From Neptunitalea lumnitzerae (GTDB lineage Bacteria; Bacteroidota; Bacteroidia; Flavobacteriales; Flavobacteriaceae): 64,000 bases of DNA. The first letter of the stretch is position 1. Every line of letters begins with the position of its first letter. Both the position numbers and the translations under genes were made by a program. The stretch spans positions 62,001-126,000 of the forward strand of contig NZ_BRVO01000002.1 of assembly GCF_027924185.1 (NCBI RefSeq). Direction: 5' to 3'. This document shows, piece by piece, positions 1-64,000 of this stretch. The notes below the pieces were generated by a model, which saw only the letters and a list, made by a program, of their open reading frames with translations, ran no database searches and was not told the DNA's origin.

Positions 1-815
1 TTAATGTATTCACATACATCTAAAGCATCATTTTCATAGTAGAATTCTGAAACAGAAGTATAGGTAACTGCATCTTTACCCTCTACCATTACAGCAGCGT
101 TTTCTCCTAAAATCTTTTCTCCAGGAGCAACTACTTTAATATAGAATTTTTTGTCTTCTGATTCTGCTAATTTGTTAGGAGCTACTGTAAAACAAACTTT
201 TACGCGGTCTGCTCTTCTTGCTTTTTGAGTAGATTTCATTTTACCACTGTTTTTAACTTTAACAGCATCTACTTTTAGGTCTGATAGTTGTAAAGCAGAA
301 CCTAACGCTACTTTATCCGAAAGTTGCGTAGTTTGAACTACTAGGGAATCACTAATTTTAATTTGTTTTCCTAAGTTGGTATCTAACGCAACATTTAAAC
401 TATCTAGTCTTTGATTTTGTACTAAAACAGAATCATATTTTTGTTGTAATAAAGCGTATTCTTTTTTAAGACGACTTACATCATATCTATATCTTCTTAA
501 AGAATTGATATCTACTTTTAAACCGTTTATAGAATCTAAGTATTGGTCTACTTCATTTTTAGCTACTGTCCAATCATCATATAAGTCAGCATATAAAGAG
601 TCTTTTTCCTCTAAGCGAGTTTCATAATCTTTACTCATTCTAGTTAGATCAGCTTTTAAGGAGTCTTTATCAGCTTGAAGTGCCATTTCTACTTCTTTTC
701 CTTCGCTGTACTGAGAGTATGTGAAAATACTAAGCCCAATTAAAGCAATGGCTAAAACAATAATGGCAGCCAGTGCTACACTGTTATTCTTCTTGTCGGT
801 TTTGTTGTCAGTCAT
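1..815 (-). CDS. Coiled-coil inner-membrane protein, C-terminus cut by window edge
   Basis: The reading frame starts with ATG at 815 and is still open at base 1, so about 271 residues are visible and the C-terminus is missing. After a short charged start (MTDNKTDKKNN) there is one hydrophobic segment at about residues 12-33. A long charged region rich in K, E, D and L follows to about residue 150 and is probably coiled coil. A more beta-like part comes after it (residues about 190-271, containing VKVCFTVAPN and YIKVVAPGEKI). I do not recognise a named family. A single-pass protein with a coiled-coil stalk and a terminal globular domain is the most that can be said. Confidence 0.75.
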   Translation of the reverse strand, partial: MTDNKTDKKNNSVALAAIIVLAIALIGLSIFTYSQYSEGKEVEMALQADKDSLKADLTRMSKDYETRLEEKDSLYADLYDDWTVAKNEVDQYLDSINGLKVDINSLRRYRYDVSRLKKEYALLQQKYDSVLVQNQRLDSLNVALDTNLGKQIKISDSLVVQTTQLSDKVALGSALQLSDLKVDAVKVKNSGKMKSTQKARRADRVKVCFTVAPNKLAESEDKKFYIKVVAPGEKILGENAAVMVEGKDAVTYTSVSEFYYENDALDVCEYI

Positions 816-983
816 AATAAATTTTTTAGAGTGAAACTAAGTAAGTTAAATATGTTTGGTATAATAAATAAATTAACACAATTTAATAAACAAAATTTTA
901 ATCTTTAACAAAATGATAATAGATTTAAGGGCATCATTCAAACATAAAATCCATTAAGTTTGTAAAGCTAATATAATATTCTG

Positions 984-2003
984 ATGAATAAACTGAAAAC
1001 TTATAATTTTCCTAAAATAGATTCATATATCAATCATCGAGAAGGGGAAATTAAACTAGGCGAAAAGGTTGACTATATAAATGACAATGATCCTGTAGAA
1101 AGTCAGCTTGAATTATCTAAGGCAAAGTATGTTGTTTTAGGAATACCTGAAAATCTTGGTATTAAAGCCGGATTGGGAGTAAGAGACGCAGCCTATACTT
1201 GGGAAGCAGCTTTACGTGCTTTGTTAAATGTACAACATAACAGATTTAATAAAGGAAAAAAATTATTAATATTAGGGCATCTTGATTTTGTAGATGAGGA
1301 AAATGAAGCTGCCGGACTGAACACCGAATCTGCCGAGGGAATTAAACAGTTAAAGAAAATTGTTGATACCATTGATAAAGAAGTAACCTACTGGGTACAA
1401 AAAATAGTAGCATCTGGTAAAACACCAATTATAATTGGTGGCGGACAAAATAATGCCTACGGTATTATTAAAGGATGTGCTTTAGCACTTAATAAACCTT
1501 TAAACGTGATTAACTTTGATGCCCATGCCGATTTATTAAAAATGAATGGGAGACATAGTGGTAATGCTTTTTCGTATGTTTTAAAAGAAGGCTTTATGAA
1601 AAAGTATTATATTTTTGGTATTCAGGAAAATCACGTACCAAAGTATGTTTTAAATACCATTAAAAAGAATAAAGACTTTATAAGATTTACCACCTTAGAA
1701 GAGCTTTTTATTAGAAGAGAAAAAGGAATTGATTTTGAACTTAACAGGGCGTATGAATTTGTAAAGAGTAGTGCCTTTGGGGTAGAAGTAGATTGTGATG
1801 TAATGACTAATTTCCCTTCTGATGCTATAAGTTTTAGTGGTTTTACACCTAGGGAGTTAAGACGCTCGGTTACACAATTTAGTAGTAGTAGTAATACTAC
1901 GTATTTGCACATATCTGAAGCAACACCAGATAGTGGTAGTAAATATGAAGCGCAACAAGTGGGAAGTTTTATATCTTGCCTTATTACAGATTTTATTCGT
2001 TAG
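984..2003 (+). CDS. Arginase/agmatinase/formiminoglutamase-family hydrolase
   Basis: This 339-residue ureohydrolase-fold protein resembles formimidoylglutamase, the last step of histidine breakdown. The fold's second metal motif is clear as DAHAD at 179-183, followed by H191. The third is DCD at 270-272 inside GVEVDCDVMTN. The first motif, normally GGDHS or GGGHE and supplying a histidine ligand, reads GGGQNN at 152-157, so that metal ligand appears replaced. The gene stands alone on the plus strand and its end overlaps the convergent small gene by 11 bp. No other hut gene is in the window, so the substrate is not supported by context. Family assignment is firm, formiminoglutamase is likely, arginase is possible. 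Confidence 0.85.
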   Translation: MNKLKTYNFPKIDSYINHREGEIKLGEKVDYINDNDPVESQLELSKAKYVVLGIPENLGIKAGLGVRDAAYTWEAALRALLNVQHNRFNKGKKLLILGHLDFVDEENEAAGLNTESAEGIKQLKKIVDTIDKEVTYWVQKIVASGKTPIIIGGGQNNAYGIIKGCALALNKPLNVINFDAHADLLKMNGRHSGNAFSYVLKEGFMKKYYIFGIQENHVPKYVLNTIKKNKDFIRFTTLEELFIRREKGIDFELNRAYEFVKSSAFGVEVDCDVMTNFPSDAISFSGFTPRELRRSVTQFSSSSNTTYLHISEATPDSGSKYEAQQVGSFISCLITDFIR

Positions 2004-2250
2004 TCTTTTTTTTTATTTTTTGAGGAGTCTCATCATTAAACAAACCACTAACAATAGTTTGTAAACCTCTAAAAGCCATATAAACCCCGAAAAAGCAAAG
2101 CGCTACGCCAATTATTAATATAGGGTAGAAAAGGGGTTTATCTTGATTTTTGAAACTAGAATGTATCACTACAGGTCCTATGAATATAGGAAGTAATGTT
2201 AATGATAGTCTAGTGATACCTTTTTTTATAAGTTCTCTATTTGTTGCCAT
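1993..2250 (-). CDS. Small two-TM membrane protein, DUF6095-like
   Basis: An 85-residue protein with two hydrophobic segments, at about residues 13-30 (LSLTLLPIFIGPVVIHS) and 40-62 (YPILIIGVALCFFGVYMAF), and a lysine-rich tail. The start ATG lies 14 bp inside the end of murQ, so it is translationally coupled and co-transcribed with murQ. From memory, flavobacteria often carry such a small protein (DUF6095 type) here. Its function is unknown. The stop overlaps the convergent hydrolase gene by 11 bp. Confidence 0.75.
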   Translation of the reverse strand: MATNRELIKKGITRLSLTLLPIFIGPVVIHSSFKNQDKPLFYPILIIGVALCFFGVYMAFRGLQTIVSGLFNDETPQKIKKKTNE

Positions 2251-3052
2251 AAGCTTCTATTGCTTTACGTACATTTTTATGTTCATTTAATAGGGTAGCA
2301 GCTTCTTCTTTAGATATGGGTAAGGCCTGCATAATCATTCTAATACCTCTATCTACCAATTTATCATTGCTCAATTGCATGTCTACCATTTTATTGCCTT
2401 TTACACGTCCTAGTTGTATCATGGTAGTGGTAGATAACATATTAAGCACTAATTTTTGTGCTGTACCTGCCTTCATACGTGAGCTTCCTGTTACAAATTC
2501 TGGTCCTACAACCACCTCTATAGGGTATTGTGCAGTATTAGCTAAGGGACTGCCTGCATTACAAGTAATGCATCCGGTAACAATGCCGTTTTTATTACAT
2601 TTTTCAAGAGCAGCAATTACATAAGGTGTGGTACCAGAGGCAGCTATACCAACAACCACATCGTTTGAACTTATGCTGTATGATTGTAAGTCTTCCCAGC
2701 CTTGAGTAGTGCTATCTTCTGCAAATTCTACGGCTTTTCTAATAGCAGTATCACCACCAGCTATAATACCTACTACTAAATCATAAGAAACACCAAAGGT
2801 AGGCGGGCATTCAGAGGCATCAACAATACCTAATCGTCCGCTAGTACCAGCTCCCATATAGAATAAGCGTCCACCTTGTCTTAATTTTAAAACTATCTGT
2901 TCGGTAAGTTTTTCAATTTGTCGTATTGCTTTTTCTACTGCTAAAGGTACTGTTTGGTCTTCTTTATTAATAGCGCTTAACAACGCTGAAATACTCATTT
3001 CTTCCAGGTTGTTGTAGTTAGAATCTTTTTCGGTAGTTCTTTCGTATTGCAT
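2237..3052 (-). CDS. murQ: N-acetylmuramic acid 6-phosphate etherase
   Basis: MurQ cleaves the lactyl ether of N-acetylmuramic acid 6-phosphate to give GlcNAc-6-phosphate and D-lactate during cell-wall recycling. The protein has 271 residues, close to the family length. It carries the SIS sugar-phosphate fold with FYMGAGTSGRLG near residue 64 and DASECPPTFG just after it, both typical of the family. The gene overlaps the following small membrane-protein gene by 14 bp. A strong terminator at 3087-3121 separates it from icd upstream. A TAATTTTG box at 3057-3064 lies only 4 bp before the ATG, so the mRNA may have almost no leader. Confidence 0.93.
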   Translation of the reverse strand: MQYERTTEKDSNYNNLEEMSISALLSAINKEDQTVPLAVEKAIRQIEKLTEQIVLKLRQGGRLFYMGAGTSGRLGIVDASECPPTFGVSYDLVVGIIAGGDTAIRKAVEFAEDSTTQGWEDLQSYSISSNDVVVGIAASGTTPYVIAALEKCNKNGIVTGCITCNAGSPLANTAQYPIEVVVGPEFVTGSSRMKAGTAQKLVLNMLSTTTMIQLGRVKGNKMVDMQLSNDKLVDRGIRMIMQALPISKEEAATLLNEHKNVRKAIEAYGNK

Positions 3053-3086
3053 GGTACAAAATTACAATTTCATGAAGTGATAACAT

Positions 3087-3121
3087 AAAAAAAAGCAACC
3101 GTATTACGGTTGCTTTTTTTT
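3087..3121 (-). terminator. Rho-independent terminator of icd
   Basis: An 11-bp stem (aaaagcaaccg at 3091-3101 with cggttgctttt at 3107-3117) closes a TATTA loop. A-runs and T-runs on the two sides make it able to act in both directions. It lies 20 bp past the icd stop codon. Confidence 0.9.
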
Positions 3122-3141
3122 ATAATGGATCGTTTTATAAA

Positions 3142-5367
<2,226 letters not shown>

Positions 5368-5400
5368 TTATAATAACTCTATATTTATTTGAAATGGAAA

Positions 5401-5408
5401 CAAATATA
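5401..5408 (-). promoter_or_regulatory. Bacteroidota -7 box of icd
   Basis: TATATTTG on the minus strand matches the TAnnTTTG consensus and sits about 43 bp before the icd ATG. No clear TTTG was found at the -33 position, so this rests on the -7 element alone. Confidence 0.5.
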
Positions 5409-5605
5409 CAATTTAATAGGCGTTTTTAAAATTTAGCTATGTATAGTTTTGGTAAGTACTATACAAAATTATCACTATGCATTAAATTATGTTAAGATAC
5501 TGGCAAAACCATAATTTTTAATGGTTTAATGGTGGTTGAGATGCAGAGTGTAAAACGTTGTATTATGTTAAAATTGAATTTCTTATGCTATCTAGAATTT
5601 TCTCT

Positions 5606-6250
5606 TTATTCTGAGATGGGAATAGTTGCAAATTTATAGCCTTCTAAAGCTGCGATTAATGGAAATAGCACATCAAAAAAGCTAAAGTTTTCAGTGAGTA
5701 AATCGGGTAGTTGTGAATAGTCTAAGTATGTAATAACTTCTAATAATGTTACGTCTTCAAACTTAGCTATTAATAAAAATAAGCTAAACACGTTACCCAA
5801 GAAACAACTAACAATAGCTATAAAAGCTCCTGTAATAGCAAATTTTTGTGATACGCCCTTACCTGTTATTCTCATGACATATCCCACACCAGCTCCTATA
5901 GCAATTGCCATATAACCAAATTGAATCATAAGAGCCACCGAGATGAGTCCCCACAAGATAGCACCTATAATACCAGTAATACCTCCGGCAATGCATGCTA
6001 AAGAATAATTCTCATGTTGTTTTAGTTCAGCAATTGACATGCCTTTATATGTTGTGGCTAGAATTTGCTCGTGGTTTACGTTACCATTTGAAGCTAAGAG
6101 TGCTTCTACTTGTGGATCCGGATTAAATTGTTCACAATTATCTGTGAATGTAGGTTTTGCATGAGTTAGGGTACAAACGATACCTTGTTTAGTATCTAGT
6201 TTACGATTTGTACATCTTTTACAAAATTGGTACTGTTCATTTGTAGTCAT
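5606..6250 (-). CDS. Zinc-ribbon-like plus membrane protein, unknown function
   Basis: A 214-residue protein. The N-terminus has four cysteines spaced as a small metal-binding ribbon (FCKRC at 9-13, IVC near 26, DNC near 39). A hydrophilic linker follows, then hydrophobic segments from about residue 84 to 165 (GGITGIIGAILWGLISVALM, YMAIAIGAGVGYVM, FIAIVSCFLGNVFSLFLLIA) that predict at least three membrane spans. I do not recognise a named family. The gene lies directly downstream of a candidate structured RNA with its own terminator (6285-6440), whose hairpin ends about 35 bp before the ATG, so expression may be controlled by attenuation. It is otherwise unlinked to its neighbours. Confidence 0.8.
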   Translation of the reverse strand: MTTNEQYQFCKRCTNRKLDTKQGIVCTLTHAKPTFTDNCEQFNPDPQVEALLASNGNVNHEQILATTYKGMSIAELKQHENYSLACIAGGITGIIGAILWGLISVALMIQFGYMAIAIGAGVGYVMRITGKGVSQKFAITGAFIAIVSCFLGNVFSLFLLIAKFEDVTLLEVITYLDYSQLPDLLTENFSFFDVLFPLIAALEGYKFATIPISE

Positions 6251-6284
6251 TGATTTTAGTTATTGGTTGGTAGGACTAAGGTAT

Positions 6285-6325
6285 AAAAAAACCCGTACTA
6301 AATCTTCATTAGTACGGGTTTTTCT
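6285..6325 (-). terminator. Intrinsic terminator upstream of the 5606-6250 gene
   Basis: A 10-bp GC-containing stem (cccgtacta arms) with flanking A and T runs, placed between rplS and the next gene on the same strand. It is a second terminator beyond the rplS one at 6503-6540, so it probably belongs to a separate transcript starting between them. Confidence 0.8.
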
Positions 6326-6440
6326 GAAAACTCCCGAAACCAGCGTTTAAACTTTTTAAGCTTAAACTGTAACCCTTGATTACTTCCGGTTTGTTCTCAA
6401 TTTAAAAATGAACTTTGAATGTTTTTCACTTTAGTATTCT
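6285..6440 (-). ncRNA. Candidate structured RNA or attenuator leader, family unknown
   Basis: Read on the minus strand, this stretch can fold with an outer gagaac/gttttc stem, an inner 7-bp stem aaaccgg/ctggttt, and two internal hairpins (gtaa/ttac and gtttaa/ttaaac). A perfect terminator follows: acccgtacta paired with tagtacgggt, then a T-run at 6285-6292. A possible -7-like TATCTTTAG with a TTG about 20 bp upstream lies near 6440-6475. It may be an independent small RNA or a riboswitch-like leader for the gene starting at 6250. It does not match any riboswitch consensus I know. Pairing was done by eye only. Confidence 0.45.
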
Positions 6441-6502
6441 AAAGATACTAATTATTTTTCAATATGTTACTAAATTGTTAAATTTTTTTGCGTAATATTT
6501 TA

Positions 6503-6540
6503 AAACAAAAAGCACCGCCTATTGGCAGTGCTTTAATATT
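6503..6540 (-). terminator. Terminator of rplS
   Basis: Stem aaagcac (6509-6515) plus gcc pairs with ggc plus gtgcttt (to 6534), with one mismatch and a TATT loop, followed on the minus strand by a T-rich run. It lies just past the rplS stop. Confidence 0.75.
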
Positions 6541-6556
6541 TTTCAGCGTGTTTAAA

Positions 6557-6907
6557 TTAGCGTCTAGCTTCTTTAATTCTTGCTTTTTTACCAGTAAGAC
6601 CTCTAAAGTAGAAAATACGAGCTCTTCTAACTTTACCTCTCTTGTTGATTTCAACTTTTTGTAATGCAGGCATGTTCACTGGGAAGATACGCTCTACACC
6701 AACAGTACCAGACATTTTTCTAATAGTGAAAGTTTCAGAAGCTCCAGCACCTCTTTTTTGAATAACAACACCTCTAAAGAACTGAGTACGTGTTTTTTCA
6801 CCTTCTTTAATTTCGTAATACACAGTAATTGTGTCACCTGCAGAAAACTCAGGAAATTCTTTTTTTGCTACAAACTCGTCTTGTACAAATTTAATTAACG
6901 ATTCCAT
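6557..6907 (-). CDS. rplS: 50S ribosomal protein L19
   Basis: The 116-residue L19 binds 23S rRNA at the interface of the large and small subunits. The family signature is complete: FSAGDTITVYYEIKEGEKTR, QFFRGVVIQKRGAG, the TFTIRKMSGTVGVERIFP block and the basic C-terminus. It is preceded by a good promoter (6983-7012) and a leader of about 70 nt with a hairpin, and followed by a terminator. It therefore forms its own unit rather than the rpsP-rimM-trmD-rplS operon of other phyla, although trmD lies directly upstream on the same strand. Confidence 0.98.
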   Translation of the reverse strand: MESLIKFVQDEFVAKKEFPEFSAGDTITVYYEIKEGEKTRTQFFRGVVIQKRGAGASETFTIRKMSGTVGVERIFPVNMPALQKVEINKRGKVRRARIFYFRGLTGKKARIKEARR

Positions 6908-6976
6908 TTTTAGATCATTTAAAAAAAGTTATTTCAAAGCAACATTCACGTACCTCGCCAGAGGTTACTCCAAAAG
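6908..6976 (-). promoter_or_regulatory. rplS 5' leader with conserved-looking hairpin
   Basis: The predicted transcript begins near 6976 and has about 69 nt before the ATG. Close to its 5' end lies a hairpin at 6950-6968: gta plus cctc pairs with gagg plus tac around a TGGC loop, with one bulged A. Autoregulatory L19 leaders have been predicted bioinformatically in Flavobacteria, and this element has the right place and size. Membership of that family was not tested. Confidence 0.5.
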
Positions 6977-6982
6977 TGGTTG

Positions 6983-7012
6983 CAAAATTAGTAATTAAAT
7001 CAATTTGTGCAA
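6983..7012 (-). promoter_or_regulatory. Promoter of rplS
   Basis: On the minus strand TTG (7012-7010), 19 bp, then TAATTTTG (6990-6983) matches the Bacteroidota vegetative promoter. It predicts a start near 6976. Confidence 0.7.
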
Positions 7013-7079
7013 CAGTTTATTATCAAAATTTTAAAGAAAGTTGAAACTTTTTTCTGTTTGTAAATCAGAAAGTTAACTT

Positions 7080-7757
7080 TTATTTGTCTAAAAGGTCAGG
7101 TCTTCTGGTTTTGGTGCGCTCGTAAGCTTCTTTCTCTCTCCATTCTTCAATCTTTGGAAAATTACCACTTAATAATATTTCTGGTACTTTCCATCCTTTA
7201 TAATCAGAAGGTCTTGTATATACTGGTGGAGCTAATAAATTATCCTGAAACGAATCGGTTAGGGCAGAGGTTTCATCATTTAAAACTCCCGGTAATAAAC
7301 GTATTACGGCATCACAAAATACTGCCGCACCTAACTCACCTCCTGATAATACATAATCTCCTATAGAAATTTCTTTGGTGATGAAATGATCTCTAACGCG
7401 TTGATCTACTCCTTTATAATGGCCGCAAAGAATAATTACATTTTCTTTTAAAGACATTGTGTTAGCAATGCCTTGGTTTAGAGTTTCTCCATCAGGAGTC
7501 ATATAAATAATCTCGTCGTAAGTGCGTTCTGCTTTTAGCTTAGAAATACATTTATCAATAGGCTCTATCATCATAACCATGCCTGCACCACCACCAAATT
7601 GGTAATCGTCTATTTGTTTATAATTGTCAGTAACGTAATCTCTAAGATTATGAAAATGTACCTCTACTAATCCTTTTTCAATAGCTCTCTTTAAAATAGA
7701 AGCTTCAAACGGACTTTTTAAAAGTTCTGGTAAAACGGTGATAATATCAATTCGCAT
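7080..7757 (-). CDS. trmD: tRNA (guanine-N1)-methyltransferase
   Basis: TrmD methylates G37 of tRNAs next to the anticodon, using SAM, and prevents frameshifting. I place the start at the ATG at 7757 ([12 protein letters not shown]), since the family begins with this strand; an ATG six codons upstream is also in frame. The product is 225 residues, the usual length. Key motifs are FGGGAGMVM (substrate and SAM trefoil-knot region), [13 protein letters not shown] and [15 protein letters not shown]. It follows the LVIVD lipoprotein gene by about 54 bp on the same strand. Confidence 0.96.
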
Positions 7758-7811
7758 GGTGCAATATTTTTGCAAAGGTGCAATTTTTTAAGCTACCATG
7801 CGAATTATTAT

Positions 7812-8555
7812 TTAAATAGCAATAGTACTTAGCTCTGTTATATTTTCTATGTTATTGCTGTCTAATAGATATTGATATACTCCTGTGTCTCCCACCAGTA
7901 TCAGTTGATTTCCATTTATAATAACATCAAATGCTTCTTTGTTAATACTTGTAACTAGTACGGAAGCTTCGGGATCTGAGACATCAAATATTTTTACTTC
8001 GTCATCACAAACTATTAAATAGTTATGGTATAATCCTAAACCTTTTGGGTATGTTAAATTTCTACTAGAAATTAATATAGGATTGGTTACATCGGTTACA
8101 TCATATATTTCTAGGCTATTAATATTGTTACCGCACCAGGTTTCAGAATGTAGCGTTACAAAAGCGTGTGTTAGGTTAGCAACAACGGGGTCACACGAAG
8201 TAAAATGCCATGCTTCACTTAAATAACTTGGCATTTCTGCATTGTCTATAGCATAAATGTACATACCGTTATTAGAGCCAATGTATAAGTAGTTACGGTA
8301 GTTAAAAATAGTTTCAATATTAAAACCTATGTTTACGGTATTTACTAAAACCGGATTGGTGTTATTAGTTACGCTAAATACTTTTAGGTTACTGTGATCT
8401 ACTGTGTACATGTAGTCTCCTACAACAATAAACCTAGCTAAAGAACCTGCTTTACCGGTATCACTACTTAAATTAGAAGAACTGAAGGAATCACTATCTT
8501 GACTACAAGCCATTAATAGCATAATGGTAAAAAAAGAGATGTAAAGTTTTTTCAT
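7812..8555 (-). CDS. LVIVD-repeat lipoprotein
   Basis: A 247-residue predicted lipoprotein: MKKLYISFFTIMLLMAC is a type II signal with the lipid cysteine at about residue 17, followed by SQDSDS. The acidic residues after the cysteine fit the Bacteroidota surface-export signal (inference). The body is a set of about 40-residue beta repeats with the pattern 'LxVFSVTNNTNPVLV', 'LEIYDVTDVTNPILIS', 'VKIFDVSDPEASVLV', which is the LVIVD repeat and suggests a beta-propeller. It starts 2 nt after the stop of the related gene upstream, so the two are one operon. No enzymatic residues are recognised. Confidence 0.85.
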   Translation of the reverse strand: MKKLYISFFTIMLLMACSQDSDSFSSSNLSSDTGKAGSLARFIVVGDYMYTVDHSNLKVFSVTNNTNPVLVNTVNIGFNIETIFNYRNYLYIGSNNGMYIYAIDNAEMPSYLSEAWHFTSCDPVVANLTHAFVTLHSETWCGNNINSLEIYDVTDVTNPILISSRNLTYPKGLGLYHNYLIVCDDEVKIFDVSDPEASVLVTSINKEAFDVIINGNQLILVGDTGVYQYLLDSNNIENITELSTIAI

Positions 8556-8557
8556 GA

Positions 8558-9079
8558 TTATTCTTTTAAGGTCCAGTTTACTATAATTTGATCGTTTCCT
8601 TCATAAAATTGATATCCATCTGGAGATAGCATTTGAGGAAAGGCATTTTCAATACGCTTTGTTATTTGAATAGTTTCTGAAGCATAATCCATTTGTAGTG
8701 CTACTAAATCTATTGCATTATTAATGTAAATGACATCGTTTTTAATGGCAATATCTGTAGCTCCAGGTACTTGAATAAAAGCTATCTGATTTGGGTTGGC
8801 AGGATTTGCGTTGTTGAAAACGTGAAAACCTTCATACTTTTCACCTATAAATAAGAAGTTGTCTTTTACATAAATTTTTCCGCTATTTTCAATTGATTTG
8901 CTTGGAGTAATTGCAACACTCTCCTGTAGCGCATCTCGTGTCATGTAAACAGGGTTGTACATAGATAATTCAAAAGAATCAACATTTACAATATCAACTT
9001 CGTCATTGGGTTCATACCAACAACTTTGTGCACTTACTAATAGTATTAGTGTGCTTAAAAGAATGAATGTTTTTTTCAT
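8558..9079 (-). CDS. Lipoprotein with LVIVD-like repeats, paired with the next gene
   Basis: The start is taken at the ATG at 9079, which gives MKKTFILLSTLILLVSAQSC and a good type II signal peptide; an upstream ATG at 9112 only adds 11 residues that do not look like a signal. The mature 150-odd residues contain two or so repeats like those of the downstream protein ('FHVFNNANPANPNQIAFI'). It is short for a propeller, so it may be a partner or a partial paralogue of the following protein, from which it is separated by 2 nt. Function unknown, probably cell envelope. Confidence 0.75.
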   Translation of the reverse strand: MKKTFILLSTLILLVSAQSCWYEPNDEVDIVNVDSFELSMYNPVYMTRDALQESVAITPSKSIENSGKIYVKDNFLFIGEKYEGFHVFNNANPANPNQIAFIQVPGATDIAIKNDVIYINNAIDLVALQMDYASETIQITKRIENAFPQMLSPDGYQFYEGNDQIIVNWTLKE

Positions 9080-9164
9080 GAAATAGAGTTTTCTACAAGA
9101 TGCTCTAATCATAAAAAGGTTGCTTACTTAATTGGAAATTAGAAAATTAAATAACAGTGGTGTT

Positions 9165-10244
9165 TTAATTCTCCTTAATAGATACATTTTCAAATTCAAT
9201 ATCTCTGTCAATATCTTTTTTATAAGCTTCAATAAAGGCATTCTTTAAAATACCTCCTATGGTATGAAAAATACCCGATGAGTCTACGTTATTTAAGTCT
9301 CCCTCTACATTAATATTAGTTGCAAGGGTATCTTCTTTGTGATTTTTAAATAAGAATTTAAAAACACCTACAAAACCTTCCCATAGTTTTTTAAATATAC
9401 TACTATCTTCTTTTTTAAAGGAGTCTAGTATTTTGACCTTTGTAAAAATGGGTTTAAAGTATCCTTTTAAATATCCATCGTTTATAACCATTTCACTATA
9501 AAGGTCAAATGAACCTTTTTCAAAATCAATACCAGCATAAGCTAGTGTAAGATCATTTAAGGCGGTTACATCTGCCTCTTCTAATTTAAAATCCAAATCT
9601 AAATCAGGTATTTCTTTTAATAAATTCAACCTGCCATTGAGGCTTACGTTTCCTTCGCCAAAACTAACAGCTGTACCTTTAATGGTAGAGGGAAGTTTTT
9701 TTTGTTGGTCTGTTACATTTTTCAGATTGGTGGCTGTTAAGTTTATATTCTGTAAGATTAAATCTATATCTGGTTCTTTATTTAATTGCATGAAGGAGAA
9801 TGAGCCATTATTTACCATTAGTGTGTTAATGTCTATAGGAACTAAATCAGTTAGCGCTTTTGTCCAATCTTCGTTAGAAGGAGCTATGGTGTCTTGTTGC
9901 TGCTCTTCTAATATGTAATTTACAGTAGGTTTATACATTTCTATTTCACTAACAATTTTTCCTTTAAAAAGGGATTTCCATTGAATGGAAATATCCGTTT
10001 TTTTAAAATTTAGAAATGGTATGTTGTTGTTGCCATTAACCTTATCTAGGTTTAGCTCATGTATAACATAGGCTCCTCTAATAAGAGCAATGTCAATATC
10101 TTCTACGTGCCCATAATACCCAGGTAAATCGGCTAAAGTGTTATTTACATAGTTTTTTACTATAGTGGGTAATAGTAGTCTAAACACCAGCAAAAGTGCT
10201 ACAATTATCAAAAATATATTTCGTGTTTTTTTCTTTTTAGACAT
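9165..10244 (-). CDS. AsmA/DUF748-like membrane-anchored protein
   Basis: A 359-residue protein with one N-terminal membrane segment (IFLIIVALLLVFRLLLP, residues about 10-26) and a long periplasmic part of beta strands and amphipathic sequence. The opening YVNNTLADLPGYYGHVEDIDIALIRGAYVIHEL and IQWKSLFKGKIVSEIEMYKP resemble the N-terminal repeat of AsmA-like and DUF748 proteins, which form lipid-transfer bridges between membranes. That role here is inference from the family. Its start lies 79 bp from the divergent esterase gene, and the space between holds a perfect 16-bp palindrome. Confidence 0.75.
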   Translation of the reverse strand: MSKKKKTRNIFLIIVALLLVFRLLLPTIVKNYVNNTLADLPGYYGHVEDIDIALIRGAYVIHELNLDKVNGNNNIPFLNFKKTDISIQWKSLFKGKIVSEIEMYKPTVNYILEEQQQDTIAPSNEDWTKALTDLVPIDINTLMVNNGSFSFMQLNKEPDIDLILQNINLTATNLKNVTDQQKKLPSTIKGTAVSFGEGNVSLNGRLNLLKEIPDLDLDFKLEEADVTALNDLTLAYAGIDFEKGSFDLYSEMVINDGYLKGYFKPIFTKVKILDSFKKEDSSIFKKLWEGFVGVFKFLFKNHKEDTLATNINVEGDLNNVDSSGIFHTIGGILKNAFIEAYKKDIDRDIEFENVSIKEN

Positions 10245-10275
10245 CCTATTTTTTCTTTAATTGTATGAAATTACT

Positions 10276-10291
10276 GTTTAACTAGTTAAAC
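10276..10291. promoter_or_regulatory. Perfect 16-bp palindrome between divergent genes
   Basis: GTTTAACTAGTTAAAC is fully self-complementary and lies in the 79-bp space between the AsmA-like gene and the secreted esterase gene, 33 bp before the esterase ATG. It may be an operator. AT-rich palindromes also arise by chance. Confidence 0.35.
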
Positions 10292-10323
10292 TTTTTGAAA
10301 ACGGTTTATAAATCTATCTTAAA

Positions 10324-11238
10324 ATGAAAAAATTGATTTTAACCCTAGCTCTTGGGTTATTTGCCTTTATTGGTTCCGCACAGAAAAAAGGAAATGATTA
10401 TTTATTGTTCTACTTAGGAGGGCAATCTAATATGGTAGGATATGGTTATGTAAAGGAATTACCTGATTCTCTTAGTAAAAAAATGAAAGACATTTATATT
10501 TTTGACGGCAATTCTGTAAATGATGGTACAGAAACTGGTGGAGGTTTGGGTATTTGGGCGCCTTTACAGCCAGGGCATGGTAGTAAATTTACATCTGACG
10601 GTAAGAAGAATAATTATTCGGAACGATTTGGTGTAGAATTAAGCTTTGCATATACCTTAAAACAAAAATATCCTGATAAAAAAATTGCCATTATAAAATA
10701 TGCTAGGGGAGGTACCTCTATAGATAGTCTTGCTTCTAATGATTGGGCAGGTTGTTGGGAACCTGATATGAAAGGGAAAAAAGGATTGAACCAATACGAT
10801 TATTTTTTAAATACTATGCAAAACGCCATGAGTGTTAAAGATATTGACGGAGATGGAAAAGAAGATAGGTTGATACCTGCTGGTATTTTATGGATGCAAG
10901 GGGAGCAAGATGCTACTTATGATGAGAAGGTGGCTATGGGGTATTATGGTAATCTTAAAAATTTAATGGGGTTACTAAGAGCTTCAATGCTTAGTAATGA
11001 CTTACCTGTAGTGATAGGTAAAATTTCAGACTCATGGAATAGTGATACTGGTAAAGTATGGACATATGGAGAGTTGGTTCAGTATGCTCAAGAAAAGTTT
11101 GCAAGAACTGATGGCAACGCTGCTATAGTAAGAACCACTAGATATTACAAATATTCTGATACTTGGCACTACGATACAGAAGGTTATATTGATTTTGGGA
11201 AACAATTTGCATTTAAAATGTTAGAACTTATGAAATAG
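10324..11238 (+). CDS. Secreted SGNH-type carbohydrate esterase (sialate O-acetylesterase-like)
   Basis: A 304-residue protein with a Sec signal peptide (MKKLILTLALGLFAFIGSAQ, cleavage near residue 19). The body matches the SASA/CE6-like esterase fold: nucleophile block LGGQSNM with Ser35, RGGTS near residue 137, the WMQGEQDA block, and the Asp279-x-x-His282 pair in DTWHYDTEGY. Such enzymes remove acetyl groups from sugars. Whether the substrate is sialic acid, xylan or another glycan cannot be told. A Ca-binding-like DIDGDGKED stretch sits near residue 180. The gene is monocistronic and exported, so it probably acts on environmental polysaccharide. Confidence 0.85.
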   Translation: MKKLILTLALGLFAFIGSAQKKGNDYLLFYLGGQSNMVGYGYVKELPDSLSKKMKDIYIFDGNSVNDGTETGGGLGIWAPLQPGHGSKFTSDGKKNNYSERFGVELSFAYTLKQKYPDKKIAIIKYARGGTSIDSLASNDWAGCWEPDMKGKKGLNQYDYFLNTMQNAMSVKDIDGDGKEDRLIPAGILWMQGEQDATYDEKVAMGYYGNLKNLMGLLRASMLSNDLPVVIGKISDSWNSDTGKVWTYGELVQYAQEKFARTDGNAAIVRTTRYYKYSDTWHYDTEGYIDFGKQFAFKMLELMK

Positions 11239-11415
11239 TTATTAATGGGCTAGTGTAAACGTAATTTTTTGATTTCAGTGTTTTGGTAGCTCAAGAGGTC
11301 TAGTTTAAATATTAGATAAAAAATACTTTTTAATAGATTTTATTGATTAATATTATTTTTAAACCGTTATAATTATTGTAAGTTTATATATAATTTAAAA
11401 GTAAAAGAAAACGTC

Positions 11416-12249
11416 ATGAACAAAATTCTATATGCAACAGATTATTCGAAAAATTCTGTTTCGGCACTTAAATACGCTAATTACTTGAGTGAAGTAACAG
11501 GAGCTTCTTTAACTGTTTTGAATATATTGGAATACCCAACTATTTGGAATAGTGATGTGCCAAAACCAGCTTTTGAAGATTTCGAAAAAGGACCAACAGG
11601 AGCCTATAAAAAATTACTTTCTGAATTTTGCGAACAGCACCTTGGAAAAGAAAAGGCTGACAAAATTATCTTTGATACTGAAAAGGGAGACGATATAGAG
11701 GAAACCCTTAAAGCGTATGTGTTAAAAAATGATTTTGATGCAATATTATTAGGGGTGCATGGTATGAATCCTGTACAAGAATTTTTTATGGGTAGTACTA
11801 CACAATCGTTAATTTCTAGCATTGATATTCCTGTGATAGCAGTACCAGAAACTGCAGCCTTAAAAGATTTTAAAACAGCTGTTTTTGCAACTTCATTAGA
11901 CACTACAGATGTATCTACCATTAAAAAAGTAGTTCCGTTTTTAAAAGAAGTAGGGGCTACCCTTAAAGTGGTACACATTGCAGAAAAGAAAACAGATGAA
12001 AAGTTAAAGTCTATAGCTGCTTTTATGGAGCTGTTAAATGACGATGTTGACTATGCAACTAAAACTTTTGATGTAGTATATAACGAAGATATTTTACGAG
12101 GGCTTTTCAATTTTATTGATGCTCAAAAAGCAGATCTAATTATTATGAAAGAGCGTAAGGTACAAAGTAAGTTACGTGAATTATTTCATAAAGATTTAGT
12201 TAAGCGTATGGAGTCTCAAACAAGAATTCCTTTGATGAGTATAAAATAA
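11416..12249 (+). CDS. Universal stress protein, tandem Usp domains
   Basis: A 277-residue cytoplasmic protein made of two UspA domains. The first starts with KILYATDYSKNSVSALKYANYLS and ends with LLGVHGMNPVQEFFMGSTTQSLI plus DIPVIAVP, including a G-x2-G-x9-G(S/T)-type nucleotide-binding stretch. The second (from about residue 155) is more divergent and ends TRIPLMSIK. Usp proteins bind ATP or act as stress sensors. The gene is alone, follows a 177-bp region with no other feature seen, and ends at a strong bidirectional terminator. Confidence 0.9.
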   Translation: MNKILYATDYSKNSVSALKYANYLSEVTGASLTVLNILEYPTIWNSDVPKPAFEDFEKGPTGAYKKLLSEFCEQHLGKEKADKIIFDTEKGDDIEETLKAYVLKNDFDAILLGVHGMNPVQEFFMGSTTQSLISSIDIPVIAVPETAALKDFKTAVFATSLDTTDVSTIKKVVPFLKEVGATLKVVHIAEKKTDEKLKSIAAFMELLNDDVDYATKTFDVVYNEDILRGLFNFIDAQKADLIIMKERKVQSKLRELFHKDLVKRMESQTRIPLMSIK

Positions 12250-12273
12250 AGAAAACTCAACTTTGATAAAATA

Positions 12274-12309
12274 AAAAACCGCCATTAGTGAAACTAAATG
12301 GCGGTTTTT
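12274..12309. terminator. Bidirectional terminator between usp gene and dnaN
   Basis: A 13-bp stem (aaaaaccgccatt with aatggcggttttt) with a 10-nt loop serves the two convergent genes. Confidence 0.9.
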
Positions 12310-12330
12310 AGATATATTAAGGTTGGTTAG

Positions 12331-13449
12331 TTACGAGTTTAACATTACCGGCATTACAAGCATGGTAATTGTTTCACCTTCATCCAATCCGTCTACAGGG
12401 TTTAAAATACCTGCTCTATTTGGTAATGACATTTCCAGCGTTACTTCATCTGCACCTAAGTTGTTTAACATCTCTGTTAAAAAACGAGAGTTAAAGCCAA
12501 TTTGCATATCGTCTCCTCTGTAGTCACATGTAAGTCTTTCTTCTGCTTTGTTACTGTAGTCAATATCTTCTGCAGAAATATTTAACTCAGCACCAGCAAT
12601 TTTCAAGCGTATTTGATGTGTAGTTTTATTAGAGAAAATAGAAACCCTTTTTACCGAGCTAAGAAACTGCGTACGGTCAATAGTAAGTTTATTAGGATTC
12701 TCTTTTGGTATTACCGCTTCGTAGTTAGGGTATTTACCATCTATTAATCTACATACCAACTCTACATTATCAAATGTAAATTTAGCGTTGCTTTCGTTGT
12801 ACTCAATAAGTACATCACTTTCGCTACCTGCTAAAATACCTTTTAATAAGTTTAAAGGTTTTTTAGGCATAATAAATTCAGCTACTTGACTTGCCGTAAC
12901 ATCTGTACGTTGATATTTTACAAGTTTGTGAGCATCTGTCGCTACAAACGTTAAATTCTCTTGAGAGAATTGGAAAAATACACCACTCATTACAGGTCTT
13001 AAATCATCGTTACCGGTAGCAAAAATAGTTTTGCTAATAGCAGTAGCTAAGATATCACCCATAATAGTTGTAGAACTAGGGTCTGATAAATTCACCGTTT
13101 TAGGGAATTCCTCACCATCAGCATATGCTAATGCATATTTACCATGGTTAGAGCTAATTTCTACAGTGTTGTTTCCTTCCACTACAAAAGTAAGTGGTTG
13201 CTCAGGAAAAGTTTTTAACGTATCTAGTAATAGTTTTGCAGGTACTGCAATACTTCCTTCAGATTCCGATTCTACTTCTAAAGTAGTGGTCATGGTGGTT
13301 TCCAAATCCGATGCGGAAACTGTTAATTGATTGCTGGAAATTTCAAATAGAAAATTGTCCAGAATCGGCAATGTATTGCTATTATTAATAACACCTCCTA
13401 ATACTTGAAGTTGCTTTAATAAGTACGAACTTGAGACTATAAATTTCAT
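12331..13449 (-). CDS. dnaN: DNA polymerase III subunit beta (sliding clamp)
   Basis: DnaN forms the ring that tethers the replicative polymerase to DNA. The 372-residue protein has the normal three-domain length. It begins MKFIVSSSYLLKQLQVLGG and ends with the expected hydrophobic tail LVMPVMLNS. Other landmarks are FLFEISSNQLTVSASDLETTM in domain 1, ATGNDDLRPVMSGVFFQF in domain 2 and AEDIDYSNKAEERL in domain 3. It follows gldG on the same strand with a 74-bp gap that contains its own TATATTTG box, so it is probably transcribed separately as well. It is not next to dnaA, as is usual in this phylum. Confidence 0.97.
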   Translation of the reverse strand: MKFIVSSSYLLKQLQVLGGVINNSNTLPILDNFLFEISSNQLTVSASDLETTMTTTLEVESESEGSIAVPAKLLLDTLKTFPEQPLTFVVEGNNTVEISSNHGKYALAYADGEEFPKTVNLSDPSSTTIMGDILATAISKTIFATGNDDLRPVMSGVFFQFSQENLTFVATDAHKLVKYQRTDVTASQVAEFIMPKKPLNLLKGILAGSESDVLIEYNESNAKFTFDNVELVCRLIDGKYPNYEAVIPKENPNKLTIDRTQFLSSVKRVSIFSNKTTHQIRLKIAGAELNISAEDIDYSNKAEERLTCDYRGDDMQIGFNSRFLTEMLNNLGADEVTLEMSLPNRAGILNPVDGLDEGETITMLVMPVMLNS

Positions 13450-13476
13450 TAATTGTTCGGTTTATATTCAGAATTA

Positions 13477-13484
13477 CAAATATA
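13477..13484 (-). promoter_or_regulatory. -7 box of dnaN
   Basis: TATATTTG on the minus strand lies 28 bp before the dnaN ATG and matches TAnnTTTG. A TTTG lies 24 bp upstream, which is longer than the usual spacing. Confidence 0.45.
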
Positions 13485-13523
13485 TTTTAATTGCAAGTTA
13501 ATGAGAAACAAACTTATTAACAC

Positions 13524-15179
13524 TTATTTTGAATACTTTCTTTTACGTAAAAAGACAAATAGTACCCCAAATATAATTAATAAAACTATGGGAACCCCTA
13601 TGTTTATTAATTTTATAGAGATTTCGTCTTCCTCTATTTTTTCATGATTTAAGAAAGCTAATTTTATTTCTTTTCCTCGAATGTTTATAAGTCCAGTATC
13701 ATCTAACAGGTAATTCATGCAATTAATCAAGAAATCTTTGTTTCCATAGATCTGTTGTGTCCATGGATCAATACCGTTGGTTAATGGTTTTTTATTAGCA
13801 TATGAATAGTTAATAACGTCTCCATCGCTAATAATAATCATTTTATTATCGGCACTTTCATTTAAGTTATTGGGTAACTCAACTGGCTTCACTCTATTTT
13901 TGTACACGCTGGTAAAAGAACCCTCTAAAAGTACCCCAGCTATTTGAGAACCATTCGTGAATTTCTCTGGCTGTAAATTACCTGAAAACTCATTCAGATG
14001 TATTTCTATTGGTGCACCTACAACTCTAGATTGCGGTGAGCTTTCTAATAAAACAGTTTTTTTAATTCCGTTTTCTAAAGTATCAATCTGATTAGCAAAC
14101 TCAAGTTTAACTACGTTAATATTTTTATTTATAGGATGATTCTCTGGAGACATGGTAATAGGGCTAAACAACCATTCTAATGGCATGTTACCATTAGGTC
14201 CTTGTACTGTAATAGGGGTAGAAATTAAGTCTTCTATTAAGTTGTAATTAATACGTACCCCGTATTTAAATAATAAATCGTCTAAGTTTAACTGTCTAGG
14301 GAATGCAACAGTACTTTGTGTTTCATTTTGCAAACTGTCTAAATCTACAGCAACCTTATCTATACACCACAAGGTTTTGCCACCATACATAATGTACTGG
14401 TCTATTATTTGCTTTTCAACATCTGTAAATGCCTCTGTTGGTTTTGCTATTATAGCAGCATCAAATTGTTGTAGGTTTTTAAGAATTTGGTTAGGCTGAT
14501 CTTTCAGTGAATCTAAATTGAACAATCCTAATCTATAATAGTCTTTTAAATTTAATAGGTAGTCAGACATATACTTGTCTTTTAACTCCCCATTCCCTTT
14601 GAAAATTGCAATTTTTTTCTTGTTCTCAAGCGTAAGTTTTGTAATTGCATCGGTTAGGTTATATTCTAATTGTTGTACCGATTTATTAATATTTTCTTCT
14701 CCGTCGCTTCCAAGGTTGTTTATAAGTAAAGGTACCCTAACGGTCTTTTGACCATAATTGGCCACTGCCCAAGGGAAAATTTGAGTAACCGATTTTTTAC
14801 CATTTTCGCTTACGGGAATATTGGTAGGTAACATTCCTAGGCTAGTTAGGTAGTTAACCACTTCATCTGGGTTTTCTTCACCTTCTAATGGGTTAGTGAA
14901 TGAAAAAATAATATTGTCATTTTCATTCTCATATTGTTCCAGTAATTGTTGTAGCTCATACTGTAACTTTTTAAACTGATTTGGGAAATCTCCTTGTAGT
15001 AAAACATCTATATATAAAGGGCTGTTTACATTTTCCAGCGTTTCCTTAGTGGTGTCAGAAAGTGTGTAGCGCTTGTCTTTGGTTACATCAAAACGTAGAT
15101 AATAATCAGATAATCCCCAATTTACAACAACCAGTAAAAGGGCAACAACACATATTTGAACGGCGGTTTTTTTAAGCAT
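13524..15179 (-). CDS. gldG: Gliding motility-associated ABC transporter substrate-binding protein GldG
   Basis: A 551-residue protein with one membrane segment at each end (residues about 7-25 and 522-541, followed by RKRK) and a large external part, as in GldG of Flavobacterium. The stretch LRFDVTKDKRYTLSDTTKETL near the start is typical of this Bacteroidota family. GldG works with GldF and the ATPase GldA, which were identified genetically as needed for gliding in F. johnsoniae. gldA is not in this window. The ATG shares one base with the gldF stop (TAATG), so translation is coupled. Confidence 0.93.
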   Translation of the reverse strand: MLKKTAVQICVVALLLVVVNWGLSDYYLRFDVTKDKRYTLSDTTKETLENVNSPLYIDVLLQGDFPNQFKKLQYELQQLLEQYENENDNIIFSFTNPLEGEENPDEVVNYLTSLGMLPTNIPVSENGKKSVTQIFPWAVANYGQKTVRVPLLINNLGSDGEENINKSVQQLEYNLTDAITKLTLENKKKIAIFKGNGELKDKYMSDYLLNLKDYYRLGLFNLDSLKDQPNQILKNLQQFDAAIIAKPTEAFTDVEKQIIDQYIMYGGKTLWCIDKVAVDLDSLQNETQSTVAFPRQLNLDDLLFKYGVRINYNLIEDLISTPITVQGPNGNMPLEWLFSPITMSPENHPINKNINVVKLEFANQIDTLENGIKKTVLLESSPQSRVVGAPIEIHLNEFSGNLQPEKFTNGSQIAGVLLEGSFTSVYKNRVKPVELPNNLNESADNKMIIISDGDVINYSYANKKPLTNGIDPWTQQIYGNKDFLINCMNYLLDDTGLINIRGKEIKLAFLNHEKIEEDEISIKLINIGVPIVLLIIFGVLFVFLRKRKYSK

Positions 15180-15907
15180 TACTGGTGTAAGTTTTTAAGT
15201 TTTACATTAGTTAAGTACAAGAAGAAAAAAGTGAACGATAGAAAATAAATCATATCTCTTGTATCAATAATACCTCTACTTATATTTTCGTAATGAGCCT
15301 TCATACCAAAGCTGCTTATTAAAATAGGGTTGTCGCTAACACCTGTAGAACTCAGTAATTCAGGTCCGTATAGTAACAGAAAACAAATGCAAATGCTAAT
15401 TATAAAAGCTACAATCTGGTTTTCAGAAAGGGTAGATGCAAAAAGACCAATAGCAGTATAAGCGCTCATTAAAAAAATAAGACCTAAATAAGAACCTAAG
15501 ATACTTCCTAAGTCTAAATTACCAATAGGAGCTCCTAAATTGTAGACAGTGTATACATATAAAAGAGTAGGTATAATAGCTATAAGCGTTAAAATAAAAG
15601 CCCCTAAAAATTTACCCCAGACTAACGATGGTAGTCCAATAGGTTTAGTGAATAAAATTTCTAGCATCCCTTGTTTTTTCTCCTCAGAAAATCCCTTCAT
15701 AGTTACTGCCGGAATTAAAAAAAGTAACAACCATGGAGCTAAAAAGAAGAAGCCGTTAATTTCGGCAAAGCCGTTATCTAAAATATTATATTCACCCTTA
15801 AATACCCATAGGAATAAACCGCAAGCGGTTAAAAATACTCCGATGACTAAATAGCCAATAGGAGAGGCAAAAAAGGAATTAATTTCTTTTTTTAATATCG
15901 CGTACAT
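15179..15907 (-). CDS. gldF: Gliding motility-associated ABC transporter permease GldF
   Basis: A 242-residue ABC-2-type permease with six hydrophobic segments, for example SPIGLVIGVFLTACGLFLW-like near the start and IVAFIISICICFLLLYGPEL near residue 170. The cytoplasmic motif TMKGFSEEKKQGMLEILFTKPI is typical of this class. It forms the membrane part of the GldAFG transporter, and gldG follows with a one-base overlap. It starts 10 bp after the stop of the small monooxygenase-like gene, so the SAM hydrolase, monooxygenase-like, gldF and gldG genes could be one transcript. Confidence 0.94.
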   Translation of the reverse strand: MYAILKKEINSFFASPIGYLVIGVFLTACGLFLWVFKGEYNILDNGFAEINGFFFLAPWLLLFLIPAVTMKGFSEEKKQGMLEILFTKPIGLPSLVWGKFLGAFILTLIAIIPTLLYVYTVYNLGAPIGNLDLGSILGSYLGLIFLMSAYTAIGLFASTLSENQIVAFIISICICFLLLYGPELLSSTGVSDNPILISSFGMKAHYENISRGIIDTRDMIYFLSFTFFFLYLTNVKLKNLHQ

Positions 15908-15917
15908 ATGTGCAAAA

Positions 15918-16214
15918 TTAAGCTAATGAAACAAGTTTATCAACGCTCCAGGCTTCAGCTTTATTGCTAAACCATGATTTGGTTATTTTCCAAACCCCTT
16001 TAAATAAATCAGAGTTGCGGTAATTTTCCAAAGCAGCTTCTTCTGTCCAATAGCTGTAAGTAAAAAATATTTGTGGATTGTTTTTATCTTGGTAAAGTTC
16101 TAAGTACTCACAACCTTCAAAGCTTCTTATAAAGCTTTTCTTTTCTTCAAAAAAAGCTTTAAAGTCTTCTATTTTTTCAGGTTGAAATGTAAGTTTTACA
16201 ATTCTAATAAACAT
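15918..16214 (-). CDS. ABM-superfamily (antibiotic biosynthesis monooxygenase-like) protein
   Basis: A 98-residue dimeric alpha-beta barrel of the ABM/EthD type. It starts MFIRIVKLTFQPEKIEDFKAFFEEKK, has the SFEGCEYLELYQDKNNPQIFFTYSYW central part and ends with the helix containing WSVDKLVSLA. Members include quinol monooxygenases and heme-degrading enzymes, but many have no known substrate. The gene sits between the SAM hydrolase gene (5-bp gap) and gldF (10-bp gap), so it is in the same operon. A link to gliding is not supported beyond position. Confidence 0.85.
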   Translation of the reverse strand: MFIRIVKLTFQPEKIEDFKAFFEEKKSFIRSFEGCEYLELYQDKNNPQIFFTYSYWTEEAALENYRNSDLFKGVWKITKSWFSNKAEAWSVDKLVSLA

Positions 16215-16219
16215 ACGTA

Positions 16220-17041
16220 TTACTTGAAATTTATAAAAACAGTATCTCGGTATCTTAGTCCTAATAAAGAAGAAGCACCTCCTACAGTTTGCAAATTACT
16301 TTTATATATAGCCAATTCAAGATACCCTAACTCGTTAAATAGAGCTAAACGCTTTCCATCTTCATCACGGGTTTCTTTAGGAATGGTAAAGTTAATACTC
16401 TCACTATACCTATTGTAAATTTTGCTAAACTTATAGTTTCTTACACTTATTTCAAAGTTTCTACCCTTTCTAATAAGGTCAAACCAATTTTTGGTAATGT
16501 TGGTAATTACGTTTCCGTAGTTGTCAATATAAATTACATTACCTGTAATTAGGTCTTCTTTTGCATTTAAAATAGGGGTAAGGTCTTTTACTTCTTTCAC
16601 CCCTCCAACTTGTCTGCCTAACAATTCTAATCTTCCTCCGCGTGCTATGTGGCAGGCAGCTTTTACAAAAACATCCGTAGCACAAAGGTCTTTATCAGGT
16701 AAGCTAATGGCAATAACTTGTTCAAAATTTTCTGCAGGAGCTATAAGTGATAAGATACCATTGTCGGCTCCAATAAAATAGTGACCATCATAAGCAGCAA
16801 CAATATGTTTTTGCTCTGGTGTTTGCTCATCATCAATTCCAATAATATGAATACTCCCTTTAGGAAACTTTTTATAAGAGGTTTTTAAAATATAAGCACC
16901 TTCATGAATATTAAAAGGACTTACAAGATGTGATATATCTACTATAGTAGCATTTTCTAACTCAGAGTATATGCCTCCTTTTAAAACGGCTACGTAAGGG
17001 TCTTTAAGACCAAAGTCTGATGTAAGAGTAATAATAGCCAT
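16220..17041 (-). CDS. SAM hydroxide adenosyltransferase (DUF62/SAM hydrolase family)
   Basis: A 273-residue protein of the family that includes the marine fluorinase and chlorinase. Most bacterial members convert SAM plus water to adenosine and methionine. The N-terminus IITLTSDFGLKDPYVAVLKGGI and VDISHLVSPFNIHEGAYIL carry the conserved Asp and His of the active site, and GADNGILSL and GNVIYIDNYGNVITNI are also conserved. The halogenase-specific loop is not apparent, so the hydrolase role is preferred. It is first in the run towards gldF. A TACGTTTG box at 17125-17132 could be its -7 element. phoH is divergent. Confidence 0.92.
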   Translation of the reverse strand: MAIITLTSDFGLKDPYVAVLKGGIYSELENATIVDISHLVSPFNIHEGAYILKTSYKKFPKGSIHIIGIDDEQTPEQKHIVAAYDGHYFIGADNGILSLIAPAENFEQVIAISLPDKDLCATDVFVKAACHIARGGRLELLGRQVGGVKEVKDLTPILNAKEDLITGNVIYIDNYGNVITNITKNWFDLIRKGRNFEISVRNYKFSKIYNRYSESINFTIPKETRDEDGKRLALFNELGYLELAIYKSNLQTVGGASSLLGLRYRDTVFINFK

Positions 17042-17216
17042 AAAAGTTACAGTGCCGAATGCCTAAATAGTAAGGTGAAATTCAGTTTTTAATATTCAAC
17101 AATAAGTTGTTCATAAATCAATCACAAACGTACAAAAACTAGCTAAAATTTTAGTACTTTGTAGTAGATTAATATTTAAATATATTAACAATTGATAACT
17201 AAAATTATTCTAGCTT

Positions 17217-18173
17217 TTGAACGAAATCATAATTGAACTTACCGAGGTGAATCCAAGAGATTTTTTTGGAGAGAGAAACCAGAATATTGAAATTTTAAAG
17301 AAATATTTTCCTAAGCTAAGGATTGTTGCTAGAGGGAATAAAATTAAAGCCTTTGGGGAAGAAGGTATTTTGGAAGAGTTTGATAAACGGCTAGATATGC
17401 TTGTTACCCATTTTGGAAAGTATAATAATTTAGATGAGAATACTATTGAACGTATTTTAACGTACGATTCTAGAGAGGCATATGAAGGTGCAAGTACAGA
17501 TATGGGGGAGATTCTGCTTCATGGGGTAAGTGGTAAAATTATAAAAGCACAAACAGTAAACCAACGGAAGATTGTAAACCTGATGAAAAAGAATGATATG
17601 CTTTTTGCTATTGGGCCAGCGGGTACAGGTAAAACGTATACCGGGGTGGCATTGGCTGTAAAGGCATTGAAGGAAAAGCAGGTGAAAAGAATTATAATTA
17701 CCAGGCCAGCAGTAGAAGCAGGGGAGAACCTTGGTTTTTTACCTGGAGATTTAAAAGAAAAGTTAGACCCCTACATGCAACCACTGTATGATGCCTTAAG
17801 AGATATGATTCCTGCTGAAAAACTGGCGAGTTATATTGAAAAGGATATTATTCAAATAGCTCCTTTGGCATTTATGAGGGGTAGAACCTTAGATAATGCT
17901 TTTGTAATATTAGATGAAGCTCAGAATACTACCCATGCTCAAATGAAAATGTTTTTAACGCGTATGGGAAAAAATGCTAAGTTTATGATTACAGGAGATC
18001 CTGGGCAAATAGATTTACCAAGACGCGTAATTTCTGGGTTAAAAGAAGCCTTGTTGGTATTAAAAGATACCTCAGGAATTGGAATTGTGTATCTAGATGA
18101 TAAAGATGTAATTCGTCACCGTTTGGTAAAAGAAATTATAGAAGCTTATAAAAAAATAGAGCACGATAATTAA
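17217..18173 (+). CDS. PhoH family ATPase
   Basis: A 318-residue PhoH-like protein with an N-terminal KH-like part and a RecA-like ATPase. Walker A GPAGTGKT is at 133-140 and the DEAQN Walker B motif is near residue 228. TRPAVEAGENLGFLPGDLKEKL and FMRGRTLDNAFVILDEAQN are family hallmarks. The start is a TTG at 17217: the frame has no nearby ATG, and homologues, as I recall them, start at this point (NEIIIEL). Proteins of this type are tied to RNA metabolism. purC follows 47 bp later but has its own -7 box. Confidence 0.93.
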   Translation: MNEIIIELTEVNPRDFFGERNQNIEILKKYFPKLRIVARGNKIKAFGEEGILEEFDKRLDMLVTHFGKYNNLDENTIERILTYDSREAYEGASTDMGEILLHGVSGKIIKAQTVNQRKIVNLMKKNDMLFAIGPAGTGKTYTGVALAVKALKEKQVKRIIITRPAVEAGENLGFLPGDLKEKLDPYMQPLYDALRDMIPAEKLASYIEKDIIQIAPLAFMRGRTLDNAFVILDEAQNTTHAQMKMFLTRMGKNAKFMITGDPGQIDLPRRVISGLKEALLVLKDTSGIGIVYLDDKDVIRHRLVKEIIEAYKKIEHDN

Positions 18174-18190
18174 CAACTGATAAAGCTGTG

Positions 18191-18198
18191 TATCTTTG
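18191..18198 (+). promoter_or_regulatory. -7 box of purC
   Basis: TATCTTTG matches TAnnTTTG exactly and gives a transcript start about 15-20 nt before the purC ATG. The -33 element is poor. Confidence 0.5.
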
Positions 18199-18220
18199 CA
18201 GCTTTAAAACTTAAAAACAC

Positions 18221-19168
18221 ATGAATACAATTACTAGCTCTAACTTTACATTTCCCGGACAAAAGTCGGTATATAAAGGGAAAGTGAGAGAAGTGTATAA
18301 TATAAACGATGAGTTGTTGGTAATGATTGCCACTGACCGTCTTTCTGCTTTTGATGTAGTGATGCCTAAGGGTATTCCTTTCAAAGGGCAAATATTAAAC
18401 CAAATTGCTACTAAATTTATGGAGCAAACTAAAGATATTGTTCCTAATTGGTTAATGGCTACGCCTGACCCAAATGTTGCAGTAGGGCATTTATGTGAGC
18501 CTTTTAAAGTTGAAATGGTAATACGTGGTTACCTAAGCGGGCACGCAGCTAGAGAATACAAGGCTGGTAAGCGTTTGCTTTGTGGTGTTGCTATGCCAGA
18601 TGGTTTAAAAGAAAACGATAAGTTTCCAGAACCTATTATAACACCTTCTACTAAGGCGGATAATGGAGAGCATGATGAGGATATTTCTCGTGAAGATATT
18701 TTAGCTAAAGGTATTGTTAGTGAAGCAGATTATGTTCAATTAGAAAAATATACCCGTGCATTATTCCAAAGAGGTACGGAAATAGCTGCAGAACGCGGAC
18801 TTATTTTAGTGGATACCAAATACGAATTTGGTAAAACTAAAGATGGTAAAATTGTTTTGATTGACGAGATACACACTCCAGACTCATCTCGTTATTTCTA
18901 TGCAGAAGGATATGAAGAGTTGCAAGCAAAAGAAGAGCCTCAAAAACAATTGTCTAAAGAGTTTGTACGTCAATGGCTTATTAGCAATGGTTTTCAAGGC
19001 AAAGAAGGACAACAGATTCCTGAAATGACAGATGCTTATATAGAAACTGTTTCTGAGCGTTATATTGAACTATACGAAAACATTATGGGAGAGAAGTTTG
19101 TAAAAGCAGACATCACTAATATTGAAGAGCGTATAGAGAAAAACGTATTAGCTTATTTAAGTAAATAA
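18221..19168 (+). CDS. purC: Phosphoribosylaminoimidazole-succinocarboxamide synthase
   Basis: SAICAR synthetase joins aspartate to CAIR using ATP in purine biosynthesis. The 315-residue length matches the longer, eukaryote-like form common in Bacteroidota. Motifs are KVREVYNI near residue 24, [24 protein letters not shown], the TPSTKAD(N)GEHDE block and [15 protein letters not shown]. The ORF is intact and ends at a strong terminator. No other pur gene is adjacent. Confidence 0.97.
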
Positions 19169-19189
19169 TCTGTTTTTAAAACATATACG

Positions 19190-19220
19190 AATCCCTCTGA
19201 GTTATCAGGGGGATTTTTTT
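19190..19220 (+). terminator. Terminator of purC
   Basis: An 11-bp stem (aatccctctga with tcagggggatt, one G-U pair) closes a GTTA loop and is followed by seven T. It touches the stop codon of the convergent repeat-protein gene. Confidence 0.88.
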
Positions 19221-19833
19221 ATAGTGTAGTAAACTTTGGGGTCATTTGTTGCGTTTCAACTATATCACCATTTCTATAGTAAAGCACTTTCTGTATGTCT
19301 CCGTTGTAGGTGTTATAGAAAACCCATTTTCCTTCTTCTTTTCCATTTTTAAAGCGTCCTTTTAGTTGTATCTTACCATTTGGAGCATAGTTTACAACCT
19401 TACCTTCTAATACACCATTTTTAAAATACTCAACAGCTTTTACCTTACCGTTTAGGTGAAAGGTTTTCCAAGTTCCAATTTTAATATCGTTTGCTACCTG
19501 TCCTATTTGAGAAGGTTTACCGTTATCAAAATAGTATTTCACACTACCGTTAGGTACTCCGTTCTTATAAACTGTAGCTTCTCTTAAATTTCCGTTGTTA
19601 TAGTACTTTTTAACCTTACCTACTATAAGTCCTTTTCTAAATTTTATTTTACATAGTAATTTGCCATTTGGGTATTTGGCAGTACAAGTACCATTAAAAG
19701 CTTCATCTTTTAAAAACCAAGTATTTTCTACTTCGGTTAATCTATCACAGTTGCATTTTTTTCTTTTACTATTGTTTTGGGCAAATGTTATACAAGAGGT
19801 TATTAATAAGCATATAAGAAATAATTTTTTCAT
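19219..19833 (-). CDS. Secreted MORN-type (YwqK-like) repeat protein
   Basis: A 204-residue protein with a signal peptide (MKKLFLICLLITSCITFAQ). The only cysteine in the signal region does not form a convincing lipobox, so it is probably periplasmic or secreted. It then has about six repeats of roughly 22 residues, such as 'NGKLLCKIKFRKGLIVGKVKKYY', 'NGNLREATVYKNGVPNGSVKYY' and 'NGKIQLKGRFKNGKEEGKWVFY'. These are MORN_2 repeats, often annotated as YwqK-type antitoxin, but no toxin partner is adjacent and I would not infer a toxin-antitoxin role. The gene is monocistronic. Confidence 0.85.
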   Translation of the reverse strand: MKKLFLICLLITSCITFAQNNSKRKKCNCDRLTEVENTWFLKDEAFNGTCTAKYPNGKLLCKIKFRKGLIVGKVKKYYNNGNLREATVYKNGVPNGSVKYYFDNGKPSQIGQVANDIKIGTWKTFHLNGKVKAVEYFKNGVLEGKVVNYAPNGKIQLKGRFKNGKEEGKWVFYNTYNGDIQKVLYYRNGDIVETQQMTPKFTTL

Positions 19834-20011
19834 GTTTTTTTTAAAATATACATGAAAGCCTAAAATTATTGTTTTAAAGTACTACTAAAAAATGTTTTGT
19901 ATATATTAAATTTGTCTAAATATATGTTTGTTTTAAAATATTTCTTAAACTATTGTATGTGTTTTTATGATATAAGTGTTATTTTTAAAGTGTTAACAAA
20001 CAACCTATTGT

Positions 20012-20770
20012 ATGCGTTTTTTAGTTAAGTATTTAATTGCTTATTCTCAACTTTATTATTATCGTTTTAAGAAAAGTTCTGGAACTACGTCTTTTGTTAA
20101 AATGTATCCTACTAAAAGCTTTAGTAGTCCGTACCATAGTAAGTGGATGAAGCCACATTATTGCAAGCGCCTACACCATTTTATAGCAACGCCCTTACGT
20201 AGGAATGATGTTGTTTTTATAGGGGATAGCATTACGGAACAAGGTATACATTGGGATAAAAAATTTGGGATACGCAAAGTTAGAAATAGGGGAATTTCTG
20301 GAGATATGACAGATGGTGTTTTGCATAGGCTAAATGAAATAGCTTATTACAAACCTAAAGCAGTGTTTATACTTATCGGGATTAATGATTTAAATAACTA
20401 TTATGAAACCCATCAAGGGAATAAGAAGAAGTATAAGAAAGCAGTACCTTCTGTTGGTTATATTCCCCGAACAATTTTAAAAATCACTCAGAAAATTAAA
20501 GAATCTACACCAGAAACAGATGTGTATGTAAGAACAGTGTTGCCTACGGACAGACCGGTTCTGGTAGATCATATTATTAAGATTAATTCAAAAATTAAGA
20601 AGAATGCAACTGAAGGAGGGTATACGGTAATAGATTTATACAGTGCCTTTGCAGCGCCTAATAATTTAATAATAGATGCGTATACCAGAGATGGTTTGCA
20701 TTTGAGCTCTGAAGGATATAAACATTGGGTTGCTTTTGAAAAGGATATTGTAAGACAGTATCGACAGTAG
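20012..20770 (+). CDS. GDSL-like SGNH hydrolase
   Basis: A 252-residue SGNH hydrolase: block I FIGDSITEQG (nucleophile Ser73), GISGDMTDGVL (oxyanion Gly), GINDLNN (oxyanion Asn) and block V RDGLHLSSEGY with Asp227 and His230. These groups match platelet-activating-factor-acetylhydrolase-like esterases. The first 60 residues are basic and partly hydrophobic (MRFLVKYLIAYSQLYYYRFKK), which could be an uncleaved anchor. The substrate is unknown. Downstream come three palindromic repeats rather than a normal terminator. Confidence 0.88.
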   Translation: MRFLVKYLIAYSQLYYYRFKKSSGTTSFVKMYPTKSFSSPYHSKWMKPHYCKRLHHFIATPLRRNDVVFIGDSITEQGIHWDKKFGIRKVRNRGISGDMTDGVLHRLNEIAYYKPKAVFILIGINDLNNYYETHQGNKKKYKKAVPSVGYIPRTILKITQKIKESTPETDVYVRTVLPTDRPVLVDHIIKINSKIKKNATEGGYTVIDLYSAFAAPNNLIIDAYTRDGLHLSSEGYKHWVAFEKDIVRQYRQ

Positions 20771-20782
20771 GTGAACATGATA

Positions 20783-20867
20783 ATTCTGAATCAAGTTCAG
20801 AATGACGTTTATTGATGTTGTGATGATGAAACTTCCCGTCACCCTGAATTTAGTTCAGGGTCTCATT
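20783..20867 (+). repeat. Bipartite palindromic repeat, copy A
   Basis: It has two hairpins in fixed order: attctgaa/ttcagaat with a 5-nt loop, then about 45 nt of shared linker (cgtttattgatgttgtgatg and onwards), then accctgaa/ttcagggt with a 5-nt loop and a shared tctcat end. The same unit occurs twice more within 1 kb in the same orientation. Confidence 0.85.
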
Positions 20868-20937
20868 GGAGTGAATTTTTCATCACTTAGATAAGTAAGT
20901 TAGAAAGTCTATTTTGTATTTATGAGCTAGTTGTAGG

Positions 20938-21019
20938 ATTCTGAATCAAGTTCAGAATGACGTGTATTGGTATTGTGTTGGAGAAACTTCCGTTACCCTG
21001 AATTTATTTCAGGGTCTAA
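20938..21019 (+). repeat. Bipartite palindromic repeat, copy B
   Basis: This is the same two-hairpin unit as copy A with several changes in the linker (gtgtattggtattgtgttgg) and in the second loop (tttat). The 12 bases before it (agctagttgtag) resemble those before copy C. The copy lies directly downstream of the lipoprotein gene's stop. Confidence 0.85.
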
Positions 21020-21032
21020 TCTTATTGATAGC

Positions 21033-21563
21033 CTAATCTAGGTGTGCTGAAAAAAAAATTTCAGAGAGAATATTATTTTTAAACATAAACTTAAAAACGT
21101 ATGTATTTTCTAAATTACCAACCTCTATGGTATCATTGTTTACTTTTTGTTTTATAATTTTTTCAAATTTACTTTTGGGAATACCTACAGTTATATAGTT
21201 GCCTATAAAAAAGTTATTATCTGTTATTTTTGCTTTATACAAGGTTTCTTTAAAACTTGATTTATATATTTCAAAGTAGCTTTTTTTGAAGCTTTTCTTA
21301 ACAAGTGTATCAATGATTAAAGTGTCTTTGATATGTTTATTTTTTATAGTTTCTTTTTTTGTTTTTAATAAGTGTTTTGAAGTAAGAACATACAAATCAT
21401 TCAAAAAAGTTTCTGTTAAGGAATCATTAGAAATATAGTTGGTTTTTTCAAGCTTCACTTTTGATGTGCTCGTAGATTTGATGCTATCATTCTCTACTTT
21501 TTGGTTGCAACAAATTAATGAGCAAATTATTCCTATAAAGACTAATTGTTTCAGATGTCTCAT
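21033..21563 (-). CDS. Orphan predicted lipoprotein between repeats
   Basis: A 176-residue protein that starts MRHLKQLVFIGIICSLICCNQKV, a plausible lipoprotein signal with the lipid cysteine at 18 or 19. The rest is rich in K, S, N, T and I, has no recognised domain, and includes YFEIYKSSFKETLYKAKITDNNFFIGNYITVGIPKSKFEKI. The local sequence is more AT-rich than its neighbours. Repeat copy B lies just past its end and copy C about 70 bp before its start, so the gene could have moved together with the repeats. No function is proposed. Confidence 0.65.
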   Translation of the reverse strand: MRHLKQLVFIGIICSLICCNQKVENDSIKSTSTSKVKLEKTNYISNDSLTETFLNDLYVLTSKHLLKTKKETIKNKHIKDTLIIDTLVKKSFKKSYFEIYKSSFKETLYKAKITDNNFFIGNYITVGIPKSKFEKIIKQKVNNDTIEVGNLENTYVFKFMFKNNILSEIFFSAHLD

Positions 21564-21633
21564 ATTAATTTTTTTTAAATATATATAAAAAATAGGGATG
21601 TTAAAATGTAATTTTTTGTAAGCTACTTGTGAG

Positions 21634-21716
21634 ATTCTGAATCAAGTTCAGAATGACGTTTATTGGTGTTGTGATGATGAAACTTCCGTCACCCTGAATT
21701 TAGTTCAGGGTCTCAT
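21634..21716 (+). repeat. Bipartite palindromic repeat, copy C
   Basis: Nearly identical to copy A over both hairpins and the linker (cgtttattggtgttgtgatgatgaaacttc in two parts), in the same orientation. It lies in the 295-bp space between the lipoprotein gene and the DUF4062 gene. Confidence 0.85.
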
Positions 21717-21858
21717 CAGAGTTAGTTTAACGATAAAATTAATTGTATTGACAAAATAATTTTTTTCAAATTTCCCTTTTCAATAAAAACTTTAAATTTG
21801 AGTAACTTCTTTAGGATAGAGATTTGTGGAGATTCAATATTAATAATCTAGTAGTAAA

Positions 21859-22812
21859 ATGGCTAAACCAAGGATATTTATTAGTTCTACTTATTATGAT
21901 TTACGTCAAGTAAGAGCGGATATAGAAAGATTTATAAAAGATTTAGGTTACGACCCTGTACTTAACGAACATGGAGATATTCCATATGGTAGTGAAGATA
22001 AACTTGAGGATTATTGTTATAAAGAAATAAATAATGTAGATATCCTTGTTTCAATTATTGGTGGTAGATATGGAACGGAAAGTAATAAGGAAAAAAATTC
22101 CATTTCTCAAATGGAATTAAAAACTGCATTTGAATTGAATAAGCAAGTATATATTTTTATTGAAAAGAGCATTTATAGTGAATACTATTTTTATTTAAAA
22201 AATAAGGGCAATGATAGTGTTAAATTGTATTATGCTGATAATATAAAAATTCATGAGTTTATCGATATGGTAAAAGCTTTACCAAATAATAATACCATAC
22301 ATGGGTTTGAAACTTCATCAGATATAACACAATTTTTAAAGGTACAATGGGCAGGATTGTTTCAAAGATTTTTACAAGAACAAACTAGGTTAAAGGAGTT
22401 GAACGTAATAAAGGGTATTGAAGCTACTTCAAAAACATTAAATCAACTAGTAACTTTTTTAACAGAAGAGAAAAGAGGAACAAATGAAGCTATTAATGAG
22501 ATTCTTTTAAGTAATCACCCAGCAATGGAACAGATAAAAGTTTTACTAAGTATTCCGTATAGGGTGTTTTTTATGAATTTAGAAGAGTTCACGGATTTGA
22601 TAATCGCAAGAGGTTTTAAAAAGGAGCTTACTTTCGAAAATCATGTATTTGTTCAGCAGAAGAAATCATCTAAAATTACTTTAACTGTTGATGAATCTAT
22701 ATTTAATGGAGATGGTAAGTTAAAAGTCTACACAAAAGAAGAGTGGAAGACAGAATATATCCAGATAGAGGAGAAAGAAGATGAAGATGAATTTGGGGAT
22801 TTACCTTTTTAA
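21859..22812 (+). CDS. DUF4062-domain protein with SSB-like acidic C-terminal tail
   Basis: A 317-residue protein. Residues 4-100 form a DUF4062 domain: RIFISSTYYDLRQVR at 5-19, DILVSIIGGRYGTES at 61-75 and SISQMELKTA at 81-90 with Glu86. The fold pattern recalls TIR and nucleoside-deoxyribosyltransferase folds, which is inference. The remainder is helical with a small beta part. The last ten residues, DEDEFGDLPF, resemble the SSB C-terminal tip that recruits repair and replication proteins. DUF4062 is known as an N-terminal domain of predicted STAND-type NTPases, but no NTPase motif is seen here. A TAAATTTG box at 21793-21800 is a possible -7 element. The gene sits beside the repeats, unlike the core genes around it. 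Confidence 0.85.
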   Translation: MAKPRIFISSTYYDLRQVRADIERFIKDLGYDPVLNEHGDIPYGSEDKLEDYCYKEINNVDILVSIIGGRYGTESNKEKNSISQMELKTAFELNKQVYIFIEKSIYSEYYFYLKNKGNDSVKLYYADNIKIHEFIDMVKALPNNNTIHGFETSSDITQFLKVQWAGLFQRFLQEQTRLKELNVIKGIEATSKTLNQLVTFLTEEKRGTNEAINEILLSNHPAMEQIKVLLSIPYRVFFMNLEEFTDLIIARGFKKELTFENHVFVQQKKSSKITLTVDESIFNGDGKLKVYTKEEWKTEYIQIEEKEDEDEFGDLPF

Positions 22813-22836
22813 ATAAACTATAATGTTTTTTATTTA

Positions 22837-22874
22837 CTATGAAGAACCGGCTCATAAGAGGCGGTTCTTCATAG
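22837..22874. terminator. Hairpin between DUF4062 gene and clpB
   Basis: A perfect 13-bp stem (ctatgaagaaccg with cggttcttcatag) encloses a 12-nt loop between two convergent genes. It lacks a long T-run, so its termination strength is uncertain. Confidence 0.65.
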
Positions 22875-22906
22875 CAATTTTTAATTTATACTTGTAATAG
22901 TGAAGT

Positions 22907-25504
22907 TCAATTCACTAACTCAGATTGATTTCTAAATACCAATTCATCATCAAAAGCATCTAGTAGTATAATACTTTCGGTAGTAATGGTTCCTTTTAAA
23001 ATTTCTTTAGAAAGGGCATTCAGTACCTCACGTTGTATTACACGTTTTACAGGTCGGGCTCCAAATTGCGGATCAAAACCTGCTTTGGCTAAATGCATAA
23101 TAGCTTCGTTGGTGGCGTCTAAAGTAATGTTTTGTTTCGCCAACATTTTAGAAACTCCTTTCAATTGTAAAGCAACAATTTCAGAAATGTTATTAGCGGT
23201 TAAAGGTGTAAACATTACAATGTCATCAATACGGTTTATAAACTCTGGTCGTACCGTTTGTTTTAATAAACCAAGCACTTCCACTTTAGCTATTTCTATA
23301 GCTGCATCTACATCTTTGGTAGCTTCAAATTTTTCCTGAATAATATGGCTACCCATGTTACTAGTCATAATAATAATGGTATTCTTAAAGTCGGCAATTC
23401 TACCTTTGTTATCGGTAAGTCTACCTTCATCTAATACCTGTAATAAAATGTTGAAGGTATCAGGGTGTGCTTTTTCAATTTCATCTAACAATACTACAGA
23501 GTATGGTTTTCTGCGTACAGCTTCTGTTAACTGTCCACCTTCATCATAACCAACATATCCCGGAGGCGCACCTACCAATCTACTTACACTATGACGCTCT
23601 TGGTACTCACTCATATCAATTCGGGTCATTGCGCTATCATCGTCAAATAAGTACTCAGCAAGGGCCTTCGCAAGTTCTGTTTTACCAACCCCAGTAGTAC
23701 CTAAAAATAGGAATGAACCAATGGGTCTGTTAGCATCTTGTAACCCTGCACGACTTCTTCTGATAGCATCAGACACTGCTTGAATAGCTTCTTCTTGTCC
23801 CACTACACGTTTATGTAGCTCATCCTCAAGGCGCAACAATTTTTCGCGTTCGCTCTGTAGCATTTTCGTAATAGGGATACCTGTCCATTTAGCTACTACT
23901 TCAGCAATATCATCATTAGTTACTTCCTCTTTAATCAAGGAGTTATCTTCTTTTTCTTCAAGTGTTTCTTGAAGTTTATTAAGTTCTTCTTGAGCATCTT
24001 TAATCTTTCCATAACGCAATTCTGCTACCTTACCATAGTCACCTTCTCTTTCGGCCCTTTCGGCTTCCATTTTATAGTTTTCAATAGCCTCTTTGGTAGC
24101 TTGTACTTTATCTACTACGTCTTTTTCAGACTGCCATTTTGCATAGATGGTATTGCGGTCTTCTTTTAAGTTAGCAAGGTCTGCATTTAACGATTTCAGT
24201 TTTAATTCGTCCTTCTCACGTTTAATGGCTTCAATCTCAATTTCAAGCTGCATTATTTTTCTATCTAATACATCTAGCTCTTCTGGTTTAGAGTTGATTT
24301 CCATACGTAATTTAGAAGCAGCCTCATCCATTAAGTCAATAGCCTTGTCTGGTAAAAAACGATTGGTAATGTAGCGTTGTGATAATTCTACAGCTGCAAT
24401 AATAGCTTCGTCTTTAATACGTACTTTATGGTGGGTTTCATACTTCTCTTTAATACCACGTAAAATAGAAATAGCACTTTCAGTATCAGGCTCATCTACA
24501 GTTACCTTTTGGAAACGACGCTCTAAGGCTTTGTCTTTCTCAAAATACTTTTGGTATTCATCTAGGGTAGTGGCACCAATAGCTCTTAACTCTCCACGTG
24601 CTAAAGCAGGTTTTAAAATGTTAGCCGCATCCATGGCTCCTTGTCCGCCACCAGCACCTACAAGGGTATGTATCTCGTCAATGAATAATACAATATCGCC
24701 TTCGGCTGAGGTTACTTCTTTCACCACTGCTTTTAAACGCTCTTCAAATTCTCCTTTATACTTAGCACCTGCAATAAGAGCTCCCATATCTAAAGAGAAT
24801 ATAATTTTATTCTTTAGGTTTTCAGGTACGTCTCCTTGTACTATACGGTGAGCTAAACCTTCTGCAATGGCTGTTTTACCCACACCTGGTTCACCAATAA
24901 GCATTGGGTTGTTTTTGGTTCTACGTGAAAGAATCTGTAAGATTCTACGAATCTCTTCATCACGACCAATAACTGGGTCTAGCTTACCAGATTCTGCTAA
25001 ATCGTTTAAATTTTTAGCATACTTGTTTAGAGAGTTATATGTTTCTTCAGCACTTTGTGAAGTTACTTTTTCTCCGTTACGCAATTGCTTAATTGCTGCT
25101 GTAAGGTCTTTTTCCGTTACTCCTTGATCTTTTAAAATCTGAGCTATTTTACTTTTAGATCTGAATATGGCAATAAGCATATGCTCAATAGACACATACT
25201 CATCTTCCATCTTTTTAGCAATGCTTACTGCTTCTGTAAGGGCAATACTTGCCTCACGAGAAAGCATTACTTCTGCACCAGAAACTTTGGCAAAGCTTTG
25301 TAAGGTACTTTCTAGTATCTGTTGTAATAGGTCTACGTTTACATTCAATTTCTTTAAAAGAAATGGTAAAACGTTTTCATCAACTTCAGAAATAGCTTTA
25401 AAAATATGCTCATTTTCTATTTGTTGATGTCCATACCCATGCGCAATTTGTTGCGCCTGTTGTATGGCTTCTTGTGATTTAATTGTGAAATTATTAAAAT
25501 TCAT
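22907..25504 (-). CDS. clpB: ATP-dependent chaperone ClpB
   Basis: ClpB disaggregates proteins together with DnaK. The start is placed at the ATG at 25504 (MNFNNFTIKSQEAIQQAQ), which gives 865 residues, the usual length. The frame is open to an ATG 37 codons further up, but those residues do not fit the family. It contains two N-terminal repeats, AAA-1 with Walker A GEPGVGKT, the coiled-coil middle domain that makes it ClpB rather than ClpA or ClpC, and AAA-2 with GTTGVGKT. It is divergent from a bacilliredoxin gene with 157 bp between. Confidence 0.97.
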   Translation of the reverse strand: MNFNNFTIKSQEAIQQAQQIAHGYGHQQIENEHIFKAISEVDENVLPFLLKKLNVNVDLLQQILESTLQSFAKVSGAEVMLSREASIALTEAVSIAKKMEDEYVSIEHMLIAIFRSKSKIAQILKDQGVTEKDLTAAIKQLRNGEKVTSQSAEETYNSLNKYAKNLNDLAESGKLDPVIGRDEEIRRILQILSRRTKNNPMLIGEPGVGKTAIAEGLAHRIVQGDVPENLKNKIIFSLDMGALIAGAKYKGEFEERLKAVVKEVTSAEGDIVLFIDEIHTLVGAGGGQGAMDAANILKPALARGELRAIGATTLDEYQKYFEKDKALERRFQKVTVDEPDTESAISILRGIKEKYETHHKVRIKDEAIIAAVELSQRYITNRFLPDKAIDLMDEAASKLRMEINSKPEELDVLDRKIMQLEIEIEAIKREKDELKLKSLNADLANLKEDRNTIYAKWQSEKDVVDKVQATKEAIENYKMEAERAEREGDYGKVAELRYGKIKDAQEELNKLQETLEEKEDNSLIKEEVTNDDIAEVVAKWTGIPITKMLQSEREKLLRLEDELHKRVVGQEEAIQAVSDAIRRSRAGLQDANRPIGSFLFLGTTGVGKTELAKALAEYLFDDDSAMTRIDMSEYQERHSVSRLVGAPPGYVGYDEGGQLTEAVRRKPYSVVLLDEIEKAHPDTFNILLQVLDEGRLTDNKGRIADFKNTIIIMTSNMGSHIIQEKFEATKDVDAAIEIAKVEVLGLLKQTVRPEFINRIDDIVMFTPLTANNISEIVALQLKGVSKMLAKQNITLDATNEAIMHLAKAGFDPQFGARPVKRVIQREVLNALSKEILKGTITTESIILLDAFDDELVFRNQSELVN

Positions 25505-25591
25505 AGCTTTTATCTTTTCCTTAAATATTTTTACTTTTGCTAGGAGAATAGCAATTGTTGTTCCAATTGTTAAAACGGACAAAAAGGCAGA

Positions 25592-25623
25592 AACAACAGT
25601 TGTTAAGCAAGACAAGTTGTCTT
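25592..25623. promoter_or_regulatory. Tandem short palindromes in clpB/bacilliredoxin intergenic region
   Basis: There are two odd-centred palindromes: aacaac-a-gttgtt at 25592-25604 and aagacaa-g-ttgtctt at 25609-25623. They share an ACAA...TTGT core and lie between the divergent genes. They may be binding sites for a regulator. No CIRCE element was seen. Confidence 0.35.
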
Positions 25624-25661
25624 TTTAAATCATTTATAAAGTTACATAAGATAATAACCAT

Positions 25662-26042
25662 ATGGGAATATTTAACAGCATTTTTGGAAAGGGATCGGAC
25701 GGAGAAACAAGCACATTTCCATGGGTTCCGCTAGAGGATATAGCACAGCTAGATGCTATAGAGAATGAGAGTGAAACACAAACAGTAGCTATTTTTAAAC
25801 ACAGTGTACGTTGCGGCATTAGTGCTATGGTAAAACGTGGGTTTGAAAACGAAGAGAATAGCAATGTAGATGTGAAATTGTATTATTTAGATTTAATTAA
25901 TTACCGACCTATCTCTAATGAGATAGCAGAGCGCTTTGGAGTAGTGCATGAGAGTCCGCAATTAATTGTATTGAAAAATAAAGAAGTTATTACTACAGCT
26001 TCTCACGGAGCTATCAACGAGGTTGATTTGGCTAGTTTATAA
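25662..26042 (+). CDS. Monothiol bacilliredoxin (YtxJ/BrxC-like)
   Basis: A 126-residue thioredoxin-fold protein of the YtxJ family, which removes bacillithiol from oxidised proteins. The active-site strand is IFKHSVRCGIS with a single Cys51, as in this family, where the motif lacks the second cysteine of thioredoxin. ESPQLIVLKNKEVITTASHGAINE matches the cis-Pro region and C-terminus. Its presence suggests that the organism makes bacillithiol, but no bsh gene is in the window. The start follows a short leader divergent from clpB, and both respond to stress in other bacteria. Confidence 0.85.
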   Translation: MGIFNSIFGKGSDGETSTFPWVPLEDIAQLDAIENESETQTVAIFKHSVRCGISAMVKRGFENEENSNVDVKLYYLDLINYRPISNEIAERFGVVHESPQLIVLKNKEVITTASHGAINEVDLASL

Positions 26043-26046
26043 AACA

Positions 26047-26078
26047 AAAGCTCCGTTGTAACATTACAACGGAGCTTT
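26047..26078. terminator. Bidirectional terminator after the bacilliredoxin gene
   Basis: A 15-bp perfect stem (aaagctccgttgtaa and its complement) separated by only 2 nt sits between convergent genes. Confidence 0.88.
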
Positions 26079-26114
26079 CTTCAAAATACTTAAAACCTAA
26101 ACGGGAACTGAAAA

Positions 26115-27296
26115 TTATAACGTATATTTCTTTAAGATAGATTTCATTTTATCTTTCAAGTTTTCGCCGGCATCATATACCATTTGTTCATCTGATGGAA
26201 ATTGTAATGCTGCTACCTCTAATAAATCTAACTGATTATTTTCTAAGGCTCTTGTATCACCTCTGTGTTTTGCATAACTATTGTTAAATACAAATTGACT
26301 GTTCATAGGAAAAGTATCTACCAATTGTTGTTCTTTAGTATCAAATAACGAAACGGTTGCCATTACCTGAGCTGTTTTGTTCTGTGTAAATTGATAGAAA
26401 GAACATACCACAGTAGTATACTTATCAACCAATATTTCGTTACCCAAACTGTCTTTTACTACATTGCCTTCTTCATCATATAAATTGGTTTTACCGTCTA
26501 CTATTTGTTTCTCTTTTACATATTCTTTTTCATTAACAAATTCAGGACTTACCTCAATGGCTTCAAAGTTCATAGTAACTTCATAGTCATATACCTTATT
26601 TGGTAATGGGTTACTATGAAAAACAGTCCAGTTAGAGCTTAAACCATAACTATTAAAATCTAATAAGTCTTGCTCTAATTGATAAGGTATCATTACGTTG
26701 CTCGTATTCTGTATGTACACAGCAATATACTCAGTACCTTTTTCTAAAGTTGTTTGCAATAAACTAGCAACATCTTTGTAATTAGGATTCAAGTTGTTTA
26801 AGTAAGCTAAATTTTCATATACGTTTCTGTATACATACTTAGGCTGTTCTTGTTGTAAACTAGCCACAGCTTCTGTATATAAATATTCAGATAAAGCTGT
26901 TTTAGCCTCTGCAATGGTAGCTGAATAATCAACTATATTAAATTGTGCCGATCTTCTTTCAGCGTTTACCGCAAGGGGTAATAATGGCTTTATGTAGTTC
27001 TGTCTGTAATTTAAAGCTACATAAATATTGTATATCTCTTCTAAGTGAGCTTTGTTACCATCGGCTTTTAAGTAGGTAATTCTATCTACATCTTTGCTGT
27101 TTGCTTTCGCATACGCTTCTTCTAATAGCACTACATATTCATCGCTATTTTTTCTGTCGGCATTGTGTTGTAATTTCTGTACAGCTTTTTCAATGGCAGT
27201 ATTATAATTACCAGCGTGTAATGCCTTTTCGGTTTGTTTTACTCCGCTACAGGAAGCAAGAAACACCATAACTAAAACTAAAGTAATTTTTTTCAT
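26115..27296 (-). CDS. Conserved lipoprotein, function unknown
   Basis: The start is taken at the ATG at 27296, giving a clear lipoprotein signal (MKKITLVLVMVFLASC). An upstream in-frame ATG at 27335 would bury this. The mature protein of about 375 residues begins with a helical repeat-like part (KALHAGNYNTAIEKAVQKLQ, reminiscent of TPR) and has a beta-rich part (VYDYEVTMNFEAIEVSPEFVNEKEYV, VVCSFYQFTQNKTAQVMATVSLFD). There is no acidic export signal after the cysteine, so periplasmic retention is likely. Related proteins, as I recall, are common in flavobacteria, but I know of no function. Confidence 0.75.
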   Translation of the reverse strand: MKKITLVLVMVFLASCSGVKQTEKALHAGNYNTAIEKAVQKLQHNADRKNSDEYVVLLEEAYAKANSKDVDRITYLKADGNKAHLEEIYNIYVALNYRQNYIKPLLPLAVNAERRSAQFNIVDYSATIAEAKTALSEYLYTEAVASLQQEQPKYVYRNVYENLAYLNNLNPNYKDVASLLQTTLEKGTEYIAVYIQNTSNVMIPYQLEQDLLDFNSYGLSSNWTVFHSNPLPNKVYDYEVTMNFEAIEVSPEFVNEKEYVKEKQIVDGKTNLYDEEGNVVKDSLGNEILVDKYTTVVCSFYQFTQNKTAQVMATVSLFDTKEQQLVDTFPMNSQFVFNNSYAKHRGDTRALENNQLDLLEVAALQFPSDEQMVYDAGENLKDKMKSILKKYTL

Positions 27297-27351
27297 AAGC
27301 CACGATTTTTGGTTCGTATACTTATGGATACTCAACTACTGTGCCAAAAAG

Positions 27352-27391
27352 AAAATAAAAAAGCCCTGAAGTATTCAAGGCTTTGATTTTT
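27352..27391 (-). terminator. Terminator of fahA
   Basis: The stem is formed by aaagcc(c/t) arms around gaagtattcaa, with an A-run at 27352-27363 that becomes the T-run on the minus strand. It is 15 bp past the fahA stop. Confidence 0.75.
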
Positions 27392-27406
27392 AATATTTTG
27401 TATGGG

Positions 27407-28690
27407 TTATTTAATTGTAATTGCAGGGAGTAATTTGTTAGCTACTTCCCCAAAACCAATACGTACCTTATCGTTTTGGCAATATCCTTTTATGCTAATG
27501 GTATCGTTATCATTAACAAAATACCTAGGTTCTCCATCTTCTAATGTAACAGGTTCTTTACCGCATTTGGTTAGCTCTAATAAGGAACTGTAAGAATCTG
27601 GAGTATCTCCTGATAATGCCCCACTCGCCATCATATCTCCACTATTAACCTTACAACCATTTATGGTGTGGTGTGCTAATTGTTGCGCCATATTCCAATA
27701 CATATATTTTGCATTAGACTTTGATAATAGGGTAGTGCTGCCTTCTTGGGTAATTAAAGAGGCTTCTAAATTAATATCAAAATTTTTAGCACCTTCAGAT
27801 TGCAAGTATTCAAATGGTTTAGGCTCTTGTTTAGGTCCTTCCGTTCTAAAAGGAGCTAATGCATCCATCGTTACAATCCATGGAGAGATAGAGCATGCAA
27901 AGTTTTTAGCAAGAAATGCTCCAAGAGGTTCTTGTTCCCATTTCTGTATATCTCTGGCGCTCCAATCGTTTAGTAGTACCATCCCAAAAATGTAATCTTC
28001 AGCTTCATCTACAGCCACCGGATCTCCTAATACATTAGCATCGGTAGTAATAAATGCAACCTCCATTTCAAAATCTACTTTTTGAGAAGTACCAAAAATA
28101 GGAGTGTGAGACTCTGCCGGAAACATTTGTCCGTGTGGTCTTTTTACGGGTATCCCAGAAGTTACTATAGAAGAGCTTCTACCATGGTACCCTATAGGAA
28201 TGTGTACCCAGTTTGGTAGTAAGTCAGATTCGCCTTCGTTTAAAAGTTCTTCAATGTTTTTTGCATGTTGCTTGCTAGAGTAGAAGTCAGTATAGTCTCC
28301 TATAAGCACAGGCATTTGCATTTCAATTTCGTCTAGGGTAAATAATACAACATCTTTGTGTGCATCATTATCTCTCAAACCTGGAGTATTAGCATCAAAA
28401 ATTTTGCTGATACGGCTTCTAACCGCTCTCCAAGTTTGTTGTCCGTCTGATATAAAATCGTTCAGGGTATCTTGTAAAAATATATCGTCTGTTAAAGGAA
28501 TACCTTCAAAATACCCTAACTGATGTAAAGCACCAAGGTCTATAGCAGTATCGCCAATTCTAGTTCCTATGGTAATAACATCGTCTCTAGTTAAAAACAC
28601 TCCAAACGGAATATTCTGTATAGGGAAGTCAGAGCCTTCTGCTACAGGTATCCAAGAAGTCTTATTTGGGTCGTTAACTTTATTTGGCAT
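27407..28690 (-). CDS. fahA: Fumarylacetoacetase
   Basis: The 427-residue enzyme splits fumarylacetoacetate into fumarate and acetoacetate, the last step of tyrosine and phenylalanine breakdown. Motifs include the DYTDFYSSKQHA region with the catalytic Asp/His, PIGYHGRSSSIV, and EMEVAFITTDANVLGDPV with metal-binding glutamates. VLLNDWSARDIQKWEQEPLGAFLAKNF is the family signature. It is divergent from glyA; both have TAnnTTTG boxes in the 112-bp gap. No other tyrosine-breakdown gene is in the window. Confidence 0.96.
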   Translation of the reverse strand: MPNKVNDPNKTSWIPVAEGSDFPIQNIPFGVFLTRDDVITIGTRIGDTAIDLGALHQLGYFEGIPLTDDIFLQDTLNDFISDGQQTWRAVRSRISKIFDANTPGLRDNDAHKDVVLFTLDEIEMQMPVLIGDYTDFYSSKQHAKNIEELLNEGESDLLPNWVHIPIGYHGRSSSIVTSGIPVKRPHGQMFPAESHTPIFGTSQKVDFEMEVAFITTDANVLGDPVAVDEAEDYIFGMVLLNDWSARDIQKWEQEPLGAFLAKNFACSISPWIVTMDALAPFRTEGPKQEPKPFEYLQSEGAKNFDINLEASLITQEGSTTLLSKSNAKYMYWNMAQQLAHHTINGCKVNSGDMMASGALSGDTPDSYSSLLELTKCGKEPVTLEDGEPRYFVNDNDTISIKGYCQNDKVRIGFGEVANKLLPAITIK

Positions 28691-28728
28691 TTTTATAATT
28701 GTTAATTACTTTTTTAATAAATATTATT

Positions 28729-28757
28729 CAAATATATAAGAATATTACAATTGGCAA
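28729..28757 (-). promoter_or_regulatory. Promoter of fahA
   Basis: On the minus strand TTG (28757-28755), 18 bp, TATATTTG (28736-28729). It overlaps the region upstream of glyA. Confidence 0.55.
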
Positions 28758-28768
28758 GCAGGATTTAG

Positions 28769-28776
28769 TATTTTTG
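28769..28776 (+). promoter_or_regulatory. -7 box of glyA
   Basis: TATTTTTG matches TAnnTTTG, 26 bp before the glyA ATG. A TTG lies 15 bp upstream, shorter than usual. Confidence 0.4.
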
Positions 28777-28802
28777 CTTTTTATTTAACGAAATCAAATA
28801 TA

Positions 28803-30077
28803 ATGCAACGGGACGAACAGATTTTTGAACTAATAGAGGCTGAGAAAGACAGACAAATTCACGGTTTGGAATTGATAGCTTCTGAAAACTTTGTGAGCGA
28901 ACAAGTAATGGAAGCTGCGGGTTCTATTCTTACCAACAAATACGCTGAGGGATATCCAGGAAAGCGTTATTATGGGGGTTGTGAAGTAGTAGATGAAATT
29001 GAAACTATTGCTATTGAAAGAGCAAAGGCTCTTTTTGGTGCTGCTTATGCCAATGTACAACCACACAGTGGTTCACAGGCAAATACGGCGGTTTTTGCTG
29101 CCTGCTTAAAGCCAGGGGATAAAATTTTAGGGTTTGACCTTTCTCACGGAGGGCATTTAACTCATGGTTCTCCTGTAAATTTTTCTGGTAAGTTATACAA
29201 TCCTGTATTTTACGGTGTAGAGCAAGAAACAGGAATGCTTAACTACGATAAGATTGAAGAAATTGCAAAAGCTGAAAAGCCACAATTAATTATTGCGGGT
29301 GCTTCTGCATACTCTAGAGATATCGATTTTAAGCGTTTTAGAGCTATTGCAGATAGCGTTGGTGCTATTTTAATGGCAGATATATCTCACCCAGCAGGTT
29401 TAATTGCTAAGGGTATTTTAAATGATCCAATTCCTCATTGTCATGTAGTAACTACTACTACTCACAAAACGTTACGTGGGCCACGTGGAGGTATGATTTT
29501 AATGGGAGAAGATTTTGAAAACCCATTCGGATTAAAAACTCCTAAAGGGGTTGTACGTATGATGTCTTCTTTATTTGACAGTGCTGTATTCCCAGGGAAC
29601 CAAGGTGGACCATTAGAGCATATTATTGCTGCTAAAGCAATTGCTTTTGGTGAAGCCTTAACCGATGAGTTTTTATCGTACATTCTACAAGTAAAGAAAA
29701 ATGCAGCCGCTATGGCAGAAGCATTAGTAGCAAAAGGGTATAATATTATTTCTGGAGGTACAGATAACCACATGATGTTAATTGACCTTAGAAATAAAGA
29801 TATTACTGGTAAGGCTGCTGAAGAAGCTTTAGGAGTAGCAGATATTACAGTAAACAAAAACATGGTACCATTTGATGATAAGAGTCCGTTTGTAACTAGT
29901 GGTATTCGTGTAGGTACGGCTGCTGTTACAAGTAGAGGTTTAAAAGAAGATGATATGGCTGTTATTGTTGGTTATATTGATGAGGCTTTAATGAATGCTG
30001 ATAACGAAGAAGTGTTAGAAGCTGTAGCTATTAAAGTAAATGCTTTAATGAGCGAAAAGCCTTTGTTTACTTTCTAA
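28803..30077 (+). CDS. glyA: Serine hydroxymethyltransferase
   Basis: A PLP enzyme that interconverts serine and glycine while loading one-carbon units onto tetrahydrofolate. The 424-residue protein is complete. It has [18 protein letters not shown] near the start, [15 protein letters not shown], the [18 protein letters not shown] block, and the PLP lysine motif [16 protein letters not shown] near residue 225. A terminator follows at 30104. It stands alone on the plus strand. Confidence 0.98.
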
Positions 30078-30103
30078 GAAATAGAAGTTTTTACATATAG
30101 ATG

Positions 30104-30137
30104 AAAAGTCCGGTTTTTATAAGCCGGACTTTTTTTG
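30104..30137 (+). terminator. Terminator of glyA
   Basis: The stem has aaaagtccgg and ccggactttt arms with a short AT loop, followed by a run of T. Confidence 0.88.
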
Positions 30138-30230
30138 TTTATAAATTTATACAGAGTGTGTTTAATTGGGAAAGATTTTATTTATCAATTAAAAGAAAAA
30201 GATACGTATAGGTTATTGACACCTTAATTA

Positions 30231-31133
30231 TTAATCATCTAGGTTCATTTTCTCTGCAATCCAAGAAAGTGCTATGGTTACGGGTAAAGTTGTATTTGCA
30301 AAAGCTGTATTATGTCCTAGAGTAGGGAATAGGGTATATTCAAATGGTTTTCCCTTTGCTTTTAAATCATTAATTTGCTCTAAACATACCTTTACGGGTA
30401 TTTGAATATCTTTTTCTCCAAATAGATACAGTGCAGGAATTTCAAGATTACGAAGTGATGCTTTTGGATCTGTTGGCGCAAATTCATATCGGTCAGGATC
30501 ATTTTTTAAATGTTCTCTAGCTTCTGCTTCTGTATGTTGTTCCCAAAAATTAGGGTTGCCGTTGGTATAAAATTGAAATCGTAATTGTTCTAAGGTTGTA
30601 ATCGTAGGGCAACTGAATAAAACCATATATGTTACCGATTTATTTTTAGTAGCCGCTAAAGGCATTACCCAACCAGCTTGACTAAACCCTATAAGGCCTA
30701 CAGGTATATTTTTATGTTTCTTTTTAAGAGTGTTGACAGCTGCGCTGGCATCGTCTGCCAATAGGTTGAGGTTAAGAGAGTCTATGTTATTAGTACCCAC
30801 TTCCGGCCCAGCATATATTCCTTCTGATGCTCCTACACCTCGCTTGTCGTAAGTAAGTACCAGTATTCCGTTAGAGGCTAGTAGTTCTGCAAAGGTACCC
30901 ATTCGTAGCTCTTGTCCAGACCCATGTACAACTACTAAAGCTGCATGAGGTTGCCTTGGTGTGTATAAGGTGCCTGAAAGCTTAATACCGTTACTACTAA
31001 ATACTACTTCTTCCGTTTTAATAGTGTTGTTAGCTTGTGCTGTTAGTTGTTGGGTAGTTATAAAAAGTAGTATAATAGTTATGGAGAGCGTTCCTTTTAT
31101 AATCTTTTTTAGGAGGGTGGTGTGTAAAAGCAT
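30231..31133 (-). CDS. Secreted alpha/beta hydrolase
   Basis: A 300-residue protein with a long N-terminal signal (GTLSITIILLFITTQQLTAQ, cleavage near residue 33). It has the alpha/beta-hydrolase fold: VVVHGSGQE oxyanion strand near 68-74, DKRGVGASEG near 96-105, nucleophile elbow GFSQAGW with Ser151, a late Asp in LFGEKDIQIP and His in TLGHNTAF. It resembles dienelactone hydrolase-like or acyl-peptide-hydrolase-like esterases, but the substrate is not predictable. The gene stands alone. Confidence 0.85.
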   Translation of the reverse strand: MLLHTTLLKKIIKGTLSITIILLFITTQQLTAQANNTIKTEEVVFSSNGIKLSGTLYTPRQPHAALVVVHGSGQELRMGTFAELLASNGILVLTYDKRGVGASEGIYAGPEVGTNNIDSLNLNLLADDASAAVNTLKKKHKNIPVGLIGFSQAGWVMPLAATKNKSVTYMVLFSCPTITTLEQLRFQFYTNGNPNFWEQHTEAEAREHLKNDPDRYEFAPTDPKASLRNLEIPALYLFGEKDIQIPVKVCLEQINDLKAKGKPFEYTLFPTLGHNTAFANTTLPVTIALSWIAEKMNLDD

Positions 31134-31199
31134 ATAGTTACGTGTATTGGTATAAAAATACGCATAACATTTTATTTATTTTCTAATTATAAGGATTAA

Positions 31200-31233
31200 A
31201 AAAAGCCTCTAGGACCATACGTACTAGAGGCTA
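31200..31233 (-). terminator. Terminator of the 31255-32007 SDR gene
   Basis: A 9-bp stem (agcctctag with ctagaggct) has an 11-nt loop. A T-run on the minus strand comes from the A-run at 31198-31203. Confidence 0.75.
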
Positions 31234-31254
31234 TATTTTGTGTTGTTGTATTTT

Positions 31255-32007
31255 TTACTTAGCCAAATAACCACCATCTACAGGGTAGTAAGCTCCTGTA
31301 GCAAAAGAAGCCTTATCACTTGCTAACCATACAAACAGCTCAGCAACTTCTTCTGGTTCACCTAAACGTCCTATAGGGTGTAAGGAGGCTAAACCGTCAT
31401 ATTCTTCTTTAGAAAGAGAACTTTCCACTAAAGGGGTTTTAATAAAACCTGGGCCAACTGCATTTACTCTAATACCTTTAGCAGCATATTCAATTCCTGC
31501 GTTTTGGGTTAACCCAACTACACCATGTTTTGCAGCAACATAAGCTGCAGAATGAGCAAAACCTACAGCACCTAATATAGAGGCTACATTAATAATAGAG
31601 CCTTTACCGTTTTTTTCCATTGCTGGTAATTGATAGCGCATTCCGTAAAATACACCGTTTAAGTTAACAGCTATTACCTTATCCCATGAATCAATAGGAT
31701 AGTCTCCAATAGGTGCTTGAGCACCACTAATACCAGCATTGTTAACAGCAATGTCTAATTTACCAAAGGTTTTTACTGCTTCGTTTACGGTACGTTCAGA
31801 ATCTTCTGGTTTAGAGGTATCTGCTTTTACAAAAATGGCTTCACCACCTTTTGTTTTAATGTCTTCTACTACTTGTTTACCATGTTCTTCGTTTACATCA
31901 GTTACTACCACTTTTGCACCATTTTCAGCAAAAAGGGTAGCGGTAGCTTTTCCTATTCCAGAACCTGCTCCGGTAATAATGGCTACCTTATTATCTAGTA
32001 TTTTCAT
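31255..32007 (-). CDS. SDR-family NAD(P)-dependent oxidoreductase
   Basis: A 250-residue classical short-chain dehydrogenase: cofactor motif TGAGSGIG at 12-19, DVNEEH after strand 2 (an acidic residue there favours NAD), NNAGISG near 90, Ser of the catalytic set in INVASILG, YVAAKHG with Tyr and Lys near 155-159, and VGPGFIKTPL. It closely resembles glucose 1-dehydrogenase and cyclopentanol dehydrogenase-type SDRs, but the substrate is open. It is a single-gene unit with its own terminator. Confidence 0.9.
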   Translation of the reverse strand: MKILDNKVAIITGAGSGIGKATATLFAENGAKVVVTDVNEEHGKQVVEDIKTKGGEAIFVKADTSKPEDSERTVNEAVKTFGKLDIAVNNAGISGAQAPIGDYPIDSWDKVIAVNLNGVFYGMRYQLPAMEKNGKGSIINVASILGAVGFAHSAAYVAAKHGVVGLTQNAGIEYAAKGIRVNAVGPGFIKTPLVESSLSKEEYDGLASLHPIGRLGEPEEVAELFVWLASDKASFATGAYYPVDGGYLAK

Positions 32008-32124
32008 AACTTTTATTTTATGTAATTTTTATAATTAAAATTTCAATACTTAAAGTTACGAATAGGGCAATGATAAATGTTTAGTGGTACTCTTAATGTT
32101 TTGGTAATTGTATTTTCTTTAGTA

Positions 32125-33666
32125 CTAATCTTCTTCAAACACTTGCGATTCATAGGCGCCTGCATCTGGAGAAGAAGAACGTGTTGCTCCTGTAATGTCT
32201 TGTACTGTAGCGCCTTGTGTAGTGCTTGCTAAACCGTTAGCAGCAGAACCATCTCCAATAGCATATTTGCTATTATTGGTGTCTTCAAAATCAGGGTCTT
32301 CATTCAATACCACATTATTGTAATATTGCGTGTTGGTGAAATCGTAAAAGTCTTCATCAACATTTCCAAAAGGATTAAATCTCACTAGGGAGTTATTTAA
32401 CGCGTAGTTATAAGCTACATCATCAATAAAAGAAACTAAAAATTCTAAATTGTTATTACCGTATATAATACAATTATTAAAAGTTGCTTCTTGTAAATCG
32501 GCAGCTACAATAGTGCCGTCTTCTAATTGTAAATAATTATCTAATAAAACTGTTGGGTAACTTCTGTAACCATTACCCCAATAATTAGCAAAAGTACAGT
32601 GGTTGAAGTTATAAATACCACCTAAGCTACAATACGCTGAGGTTAACCCTGCATTACCGTATACGCTATTTTCAGAAAGTATGTGCGCTGTTTGTGCCCA
32701 CAAACCATAGTTAGCTGAATTATGAATTTGAGAGTTTGTAATGGTTAGTGTAGGTGTGCTACTTCCATCGTTACTATCCATTTTAATTCCTACTGTAGCG
32801 TTTTTAATGGTAGCATGATTAAACATATTGTTGGTACTACCTTGTGTAAGCCAAATAGTACCCCATTGTCCTGGAACATCTGAATAATCGGTTTCTAAGC
32901 GGTCACCTTCAAAAATAACTTCATTCTCTTGCAGTTCAGTATCATTACTTACATCACCATTTACTTGAATACTAGCATCATTAGCTACAATAATTCCAGA
33001 GTCTGCATGAAAATAGATACGTGCTCCTGCATCAATAGTCAATGTTTTGTTTTCAGGTACTGCGGCATATCCATAGATAACGTAAGGTTTCTCATTGGTA
33101 AAGTTAAGCTCATTATCATCTAACCCAAATCCGTATATTTCGGTTGCATTTTCACCAGAACCTAATGTAATATATTCTGTAGAGCCATTGTCTGCACGTT
33201 CAGGGTATAGAAATACTGCATCTTGTACTAAAGTTATCAATTCAACTTTTTGTTGATTTACATCCGTATCAAATTCAATTGCATCTGAGTACAAAAATTG
33301 CGTTTCAGAAGTAGTGAGATCTGTTATATCTACTGTAGTTTCAATAAATATGTACATACTGTCTTTGGCTAGCAGTTCTACATCATAAAATTGTTTGCCA
33401 GGCATACCATCTACATTTAATCTAAACTTAGAGTTTTGTCCGTTAGCTAATTGTATTACAGGTATAGAAATGTCAGAATCACTATGGTTGTATACTTTTA
33501 AGTTATAGGTACTAGAACCAATATTGGTAAAAACGGTATCAAGGTATATGGTATCTCTAGAAAACTCTAAAGAGCCAGTACTTGGAGAAAATTCAAAGTC
33601 TTCTCTACAAGAAAATGTGCTTATAGCTAGTACTACTATGGAAATGATAAATAGATAACGTTTCAT
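32125..33666 (-). CDS. Lipoprotein with right-handed beta-helix-like domain
   Basis: A 513-residue predicted lipoprotein. MKRYLFIISIVVLAISTFSC is the signal, and the cysteine is followed by REDFEF, whose acidic residues suit export to the cell surface. An N-terminal Ig-like part (STGSLEFSRDTIYLDTVFTNIG) precedes repeated short strands rich in N, G and D from about residue 200 to 430 (FNHATIKNATVGIKMDSND, TITNSQIHNSANYGLWAQT). These look like parallel beta-helix coils seen in polysaccharide-active or adhesive proteins. No catalytic residues were identified. Confident as an envelope protein; function unknown. Confidence 0.8.
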   Translation of the reverse strand: MKRYLFIISIVVLAISTFSCREDFEFSPSTGSLEFSRDTIYLDTVFTNIGSSTYNLKVYNHSDSDISIPVIQLANGQNSKFRLNVDGMPGKQFYDVELLAKDSMYIFIETTVDITDLTTSETQFLYSDAIEFDTDVNQQKVELITLVQDAVFLYPERADNGSTEYITLGSGENATEIYGFGLDDNELNFTNEKPYVIYGYAAVPENKTLTIDAGARIYFHADSGIIVANDASIQVNGDVSNDTELQENEVIFEGDRLETDYSDVPGQWGTIWLTQGSTNNMFNHATIKNATVGIKMDSNDGSSTPTLTITNSQIHNSANYGLWAQTAHILSENSVYGNAGLTSAYCSLGGIYNFNHCTFANYWGNGYRSYPTVLLDNYLQLEDGTIVAADLQEATFNNCIIYGNNNLEFLVSFIDDVAYNYALNNSLVRFNPFGNVDEDFYDFTNTQYYNNVVLNEDPDFEDTNNSKYAIGDGSAANGLASTTQGATVQDITGATRSSSPDAGAYESQVFEED

Positions 33667-33755
33667 AAATAAAATGGTTCTGAAAGAATAGAACGTAAAA
33701 ATACTAATTATGGTGTATGTGGTACAGTAATATATGAGATTATTCTATGGAATCT

Positions 33756-34142
33756 TTACAACAAGAATAGCTCATCAATTTCTTTGGGTATTCTAGTAGG
33801 TCTTTTTGTAGCAATAGTAAGCAGGCACCATTCGGTTGTGGCGGTTAAAATCAGTTTCTCATCTTTGTATATATCCACTTTTCTATGAGAAATAACACCT
33901 TTATTACTTTCTATATACGTTTTAAGTAGTAAGGTGTCGCCGGCAAAACATTCACCTTTATAATAGATATGGTGAGCTGCTACCACCCAAATGTAATTTT
34001 CTGAAAAATCTTTTGGAGCAACTGCTTCCCAATGGCCTTGCGCCATATCTTGAATCCATTGTACGTACCTAACATTGTTTACATGGTTAAGTTCGTCAAT
34101 ATCATCAGTAGATACAATTTTCAGTTGCTCGTAGATTTTCAT
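33756..34142 (-). CDS. Acyl-CoA thioesterase, hotdog fold (4HBT family)
   Basis: A 128-residue hotdog-fold protein of the YbgC/FadM type. The signature DIDELNHVNNVRYVQWIQD, with the Asp/His/Asn helix start, matches the catalytic region (normally D-x-x-GHVNNxxY; here the Gly is Leu). The strand HIYYKGECFAGDTLLLKTYIE also fits. It probably hydrolyses an acyl-CoA. The stop of the glutaminyl cyclase gene lies beside it in the same direction, with a 1-bp gap, so translation may be coupled. Confidence 0.85.
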   Translation of the reverse strand: MKIYEQLKIVSTDDIDELNHVNNVRYVQWIQDMAQGHWEAVAPKDFSENYIWVVAAHHIYYKGECFAGDTLLLKTYIESNKGVISHRKVDIYKDEKLILTATTEWCLLTIATKRPTRIPKEIDELFLL

Positions 34143-34143
34143 A

Positions 34144-35187
34144 TTATTTTTCAGAAAAAGTTACTTCAAACATTTTATCCCAGTTTTTACCAGTAATAAA
34201 AAACGTTTTTGTTTTTGGGTTGTAGGCTATGCCGTTAAGTACATCTAGCTGTTGGTGTTGGGTTACTTTTTCTTTTAACCCTCTACAGTCAATAACTCCT
34301 GTAATAATACCGGTTTCAGCATCAATAATCATAATACCATCTTTTTGGTAGGCATTGGCATAAATAGTACCATCTACGTATTCTAGTTCATTCGCCTTTT
34401 CGTAAACCGACTTATTAGTAACTAATTGTATGAATCCTTGTTCAGCTAACGTTTCTTTGTCTAAGGTATAAATTCTTTCAGAGCCATCGCTTTTATAAAT
34501 ATGTTCACCGTCGTTACACAATCCCCAGCCTTGTTTGCTATCTACATAACTAAAGGTCTTTTCTTTTTCAAAGGTGGTTAAGTTGTATACATAACCAATC
34601 ATGCTTTGCCAGGTTAATTGATAAATTTTATCATTTAAAATGGTTAAACCTTCACCAAATATTTTGTTGTCTAAAGCTATTTTCTTTAATACTTCCCCAG
34701 TTTTGAAATCTACTTTTCTAAGTGAAGATTGTCCTCTGAGCCCAGTACTTTCATATAGGGTATCTTTATGAAATTCTAATCCTTGAGTATACGCCTTAAT
34801 ATCGTGCGGATAGGTATTTACTATAGTGTAGGAGTAAATTTTAGGAGCAGTAGCTGCTAATACTTCTATTTGCTTTGTAACTGTTTCGCTACTCTCACCA
34901 TAACTAACCACAGCCTTTAGGGTTTGTTTACCATAAGGAATATCTGTAAGCGTATAAGATCCGTTAGTTAGGGTAATAGGAGTGTCTCCTATATAGTAAT
35001 TAGTAGCGGCTATTTGTTTCTGATCAGGATTTTTTAAGCTTACTTTTAGCTCGTCATTAGGCTTAAATTTGTTGTTTTCGCTATTTAATTCTATTGAAAA
35101 ATGATTTTTTTCTTCATTTTTTTCCTCTCCACAAGAAAGGAGAGAAGTAGCTAATAATATGGCAGACAGAAAATTAAGAGGTTTCAT
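34144..35187 (-). CDS. Glutaminyl-peptide cyclotransferase lipoprotein
   Basis: The enzyme converts N-terminal glutamine to pyroglutamate. The 347-residue protein has a lipoprotein signal (MKPLNFLSAILLATSLLSC) followed by GEEKNEEK, an acidic stretch that fits surface export. An Ig-like part comes next, then from about residue 115 the plant-type glutamine cyclotransferase beta-propeller: YPHDIKAYTQGLEF, YESTGLRGQSSLR, GEGLTILNDKIYQLTW, SDGSERIY, ANELEYVDGTIYAN. It is the first gene of a pair with the thioesterase. Confidence 0.88.
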   Translation of the reverse strand: MKPLNFLSAILLATSLLSCGEEKNEEKNHFSIELNSENNKFKPNDELKVSLKNPDQKQIAATNYYIGDTPITLTNGSYTLTDIPYGKQTLKAVVSYGESSETVTKQIEVLAATAPKIYSYTIVNTYPHDIKAYTQGLEFHKDTLYESTGLRGQSSLRKVDFKTGEVLKKIALDNKIFGEGLTILNDKIYQLTWQSMIGYVYNLTTFEKEKTFSYVDSKQGWGLCNDGEHIYKSDGSERIYTLDKETLAEQGFIQLVTNKSVYEKANELEYVDGTIYANAYQKDGIMIIDAETGIITGVIDCRGLKEKVTQHQQLDVLNGIAYNPKTKTFFITGKNWDKMFEVTFSEK

Positions 35188-35242
35188 TGTTTTTTCTAAT
35201 GTTTATGGCAAGTTAGATAATTTAATTAAGACGCTAAAATGG

Positions 35243-35272
35243 TTGCTAAAAAATAAAAAGATTGTATATTTG
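35243..35272 (+). promoter_or_regulatory. Promoter of the SRP RNA gene
   Basis: TTG (35243-35245), 19 bp, TATATTTG (35265-35272) is a near-perfect Bacteroidota promoter and places the RNA start at about 35278. Confidence 0.75.
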
Positions 35273-35277
35273 CACCC

Positions 35278-35377
35278 GGCAAGTCCTACACGACCAGCTC
35301 CTGCAGAATCCCCCAGGGTGGGAACGCAGCAAGGGTATGTGGTTGTAGCGGTGCGATGTAGGTAGCTTGCCTTTTTT
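35278..35377 (+). ncRNA. ffs: Signal recognition particle RNA (small bacterial type, 4.5S-like)
   Basis: It begins ggcaagtcctacacg and ends cgatgtaggtagcttgcc, which pair as a long closing helix. The centre reads CAGG-GTGGGAAC-GCAGC: the universal asymmetric loop of SRP domain IV, capped by a GGGA tetraloop. The final ggcaag/cttgcc stem is followed by six T, so the RNA carries its own terminator. It binds Ffh and guides membrane-protein targeting. Small ORFs called on either strand here are not real. Confidence 0.93.
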
Positions 35378-35453
35378 ATTTCTTTTCCTAACATAAATTT
35401 CACAACTCTTTTATCTTTAATTTCGTTTCTTTGTAAACGCTAAATTTGTTTGT

Positions 35454-36260
35454 ATGTCTGAAAAGGTAATTTTAATTACCGGAGCTTCTTCGGGAATAGG
35501 AAAAGCTATTGGTATGTTTTTAAATACCAAGAATTATAAAGTATATGGAACTAGCAGAAATCCTGATAGAATAACCGATTCTCCTTTTCCTTTATTAGCA
35601 CTTGATGTAAGAAATACAGAAAGTATTAAAAGTGCTGTTGAAACACTTCTTGAAAAAGAAAAACGTATTGATGTTTTAATTAATAATGCGGGAGTGGGTA
35701 TTACGGGGCCGTTAGAGGAAATACCAGCAGAAGAAATTTTAAATAATTTTAATACCAATTTATTTGGACCTATTGAGGTTATGAAAGCGGTTTTACCTGC
35801 TATGCGAGCTCAAAAGGGAGGACTTATTATTAATGTTACTTCTATTGCTGGTTACATGGGGTTACCTTTTAGAAGTGTTTATTCGGCGTCTAAAGGAGCT
35901 TTAGAGTTAGTTACGGAAGCTTTGAGAATGGAGGTAAAGCCTTTTAATGTACATATTACAAATGTGGCACCAGGAGATTTTTCTACCAATATTGCATCGG
36001 GTAGGTATCATGCACCTTTGTTAAAAGGATCGGCCTACGAAGATACCTATGGGTATTCTTTAAAAACAATGGATGAGCATGTAGACGGCGGAAGTGACCC
36101 TAAAGAGATGGCGGCCGCCATTTATAAGGTTATAAATACACCAAATCCGAAAGTGCATTATAAGGTAGGTGCGCCTTTACAAAAGTTCAGTATTGTGCTA
36201 AAACGAATTTTACCAGATAAAATTTACGAAAAAATGCTTATGAATCATTATAAATTATAA
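35454..36260 (+). CDS. SDR-family oxidoreductase
   Basis: A 268-residue short-chain dehydrogenase: TGASSGIG at 9-16, TSRNP after strand 2 (a basic residue here favours NADP), NNAGVG near 76, the Ser in INVTSIAGYMG, YSASKGALE with the catalytic Tyr and Lys near 143-147, and VAPGDFSTNIA. The longer C-terminus (VHYKVGAPLQKFSIVLKRILPDKIYEKML) is typical of the retinol-dehydrogenase-like subgroup. It follows the SRP RNA by about 80 bp, with no sign of co-transcription. Confidence 0.9.
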   Translation: MSEKVILITGASSGIGKAIGMFLNTKNYKVYGTSRNPDRITDSPFPLLALDVRNTESIKSAVETLLEKEKRIDVLINNAGVGITGPLEEIPAEEILNNFNTNLFGPIEVMKAVLPAMRAQKGGLIINVTSIAGYMGLPFRSVYSASKGALELVTEALRMEVKPFNVHITNVAPGDFSTNIASGRYHAPLLKGSAYEDTYGYSLKTMDEHVDGGSDPKEMAAAIYKVINTPNPKVHYKVGAPLQKFSIVLKRILPDKIYEKMLMNHYKL

Positions 36261-36298
36261 ATTTGTAAATGTGAATTTTACACTTATTAATAATTTTA

Positions 36299-36329
36299 TT
36301 GACTATTAAGTTTAATTAATTTATATTTA
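36299..36329 (+). promoter_or_regulatory. Promoter of the transaldolase-family gene
   Basis: TTG (36299-36301), 20 bp, TATATTTA (36322-36329), one base off TAnnTTTG, 37 bp before the ATG. Confidence 0.5.
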
Positions 36330-36366
36330 AATAGTTACGAAAAAATAATACTAAAAATAGAATTAG

Positions 36367-37020
36367 ATGAAATTTTTTATTGACACTGCTAACCTAGATC
36401 AAATTAAGGAAGCTCAAGATTTAGGAGTTTTAGATGGAGTTACAACAAACCCATCTTTAATGGCTAAAGAAGGTATTACAGGAAAAGAAAATATTTTAAA
36501 ACATTACGTAGACATTTGTAATATTGTTGATGGTGATGTATCTGCAGAGGTAATTGCTACAGAATTTGACGAAATGGTTAAAGAAGGTGAAGAACTTGCC
36601 GCTTTACACCCACAAATTGTTGTTAAGTTACCAATGATTAAAGATGGTGTAAAAGCTTGTAAATATTTTACAGACAAAGGTATTAGAACAAACGTTACTT
36701 TGGTGTTTAGTGCTGGGCAAGCGTTATTAGCTGCTAAAGCAGGTGCTACTTATGTATCTCCTTTCTTAGGACGTTTAGATGATATTTCTACAGATGGTTT
36801 AGGTCTTATTGAAGAAATTAGATTAATATATGATAACTACGGATTTGAAACAGAAATTTTAGCTGCTTCTATTCGTCACACAATGCACGTTCTTAATTGT
36901 GCTAAAATTGGTGCTGATGTAATGACTGGTCCGTTATCATCTATTACCGGCTTATTAAGTCACCCTTTAACTGATATAGGTTTAGAGAAATTCCTTGCTG
37001 ATTACAAGAAAGGAAACTAA
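36367..37020 (+). CDS. fsa: Transaldolase-like / fructose-6-phosphate aldolase
   Basis: A 217-residue class I aldolase of the short transaldolase group (TalC/FSA). It starts [31 protein letters not shown] and has the Schiff-base lysine in VVKLPM (Lys87), then [32 protein letters not shown] and ASIRHTMHV. At this length either fructose-6-phosphate aldolase or transaldolase activity is possible, and sequence alone does not separate them. The gene has its own promoter and terminator. Confidence 0.93.
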
Positions 37021-37062
37021 AAGCATAAACTTTTGATGTAAGAAGTTTATATTTGGATAAGT

Positions 37063-37095
37063 AAAAACGCATTGATTATTCAATGCGTTTTTTTA
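37063..37095 (+). terminator. Terminator of the transaldolase-family gene
   Basis: An 11-bp stem (aaacgcattga with tcaatgcgttt) encloses a TTAT loop and is followed by a T-run. Confidence 0.9.
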
Positions 37096-37168
37096 TGTTG
37101 TTAATAAAATAGAATTGATTGCTATTTCCTCTTTTTTAATACGTTATATTAATATATAACTTTAAATA

Positions 37169-38623
37169 TTATTTATTAGGCATATAGTGATGCGCTAGAT
37201 TTTTACTTTTCTGTGTTGTAGATAATAAAGACGTAAAATCGATATCGTAGATATCTGCAAACGCATTTACAATAATACCTTCATGATCAAGAACAATCAC
37301 TTTGTTCATTTTGTTGAGTAAAAGCTTTTTATTTGTTTTATTAAAGTCTGTAACGCGATATTGATTTTCGGTATTAAGATTGAATTTTTTTAAGGTATTT
37401 CTCCATTCATTCTGAGGTAAGTCTAAATTAACACCTACAAAATTTACTTTAGGAAAGTCTTTGTGAAGTTCGTGTACTCTTTTTAAGATATTATGAAAAT
37501 GATTCTTTTGTTTTAAAGACCAAAAGTAATAAACCGTTAAGGTGTTATTGGTGATATCGTAGATATCCTCTTGGTTTCCTTCTTCATTGATAAAGTGAAC
37601 ATCTGTAATTTTATTACCAGCTTGTAATGCACTAATGGTATTGTATATTTCAGTTATTTCTGGAAGGTATTGATTGTTGCCCGCATATTTTTTAAACTCT
37701 TCTAAATACTCTTGATCTAAAGAAAGGTCTCTTTCTTCATCTAAGAAAAACATATAGGCTGCATTTCTTAATACAATATCTTTAACGCTTTTATCGGTAA
37801 TAGCCTCCTCTAAGTACTTTAATTTATTGATATGGAATGGATACGTTTTTACCACTTCTTTTGCGGTTAATTCTGGTTGTGCATCCGAAACATTAATGTA
37901 AGATTTTCCGGAAGCGTATAACTTTAAGTATTTTTGATATGGATAAAATCCACCAAGTTTTTCTTCATTGAAATTTATATGATCTCTAAAGTTGTAATAT
38001 GCATCCGTTAATTCAGTTTCATCTACTTTTTCATCATATAATTTGTGGTGTACATACGGGTATATTTCAACATATCTGTATAATGTTAAATCTAAATTGG
38101 TTTCTAGTAATTCTTGTGTAAGTAAACTAGGGTGTTGGTTTGTATAAAAGATGCCTAATTTGTTAGATCTAACATCATGAATAGAATCAATTTTATTCTT
38201 AAAAGCTATAGGGGGTAACTTAAAAAACTTTTCTTTAATTAGTTTTTTGTCTTCTTCATCTTGTAAAAATTGACTTATTAAGATGTTGTTTTTTTTCGCG
38301 CCTTTTCCTGAAAATACCAAGGATTCATCAAAATCCATTGTGTTTAAGCGTAGTAGTAAACTATCACCTTGTTCTAATATAATGTATTGGTGTTCAGGCT
38401 GATTTGAGAATTTATAAATTCCGCCTTCAAGTTTATCAAACCGAAATGAAAACCTATTATGAGCATCAAGCTTTACAGAGTCAAAAGCATTATCATTTTT
38501 GTAGAGTACAACATAATCGTGTTTCGGGTTCACTATTTGTCCTCCGAAATACGTATACACCTCGTCATCATTTCCACAGCTCACTAAGGTACATATGAAA
38601 AGTAAATAGAATATCTTATTCAT
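37169..38623 (-). CDS. Lipoprotein with thioredoxin-like C-terminal domain lacking CXXC
   Basis: The start is taken at the ATG at 38623 (MNKIFYLLFICTLVSC), giving a 484-residue lipoprotein; GNDDE after the cysteine is a strong surface-export signal. Residues 25-110 look like the DUF4369 beta domain found in front of TlpA-type thioredoxins (GGQIVNPKHDYVVLYKNDNAFDS). The last 120 residues follow the TlpA pattern (TLTVYYFWSLKQKNHFHNIL, VNFVGVNLDLPQNEWR, VIVLDHEGIIVNA), but the redox motif after the FWS strand is SLKQKN with no cysteine. It cannot be a normal disulfide reductase and may be a binding or structural relative. Confidence 0.82.
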   Translation of the reverse strand: MNKIFYLLFICTLVSCGNDDEVYTYFGGQIVNPKHDYVVLYKNDNAFDSVKLDAHNRFSFRFDKLEGGIYKFSNQPEHQYIILEQGDSLLLRLNTMDFDESLVFSGKGAKKNNILISQFLQDEEDKKLIKEKFFKLPPIAFKNKIDSIHDVRSNKLGIFYTNQHPSLLTQELLETNLDLTLYRYVEIYPYVHHKLYDEKVDETELTDAYYNFRDHINFNEEKLGGFYPYQKYLKLYASGKSYINVSDAQPELTAKEVVKTYPFHINKLKYLEEAITDKSVKDIVLRNAAYMFFLDEERDLSLDQEYLEEFKKYAGNNQYLPEITEIYNTISALQAGNKITDVHFINEEGNQEDIYDITNNTLTVYYFWSLKQKNHFHNILKRVHELHKDFPKVNFVGVNLDLPQNEWRNTLKKFNLNTENQYRVTDFNKTNKKLLLNKMNKVIVLDHEGIIVNAFADIYDIDFTSLLSTTQKSKNLAHHYMPNK

Positions 38624-38763
38624 AAAGTTTGTTGCGTCCAAAAGGGAAAATTATTGTCTGCAAATCTAATGAAGTGTACTTATCTAAGGTGTTAATACGT
38701 AGTTAAAAATAAAGATTCTTAACACTTTAGACAGGTAATTCTAGTGTTTGTAATTATATTTCT

Positions 38764-38771
38764 TAATTTTG
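38764..38771 (+). promoter_or_regulatory. -7 box of the ABC-F gene
   Basis: TAATTTTG matches TAnnTTTG, 32 bp before the ATG. The nearest TTTG upstream is only 13 bp away, so the -33 element is uncertain. Confidence 0.4.
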
Positions 38772-38800
38772 CAAATTATTGTAAAACACATAATAACTAA

Positions 38801-40429
<1,629 letters not shown>

Positions 40430-40449
40430 ACTTCAATTACCATAGATAA

Positions 40450-40487
40450 TTAAAAAAGGAGCATTTATATAAATGCTCCTTTTTTAA
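40450..40487. terminator. Bidirectional terminator after the ABC-F gene
   Basis: It is a 38-bp near-perfect palindrome (ttaaaaaaggagcattta with its complement), flanked by A and T runs between convergent genes. Confidence 0.9.
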
Positions 40488-40506
40488 TTCAGTCTACAAG
40501 ATTTAA

Positions 40507-40746
40507 TTAGTTATCCATTAAATCTACATAAGCTTCTTCAATAACTTCTTGTGCTTGTATTACGTTTTCTCTTGGGACATAAACATTTAGTTTTTCAGGT
40601 ACCTTTTGCTCGTTAGTAACAACATCTTTGTAAAAGTCATCATCTTCTAGAGAAGCTTTAATGCCATTTTCTATTAAACGTTCTTTAATCATTGTGGCAG
40701 TAATTTCTGTGCCTGTAAATACTTTAATTCCATTTTCTAGCCTCAT
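40507..40746 (-). CDS. DUF2007-domain protein
   Basis: A 79-residue protein of the DUF2007 type ('putative signal transducing protein'). It starts MRLENGIKVFTGTEITATMIKERLIENGIKA and has the paired strand LNVYVPRENVIQAQEVIEEA. It resembles the neighbouring 76-residue protein in layout, although identity is low. The 97-bp gap to that gene contains no clear terminator, so they may be co-transcribed. Function unknown. Confidence 0.8.
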   Translation of the reverse strand: MRLENGIKVFTGTEITATMIKERLIENGIKASLEDDDFYKDVVTNEQKVPEKLNVYVPRENVIQAQEVIEEAYVDLMDN

Positions 40747-40842
40747 ATCTCAATAAAGAATTTTAATTTTTATTCAAAAATAAGAGGTTTTATAGAGAGT
40801 ATGTAACTGATTAACAAGTTTTAATATTTGTGTTAACGTATT

Positions 40843-41070
40843 TTAAACATTTTCGTTCTCAAGAGAAGCTACAACCTCTTTGGAAAGTGTTAATTCATCT
40901 TTATGAACAAAAAGCTGAACATTATTAATAATTTTTGGAGCAAAACCGGCTAGTCTGCCAGACTCAGTTTCATCTTTAACTATAGGCTCAATTCCTTTTT
41001 CTTCAAGTGCTGCAATAATTTGTTTTGCAGCAATGCTTGAACCTTCAAAAACTTTTTCAAAATCTTTCAT
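40843..41070 (-). CDS. DUF2007-domain protein, second copy
   Basis: The start is taken at the ATG at 41070 (MKDFEKVFEGSSIAAKQI), 2 nt after the stop of the upstream gene; an ATG 3 codons earlier would overlap that stop. It is 75 residues long. The pattern KVFEGSSIAAKQIIAALEEKGIEPIVKDE then NVQLFVHKDELTLSKEVVASL matches DUF2007. It is translationally linked to the membrane protein before it. Confidence 0.78.
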   Translation of the reverse strand: MKDFEKVFEGSSIAAKQIIAALEEKGIEPIVKDETESGRLAGFAPKIINNVQLFVHKDELTLSKEVVASLENENV

Positions 41071-41072
41071 AA

Positions 41073-41780
41073 TTACCACGCATTAAAATATTTTTTATTC
41101 CAAACTCTATTACTTACACTTTTGCCTTGAGCAAAACTAAAGTAGAGTGATAAACCAATGAAACCCTTCATTACAAATAATAATAAAACCCAAAACATAT
41201 AGGGTTCTGGCTTCTTGGTAAACATACTTAAAGGTAGTGCTTTTGTAATAATTATGCTTACTATTGAAAGGAAGATTAATAGATTTAAGAAATTTTTAAA
41301 AGGTAGCATGGCTATTTTCCTAAAAGAACTTAAATCATTTCCCCATTTATGAATTAAATAGTAATAGCCATTACCCATAGGTGCAAATAATAAAGGGTCG
41401 TCTGCACTTTTTAGTTGAAAGAATTTAGCAGGAGCCATAAGGGATAGGTTCTTTATTGAGACTCCGTGTTCTAACTCTAATGCTTTTACTTTATCTAAAG
41501 CTTCTGTAGGTAAGGGGGCTTTAAAAATGGAGGCGCATAGAAAACGAAGTCGGTAGGTAATGCAAATTTCCTTTATTTGATCTACATGATATATCTTTGA
41601 GGTATCTAATAAGTCAAAATTAAAGTAATTTATTTCTGTTGTTCCTTTAGTCTTTATTTTTTCTAACGTAGTTTTTTGACTTAATATAGCCTTTACTTCC
41701 TCCATAACAACTGTTTCGTTTGCTTGTTTATTTCTAAGCAAACACAGTTTTTCCTCGATGTTTGTTTTCTTTAATGCCAT
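41073..41780 (-). CDS. Membrane protein of unknown function
   Basis: A 235-residue protein with a soluble N-terminal part (residues 1-155) and two membrane segments near 165-185 (LNLLIFLSIVSIIITKALPL) and 195-215 (PYMFWVLLLFVMKGFIGLSL). I do not recognise the family. It is followed with a 2-nt gap by the DUF2007 gene, so it belongs to a small unit with one or both DUF2007 proteins. A 9-bp inverted repeat (41782-41790 with 41812-41820) ends one base before the start codon and may limit translation. Confidence 0.75.
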   Translation of the reverse strand: MALKKTNIEEKLCLLRNKQANETVVMEEVKAILSQKTTLEKIKTKGTTEINYFNFDLLDTSKIYHVDQIKEICITYRLRFLCASIFKAPLPTEALDKVKALELEHGVSIKNLSLMAPAKFFQLKSADDPLLFAPMGNGYYYLIHKWGNDLSSFRKIAMLPFKNFLNLLIFLSIVSIIITKALPLSMFTKKPEPYMFWVLLLFVMKGFIGLSLYFSFAQGKSVSNRVWNKKYFNAW

Positions 41781-41984
41781 TCTTATTTGGGTTTTGGTAT
41801 TTTAAAAATAACCAAATAAGTACACTATATCAAGTATTTAGAAGAATGGGAGAGTGTTAATATATACTTAAATATATATTTTTAGATACTAATACGCTTT
41901 AAAGTTAGTTAAGTATATGTTATTTCCCAAGTTACATATTTCAGGTACAGTAGGTGATGTTTGAAATGTAGAATACCTGAAAAA

Positions 41985-42016
41985 AAAAGCCTTTGTAAAA
42001 TTTTACAAAGGCTTTT
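41985..42016 (-). terminator. Terminator of pheT
   Basis: A perfect 16-bp palindrome (aaaagcctttgtaaaa with its complement), with A-run at 41981-41988, lies 23 bp past the pheT stop. Confidence 0.9.
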
Positions 42017-42038
42017 TCTTTATATAAGAATATTGAAT

Positions 42039-44465
42039 TTATCTTAGGGTAGCAGCAAATTGTTTTTCAAAACTACTCTGTAGTTTAGTCATCACTTTAT
42101 CTATTTGCTTATCCGTTAAAGTTTTATTTTCATCTTGTAAAATAAAGCTTATAGCGTAGCTTTTTTTGCCTTCAGGTAACTTATCACCTTCATATACATC
42201 AAATAAGCTAACTTCTTTTAATAAAGCCTTTTCGCTTTGCTTAGCTACTTTGTATATGTCTTCAAAAGTAACTGTAGTATCTAATAATAGCGCTAAATCT
42301 CTACGTACTTCAGGATGCTTAGGAATATCAGTATATTGTACTTTATTAAATTTAGCTACTTCTAAAATATTATCCCAGTTAAAGTCTGCAAATAGTACTT
42401 CTTGTTTAATATCTAGAGCCTTTAAAACTTGCTTTTTAACTTTACCAAACTCAACTAATTTTGTGTTTTTAGCAAACGTAAGTGTAAGTCCTTCTGAGAA
42501 AACATCACTTTTTACAGGAGTAGTTTTAATTTTGTTAATACCCAGTCTTTCTAAAATAGATAAAAGAGTACCTTTTAAGTAAAAGAAATCACTTGTTTGG
42601 TTGGTTGTATTCCAGCTTTCTTTGTTTCTGTTTCCTGTTACAAAAATGCCCAAATGTTTTTGCTCAGAATAGGCGTCATATTTGTGGTATGACTTACCAA
42701 ACTCATATAATTTAAGATCGGTTCTCCTACGGTTAATGTTATATGCTACTGCTTCTAAGCCAGAGAATAAGATAGATTGGCGCATTACAGCCAAATCATT
42801 ACTCAATGGGTTTAACATGGTTACATTGTGTTCTTCACTTAATTGTTCGCTAAGTGAAACATAAGAACCTGTTGTTAAACTATTAGACATGATTTCATTA
42901 AATCCTTGAGCTACTAGTTGATTGGCAATAATGTTCTGAATTTTATAATCATCAAACTTAGATGAATGTGCCATTGAGGCATTTAATTTTTCAGAAAATT
43001 CAATGTTGTTGTAACCATATACACGTAAGATTTCTTCAATCACATCTGCTTCTCTCTGCACATCTACACGGTATGATGGAATGGTTAAACCAATACCAGC
43101 CTCAGTAACACTGTTTACCTTAATCTCTAACGATGATAGAATAGATTTAATGGTTTCTGTAGAAAGATTTTGTCCTACTAACTTATTTACTTTCTCAAAT
43201 GTTAAGAATACTTGGAAGTCTTCAAACTTCTTAGGGTAGAAGTCAATAACTTCAGAGGTAATATTACCACCTGCAATTTGTTTAATTAATAATGCAGCAC
43301 GTAACAAAGCGTATTTTGTAAAGTTTACATCAATACCTCTTTCAAAACGGAAAGAAGCATCTGTGTTTAAACCATGGCGTTTAGCTGTTTTTCTAACCGA
43401 AACAGGATTGAAGTAAGCGCTCTCTAAAAAGATAGATTTAGTATGCTCTGTAACCCCAGATTTAAGACCACCAAAAACACCAGCAATACACAATGGTTTT
43501 TCGTTATCATAAATCATTAGGTCGTCAGCATCTAAAGTACGTTCAACTTCATCAAGCGTAGTGAATTTAGTACCTGCTTCAGCAGTTTTAACTACTATTT
43601 TGTTACCTGTAATTTTATTAGCATCAAAAGCATGTAATGGTTGCCCTAATTCGTGCATTACATAATTAGTAATATCTACTACATTATTTTTAGGAGCTAA
43701 ACCAATAGCTTTTAATCTGTTTTGTAACCAAGCAGGAGATTCTTTAATTTCAATATCGCTTATGGTTACCCCACAGTATCTTGGTGCAAGGTCTGTGTTC
43801 TCAACCTCTACATCAATTTTTAAAGTTCTGTTGTCTACATGGAAACTACTAACAGAAGGAGAAATTAATTCGGCGTGAATTTCTTTTTGTAAAAGACCCG
43901 CTTTTAAATCTCTTGCCACCCCGTAATGACTCATAGCATCTGCACGGTTAGGAGTAAGGCCTATTTCAAAAACTTCATCAGATTCTACCTCAAATATAGA
44001 AGCACAAGGTGTACCAGGTTCTAAATCTTCAGCTAAAACCATAATACCTTCATGACTTTTTCCTAAGCCTAATTCATCTTCGGCGCAAATCATACCAAAG
44101 CTTTCTTCACCTCTAATTTTACCTTTTTTAATGGTCCATTCTTCACCCTTGTCATCATAAAGAACGGTTCCAATAGTGGCTACAGGAACTTTTTGACCTT
44201 TTGCAACATTAGGAGCTCCACAAACAATTTGTACAACTTCGCCGTTTCCTAAATCTACTTTTGTAACTCTTAGGCGGTCTGCATTAGGGTGCTGCTCACA
44301 TTCTAAAACGTGACCAACAACAATACCTTTAAGTCCTCCTTTTACAGATTCAAAAGTTTCAACACCTTCTACTTCTAAACCTAAATCGGTTAGTAGTTCA
44401 GATGTTTGATCAGAATTCCAGTCTACTTTAATAAATTGTTTTAACCAGTTGTAAGAAATTTTCAT
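42039..44465 (-). CDS. pheT: Phenylalanine--tRNA ligase subunit beta
   Basis: An 808-residue complete beta subunit; the heterotetramer with PheS charges tRNA-Phe. Domains in order are the short N-terminal helix KISYNWLKQF, the tRNA-binding OB fold (VVGHVLECEQHPNADRL), the B3/B4 editing region with PNRADAMSHYGVARDL and LDEVERTLDADDLMI, the core B5 and catalytic-like domain, and the C-terminal ferredoxin-like anticodon domain (KHPEVRRDLALLLD). pheS is not adjacent, which is usual for this phylum. A TATCTTTG box at 44485-44492 precedes it. Confidence 0.97.
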   Translation of the reverse strand: MKISYNWLKQFIKVDWNSDQTSELLTDLGLEVEGVETFESVKGGLKGIVVGHVLECEQHPNADRLRVTKVDLGNGEVVQIVCGAPNVAKGQKVPVATIGTVLYDDKGEEWTIKKGKIRGEESFGMICAEDELGLGKSHEGIMVLAEDLEPGTPCASIFEVESDEVFEIGLTPNRADAMSHYGVARDLKAGLLQKEIHAELISPSVSSFHVDNRTLKIDVEVENTDLAPRYCGVTISDIEIKESPAWLQNRLKAIGLAPKNNVVDITNYVMHELGQPLHAFDANKITGNKIVVKTAEAGTKFTTLDEVERTLDADDLMIYDNEKPLCIAGVFGGLKSGVTEHTKSIFLESAYFNPVSVRKTAKRHGLNTDASFRFERGIDVNFTKYALLRAALLIKQIAGGNITSEVIDFYPKKFEDFQVFLTFEKVNKLVGQNLSTETIKSILSSLEIKVNSVTEAGIGLTIPSYRVDVQREADVIEEILRVYGYNNIEFSEKLNASMAHSSKFDDYKIQNIIANQLVAQGFNEIMSNSLTTGSYVSLSEQLSEEHNVTMLNPLSNDLAVMRQSILFSGLEAVAYNINRRRTDLKLYEFGKSYHKYDAYSEQKHLGIFVTGNRNKESWNTTNQTSDFFYLKGTLLSILERLGINKIKTTPVKSDVFSEGLTLTFAKNTKLVEFGKVKKQVLKALDIKQEVLFADFNWDNILEVAKFNKVQYTDIPKHPEVRRDLALLLDTTVTFEDIYKVAKQSEKALLKEVSLFDVYEGDKLPEGKKSYAISFILQDENKTLTDKQIDKVMTKLQSSFEKQFAATLR

Positions 44466-44484
44466 TGTACAATTTTTGAGATGC

Positions 44485-44492
44485 CAAAGATA
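44485..44492 (-). promoter_or_regulatory. -7 box of pheT
   Basis: TATCTTTG on the minus strand matches TAnnTTTG, 20 bp before the ATG. No convincing -33 element was seen. Confidence 0.45.
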
Positions 44493-44543
44493 ATAATAGA
44501 AATGCTATTTTAAAGGGAATTTTACTGAAAGATTATCTTTAAA

Positions 44544-45434
44544 CTATATTATTAAAGACCAAATAAACGTTGTAATTAATGAAATAGGAATCCCTAAGCC
44601 TAGAATCATATTGGCTAATTTAGGATTCAGGTTATAGTCTGCTGCTATAATCGCAGCCGTTACCATAGGCGCCATGGCGGCTTCAAAAATAGTTACTTGT
44701 TTTATAAGCCCACTACTTTGCATCAATAAACTCAATAATAATATAACACTTGGCGCTATCATTAATTTATACAGTAGGCTTAAACTTATAAGTCTAATAT
44801 CGGTTCTCCAGTTTTTAATATTTAGTTGCAATCCTACAGAAAATAAAGCTAACGGGACTAAGGTAGCTCCTATGATATTTAAAAACTCTTCCATGGGACT
44901 ATAATCAATAAAAGGAGCCGTAATTAGTGCAATTAATGATACTACAAAAGGAGGAAAGCTAAAAACCTTTCTTACCAAAAATAGCGGCTTCACCTTTGTT
45001 TCTTGTGATGCTTTTAGCGCTATGATAATTCCAAAAGTAGAGGTGATGATAAAACATGCTTGATCACAAAGTACTGCCACTTGTAAACCATTTTCAAAAT
45101 AAGCTTGCGTTAATGGAAAACCTAAAAAAGATGTGTTTCCTAGCCCAGATACCAAAATAAGAGCAGTTTTGGTAGCGCGTGTCATGGCATATTTCTTAGC
45201 TATTAAATTGATAAAAAGGTACGATCCAATCCAAACCACTAAAGGCATAGATAACGGTAAGATGAGCTCGGTACTCCATTCAATTTTTGGTATGTATTTT
45301 AAAGCAAATGCTGGCAGTGCTATATTGATAAGCCAAGCATTAACCGATTTATGAGAATCTTGAGGAAGGTATTTGTATTTTTTAAGTAAAACACCACTTA
45401 CAATACAGAAAAAGATAATTATAAAATTAATCAT
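44544..45434 (-). CDS. AEC-family (auxin efflux carrier-like) transporter
   Basis: A 296-residue membrane protein with about ten hydrophobic segments along its whole length (for example FIIIFFCIVSGVLLK at the start and NMILGLGIPISLITTFIWSLII at the end). The repeat SGLGNTSFLGFPLTQAYF and LVPLALFSVGLQLN match the crossover region of AEC carriers, which move organic anions or auxin-like acids by an elevator mechanism. The substrate is unknown. It is in the same direction as recG, 4 bp after its stop, so both probably share a transcript. Confidence 0.9.
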   Translation of the reverse strand: MINFIIIFFCIVSGVLLKKYKYLPQDSHKSVNAWLINIALPAFALKYIPKIEWSTELILPLSMPLVVWIGSYLFINLIAKKYAMTRATKTALILVSGLGNTSFLGFPLTQAYFENGLQVAVLCDQACFIITSTFGIIIALKASQETKVKPLFLVRKVFSFPPFVVSLIALITAPFIDYSPMEEFLNIIGATLVPLALFSVGLQLNIKNWRTDIRLISLSLLYKLMIAPSVILLLSLLMQSSGLIKQVTIFEAAMAPMVTAAIIAADYNLNPKLANMILGLGIPISLITTFIWSLII

Positions 45435-45438
45435 GGTT

Positions 45439-47544
45439 TTAGCTTATATAATTCCAAATAGTCTTGTTGGCTTGAATTTTTTTATAAGTGTTTAGTACCA
45501 CTTTATTTTCTTCAAGTCTTAGGTTAGGGTCATTTTTCAAAAGTTTCATAGCGTAATACCTAGCAGCTTTTAAAATGTCGTTATCCTTTACAATATCTGC
45601 AATACGTAAATTAAGTACACCACTTTGTTGGGTGCCCATAATATCTCCCGGACCTCTTAGCTTAAGGTCTACTTCTGCTATTTCAAAACCATCATTGGTA
45701 CGTACCATAGTTTCTAATCGGGTTTTAGAATCGTCAGACAGTTTATGACTGGTCATTAAAATACAGTAACTCTGTTCTGCGCCTCTACCTACACGGCCTC
45801 TTAACTGGTGTAATTGTGATAAGCCAAAGCGTTCTGCACTCTCTATAATCATAACCGAAGCATTGGGTACATTTACACCTACTTCAATAACCGTTGTAGC
45901 CACCATAATTTGAGTTTCACCTCTTACAAAGCGTTCCATTTCAACATCTTTATCGGCAGGTTTCATTTGTCCGTGTACAATGGATATTTGATATTTAGGA
46001 GCAGGAAAATCTCTGGCTATGCTTTCATAACCATCCATTAAATCTTTATAATCTAAGGTTTCAGATTCCTGAATAAGTGGGTATACAATATATACTTGTC
46101 TGCCCAAAGCTATTTCATCTCTTATAAATTGGAATACCTTTAATCTGTTACTGTCGTACCTGTGAACTGTCTTAATGGGTTTTCTTCCTGGTGGTAATTC
46201 ATCTATTACAGAAATGTCTAAATCTCCATATAAGCTCATTGCTAGGGTACGAGGGATGGGGGTAGCAGTCATTACTAATACATGGGGTGGTATATCATTC
46301 TTATGCCAAAGTTTAGCTCTTTGTGCCACACCAAACCTGTGCTGTTCATCTATAATAGCTAATCCCAAATTATTAAACTGAACCTTGTCTTCTAGGATAG
46401 CGTGTGTACCAATTAAAATATGTAATGAGCCGTCTAGCAAGGCTTCATGTATTTCTTTACGTTCAGCAGTTTTAGTAGAACCTGTTAAAAGTCTGATATT
46501 AATAGGTAGTTTTTCAACTAGCTCTAATAACCCATTATAATGTTGTGTAGCTAAAATTTCGGTAGGCGCCATAATACAAGCCTGAAAACCGTTATCTATT
46601 GCTAATAGCGCACTTAAAAGTGCCACAATAGTTTTTCCACTACCTACGTCTCCTTGCAGTAATCGGTTCATTTGGGCATTGCTACCTAAATCTTTTCTAA
46701 TTTCTTTAATAACCCGCTTTTGCGCATTGGTTAAATCAAATGGCAGGTGGTTGGCATAGAAATCATTAAATAAAACCCCCACTTGATCAAAGGTGTATCC
46801 TTTAATTTTTTGCTTTCTAATCAGGTTTTTTAAAATTAGTTGAAGCTGAATATAAAAGAGTTCTTCAAATTTTAATCGGTATTGTGCTTGAGCTAATTTT
46901 TGGGTTGTTCTAGGAAAATGAATATTAAAAAGCGATTCAGCTTTATTCATTAGCTTCAGTTCTTCCAATAGGTATTTAGGCAAGGTATCGTAAAATTTAC
47001 CGCCAGATTCTCTAAATAACTCTTGTATTAACTGGTTCATTACCCTATTGGTAATTCCCATTTTAGTAAGCTTTTCGGTAGAAGGATATACCGGTTGCAT
47101 GGCTGTTTTTAAACTAGCTTTATGATCTTCCAATAACTCCATTTCAGGATGCGGAAGACTAAACGTACCATTAAACCAATTACACTTTCCATAAACTACA
47201 TATGGGGTGTTTAGTTTTATGCTATCCTTAATCCATTTATGGCCCTTAAACCACACCAATTCCATTTCCCCTGTATCATCTATAAAGGTAGCTACTAAAC
47301 GTTTCCCGCGTTTTTGCTCTACCATTTTTAGATGCACAATTTTACCTACTATTTGTACTTCAGCAGAATTTCTGTGTAGCTGATTGATTTTGTAATAGTT
47401 GGTTTTATCAATGTATTTATTCGGAAAAAAATTGATGAGATCTTTATAATAATGGATGCCTAATTCTTGTTTTAAAAGAGTAGCACGCTGAGGGCCAACT
47501 CGTTTCAAATAATCAATTGGTGTATTTAAGAAATTAGGATTCAT
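45439..47544 (-). CDS. recG: ATP-dependent DNA helicase RecG
   Basis: RecG reverses stalled replication forks. The 701-residue protein has the N-terminal wedge OB domain, then helicase motif I LQGDVGSGKT, motif II DEQH in AIIDEQHRFG, motif III VMTATPIPRTLAM, and the C-terminal helicase with QLRGRVGRGAEQSYC. The C-terminal RecG-specific part (RLEENKVVL) is present. Length is slightly above average for the family. It is divergent from the M1 peptidase gene. In other bacteria RecG is a partner of the SSB tip. Confidence 0.97.
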   Translation of the reverse strand: MNPNFLNTPIDYLKRVGPQRATLLKQELGIHYYKDLINFFPNKYIDKTNYYKINQLHRNSAEVQIVGKIVHLKMVEQKRGKRLVATFIDDTGEMELVWFKGHKWIKDSIKLNTPYVVYGKCNWFNGTFSLPHPEMELLEDHKASLKTAMQPVYPSTEKLTKMGITNRVMNQLIQELFRESGGKFYDTLPKYLLEELKLMNKAESLFNIHFPRTTQKLAQAQYRLKFEELFYIQLQLILKNLIRKQKIKGYTFDQVGVLFNDFYANHLPFDLTNAQKRVIKEIRKDLGSNAQMNRLLQGDVGSGKTIVALLSALLAIDNGFQACIMAPTEILATQHYNGLLELVEKLPINIRLLTGSTKTAERKEIHEALLDGSLHILIGTHAILEDKVQFNNLGLAIIDEQHRFGVAQRAKLWHKNDIPPHVLVMTATPIPRTLAMSLYGDLDISVIDELPPGRKPIKTVHRYDSNRLKVFQFIRDEIALGRQVYIVYPLIQESETLDYKDLMDGYESIARDFPAPKYQISIVHGQMKPADKDVEMERFVRGETQIMVATTVIEVGVNVPNASVMIIESAERFGLSQLHQLRGRVGRGAEQSYCILMTSHKLSDDSKTRLETMVRTNDGFEIAEVDLKLRGPGDIMGTQQSGVLNLRIADIVKDNDILKAARYYAMKLLKNDPNLRLEENKVVLNTYKKIQANKTIWNYIS

Positions 47545-47643
47545 AGCGCTAATTTAGCTAAATTATAGCTTTTGCAAAGTCTGAATTTATTTTAATAAAA
47601 CTAGCTATTTATTGTATTTTAGTGCAAATTATAAATACCTATA

Positions 47644-49725
47644 ATGAATTTTAAGCATATTCTTTTTTTAATAACCGTTTTTGTTTCTTCTGTCGCTATT
47701 GCACAGCAAACCAAAGTGGCAGATTTTATTAAGGCCGATGTAGATGTAACAATTGACCCATATAAACAGCGTGTTAGTGGTACCGTTACTTATTTGGTAG
47801 ACATACTAGACAAAACAGATTCTTTATACTTAGATGCTCAGCATACCAATTTTTCTGATGTTAGATGGAATGGGAAAAAGGTAACATATGAAGTTACTGA
47901 TAAGTATTTAATTCTTCGAAAAAAGTTAAAAGTTAAAGAGGGGAATACACTTGAGTTTACTTATGAAACTACTCCAAAAAAGGCAATGTACTTTGTAGGC
48001 TGGGATTTTGAAGATGCCAGAAAACAAGTTTGGACCCAAGGACAAGGAAAATATACCAGTAATTGGTTACCTAGCTTTGACGATGTTAATGAAAAAGTGA
48101 TTTTTAATCTATCAGTTGCTTTCTTAAAAGATTATGAGGTAATAGCTAATGGAGCACTGGTTAGTAGTAGTATGGTGAATGATACTTTGAAGAAATGGAA
48201 TTATGAAATGCAGTATCCCATGAGTAGCTATTTATTGGCAATAGCTGCAGGTAAGTACAAGTATAAAACTGTAATGGCAGCTAGCGGAAAAGAATTACTA
48301 TTGTATTACTACCCGAATTTGGAAAATAGATATGAGCCTACTTACAGATACTCTAAAGAAATATTTGATTTTTTTGAGAAAGAAATTGGCGTTCCGTTTG
48401 GGTGGAGTAATTACAAACAAATACCGGTAAAAGACTTTATGTACGGTGGTATGGAAAATACTACGGCTACCATTTTTAATGATAGTTATTATATAGATTC
48501 TTTATCTTTTGTAGATAGAAATTATGTAAACGTAAATGGCCATGAATTAGCACATCAATGGTTTGGTGATTTAATAACAGAGGCCACACCTGAAGATCAT
48601 TGGTTGCAAGAAGGTTTTGCAACGTATTACGCTTTGTTGGCAGAGAAAAAAATATTTGGAGATGCTTATTTTAAGGCTTCATTATTTGATAATGCAGCAC
48701 AATTAAAATACCAAGATGATAGTGGTAATGGCGAAAGTATTTTAAACCCGAAAGCTGGGAGCCTTACTTTTTATCAAAAAGGAGCTTGGGCGCTTGTGGC
48801 TTTAGCACATGAAGTAGGACACGATAACTTTAGAAAAGGTATTAAAAAGTATTTGCAAAAATATCAATACAAAAATGTAACTACCGATGAATTTTTGTTT
48901 GAAATAGAGAGTGTATCAGGTAAAAATCTAACAGATTTTAAAGAAAGATGGTTGGAGAATACGCATTTCTTGTATGAAGAAGCTATGCAGTTACTAGAGG
49001 ATAAACCTTATTCTTTGCCTAATCTGGTGAATGAAAAGTTTAAAGATACCAGTAGTGTTAAAGCTACTGATGCCTATAAAGAGCTTTGGAATACCATGCC
49101 GTCAGAATATAAACAAAGGGTTATTTCGTATAGATATAATGTTTTAAAAGATTCCTTTTTTATTAAGTCTGCCTTGGCAGATAAAAATGTTTTGGTAAGA
49201 CAGGCTTACATAGTACAAACACAAGAAGTGCCATCTTACTTACAGGAAACATTTGAAGGTTTTTTAGTAGACAGTAGTTACAATACCATTGAAAATGTAC
49301 TTTATAAACTATGGATTAATTTCCCTGAAAAAAGAGGAGAGTATTTAGATAAAACAAAAACTGTAAAAGGATTTAACGATTTGAATATACGTGTGCTATG
49401 GTTGGCATTAGCTTTGGCTACACCAGATTATAGCGCTTTAGAAACCAAAGCATATTTTGATGAGCTTTCAGGGTATACATCTCCTAAATATGATTATAAT
49501 GTTAGAGAAAAGGCATTTGGTTTTCTGTTGCAAATGGATGCTTTTACGAATGCTAATTTAAAAGATTTAGTAGATGGTTGCTTGCACCACTCTTGGAGTT
49601 TTGCTAGCCGTTGCAGAACTATTTTAGATAAACTTTTAGATGACCCTGTGTATAAAGAAAGATTTCAAAACTTATTAGAAAAATTGTCTGATAAAGAACA
49701 AAACTATTTAAAAAAGAAACTATGA
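47644..49725 (+). CDS. Secreted M1-family metallopeptidase
   Basis: A 693-residue zinc aminopeptidase-like protein with a signal peptide (HILFLITVFVSSVAIAQQ). The zinc site is complete: HELAH at 300-304 and Glu323 in LQEGFATYY. The substrate motif is YGGMENTTAT, a variant of GAMEN. The N-terminal beta domain starts VDVTIDPYKQRVSGTVTYLVDI. It probably degrades peptides in the periplasm or outside. The stop overlaps the next gene by 4 bp (ATGA), so they are translationally coupled. Confidence 0.93.
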   Translation: MNFKHILFLITVFVSSVAIAQQTKVADFIKADVDVTIDPYKQRVSGTVTYLVDILDKTDSLYLDAQHTNFSDVRWNGKKVTYEVTDKYLILRKKLKVKEGNTLEFTYETTPKKAMYFVGWDFEDARKQVWTQGQGKYTSNWLPSFDDVNEKVIFNLSVAFLKDYEVIANGALVSSSMVNDTLKKWNYEMQYPMSSYLLAIAAGKYKYKTVMAASGKELLLYYYPNLENRYEPTYRYSKEIFDFFEKEIGVPFGWSNYKQIPVKDFMYGGMENTTATIFNDSYYIDSLSFVDRNYVNVNGHELAHQWFGDLITEATPEDHWLQEGFATYYALLAEKKIFGDAYFKASLFDNAAQLKYQDDSGNGESILNPKAGSLTFYQKGAWALVALAHEVGHDNFRKGIKKYLQKYQYKNVTTDEFLFEIESVSGKNLTDFKERWLENTHFLYEEAMQLLEDKPYSLPNLVNEKFKDTSSVKATDAYKELWNTMPSEYKQRVISYRYNVLKDSFFIKSALADKNVLVRQAYIVQTQEVPSYLQETFEGFLVDSSYNTIENVLYKLWINFPEKRGEYLDKTKTVKGFNDLNIRVLWLALALATPDYSALETKAYFDELSGYTSPKYDYNVREKAFGFLLQMDAFTNANLKDLVDGCLHHSWSFASRCRTILDKLLDDPVYKERFQNLLEKLSDKEQNYLKKKL

Positions 49726-50633
49726 GAGCACTTGTAATATCGGGTGGAGGTAGTAAAGGAGCATTTGCTGGTGGGGTAGCACAATACCTTATAGAGGAAA
49801 TGCATAGAGATTACGATTTGTACATTGGTACTTCTACCGGTAGTTTACTTGTGAGTCATTTGGCGCTAAAGAAAGTAGATAAGATTAAAAAAATATATAC
49901 TTCTGTAAATCAAAAAAGTATTTTTAGTCACAATCCATTTACCATTACTAAAAAGCACGGTCTTACTAATGTAGGGATTAATCACTTTAATGTATTGCTT
50001 AACTTTTTAAGAGGTAAAAAAACCTTTGGAGAAAGTGTAAATTTAAAAGTGCTTTTAAATAATTCTCTTTTAAAGGAAGAGTTTTTAGAATTGAAAAATT
50101 CTGAAAAAGATATTGTAGTTACGGTTTCTAATTTATCTTTAAATTCTATAGAATATAAGTCTATAAAAGATTTTGAATATGAAGAATTTATAGAGTGGAT
50201 GTGGATTTCTTGCAACTATACGCCATTTATGAGTTTAGTAGTTAAAAACAATTGTGAGTATGCAGATGGAGGTCTTGGGGTTATTGTACCTATTGAAGAG
50301 GCGGTAAGGAGAGGGGCTAAGGTAATAGATGTAATTGTATTACAAACAGAGGTAACACAGTTTAATAAACTACCTTCAAAAAATCCCTTTTCTCTACTAA
50401 CAAATATGTTTGGTTTTATGTTAGATAGAATATCTCACCAGAATATTAAAATAGGTAAGTTTTCTGCTAATCATAGCAACGCTATTTTAAACTTCTATTA
50501 TACACCTATAGTATTAACCACCAACTCTTTAATATTTGATGAACAAAGTATGCAAAAGTGGTGGAAAAGTGGTTTTGAATATGCTAAATTGAAAAATAAA
50601 GAGACTAGCCAATTAAATATTTTAGACTCTTAA
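49722..50633 (+). CDS. Patatin-like phospholipase
   Basis: A 303-residue patatin-fold lipase: oxyanion loop GGGSKG at 8-13, nucleophile elbow GTSTG with Ser38, and catalytic Asp182 in YADGGLG, so the Ser-Asp dyad is intact. It lacks a signal peptide and may act in the cytoplasm or on the membrane. It is coupled to the M1 peptidase gene by a 4-bp overlap, and its stop overlaps the convergent gene by 4 bp. Confidence 0.92.
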   Translation: MRALVISGGGSKGAFAGGVAQYLIEEMHRDYDLYIGTSTGSLLVSHLALKKVDKIKKIYTSVNQKSIFSHNPFTITKKHGLTNVGINHFNVLLNFLRGKKTFGESVNLKVLLNNSLLKEEFLELKNSEKDIVVTVSNLSLNSIEYKSIKDFEYEEFIEWMWISCNYTPFMSLVVKNNCEYADGGLGVIVPIEEAVRRGAKVIDVIVLQTEVTQFNKLPSKNPFSLLTNMFGFMLDRISHQNIKIGKFSANHSNAILNFYYTPIVLTTNSLIFDEQSMQKWWKSGFEYAKLKNKETSQLNILDS

Positions 50634-51151
50634 CTATATAATTCTTGTACTTCTTTTCTAATATAAGAAATAGCGGTAGCAGAAGGAGAGTTTTTATCTA
50701 AAAACTCATTTAAAATAGCTTCTCTTAATTTACCAGAGGTTTCTATTTTATCACTCATAGCAATTTTTCTTATTACCTGAATAGTGGCATTTTTTGCTGC
50801 TCTAATAATGTTCCAACATTCATCAGTTACATAAATCTGTTGTGATATATTGTGTACAAACTCACTTTCAATTTGTTGAATCAATAAGTTCTCGTAAGCA
50901 TCTTTATCGTCAGATTGTGGTACCACATTAATAATCAGGTTTGCAGGTCTAATACGCTCTACAAATAAAGTCATTCGCTCATAAGCTTGTAAGCGCAATG
51001 GTAAAATGTCTTTTTGAGCTTCTTTATGTAATAAATATCTTCTTCTTCCTTCTTCGTTTTTGGTGTGCGTATTAAAAAAATAAAAAGCAATTAAACCTGT
51101 TATTACAGCAGGTAAACAATAAAAAAGAAGTTGAACAATCTGGTTTTCCAT
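50630..51151 (-). CDS. Membrane-anchored protein of unknown function
   Basis: A 173-residue protein with one N-terminal membrane segment (LFYCLPAVITGLIAFYFF, residues about 9-26) and a helical cytoplasmic part with RRRYLLHKEAQKDILPLRLQAYERMTLFVERI. A protein of this shape is, as I recall, common in Bacteroidota and annotated as hypothetical (possibly DUF7935). It ends convergent with the patatin gene by 4 bp. It is 50 bp downstream of the glutamate-synthase-like gene on the same strand. Confidence 0.78.
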   Translation of the reverse strand: MENQIVQLLFYCLPAVITGLIAFYFFNTHTKNEEGRRRYLLHKEAQKDILPLRLQAYERMTLFVERIRPANLIINVVPQSDDKDAYENLLIQQIESEFVHNISQQIYVTDECWNIIRAAKNATIQVIRKIAMSDKIETSGKLREAILNEFLDKNSPSATAISYIRKEVQELYS

Positions 51152-51201
51152 GAGTATGTTTTTAGCGTGACGAATTTACTATATTTTTTAAACTATTAAA
51201 A

Positions 51202-52749
51202 TCAATTCTTACCTCCAAGGTATTCACAATCTTTTAATTTTTGTACCCCATCAAAATCAACTTTAGTTTTGTGGTATTTATAAATTGCTGCTAATGTTTG
51301 GGTTAAGTTTTTGTCGCCTAGGTTCATTTCAACATCATCCATTGTAAATTGGCATGGATGCTCATATCCACAGGCATGTGTAAGCTCTAAAAATTCTTTT
51401 TTAAAGTTATGGAAATATTGTGCTAGCCTGTCAGATTTCAGCGGAATGTCAATACCGTTTTGCAACCATTTATTTTGGGTAGCAATACCTGCCGGGCATC
51501 GGTTGGTATGGCATACTTGTGCTTGTATACATCCAATACTCATCATAGCTTCTCTTGCTACATTAATAAGGTCTGCACCCATAGCAAAAGCTTTAGCTGC
51601 CTGAGCAGGGAAACCTAATTTACCGCTGGCAATAAATACCACACGGTCTGCAATATCATTTTCTTTAAATAGTCTGTAGACATCTGTAAAACCATATATC
51701 CATGGTAACGAAACGTGGTCGGCAAAACTCGGAGGTGCAGCACCAGTACCACCTTCACCACCATCAATAGAGATAAAATCAGGGCCTTTATTGGTCGCTT
51801 TCATAATATCTATCAACTCTTTCCAATGGTCTAGTTTTCCTATAGCAGCTTTAATTCCTACTGGTAATCCTGTTTCTTTAGCAATGGTTTCAATAAATTC
51901 AACCATTTCTTTCACTGTTGAGAATGCGCTATGGTATGGTGGAGATATAATATCTTTCCCCATAGGTACGTGTCTGATATCAGCAATTTCTTTGGTTATT
52001 TTTTTGCCAGGTAAAACACCACCTTTACCAGGTTTAGCTCCTTGAGATAGTTTTATTTCAATTGCTTTAATACATGGATTTTCTTCCACTAGCTTTTTAA
52101 GTTTAGCTATTTCAAAGTTTCCATGTTCATCTCTAATACCAAAGTAGGCTGTTCCTATTTGAAAAACTACGTCAGCACCATTTTTATGGTACGGAGATAA
52201 ACCACCTTCACCTGTATTATGAAATGCATTTGCTTTTTTTGCTCCGATGTTTAAAGACTCTACTGCTTTTGCAGACAGAGAACCAAAACTCATTGCAGAA
52301 ATATTAATAATAGAAGCAGGTCTGTAAGGTTTTAAACGGTTGTGATAGGCTCCTATAATTTTAGCACAGGGTATAAAGTCGTTTTGCTCTAAGTTCGGGT
52401 GTCCTACCGGCATTTTATAAGGCAACATAGTGTTGTTTATAAATACATAGTTTTGAGAAAAAATATCTCTATCGGTACCAAAACCTTTGTAGTTGTTCTC
52501 ATTTTTTGAAGAGGCATATACCCAACTTCTTTCAATACGGTTAAACGGAAGTTCTTCTCGGTTGTTAGCTACTAGGTATTGTCTTAATTCTGGACCAATA
52601 CTTTCTAGCATATATCTAATATGCCCAACAATTGGGAAGTTATGACTAATAGAGTGTCTTCTTTGAATAAATATATCTCTTATAGCTACAATGGCTAGGG
52701 CAATTAAAATCCAGCCCCACCATGGTATTGAACTTAGAGTTTCTAACAT
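51202..52749 (-). CDS. FMN-binding glutamate synthase-like protein
   Basis: The start is taken at the ATG at 52749 (MLETLSSIPWWGWILIALAIVAIRDIF), which puts a membrane anchor at residues 8-27; an upstream ATG 8 codons earlier is possible. The body of about 480 residues is the FMN/FeS domain of glutamate synthase: MSFGSLSAKAVESLNIGAKKANAFHNTGEGG, KLSQGAKPGKGG, SIDGGEGGTGAAP, and CIQAQVCHTNRCPAGIATQ for the 3Fe-4S cluster. It lacks the amidotransferase domain, so it resembles archaeal-type GltB or a related membrane-linked oxidoreductase. Confidence 0.88.
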   Translation of the reverse strand: MLETLSSIPWWGWILIALAIVAIRDIFIQRRHSISHNFPIVGHIRYMLESIGPELRQYLVANNREELPFNRIERSWVYASSKNENNYKGFGTDRDIFSQNYVFINNTMLPYKMPVGHPNLEQNDFIPCAKIIGAYHNRLKPYRPASIINISAMSFGSLSAKAVESLNIGAKKANAFHNTGEGGLSPYHKNGADVVFQIGTAYFGIRDEHGNFEIAKLKKLVEENPCIKAIEIKLSQGAKPGKGGVLPGKKITKEIADIRHVPMGKDIISPPYHSAFSTVKEMVEFIETIAKETGLPVGIKAAIGKLDHWKELIDIMKATNKGPDFISIDGGEGGTGAAPPSFADHVSLPWIYGFTDVYRLFKENDIADRVVFIASGKLGFPAQAAKAFAMGADLINVAREAMMSIGCIQAQVCHTNRCPAGIATQNKWLQNGIDIPLKSDRLAQYFHNFKKEFLELTHACGYEHPCQFTMDDVEMNLGDKNLTQTLAAIYKYHKTKVDFDGVQKLKDCEYLGGKN

Positions 52750-52877
52750 GTTTACTTTAATTTTGGGTGTCAAAATTAAGCATTCTAAAGTATAAAAGTG
52801 TTTATAAAAAATTAAAACTTGCTTGATTTGTGCCCCAATTTATAGTTAACTTGTACCGTTTTAATGATTGATGATTA

Positions 52878-55211
52878 ATGGAAAAATATTTAGCAGAACT
52901 TAATGAGGCTCAGCGAGCTCCTGTACTACATGTAGATGGTCCGTTAATGGTTATTGCCGGGGCAGGATCTGGTAAAACCCGTGTATTGACTTATAGAATT
53001 GCTTATTTGATGAGTAAAGGGGTAGATGCGTTTAATATTTTATCGCTCACCTTTACCAATAAAGCGGCACGTGAAATGAAAGGAAGGATTGCTTCTATTG
53101 TTGGAAATAGTGAAGCAAAAAATCTTTGGATGGGAACCTTTCACTCTGTTTTTGCCAAAATTTTACGAATGGAAGCAGATAAGTTAGGGTACCCTTCTAA
53201 CTTTACAATCTATGATACACAAGATTCGCAGCGCTTAATAAATGCTATTATTAAAGAAAAAGGATTGGATAAAGATGTATACAAATACAAACAAATTCAA
53301 TCTAGAATATCTTCTTATAAAAATAGCTTAATTACTGTTAGAGCTTATTTTAAGGATGCTGAATTAATGGAGGCTGATGCAATGGCTAAGCGTCCTAGAA
53401 TGGGAGATATTTATCAGGAGTATTGTGACCGTTGTTTTAAGGCGGGTGCCATGGATTTTGATGATTTATTATTAAAAACCAATGAGCTTTTAAATAGATT
53501 CCCGGAAGTATTACAGAAATACCAAAATAGGTTTAGATATATATTGGTAGATGAGTACCAAGATACCAACCACTCACAGTACTTAATTGTAAAAGCACTT
53601 TCAGATAAGTTTCAGAATATATGTGTAGTAGGGGACGATGCCCAAAGTATATATGCGTTTCGTGGTGCTAACATTAATAACATTATGAACTTTCAGAAAG
53701 ATTATGATGGAGTTGTAGTATATAGGTTAGAGCAGAACTACCGTTCTACTAGGAATATTGTGGAGGCGGCTAATTCGGTGATTGAAAAAAATAAAACCAG
53801 ATTAGATAAGGTTGTTTGGACAGCCAATGATGATGGAGGTAAGATTAAAGTACATAGATCATTAACCGATGCTGAAGAAGGACGTTTTGTAGCAAGTTCT
53901 ATTTTTGATACAGAAATGAATCATCAGTTAGGGCATGGTAATTTTGCCGTATTGTACAGAACCAACTCACAATCGAGGGCTATTGAAGATGCGTTGAGAA
54001 AAAGAGATATTCCGTATCGTATTTACGGTGGACTTTCTTTTTACCAACGTAAAGAGATTAAAGATATTCTTGCCTATTTACGATTGGTGTTAAACCCTAA
54101 AGATGAGGAAGCTTTAGTTAGAATTATAAACTTTCCCGCAAGAGGTATTGGGCAAACAACGGTTGATAAGTTAACCGTAGTGGCCAACCATTATAAGCGT
54201 TCTATTTTTGAGGTAATGCAAAACCTTGATAAGATAGATCTAAAGATTAATTCTGGAACAAGAAGAAAATTAGATGATTTTGTAAACATGATAAAGAGTT
54301 TTCAGATTATGAATGAAAACTCGGATGCCTTTACGCTTTCTGAGCATGTTGCTAAGAAAACAGGTATTTTACAAATGTTTAAAAAAGATGGTACTCCAGA
54401 GGGTATAGCCCGTATGGAAAATGTGGAAGAGCTTTTAAATGGTATTAAAGATTTTGTAGAGGGACAACAAGAAGTGGCGGATGCAACGGGGTCTTTATCT
54501 GAGTTTTTAGAGGATGTTGCCTTGGCTACAGATTTAGATAAAGATACGGGAGAAGATGATCGTGTAGCTATGATGACCATTCACTTAGCAAAAGGATTAG
54601 AATTTCCGTATGTATACATAGTAGGTATGGAGGAAGATTTATTCCCTTCTGCTATGAGTATGAATACACGAAGTGAATTAGAAGAAGAAAGACGTTTGTT
54701 TTATGTAGCACTTACACGTGCTGAAAAGCAAGCTTATCTTACCTATGCAGAGAGCAGGTATAGGTGGGGTAAATTAGTAGATAGTGAGCCAAGTAGATTT
54801 ATTGAGGAAATTGAAGATAAGTATATAGAATATTTAACTCCCCCAGCGAAATCAGGTTACCGATTTAAACCTCTTTTAGATACTGATATATTTGGAGAAG
54901 TAGATAAAAGTAAGTTTAGGCAGAATAAACCAGTAGCAAGTACACCACCTGTTCACAAGCAACCATCGCAAGAGAAACTGCGTAAATTACGTAAGTTAAA
55001 ACCAAATTTAGGAACTCCTGTGGGGAATGCTTCTGCTCCAGATACTTCTGCCTTAAATGTGGGAACAAAAATAGAACATAGTCGTTTTGGTAGAGGAGAG
55101 GTAATAGGTCTTGAAGGTGTTGGGAATGATAAAAAAGCTGAAATTAAATTTCAGAATGGAGAAGTAAAGAAACTGCTGCTCCGTTTTGCTAAGCTTGATA
55201 TTTTAAGTTAA
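52878..55211 (+). CDS. UvrD/PcrA-type ATP-dependent DNA helicase
   Basis: A 777-residue superfamily 1A helicase. The N-terminus LNEAQRAPVLHVDGPLMVIAGAGSGKTRVL carries the Q motif and Walker A. DEYQDTN is motif II, GDDAQSIYAFRGA motif III, and the VALTRAEKQAYLTY block motif VI. The C-terminus ends with a Tudor-like RNA-polymerase contact domain (HSRFGRGEVIGLEGVGNDKKAEIKF), as in PcrA/UvrD. It functions in nucleotide excision repair and in clearing stalled complexes. The YrdC-domain gene follows by 14 bp. Confidence 0.95.
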   Translation: MEKYLAELNEAQRAPVLHVDGPLMVIAGAGSGKTRVLTYRIAYLMSKGVDAFNILSLTFTNKAAREMKGRIASIVGNSEAKNLWMGTFHSVFAKILRMEADKLGYPSNFTIYDTQDSQRLINAIIKEKGLDKDVYKYKQIQSRISSYKNSLITVRAYFKDAELMEADAMAKRPRMGDIYQEYCDRCFKAGAMDFDDLLLKTNELLNRFPEVLQKYQNRFRYILVDEYQDTNHSQYLIVKALSDKFQNICVVGDDAQSIYAFRGANINNIMNFQKDYDGVVVYRLEQNYRSTRNIVEAANSVIEKNKTRLDKVVWTANDDGGKIKVHRSLTDAEEGRFVASSIFDTEMNHQLGHGNFAVLYRTNSQSRAIEDALRKRDIPYRIYGGLSFYQRKEIKDILAYLRLVLNPKDEEALVRIINFPARGIGQTTVDKLTVVANHYKRSIFEVMQNLDKIDLKINSGTRRKLDDFVNMIKSFQIMNENSDAFTLSEHVAKKTGILQMFKKDGTPEGIARMENVEELLNGIKDFVEGQQEVADATGSLSEFLEDVALATDLDKDTGEDDRVAMMTIHLAKGLEFPYVYIVGMEEDLFPSAMSMNTRSELEEERRLFYVALTRAEKQAYLTYAESRYRWGKLVDSEPSRFIEEIEDKYIEYLTPPAKSGYRFKPLLDTDIFGEVDKSKFRQNKPVASTPPVHKQPSQEKLRKLRKLKPNLGTPVGNASAPDTSALNVGTKIEHSRFGRGEVIGLEGVGNDKKAEIKFQNGEVKKLLLRFAKLDILS

Positions 55212-55225
55212 AAAAAAGGATTATT

Positions 55226-55843
55226 ATGGCAGAGTTGATAAGAATTTATGAAGAGAATCCAAATCCTAGAGAAATCAGCAAAGTTGTTGAAGTACTAAGA
55301 AACGGAGGCCTAATTATATACCCTACAGATACGGTATATGGTTTAGGATGTGATATTACAAACTCTAAGGCCTTACAAAAAATTGCAAGAATTAAAGGGA
55401 TTAAATTAGAAAAAGCTAATTTTTCTTTTATTTGTGCAGACCTTAGTAATTTATCTGATTACGTAAAGCAAATAGATACGCCTACCTTTAAAATTTTGAA
55501 GAAAGCCTTACCAGGCCCTTATACGTTTATTTTACCTGGTAATAATAGTTTGCCTAAAGATTTTAAAAAGAAAAAGACAGTGGGTATACGTGTACCCGAT
55601 AATTCTATTGCTGTAGAAATTGTAAAACAATTGGGGAATCCTATTATTTCTACATCTATTCATGATGAAGATGAAGTATTAGAGTATACTACAGATCCTG
55701 AATTGATTTATGAGAAATGGGATAATTTGGTTGATATTGTTATTGACGGTGGCTATGGAGATAATGTAGCTTCCACAATAATAGATTTGTCTGAAGGAGA
55801 GTTTAATGTAATTAGAGAAGGTAAAGGAAGTATTGATATCTAA
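55226..55843 (+). CDS. YrdC/YciO-domain protein (Sua5-like)
   Basis: A 205-residue YrdC-domain protein. The N-terminus LRNGGLIIYPTDTVYGLGCDITNSKAL is the nucleotide-binding region and GIRVPDNSIAVEI is near the middle. Sua5/TsaC makes threonylcarbamoyl-AMP for the t6A tRNA modification. The signature after the first motif (KGIKLEKANFSFICADLS) is closer to YciO than TsaC, so true t6A synthase activity is uncertain. It probably shares a transcript with uvrD/pcrA. A terminator follows. Confidence 0.87.
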   Translation: MAELIRIYEENPNPREISKVVEVLRNGGLIIYPTDTVYGLGCDITNSKALQKIARIKGIKLEKANFSFICADLSNLSDYVKQIDTPTFKILKKALPGPYTFILPGNNSLPKDFKKKKTVGIRVPDNSIAVEIVKQLGNPIISTSIHDEDEVLEYTTDPELIYEKWDNLVDIVIDGGYGDNVASTIIDLSEGEFNVIREGKGSIDI

Positions 55844-55873
55844 TCTAATATTCCCTTAAGTATGTAAAATATA

Positions 55874-55904
55874 AAAGCCCGGTGTAAACCGGGCTTTATT
55901 TTTT
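55874..55904 (+). terminator. Terminator after the YrdC-domain gene
   Basis: A 10-bp stem (aaagcccggt with accgggcttt), loop GTAA, is followed by a T-rich tail. Confidence 0.9.
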
Positions 55905-55926
55905 GTGATCTGTCTTCTAATCTAAA

Positions 55927-56793
55927 TTAGTTGATGTTAGGATCTTTCATTCCTTCTTCAATCATGCTGTAGAACTGATCAATTTTAGGAAGAACAACAA
56001 TTCTAGTTCTTCTGTTTTTAGCTTTTCCGTCGTTAGTTTCGTTACTAGCAACAGGAACATACTCACCACGACCAGCAGCAGTCATTCTCTTAGGATCTAC
56101 TCCAAACTCATCTTGTAGTAATCTAACAACAGCAGTAGCTCTTAAAACACTTAAATCCCAGTTATCTTTAAAGCTAGCACCAGTTTTAACACCATCATCA
56201 TCAGTGTGACCTTCTACCATAAATTCAAAGTCTGGCTTGTTTTTAACAACAGTAGCAACTTTACCTAAAACCTCTTTAGCTTTAGCAGTTACTCTAGTAC
56301 TACCACTAGAGAATAATAATTTGTCAGAAATGTTTACGTAAACAACTCCTTTTTCAACACTAATGTTAATGTCATCATCATTAAGATCTCCTAAAACACC
56401 TTTTAAGCTTTGTACTAATGCAAGGTTAACAGAATCTCTTCTTGTTACAGCATCTTGTAATTTTCTAATAGTTAAATCTTTCTCACGTAAAGATTCTAAA
56501 GATTTTTCAAGGTTTTCAGCTCCTTTAGTAGTTAAGGTAGTTAAGTTACCCATATTGTTGATAAGCTCTTGGTTGTTAGCTCTCAACATATCGTTTTGAT
56601 CTCTAAGTGCATTAGTAGTTGCAGTTAAAGAAGCTTTTTCTTCTAAACAACTATTCAGCTTAACTGTAGCTGAATCTAATAATTCTTGAGTTTCTTTGTT
56701 TTTTTCTTCTAACTCAGCAATTTTTTTGGTACCACAAGATGTAGTAGCTAAAAAAACAGCGAAAAGTGAAGCAATAAGACCAATTTTCTTCAT
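55927..56793 (-). CDS. OmpA-family lipoprotein
   Basis: The start is taken at the ATG at 56793 (MKKIGLIASLFAVFLATTSC), giving 288 residues; an ATG 8 codons upstream is not needed. The lipid cysteine is followed by GTKKIAEL with no acidic export signal, so it should face the periplasm. A coiled coil occupies residues 25-125. The C-terminal OmpA domain has FSSGSTRVTAKAKEVLGK, FMVEGHTDDDGVKTGASFKDNWDLSVLRA and GRGEYVPVASNETNDGKAKNRRTRIVV, the peptidoglycan-binding signature. It acts as a tether between outer membrane and cell wall. Confidence 0.93.
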   Translation of the reverse strand: MKKIGLIASLFAVFLATTSCGTKKIAELEEKNKETQELLDSATVKLNSCLEEKASLTATTNALRDQNDMLRANNQELINNMGNLTTLTTKGAENLEKSLESLREKDLTIRKLQDAVTRRDSVNLALVQSLKGVLGDLNDDDINISVEKGVVYVNISDKLLFSSGSTRVTAKAKEVLGKVATVVKNKPDFEFMVEGHTDDDGVKTGASFKDNWDLSVLRATAVVRLLQDEFGVDPKRMTAAGRGEYVPVASNETNDGKAKNRRTRIVVLPKIDQFYSMIEEGMKDPNIN

Positions 56794-56819
56794 GTTTATA
56801 AATTTAATTAATAGCATAC

Positions 56820-56849
56820 CAAAGGTAAAAAAACCTAAATTTTAACAAA
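56820..56849 (-). promoter_or_regulatory. Promoter of the OmpA-family gene
   Basis: On the minus strand TTTG (56849-56846), 18 bp, TACCTTTG (56827-56820). This is a full match to the Bacteroidota promoter, about 27 bp before the ATG. Confidence 0.7.
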
Positions 56850-56870
56850 TGTATTTAACAGGTATTTTAG

Positions 56871-57872
56871 TTAATGTTTTATTAAAATTTTATAAGTTTT
56901 TTTCTTGTTAATATAGTATTCACGCACAATTGAGGTTATCTTAAAGTAATTAGTGGTTTTAACATTTTTAACCCTGTTTCTAAGGTATTGTTTCTTAAGC
57001 TTATAGTAAGAAGCGTGAGCTTTTAGAATGGCAAAAGCATGTTTCAATTGAAATTTTAAACAAAATCTAACAAAAGCTAGTCCGTCTAAAACCATTCTAG
57101 TGAAAACAATCTTTTTTATCTGATTTTCTGGTAAGTTTTTTAGTAATGTAAAAAGCGAATTTCTGAAGTTATAGTAAGTTTTCTTCGGGTTTAGTGTGTC
57201 TAAGGTACCACCACCTACATGGTATACGGTAGATTCTGGTGTGTAAAATATCTTTTTGGAGGTATTAATAATTCTCCAACATAAATCTATTTCTTCCATG
57301 TGAGCAAAAAATTGCTCGTCAAAACCTTGTTGTTCTTCAAAAACAGTTTTTCTGATAAAGAAGCAGGCTCCTGATGCCCAAAAAATCTCTTCTTCCTTAT
57401 TATATTGGCCAGTATCTTTTTCTAGTTCGGTAAATATTCTTCCTTTACAAAAAGGATACCCATATTTATCAATAAAACCACCAGCGGCCCCTGCATATTC
57501 AAAATAGTCTTTGTTGGTATACCATTTTATTTTAGGTTGTACAACGGCAATAGATTCATTCTTGAATAGTTGCTCAATAGGAGTTAACCAATCAGGGGTT
57601 ACTTCAACATCAGAATTTAAAAGGCAAAATATATCTTCCTGTACATGTTTTAGTGCATCATTATATCCTTTTGCATAACCACCATTTTCTTTATTTTTTA
57701 TAATAGTTACATCATTTGGATAGTTGGTTTCTAGAAATAGCACAGAATCATCGGTAGAGGCATTATCAGCCACATATATAGTGGCATCTTTAGAGTTTTC
57801 AATTACCGAAGGTAAAAACTTTTCTAGTAATGCTTTACCATTCCAGTTTAATATAACAACAGCTATGCTCAT
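56871..57872 (-). CDS. Glycosyltransferase family 2
   Basis: A 333-residue GT2 enzyme: VVILNWNGKALLEKFLPSVI at the N-terminus, the DNASTDDSV nucleotide region, LLNSDVEVTPDWLTP (DxD-like metal site), and GFDEQFFAHMEEIDLCWRI (ED-type catalytic region). It resembles rhamnosyl- or N-acetylglucosaminyltransferases of cell-surface glycans. The ATG shares one base with the stop of the upstream nuclease-like gene (TAATG), so the two are translated together. Confidence 0.92.
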   Translation of the reverse strand: MSIAVVILNWNGKALLEKFLPSVIENSKDATIYVADNASTDDSVLFLETNYPNDVTIIKNKENGGYAKGYNDALKHVQEDIFCLLNSDVEVTPDWLTPIEQLFKNESIAVVQPKIKWYTNKDYFEYAGAAGGFIDKYGYPFCKGRIFTELEKDTGQYNKEEEIFWASGACFFIRKTVFEEQQGFDEQFFAHMEEIDLCWRIINTSKKIFYTPESTVYHVGGGTLDTLNPKKTYYNFRNSLFTLLKNLPENQIKKIVFTRMVLDGLAFVRFCLKFQLKHAFAILKAHASYYKLKKQYLRNRVKNVKTTNYFKITSIVREYYINKKKTYKILIKH

Positions 57873-58327
57873 TATTTATTGGTATAGTTAGGTAGTTCTC
57901 TTAAAAAGTGATAGCACTCTTGTTCATAATCCATTTTACAAAAGTAATGAGACTTTCCATTAGTAACCATCAAATGTTCGGCATTTAAGGCCAGATTGTA
58001 TCTTGCTATTTGATCAAATGTATGCTGACTAATGGTTACTTCCGGGGCTTTACATTCTACCATTAATAAAATTGAACCATCAGAATTGTATACCACCACA
58101 TCGTATCTTTTTACTAAGTTGTTTATAGTCAACTTTTTCTCTACATTAATTAATGATTTGGGGTATAGTTTCTCTTCCATAAGGTATTTAACCACATGTT
58201 GCCGTACCCATTCTTCGGGTTGTAATACCACAAACTTTTTGCGAATTTCATCAAAGATGTAGATTTTATTTTCCCTATTTTTGAACCTAAAGGAATATTT
58301 TGGAAAGTTTAAAAGTTGCATGGACAT
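57872..58327 (-). CDS. Type I restriction HsdR N-terminal-domain-like protein
   Basis: A 151-residue single-domain protein that matches the HsdR_N nuclease fold: Asp76 in KRYDVVVY, then Glu91 and Lys93 in MVECKAPE, a full PD-(D/E)XK set. It lacks the helicase and translocase parts of a real HsdR. The WVRQHVVKYLMEEKLYP helix at 40-56 is also typical. From memory, it is widespread in Bacteroidota in this arrangement with a glycosyltransferase and holA, so a housekeeping role is more likely than restriction. A TATATTTG box at 58357-58364 is a possible -7 element. Confidence 0.85.
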   Translation of the reverse strand: MSMQLLNFPKYSFRFKNRENKIYIFDEIRKKFVVLQPEEWVRQHVVKYLMEEKLYPKSLINVEKKLTINNLVKRYDVVVYNSDGSILLMVECKAPEVTISQHTFDQIARYNLALNAEHLMVTNGKSHYFCKMDYEQECYHFLRELPNYTNK

Positions 58328-58380
58328 GTGACTATACTTACTGGCATTTATAGATGCAAATATAACAATGTGTACGTTTA

Positions 58381-59382
58381 ATGGATGAAGTAAAACAAAT
58401 AGTTACTGATATAAAGAATAAACAATTGGCTCCTATTTATTTTTTAATGGGTGATGAACCTTATTATATAGATAGAATTTCTGATTATATAGCCAATAAT
58501 GTTTTAGATGAAGCCGACCGTGGATTTAACCAAATGGTACTATATGGTAGAGATGTAACTGTAGATGATATTGTAGGGAATGCTAAGAGATATCCTATGA
58601 TGGCTGATAGACAAGTTGTTATTGTAAAGGAAGCACAGGAGTTATCTAGAACCATTGAGAATTTGGTAGCTTACGCTGAAAAGCCGTTAGAGTCTACCGT
58701 ACTGGTTATGTGTTATAAATACAAAACTATTGATAAGCGTAAAAAACTATACAAGGCAGTAAAGAAAAACGGAGTTATTTTTGAGAGTAAGAAGATGTAT
58801 GAAGATAAGGTAGCCGATTGGATACGTAAGGTGTTGGCAGGCCAGAAATATGCAATTACTCCAAAAGCTTCTCAAATGTTAGTAGAATTTTTAGGTAATG
58901 ATTTAGGTAGAATAGCAAAGGAGTTAGAAAAGCTACAATTAATACTACCTAAAGAAAGTCAAATTACCCCAGAAATAATAGAAGAGAATATTGGTATAAG
59001 TAAAGAGTTTAACAATTTTGAGCTGAGAAAAGCAATAGGGGATAGAGATGTTGTGAAGGCTACTAAAATTATTACTCACTTTGCGCAAAATCCAAAAGAC
59101 AATCCTATTATAGTAACGGTTACTATGCTTTTTATGTTTTTTTCCCAACTTTTAAAATATCATGGGTTAAACAATCATTCTCCTAAAAATGTAGCTTCAG
59201 CTTTAAAAATCAATCCATATTTTGTGAGTGATTATCAAGCGGCTGCAAGAAATTATCCAATGAAAAAAGTTAGTTATGCTGTTGCTGTCTTAAGAGATAT
59301 AGATGTTAAAACAAAGGGTGTAGGCTCTAATGCAGATATGGCAGACTTACTTAAAGAGCTATTGGTTAAAGTGATGTTATAA
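58381..59382 (+). CDS. holA: DNA polymerase III subunit delta
   Basis: HolA is part of the clamp loader that opens the DnaN ring. The 333-residue protein has the start region IYFLMGDEPYYIDRISDYI, the degraded AAA-like motif region MADRQVVIVKEAQEL, and a C-terminal helical collar (LLKYHGLNNHSPKNVASALKINPYFVSDYQAAARNYP). The gene is divergent from the nuclease-like gene with 53 bp between. It is not in an operon. Confidence 0.95.
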   Translation: MDEVKQIVTDIKNKQLAPIYFLMGDEPYYIDRISDYIANNVLDEADRGFNQMVLYGRDVTVDDIVGNAKRYPMMADRQVVIVKEAQELSRTIENLVAYAEKPLESTVLVMCYKYKTIDKRKKLYKAVKKNGVIFESKKMYEDKVADWIRKVLAGQKYAITPKASQMLVEFLGNDLGRIAKELEKLQLILPKESQITPEIIEENIGISKEFNNFELRKAIGDRDVVKATKIITHFAQNPKDNPIIVTVTMLFMFFSQLLKYHGLNNHSPKNVASALKINPYFVSDYQAAARNYPMKKVSYAVAVLRDIDVKTKGVGSNADMADLLKELLVKVML

Positions 59383-59402
59383 GTGTGTTACAGAAATAAA
59401 AA

Positions 59403-59457
59403 AATCTCTATTTTCTTTTCTTAGGTATGTACCTTAGTGTAAAAGAAAATAGAGATT
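59403..59457 (+). promoter_or_regulatory. Long hairpin abutting the start codon of the small membrane protein gene
   Basis: A perfect 17-bp inverted repeat (59403-59419 with 59441-59457, arms begin aatctctatttt) encloses an aggt/acct inner stem. The 3' arm ends at 59457 and the ATG is at 59458-59460, so the hairpin covers the normal ribosome-landing site. It may control translation or act as the holA terminator, though a T-run is absent. Confidence 0.55.
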
Positions 59458-59652
59458 ATGAATAGAAATACAAAATTAACCGTTTTTGATTATAGCATAA
59501 GAATTTTAATGGTTCTAGTAGCCTTAGGAATTCTTGTATTCTTCTTTACAAGTGTAATTTCTGGTGCTATAGCAGTTCTACTTGTTGTATTGGCCATAGC
59601 GCTCATTGTACTTAGTATTACAGGATTTAAAAAATTAAAAGAAAAGTTTTAA
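59458..59652 (+). CDS. Small membrane protein, YgaP/DUF2892-like
   Basis: A 64-residue protein with two membrane segments (ILMVLVALGILVFFFTS and AIAVLLVVLAIALIVLSITGF) and a conserved-looking start NRNTKLTVFDYSIRI. It resembles the DUF2892 transmembrane module found alone or fused to rhodanese domains. There is no rhodanese here. The start codon directly follows a 17-bp hairpin. It is convergent with the DoxX gene, with only 2 bp between stop codons. Confidence 0.72.
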   Translation: MNRNTKLTVFDYSIRILMVLVALGILVFFFTSVISGAIAVLLVVLAIALIVLSITGFKKLKEKF

Positions 59653-59654
59653 GC

Positions 59655-60026
59655 TTACTTTTTATCAATGCTTATTTTACCAGCACCTGTAAATGCCAGT
59701 CCTAAAAAGATAAAGAAGTAAATTAATGCTAATTCTTTTTGTTGTAATGGGTCTGATGCATGTACATAAAATGCAGCCACCGCCATTGTTATTGCTGCTG
59801 GTATAGCGGCAAATCTTGTTTTAAAGCCAACAATGATAAATAGAGGAGCTAAAAATTCTCCTATAACAGCTAATACCAATGATACAGAACCGCTACCTAT
59901 TAGTGCCGGAAATTCTTTTCCGCCACCATCTAATAAAAGTTGTAATTTTTGGTATCCATGCACCATCATTAAGCACGATGCTGCTACTCTTAAAATGAGT
60001 AGGCCAATGTCAGTTAAATTTTTCAT
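59655..60026 (-). CDS. DoxX-family membrane protein
   Basis: A 123-residue protein with four membrane segments: LILRVAASCLMMVHGYQKL, SVSLVLAVIGEFLAPLFIIVGF, FAAIPAAITMAVAAFYVHA and LIYFFIFLGLAFTGAG. The MVHGYQKL and GEFLAPLFIIVGFKTR blocks fit the DoxX family. Its role is unclear, with suggested links to quinone or thiosulfate redox chemistry. It follows guaC in the same direction by 44 bp. Confidence 0.9.
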   Translation of the reverse strand: MKNLTDIGLLILRVAASCLMMVHGYQKLQLLLDGGGKEFPALIGSGSVSLVLAVIGEFLAPLFIIVGFKTRFAAIPAAITMAVAAFYVHASDPLQQKELALIYFFIFLGLAFTGAGKISIDKK

Positions 60027-60070
60027 AATGTATGAGAGTGTTAATTAGTAATATGCTTAATATACAGAAT

Positions 60071-61108
60071 TTAACTAAAAACTTCGTTGTGTTGCTCTTG
60101 AACTCTAATGAATGTAGTTCTTTTAGTTAATTCCTTAAGTCTTGCTGCGCCTACATAAGTACATGTAGATCTTAAACCGCCAAGTATGTCTTGTAAGGTA
60201 TGTGCAACATCTCCTCTGTATGGTATTTGTACTGTTTTACCTTCGCTAGCTCTGTATTCTGCTACACCACCTGCATGTTTTTCCATGGCTGTCTCAGAGC
60301 TCATACCGTAGAATTTTTTGTATTTCACACCATCTTCTTCAATAATTTCACCTCCACTTTCTGTGTGTCCTGCTAACATACCACCAAGCATCACAAAATC
60401 TGCTCCACCACCAAATGCTTTGGCAACATCTCCTGGTATTTTACATCCACCATCAGAGATAATTTGTCCGCCTAATCCATGTGCAGCGTCTGCACATTCT
60501 ATAATAGCTGATAGTTGCGGATAACCAACTCCGGTTTTAATACGGGTAGTACATACGCTTCCTGGGCCTATACCAACTTTTACAATATCTGCTCCAGAAA
60601 GTAAAAGTTCTTCAACCATTTCGCCAGTAACCACATTACCTGCCATAATAATTTTATCAGGATAGAGATCTCTTGTTCTTTTAAGAAATTCTGTAAAATG
60701 CTCAGAATATCCGTTTGCTACATCAATACATATAAAGGATAGCTCAGGGTGTGTCTCTATAATTTTTTTCAGTTTTTCACCATCGGCTTCACCAGTACCA
60801 GTACTAACGGCAATATTTTTATATTCATTTTCATTGGCGTTACTCATAAAGTTTTTCCAATCTTCCAGTGAATAGTGTTTATGTACGGCTGTAATTAAAT
60901 TTTGTTTAGCCAATTCTTTTGACATTTCAAAAGTACCCACGGTGTCCATATTTGCAGCAATAATAGGAACTCCTGTCCAAGTTTTTGGACTATGTAAAAA
61001 TTTAAACTCTCTTTCTAAAGTAACCTGACTTCTAGACTTTAAAGTAGATCTTTTAGGGCGAATCATTACATCTTTAAACCCTAATTTTAATTCATTTTCT
61101 ATTCTCAT
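60071..61108 (-). CDS. guaC: GMP reductase
   Basis: A 345-residue NADPH-dependent reductase that turns GMP to IMP. It has the IMPDH/GMPR loop [20 protein letters not shown] with the active cysteine, [43 protein letters not shown], and the C-terminal AEYRASEG. The 345-residue length and absence of CBS domains make it GMP reductase rather than IMP dehydrogenase. It sits between the DoxX gene and the E1 terminator. Confidence 0.95.
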
Positions 61109-61131
61109 GTTTCAATCTTTATATATTGACA

Positions 61132-61158
61132 TAAAAAAATCTCGTAGAGACGAGATTT
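61132..61158 (-). terminator. Terminator of the fused E1 gene
   Basis: An 8-bp stem (aaatctcg with cgagattt), loop TAGAGA, with an A-run at 61132-61139 that becomes a T-run on the minus strand. Confidence 0.85.
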
Positions 61159-61186
61159 TAATATTTTATTTTAAGTTGAATACAAG

Positions 61187-63595
61187 TTACAAAAGTTTTG
61201 GATATTTTGTAGGATTACTTTCATGCATTATAGCATAAATTTTTTCAAAAATATCTTCAACATTCGGTTTTGAGAAGTAATCTCCGTCTGTACCATATGC
61301 AGGACGATGCTCTTGCGCTGCTAATGTTTGCGGTGCGCTATCTAAATATTGGTAGGCGCCTTGTTTTTCAACTATTTCTTGTAATAGATATGCAGAAGCA
61401 CCACCTGGCACATCTTCATCTACCACTAAAAGTCTGTTTGTTTTTTCTACGCTCTTAACTACATCGTGGTTAAGGTCAAAAGGAATTAACGATTGACAAT
61501 CAATTATTTCAATATTAATGTCTACAGTTTGTAATTCTTTGGCTGCTTGCTCAACTACTCTAAGCGTAGAACCGTACGTTACAACGGTAATATTAGTACC
61601 TTCTTTAACCGTTTCTACAACTCCAATTGGGGTTCTTATTTCAGAAAGGTTATCTGGCATTTGTTCTTTTAAACGGTACCCATTTAAACATTCTATAATT
61701 AAAGCAGGCTGATCTCCTTCTAAAAGCGTATTATAAAAACCAGCGGCTTTGGTCATATTTCTAGGTACTAAAGTGTACATACCTCTGGTAAGGTTAATTA
61801 TACCACCCATTTGAGATCCTGCATGCCATATACCTTCTAATCTGTGTCCTCTGGTTCTAATAATTAATGGAGCTTTTTGTTTACCTAATGTTCGGTAGCT
61901 AAGTGTAGCTAAGTCATCACTAATAATTTGTAATGCGTACATTAGATAATCTAAGTATTGAATTTCAGCAATTGGGCGTAGTCCACGCATTGCTAAACCA
62001 ATACCTTGCCCTAAAATAGTTGCTTCTCTAATTCCTGTATCAGAAATTCTGTATTCCCCATATTTTTCCTGTAAGCCTTCAAGCCCTTGGTTTACATCTC
62101 CTATGTTTCCACTATCTTCACCAAAAACAAGAGCTTCTGGATAGGTAGAAAAAATAGTATCAAAATTTTCTCTTAAGATAATACGAGCATCTACCGTTTC
62201 AGAATCTTCAGAATAAGTAGGTTTTACTTCTTTTACGTGTAATGGCGAATATTTACTTTCACTATATAAAAGAGAGCTATACTTAGGTTGAATTTCTGCT
62301 GTTATATTTTTTATCCAATTTCTTAGTTCGTTAGCCTCAGCTGTTTGTTCATTGCTAATATATCTCAATGTTTTACGAGCCGTAGAGAAGGTATCTTTTC
62401 TACTAGGTTCGTCAATTGAAATAAGATCATTTTTAAGCTTATTAACAAAGGCTTTATTAGGGCTAGAGTTCGCTATTTTGTTTAAGATAGCGGTAAGCTC
62501 TTTCTTTTCGTTTTTTATTGGGTTAATAAAATTAGCCCATGCACGTTTTTTACCTTCTCTAACTAATCTTTTTATATCTTTTTCAATGGCTTCTAATTCC
62601 TCATCGGTACTAATACCGTTTTCAATCATCCATTGGCGCATTTTTGCGTTACAATCATGTGCTCTTTCCCAAGCTAAACGCTCTTTGCTTTTATATCTCT
62701 CATGAGAACCAGAGGTAGAGTGTCCTTGTGGTTGTGTTAATTCTTGTACATGAATTAAAACAGGTACATGTTCTGTTCTGGCAATTTCAGAAGCCTTTTC
62801 AAAAACTTCTACAAGAGTAGGGTAGTCCCAACCTTTTACAGTTAATATTTCAAATCCTGCTTCTGTTTCAGTTCTTTGAAAACCTTTTAAAATCTCAGAA
62901 ATACTTTCTTTAGTGGTTTGGTACTTAGCTGGTACAGAAATTCCATAATCATCGTCCCATACACACATTACCATAGGTATTTGCATAACCCCGGCAGCAT
63001 TAATGGCTTCAAAAAAGATACCTTCAGATGTAGAAGCATTACCTATTGTACCCCAAGCTACTTCGTTTCCATTATCAGAAAATTTACTAGCATCTATACC
63101 TTTAACATGACGGTATATTTTAGATGCTTGTGCTAAACCAACTAAACGAGGCATTTGACCAGCGGTAGGAGATATATCTGAACTAGAGTTTTTTTGTTGA
63201 AGTAAGTTCTTCCAATCATCATTTTCATCAAAACTGTGTGTAGCAAAGTGTCCACCCATTTGTCTACCACCACTCATTGGGTCAGCTTCTAAATCGGTAT
63301 GTGCATACAATCCGGCAAAAAAGTTTTCAATGCTATATAAATCAAGCGCCATCATAAAAGTTTGGTCTCTATAGTACCCACTTCTAAAATCACCATCTCT
63401 AAAAGCTTTTGCCATGGCTAATTGAGGAACTTCTTTTCCGTCTCCGAAAATTCCAAATTTAGCTTTTCCTGTAAGTACTTCTCTTCTTCCTAATAAACTA
63501 CATTCTCTACTTGTAACGGCAATTTTATAGTCTGATAATATTTCTTGTTTGAAATCTTGGAAGGTGATGTTCTTAGTTTCAGGATTTTCTTGCAT
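61187..63595 (-). CDS. Fused alpha/beta E1 of a branched-chain 2-oxoacid dehydrogenase
   Basis: An 802-residue thiamine diphosphate enzyme that decarboxylates a 2-oxoacid. The N-terminal half is E1 alpha, with GTIGNASTSEGIFFEAINAAG as the ThDP/Mg site and GHFATHSFDENDD near the start. The C-terminal half, from about residue 460, is E1 beta, with FGEDSGNIGDVNQGLEGLQEKYG and RTRGHRLEGIWHAGSQMG. It probably acts on branched-chain oxoacids and needs E2 and E3 partners that are not in this window. The fusion is common in this phylum. It has its own promoter. Confidence 0.95.
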   Translation of the reverse strand: MQENPETKNITFQDFKQEILSDYKIAVTSRECSLLGRREVLTGKAKFGIFGDGKEVPQLAMAKAFRDGDFRSGYYRDQTFMMALDLYSIENFFAGLYAHTDLEADPMSGGRQMGGHFATHSFDENDDWKNLLQQKNSSSDISPTAGQMPRLVGLAQASKIYRHVKGIDASKFSDNGNEVAWGTIGNASTSEGIFFEAINAAGVMQIPMVMCVWDDDYGISVPAKYQTTKESISEILKGFQRTETEAGFEILTVKGWDYPTLVEVFEKASEIARTEHVPVLIHVQELTQPQGHSTSGSHERYKSKERLAWERAHDCNAKMRQWMIENGISTDEELEAIEKDIKRLVREGKKRAWANFINPIKNEKKELTAILNKIANSSPNKAFVNKLKNDLISIDEPSRKDTFSTARKTLRYISNEQTAEANELRNWIKNITAEIQPKYSSLLYSESKYSPLHVKEVKPTYSEDSETVDARIILRENFDTIFSTYPEALVFGEDSGNIGDVNQGLEGLQEKYGEYRISDTGIREATILGQGIGLAMRGLRPIAEIQYLDYLMYALQIISDDLATLSYRTLGKQKAPLIIRTRGHRLEGIWHAGSQMGGIINLTRGMYTLVPRNMTKAAGFYNTLLEGDQPALIIECLNGYRLKEQMPDNLSEIRTPIGVVETVKEGTNITVVTYGSTLRVVEQAAKELQTVDINIEIIDCQSLIPFDLNHDVVKSVEKTNRLLVVDEDVPGGASAYLLQEIVEKQGAYQYLDSAPQTLAAQEHRPAYGTDGDYFSKPNVEDIFEKIYAIMHESNPTKYPKLL

Positions 63596-63621
63596 AGTTT
63601 AGAAAAATTAGATTGATGGTG

Positions 63622-63652
63622 CAAATATACCAAATCGAAAGATGATTTGCAA
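63622..63652 (-). promoter_or_regulatory. Promoter of the fused E1 gene
   Basis: On the minus strand TTG (63652-63650), 20 bp, TATATTTG (63629-63622), 27 bp before the ATG. Confidence 0.65.
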
Positions 63653-63767
63653 TTTTACTTTTCTTTACAATTTGTTAATTATATAATTTAACCCTTGTAA
63701 AAATAAATTTTTCTTAAAAATGTTTTAAATTATTGTGATTTATTGAGGTTTTTGAAATCTATAGGGC

Positions 63768-64000
63768 TTAGAACCATTTTCTGGTGAATAGACCTGTAAG
63801 GGCTTTAGGGGAAAGGGTAACAATAAAACGAATGTTATTAGCATAATGTGGTTGTGCTATTTCCCATCCGTTGTTAGAATATACAGGTAAGTACAATTCA
63901 AAATAGTCGGTAACCAAATTTAAACGAATACCAGAATCATAAACAAACTTGGTAGGAATGTTTTTATTTTTAACCAACCCCAGATCTCCATAGGCTTCAA
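63768..64000 (-). CDS. C-terminal fragment of an envelope protein, cut by window edge
   Basis: The frame is open from 64000 down to the stop at 63768, so only the last 77 residues are present. They read as alternating beta strands (VYDSGIRLNLVTDYFELYLP, GWEIAQPHYANNIRFIVTL) and end ...GLFTRKWF, with an aromatic last residue typical of outer-membrane-linked ends. It recalls the C-terminus of large flavobacterial M1-like metallopeptidases, but this is from memory and should be taken as weak. The true start lies outside the window; the Met at 63977 is internal. Confidence 0.6.
   Translation of the reverse strand, partial: EAYGDLGLVKNKNIPTKFVYDSGIRLNLVTDYFELYLPVYSNNGWEIAQPHYANNIRFIVTLSPKALTGLFTRKWF

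Follow-up and report, generated by a model that had tools for sequence, protein, structure and literature searches.

A probable anti-phage suicide enzyme of the DUF4062 family with an SSB-like C-terminal tip in Neptunitalea lumnitzerae

Genomic Locus

The analyzed window (64,000 bp of the contig NZ_BRVO01000002.1 of Neptunitalea lumnitzerae) contains a gene encoding a DUF4062 protein. The coordinates of this gene, of the predicted parts of its product and of the neighboring repeats are given in Table 1. The adjoining gene is one that we take to be clpB, a label drawn from sequence only. Both flanking genes are located on the opposite strand, and an operon partner was therefore rejected. The inverted repeat in the interval between the DUF4062 gene and clpB is possibly a terminator common to these two genes; the terminator scan made no call there.

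Table 1. Coordinates of the DUF4062 gene, the parts of its product and the neighboring repeats in the window.
Feature	Position	Strand	Remarks
DUF4062 protein gene	21859..22812	+	317 aa; open ORF, ATG start
DUF4062 (TIR-like NADase) domain	21871..22128	+	residues 5-90 by Pfam
Glu86 codon, predicted catalytic glutamate	22114..22116	+	aligns with KpSwz Glu97
Predicted long helix (stalk), residues 153-203	22315..22467	+	model
Predicted C-terminal alpha/beta (auxiliary) domain, residues 209-307	22483..22779	+	model
Acidic tail DEDEFGDLPF, residues 308-317	22780..22809	+	SSB-tip-like D-L-P-F at 22798-22809
Intergenic repeat, copy 1	20783..20878	.	
Intergenic repeat, copy 2	20938..21032	.	
Intergenic repeat, copy 3	21634..21728	.	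upstream of the DUF4062 gene
Inverted repeat between the DUF4062 gene and clpB	22834..22877	.	20-nt arms 90% complementary, 4-nt loop

An earlier reading of the sequence only had described this part of the window as accessory-looking and containing a repeat cluster, and both descriptions were borne out. The G+C content of the region 20771-22906 is 27.8% versus 33.2% for the whole window, and the cluster consists of three copies of an intergenic repeat of ~97 nt. A search for the 22-nt repeat core with up to three mismatches revealed no further site within the window. The repeats cluster around a small AT-rich gene (21033-21563, minus strand; G+C content 24.5%), for which a Pfam scan returned no match. 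Judged by eye, the neighbors in the window have a housekeeping or unknown look and none of them resembles a defence gene. Among the 60 nearest genomes, the 59 other than that of the window yielded no match to the window protein at E <= 0.001. In the one genome of the same genus (locus L177), a ClpB fragment is 95% identical and other ORFs fill the 1.5 kb downstream of clpB. Some of these are small ORFs that by eye resemble a toxin-antitoxin pair, and this position may thus be a variable slot. In addition, inspection by eye of the neighborhoods of seven tip-bearing relatives (L080-L086) found no recurring partner gene. The gene at 21859-22812 reads as an accessory locus of one gene.

Domain Architecture and Predicted Fold

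The Pfam family DUF4062 (PF13271) was found in the protein with an E-value of 2.5e-19 and a score of 69.7 bits, above the cut-off of 24.7, and the protein was assigned to this family. The sequence-only reading had linked the domain to STAND NTPases; this part did not hold, since Pfam finds no NTPase domain and DUF4062 is alone in the 317 aa. An SSB paralogue was likewise rejected, because no OB-fold domain was found (Pfam at E up to 1 gives DUF4062 alone); a genome search with the SSB family PF00436 returned two loci, neither of which is the DUF4062 gene. A comparison with the PADLOC and NCBIfam models gave zero matches at E up to 1.

According to the accessible text of a 2026 preprint (PMC13174449), DUF4062 proteins are TIR-like NADases with anti-phage activity that constitute the system Swarozyc. 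Its Klebsiella pneumoniae representative, KpSwz, responds to a phage portal by means of an auxiliary domain at its C-terminus; the activated protein depletes NAD+ and thereby kills the infected cell, for which Glu97 is needed. The family profile of the window protein finds the KpSwz chain 10wc_A in the PDB (E 4.5e-5, profile positions 5-103). Glu86 of the window protein is aligned with an alanine of 10wc_A, which was taken as E97A; note that the KpSwz numbering was derived by hand from the printed alignment as the chain index plus 13. This glutamate is invariant in the alignment of the full-length family (10 of 10 members).

Modeling of the full-length protein using AlphaFold2 led to a model of middling confidence (pLDDT 71, pTM 0.46), in which a TIR-like fold spans about residues 1-152 and the last six residues have a pLDDT below 50. 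Fold searches with this model matched TIR domains, DNPH1 and other NDT-fold enzymes. Foldseek found the RPS4/RRS1 TIR domain at an E-value of 8e-5, and VIA-align found DNPH1 (Z 13.4, 124 aligned residues, rmsd 2.6), the SPARTA TIR domain (Z 11.6-12.6) and the SARM1 TIR domain (Z 11.4). KpSwz was not among the best 50 matches listed in either full-length fold search (library to 8 April 2026). Thus, the TIR-like nature proposed for the domain is supported by the fold searches, the profile match to KpSwz and the preprint PMC13174449, in its accessible text.

The C-terminal domain was also modeled separately (pLDDT 73). The best matches in its fold search, both with Z 5.0, were AcrID1 (76 aligned residues, rmsd 3.4) and SIFV ORF14 (79 aligned residues, rmsd 4.2), and no solved fold was convincingly similar (best Foldseek E 0.31). 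The profile search with this domain returned a single weak match (E 0.46). The Kalirin entries obtained by profile search (E 0.014-0.019, at profile positions 191-287) were regarded as fortuitous.

The Acidic C-Terminus and Its Background Frequency

Translation of the ORF confirmed that the 317-aa DUF4062 protein ends in the residues DEDEFGDLPF, as first noticed, and the description of this end as SSB-like was upheld by the two SSB-family matches of the same genome, which end in EEEEDDLPF and KETEDDLPF. A C-terminus of the type [DE][LIV]PF is expected by chance in about 5e-5 of proteins, as estimated from the residue composition of 11 window genes. A stricter pattern, [DE][DE]x[L/F]PF followed by a stop (TGG also being accepted as the last codon), gave three matches in the whole genome, namely the two SSBs and one site that is not a gene end, because a single open codon precedes it. 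The window gene is absent from these matches because it ends in GDLPF.

As a control, 246 ORFs with a minimum length of 120 aa were picked mechanically from 16 sequences (the window, L080-L090, L003 and L077-L079), several of which had been chosen since the tip had already been seen there. A PF end was found in 13 of the 246 ORFs, all of them encoding DUF4062 proteins (12 distinct ones, as L003 and L084 carry the same gene), and in none of the 233 remaining entries, which include the tipless DUF4062 proteins of L078, L079 and L087 as well as duplicate entries from L003 and L084. Because the sequences were picked for their DUF4062 genes, the control gauges the background rate of PF ends and not the rate among DUF4062 proteins. 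Fisher tests ignore relatedness, which makes their p values too small; reliance was therefore placed on the pattern of conservation.

Conservation of the Tip in the Full-Length Family

Relatives were sought with the protein P0001 in 395 order-level genomes and with profiles in 395 phylum-level genomes, 246 family-level genomes (family of G367), 249 genus-level genomes (genus of G260), 98 class-level genomes (class of G505) and 397 family-level genomes, these sets being overlapping, and viral contigs were searched likewise. In the larger genome searches no more than 5 or 9 first-look candidates per genome were scored, so that relatives may be missed. Full-length relatives proved scarce, being found in at least seven genomes, including that of the window (G000, G260, G411, G367, G505, G828 and G851), and on the viral contigs L077, L078 and L079. 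The gene of G851 is identical to the gene L003 of Empedobacter brevis, which belongs to the same order as the window organism; on this ground, the phylum of these genomes was taken to be Bacteroidota.

In the phylogenetic tree, the full-length family forms one clade of ten members with a support of 100/99. An acidic [L/I]PF end is kept in eight of them, while their C-terminal domains are 27-59% identical to that of the window protein. The ends are FGDLPF in the window protein, EDNLPF in L003/L084, KDDLPF in L083, DDEIPF in L077 and DDDLPF in L080, L081, L082 and L085. The residue before [LI]PF is acidic, except in L003, where it is an asparagine preceded by an aspartate. The linker ahead of the tip varies in length between members. 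The codons of the leucine and proline of the tip vary synonymously, the amino acids being constant. In the nine aligned C-terminal domains, the terminal phenylalanine is present in all nine and the proline in eight, whereas the pairwise identity per column averages 0.37. The two exceptions are L078, which ends in NDDVEAIF and retains the C-terminal domain without PF, and L079, which ends in PSDFKN and has a C-terminal half different from the rest of the family.

Thus, the question raised by the sequence-only reading, namely whether homologues share the tip, is answered positively for eight of the ten full-length members and negatively for L078 and L079. Tipless homologues of similar length had been named there as evidence against the tip, and these two are such proteins, but both are nested inside the tip-bearing clade and are therefore read as losses. 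The retention of the tip in most full-length relatives suggests that it may be a working docking or bait peptide. Note that the tree pairs members across families and classes, namely G411 with G505 (81/93) and G260 with G367 (99/97), and these pairings, together with the patchy distribution, fit horizontal transfer.

The Tip Among Other DUF4062 Proteins

To count the tip across DUF4062 proteins, we took ORFs of 100 aa or more whose stop lies inside the locus and merged those with equal last 60 residues; ORFs running off the locus (eight rows in one listing) and a 40-aa fragment (L016/L058) were left out. A PF end was found in 13 of the resulting 81 distinct ORFs with a complete 3' end, and 68 lacked the tip, which is therefore not required for the general function of DUF4062. 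The 13 ORFs comprise eight members of the main family, two members of a second subfamily (L086 ending in DDDLPF and L154 ending in DDLPF) and three members of a third group, in which the tips are weaker (L089, DELPF; L090, SELPF; L165, TGLPF), to which the tipless L053 and L087 also belong.

It might be supposed that the tip has no role as an interaction motif, being either a signal for degradation or a fortuitous product of an acidic, variable tail. The many tipless DUF4062 ORFs (68 of 81) and the weakly acidic ends in the third group, such as TGLPF and SELPF, speak for this, but the absence of PF ends from the 233 other control entries and the conservation of the tip in a divergent clade, with synonymous codon changes, make it hardly credible. 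A tip arisen by chance was rejected on the basis of the neighborhood control, the conservation in the divergent clade and the composition estimate.

The two proteins of the second subfamily, P0003 (G295, DDDLPF) and P0004 (G466, DDLPF; its start is cut by the contig end), are 38% identical to each other. The BLASTP alignment of P0003 with P0001 is confined to the TIR region and the beginning of the stalk. As no C-terminal similarity between P0003 and P0001 is detectable, the tip is borne on two different C-terminal parts. On the tree, the tip label needs five changes, four of which are forced by well-supported branches, gains and losses being undistinguished; the branch of L086 is long and its placement is unsure.

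These data also bear on an internal role of the tip, in which it would plug a pocket of its own or a neighboring subunit and hold the NADase off, its likeness to SSB being superficial. Such a plug would agree with the observation that the tip accompanies the C-terminal domain (L079, in which this part is different, is tipless) and with the autoinhibited oligomers described for KpSwz in the accessible text of PMC13174449. On the other hand, the second subfamily bears the same tip on a dissimilar C-terminal part, L078 retains the C-terminal domain without PF, and the monomer model has low confidence at the tip, so that we regard a plug as quite improbable.

Outside these groups, no tip was found in the DUF4062 matches from Agrobacterium, Methylomonas and Rhizobium that were examined to the C-terminus, nor in one of four records from Enterococcus and one of two phage-labelled records from Acinetobacter that were examined to this point. 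When viral contigs were searched, the main family gained three relatives, whereas P0001 alone, P0003 and P0005 gained none. In addition, a tipless DUF4062 gene is located on an Enterococcus plasmid (L161, 2983-4161), flanked by a Fic-family gene on one side and an AbrB/death-on-curing pair on the other, with an annotated aminoglycoside resistance gene nearby.

Comparison of the Tips with Host SSB Proteins

The ends of SSB-family proteins were compared in 12 genomes with a tip-bearing or related DUF4062 protein. In 11 of these genomes at least one SSB-family protein ends in [LI]PF (LPF in ten, IPF in one); counted by rows, this is the case for 16 of 29 SSB-family matches. Seven LPF members come from genomes of the phylum of the window organism. 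In G466, KDDLPF is the end of the SSB and of the DUF4062 protein alike. In G367 (L101, C43), the sole SSB-family match ends in MDLDD without PF, and the DUF4062 protein ends in DDDLPF.

The single IPF member, L077, ends in SDFDDEIPF, and the SSB of Escherichia coli ends in MDFDDDIPF (PMC10018359, accessible text). The contig of L077 is of a Halomonas phage type; its primase is 89.5% identical to that of the Halomonas phage vB_HmeY_H4907, and the DUF4062 gene of L077 is located after an S24 repressor gene. The DNA of this DUF4062 gene was unmatched in E. coli genomes, and phage searches with P0001 and the L077 protein revealed no Halomonas record among the matches listed. The region around the S24 repressor in H4907 contains no annotated DUF4062 protein and no DUF4062 start motif in six frames. 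As judged from these ends, the tip type of the DUF4062 proteins agrees with the SSB type, for LPF in the phylum of the window organism and for the single IPF member by comparison with E. coli.

Defence Context of the Relatives

When chosen neighbors were scanned, matches to defence models were found near five of the ten family loci: PDC-S35 and a Pycsar-type TIR protein at L084, an AriA/PtuA-like ATPase at L081, a type III restriction-modification system and Fic at L085, Thoeris, TIR-TM and KAP at L078, and SIR2 at L079. The neighbors of L080 and L083 have a housekeeping or unknown look by eye, and L082 adjoins an integrase.

Several of these loci have further features. The contig of L078, labelled as viral in IMG/VR, reads as a defence island with a KAP NTPase, the PF-less DUF4062 protein and TIR-TM, and its Thoeris genes comprise two ThsA-like and two ThsB-like genes. 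In L085, four genes encoding proteins of 355-696 aa (1896-8942) are located upstream of the DUF4062 member and the type III restriction-modification system; they gave no PADLOC match and no Pfam match above the cut-off. The phage contig of L079 contains a cluster (4207-6939) of a SIR2-like gene and the DUF4062 member with the different C-terminus, together with a small gene whose product by eye looks membrane-bound; the preceding ORF is terminase-like by eye.

The surroundings of the relatives are also relevant to a reading without a special anti-phage role, according to which the protein would be a suicide switch for DNA damage or replication stress, in which the tip tethers the NADase to proteins of DNA repair and massive amounts of ssDNA act as the trigger. 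The known partners of the SSB tip do serve repair, recombination and restart, as stated in the accessible text of PMC10018359. The patchy distribution, the adjacency to a phage repressor and the defence neighbors of the relatives nevertheless fit a phage conflict better, and we give such a switch very little probability.

Proposed Function

All these characteristics allow us to assume that the product of the DUF4062 gene is probably a bacterial anti-phage suicide enzyme. More specifically, it could be a one-gene, horizontally moving, Swarozyc-like TIR-NADase of abortive infection, the tip of which docks on an SSB-tip-binding protein serving ssDNA; we place the chances of this reading at even. 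For the window protein, we infer the tip binding, the identity of the partner, the activation step and the anti-phage role as follows. The N-terminal TIR-like domain would be the effector, hydrolyzing NAD+ by means of Glu86, the long helix would assemble the protein, and the C-terminal domain with the flexible acidic D-L-P-F tip would form the sensing or targeting part. As a copy of the SSB C-terminal tip, this tip could dock the protein into the pocket otherwise occupied by that of SSB, in a partner that serves ssDNA, which may be a host RecQ-, RecO-, PriA- or RecG-like protein or a phage equivalent. Phage replication would then cluster or alter this partner, the NADase domains would align and NAD+ would be destroyed.

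In a second version, the tip would serve as an integrated bait instead of reaching for a host partner: it would be bound by a phage protein which attacks or exploits the SSB-tip interface, and this binding would switch on the NADase. Integrated decoys of plant immune receptors act in such a way. Candidate binders would be a phage annealase or recombinase, a helicase loader or an inhibitor. The tip resembles the host-type SSB tip, as a bait must. In addition, the accessible texts of three sources report that DUF4062 proteins can sense phage proteins via their C-terminal part (PMC13174449), that phage proteins using the SSB tail exist, such as the Sak annealase of phage 80alpha (PMC11846896), and that several defence systems are triggered by phage SSBs (PMC13381803). 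However, the systems triggered by phage SSBs are not described in the accessible text of PMC13381803 as using a copy of the tip, and on the whole we consider the bait unlikely. The sequence alone does not discriminate between a tether to a host partner or its phage equivalent and a pure phage bait, and both predict that removal of PF abolishes a part of the phenotype.

Taken more broadly, the protein could be an immune receptor of the integrated-decoy type, that is, a DUF4062 NADase with a copy of the host SSB tip, serving as bait or tether and present on at least two subfamilies, in which seizure by a phage of the SSB-tip interface or of SSB partners would lead to NAD+ loss. We regard this broader reading as doubtful, though a real possibility. 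The bait may be tuned to the kind of SSB found in the host lineage, with LPF or, in one member, IPF. If true, this would be a bacterial immune receptor bearing a copy of the host interface under its protection.

Comparison with Known Systems

The short acidic C-terminus of the window protein ending in D-L-P-F is of the same type as the tips of the SSBs of its own genome, whereas the protein itself lacks the OB fold of an SSB (DUF4062 only by Pfam). According to the accessible text of PMC10018359, the proline and phenylalanine are the most conserved residues of the E. coli SSB tip, and a change of Pro to Ser or deletion of the tip disrupts partner binding. An SSB-like C-terminal motif has also been proposed for a protein outside the SSB family, DdrB of Deinococcus (PMC3834827, accessible text); unlike the window protein, DdrB is a DNA-annealing protein and no NADase. 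Its motif was reported there to be dispensable for radioresistance, a case which, by analogy, counsels caution in reading function into an SSB-like motif.

In the accessible text of PMC11846896, annealing by Sak of phage 80alpha depends on the C-terminal domain of Sak and on the final residues of the tail of the phage SSB, and the mimicry described concerns the ring shape and not the SSB tip. Phage SSBs have been reported as triggers of Hna, Hachiman, Nhi, Retron-Eco8 and AbpAB (PMC13381803, accessible text). These systems share with the proposed one a tie between the biology of ssDNA-binding proteins and abortive infection, but they are reported to respond to phage SSBs, and in the accessible text of that source no tail or tip at the C-terminus comes up. 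No case of an SSB-tip copy in defence proteins was found among the papers listed in searches of the open-access literature.

The closest comparison is with Swarozyc (PDB 10wc, 11cq and 11cv). Both proteins have an N-terminal DUF4062 TIR-like domain with an aligned catalytic glutamate, a similar length (317 aa for the window protein versus a chain of 326 residues for KpSwz), a helix followed by a C-terminal auxiliary part and a patchy distribution. However, the profile match to KpSwz is limited to residues 5-103 of the family of the window protein. For the C-terminal domain, where KpSwz has a portal-binding winged helix (PMC13174449, accessible text), the fold and profile searches gave no convincing match. 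The main text of PMC13174449, as far as accessible, does not mention SSB, single-stranded DNA, a C-terminal tail or a tip. Defence by DUF4062 NADases is thus already known as a kind of system from that preprint, in which one trigger, the phage portal, is reported so far. As far as our searches reach, what is new is that an SSB-type tip is conserved in a clade of immune-type DUF4062 proteins and also occurs in a second subfamily; such a tip would suggest that the SSB hub forms another class of trigger or target besides the portal.
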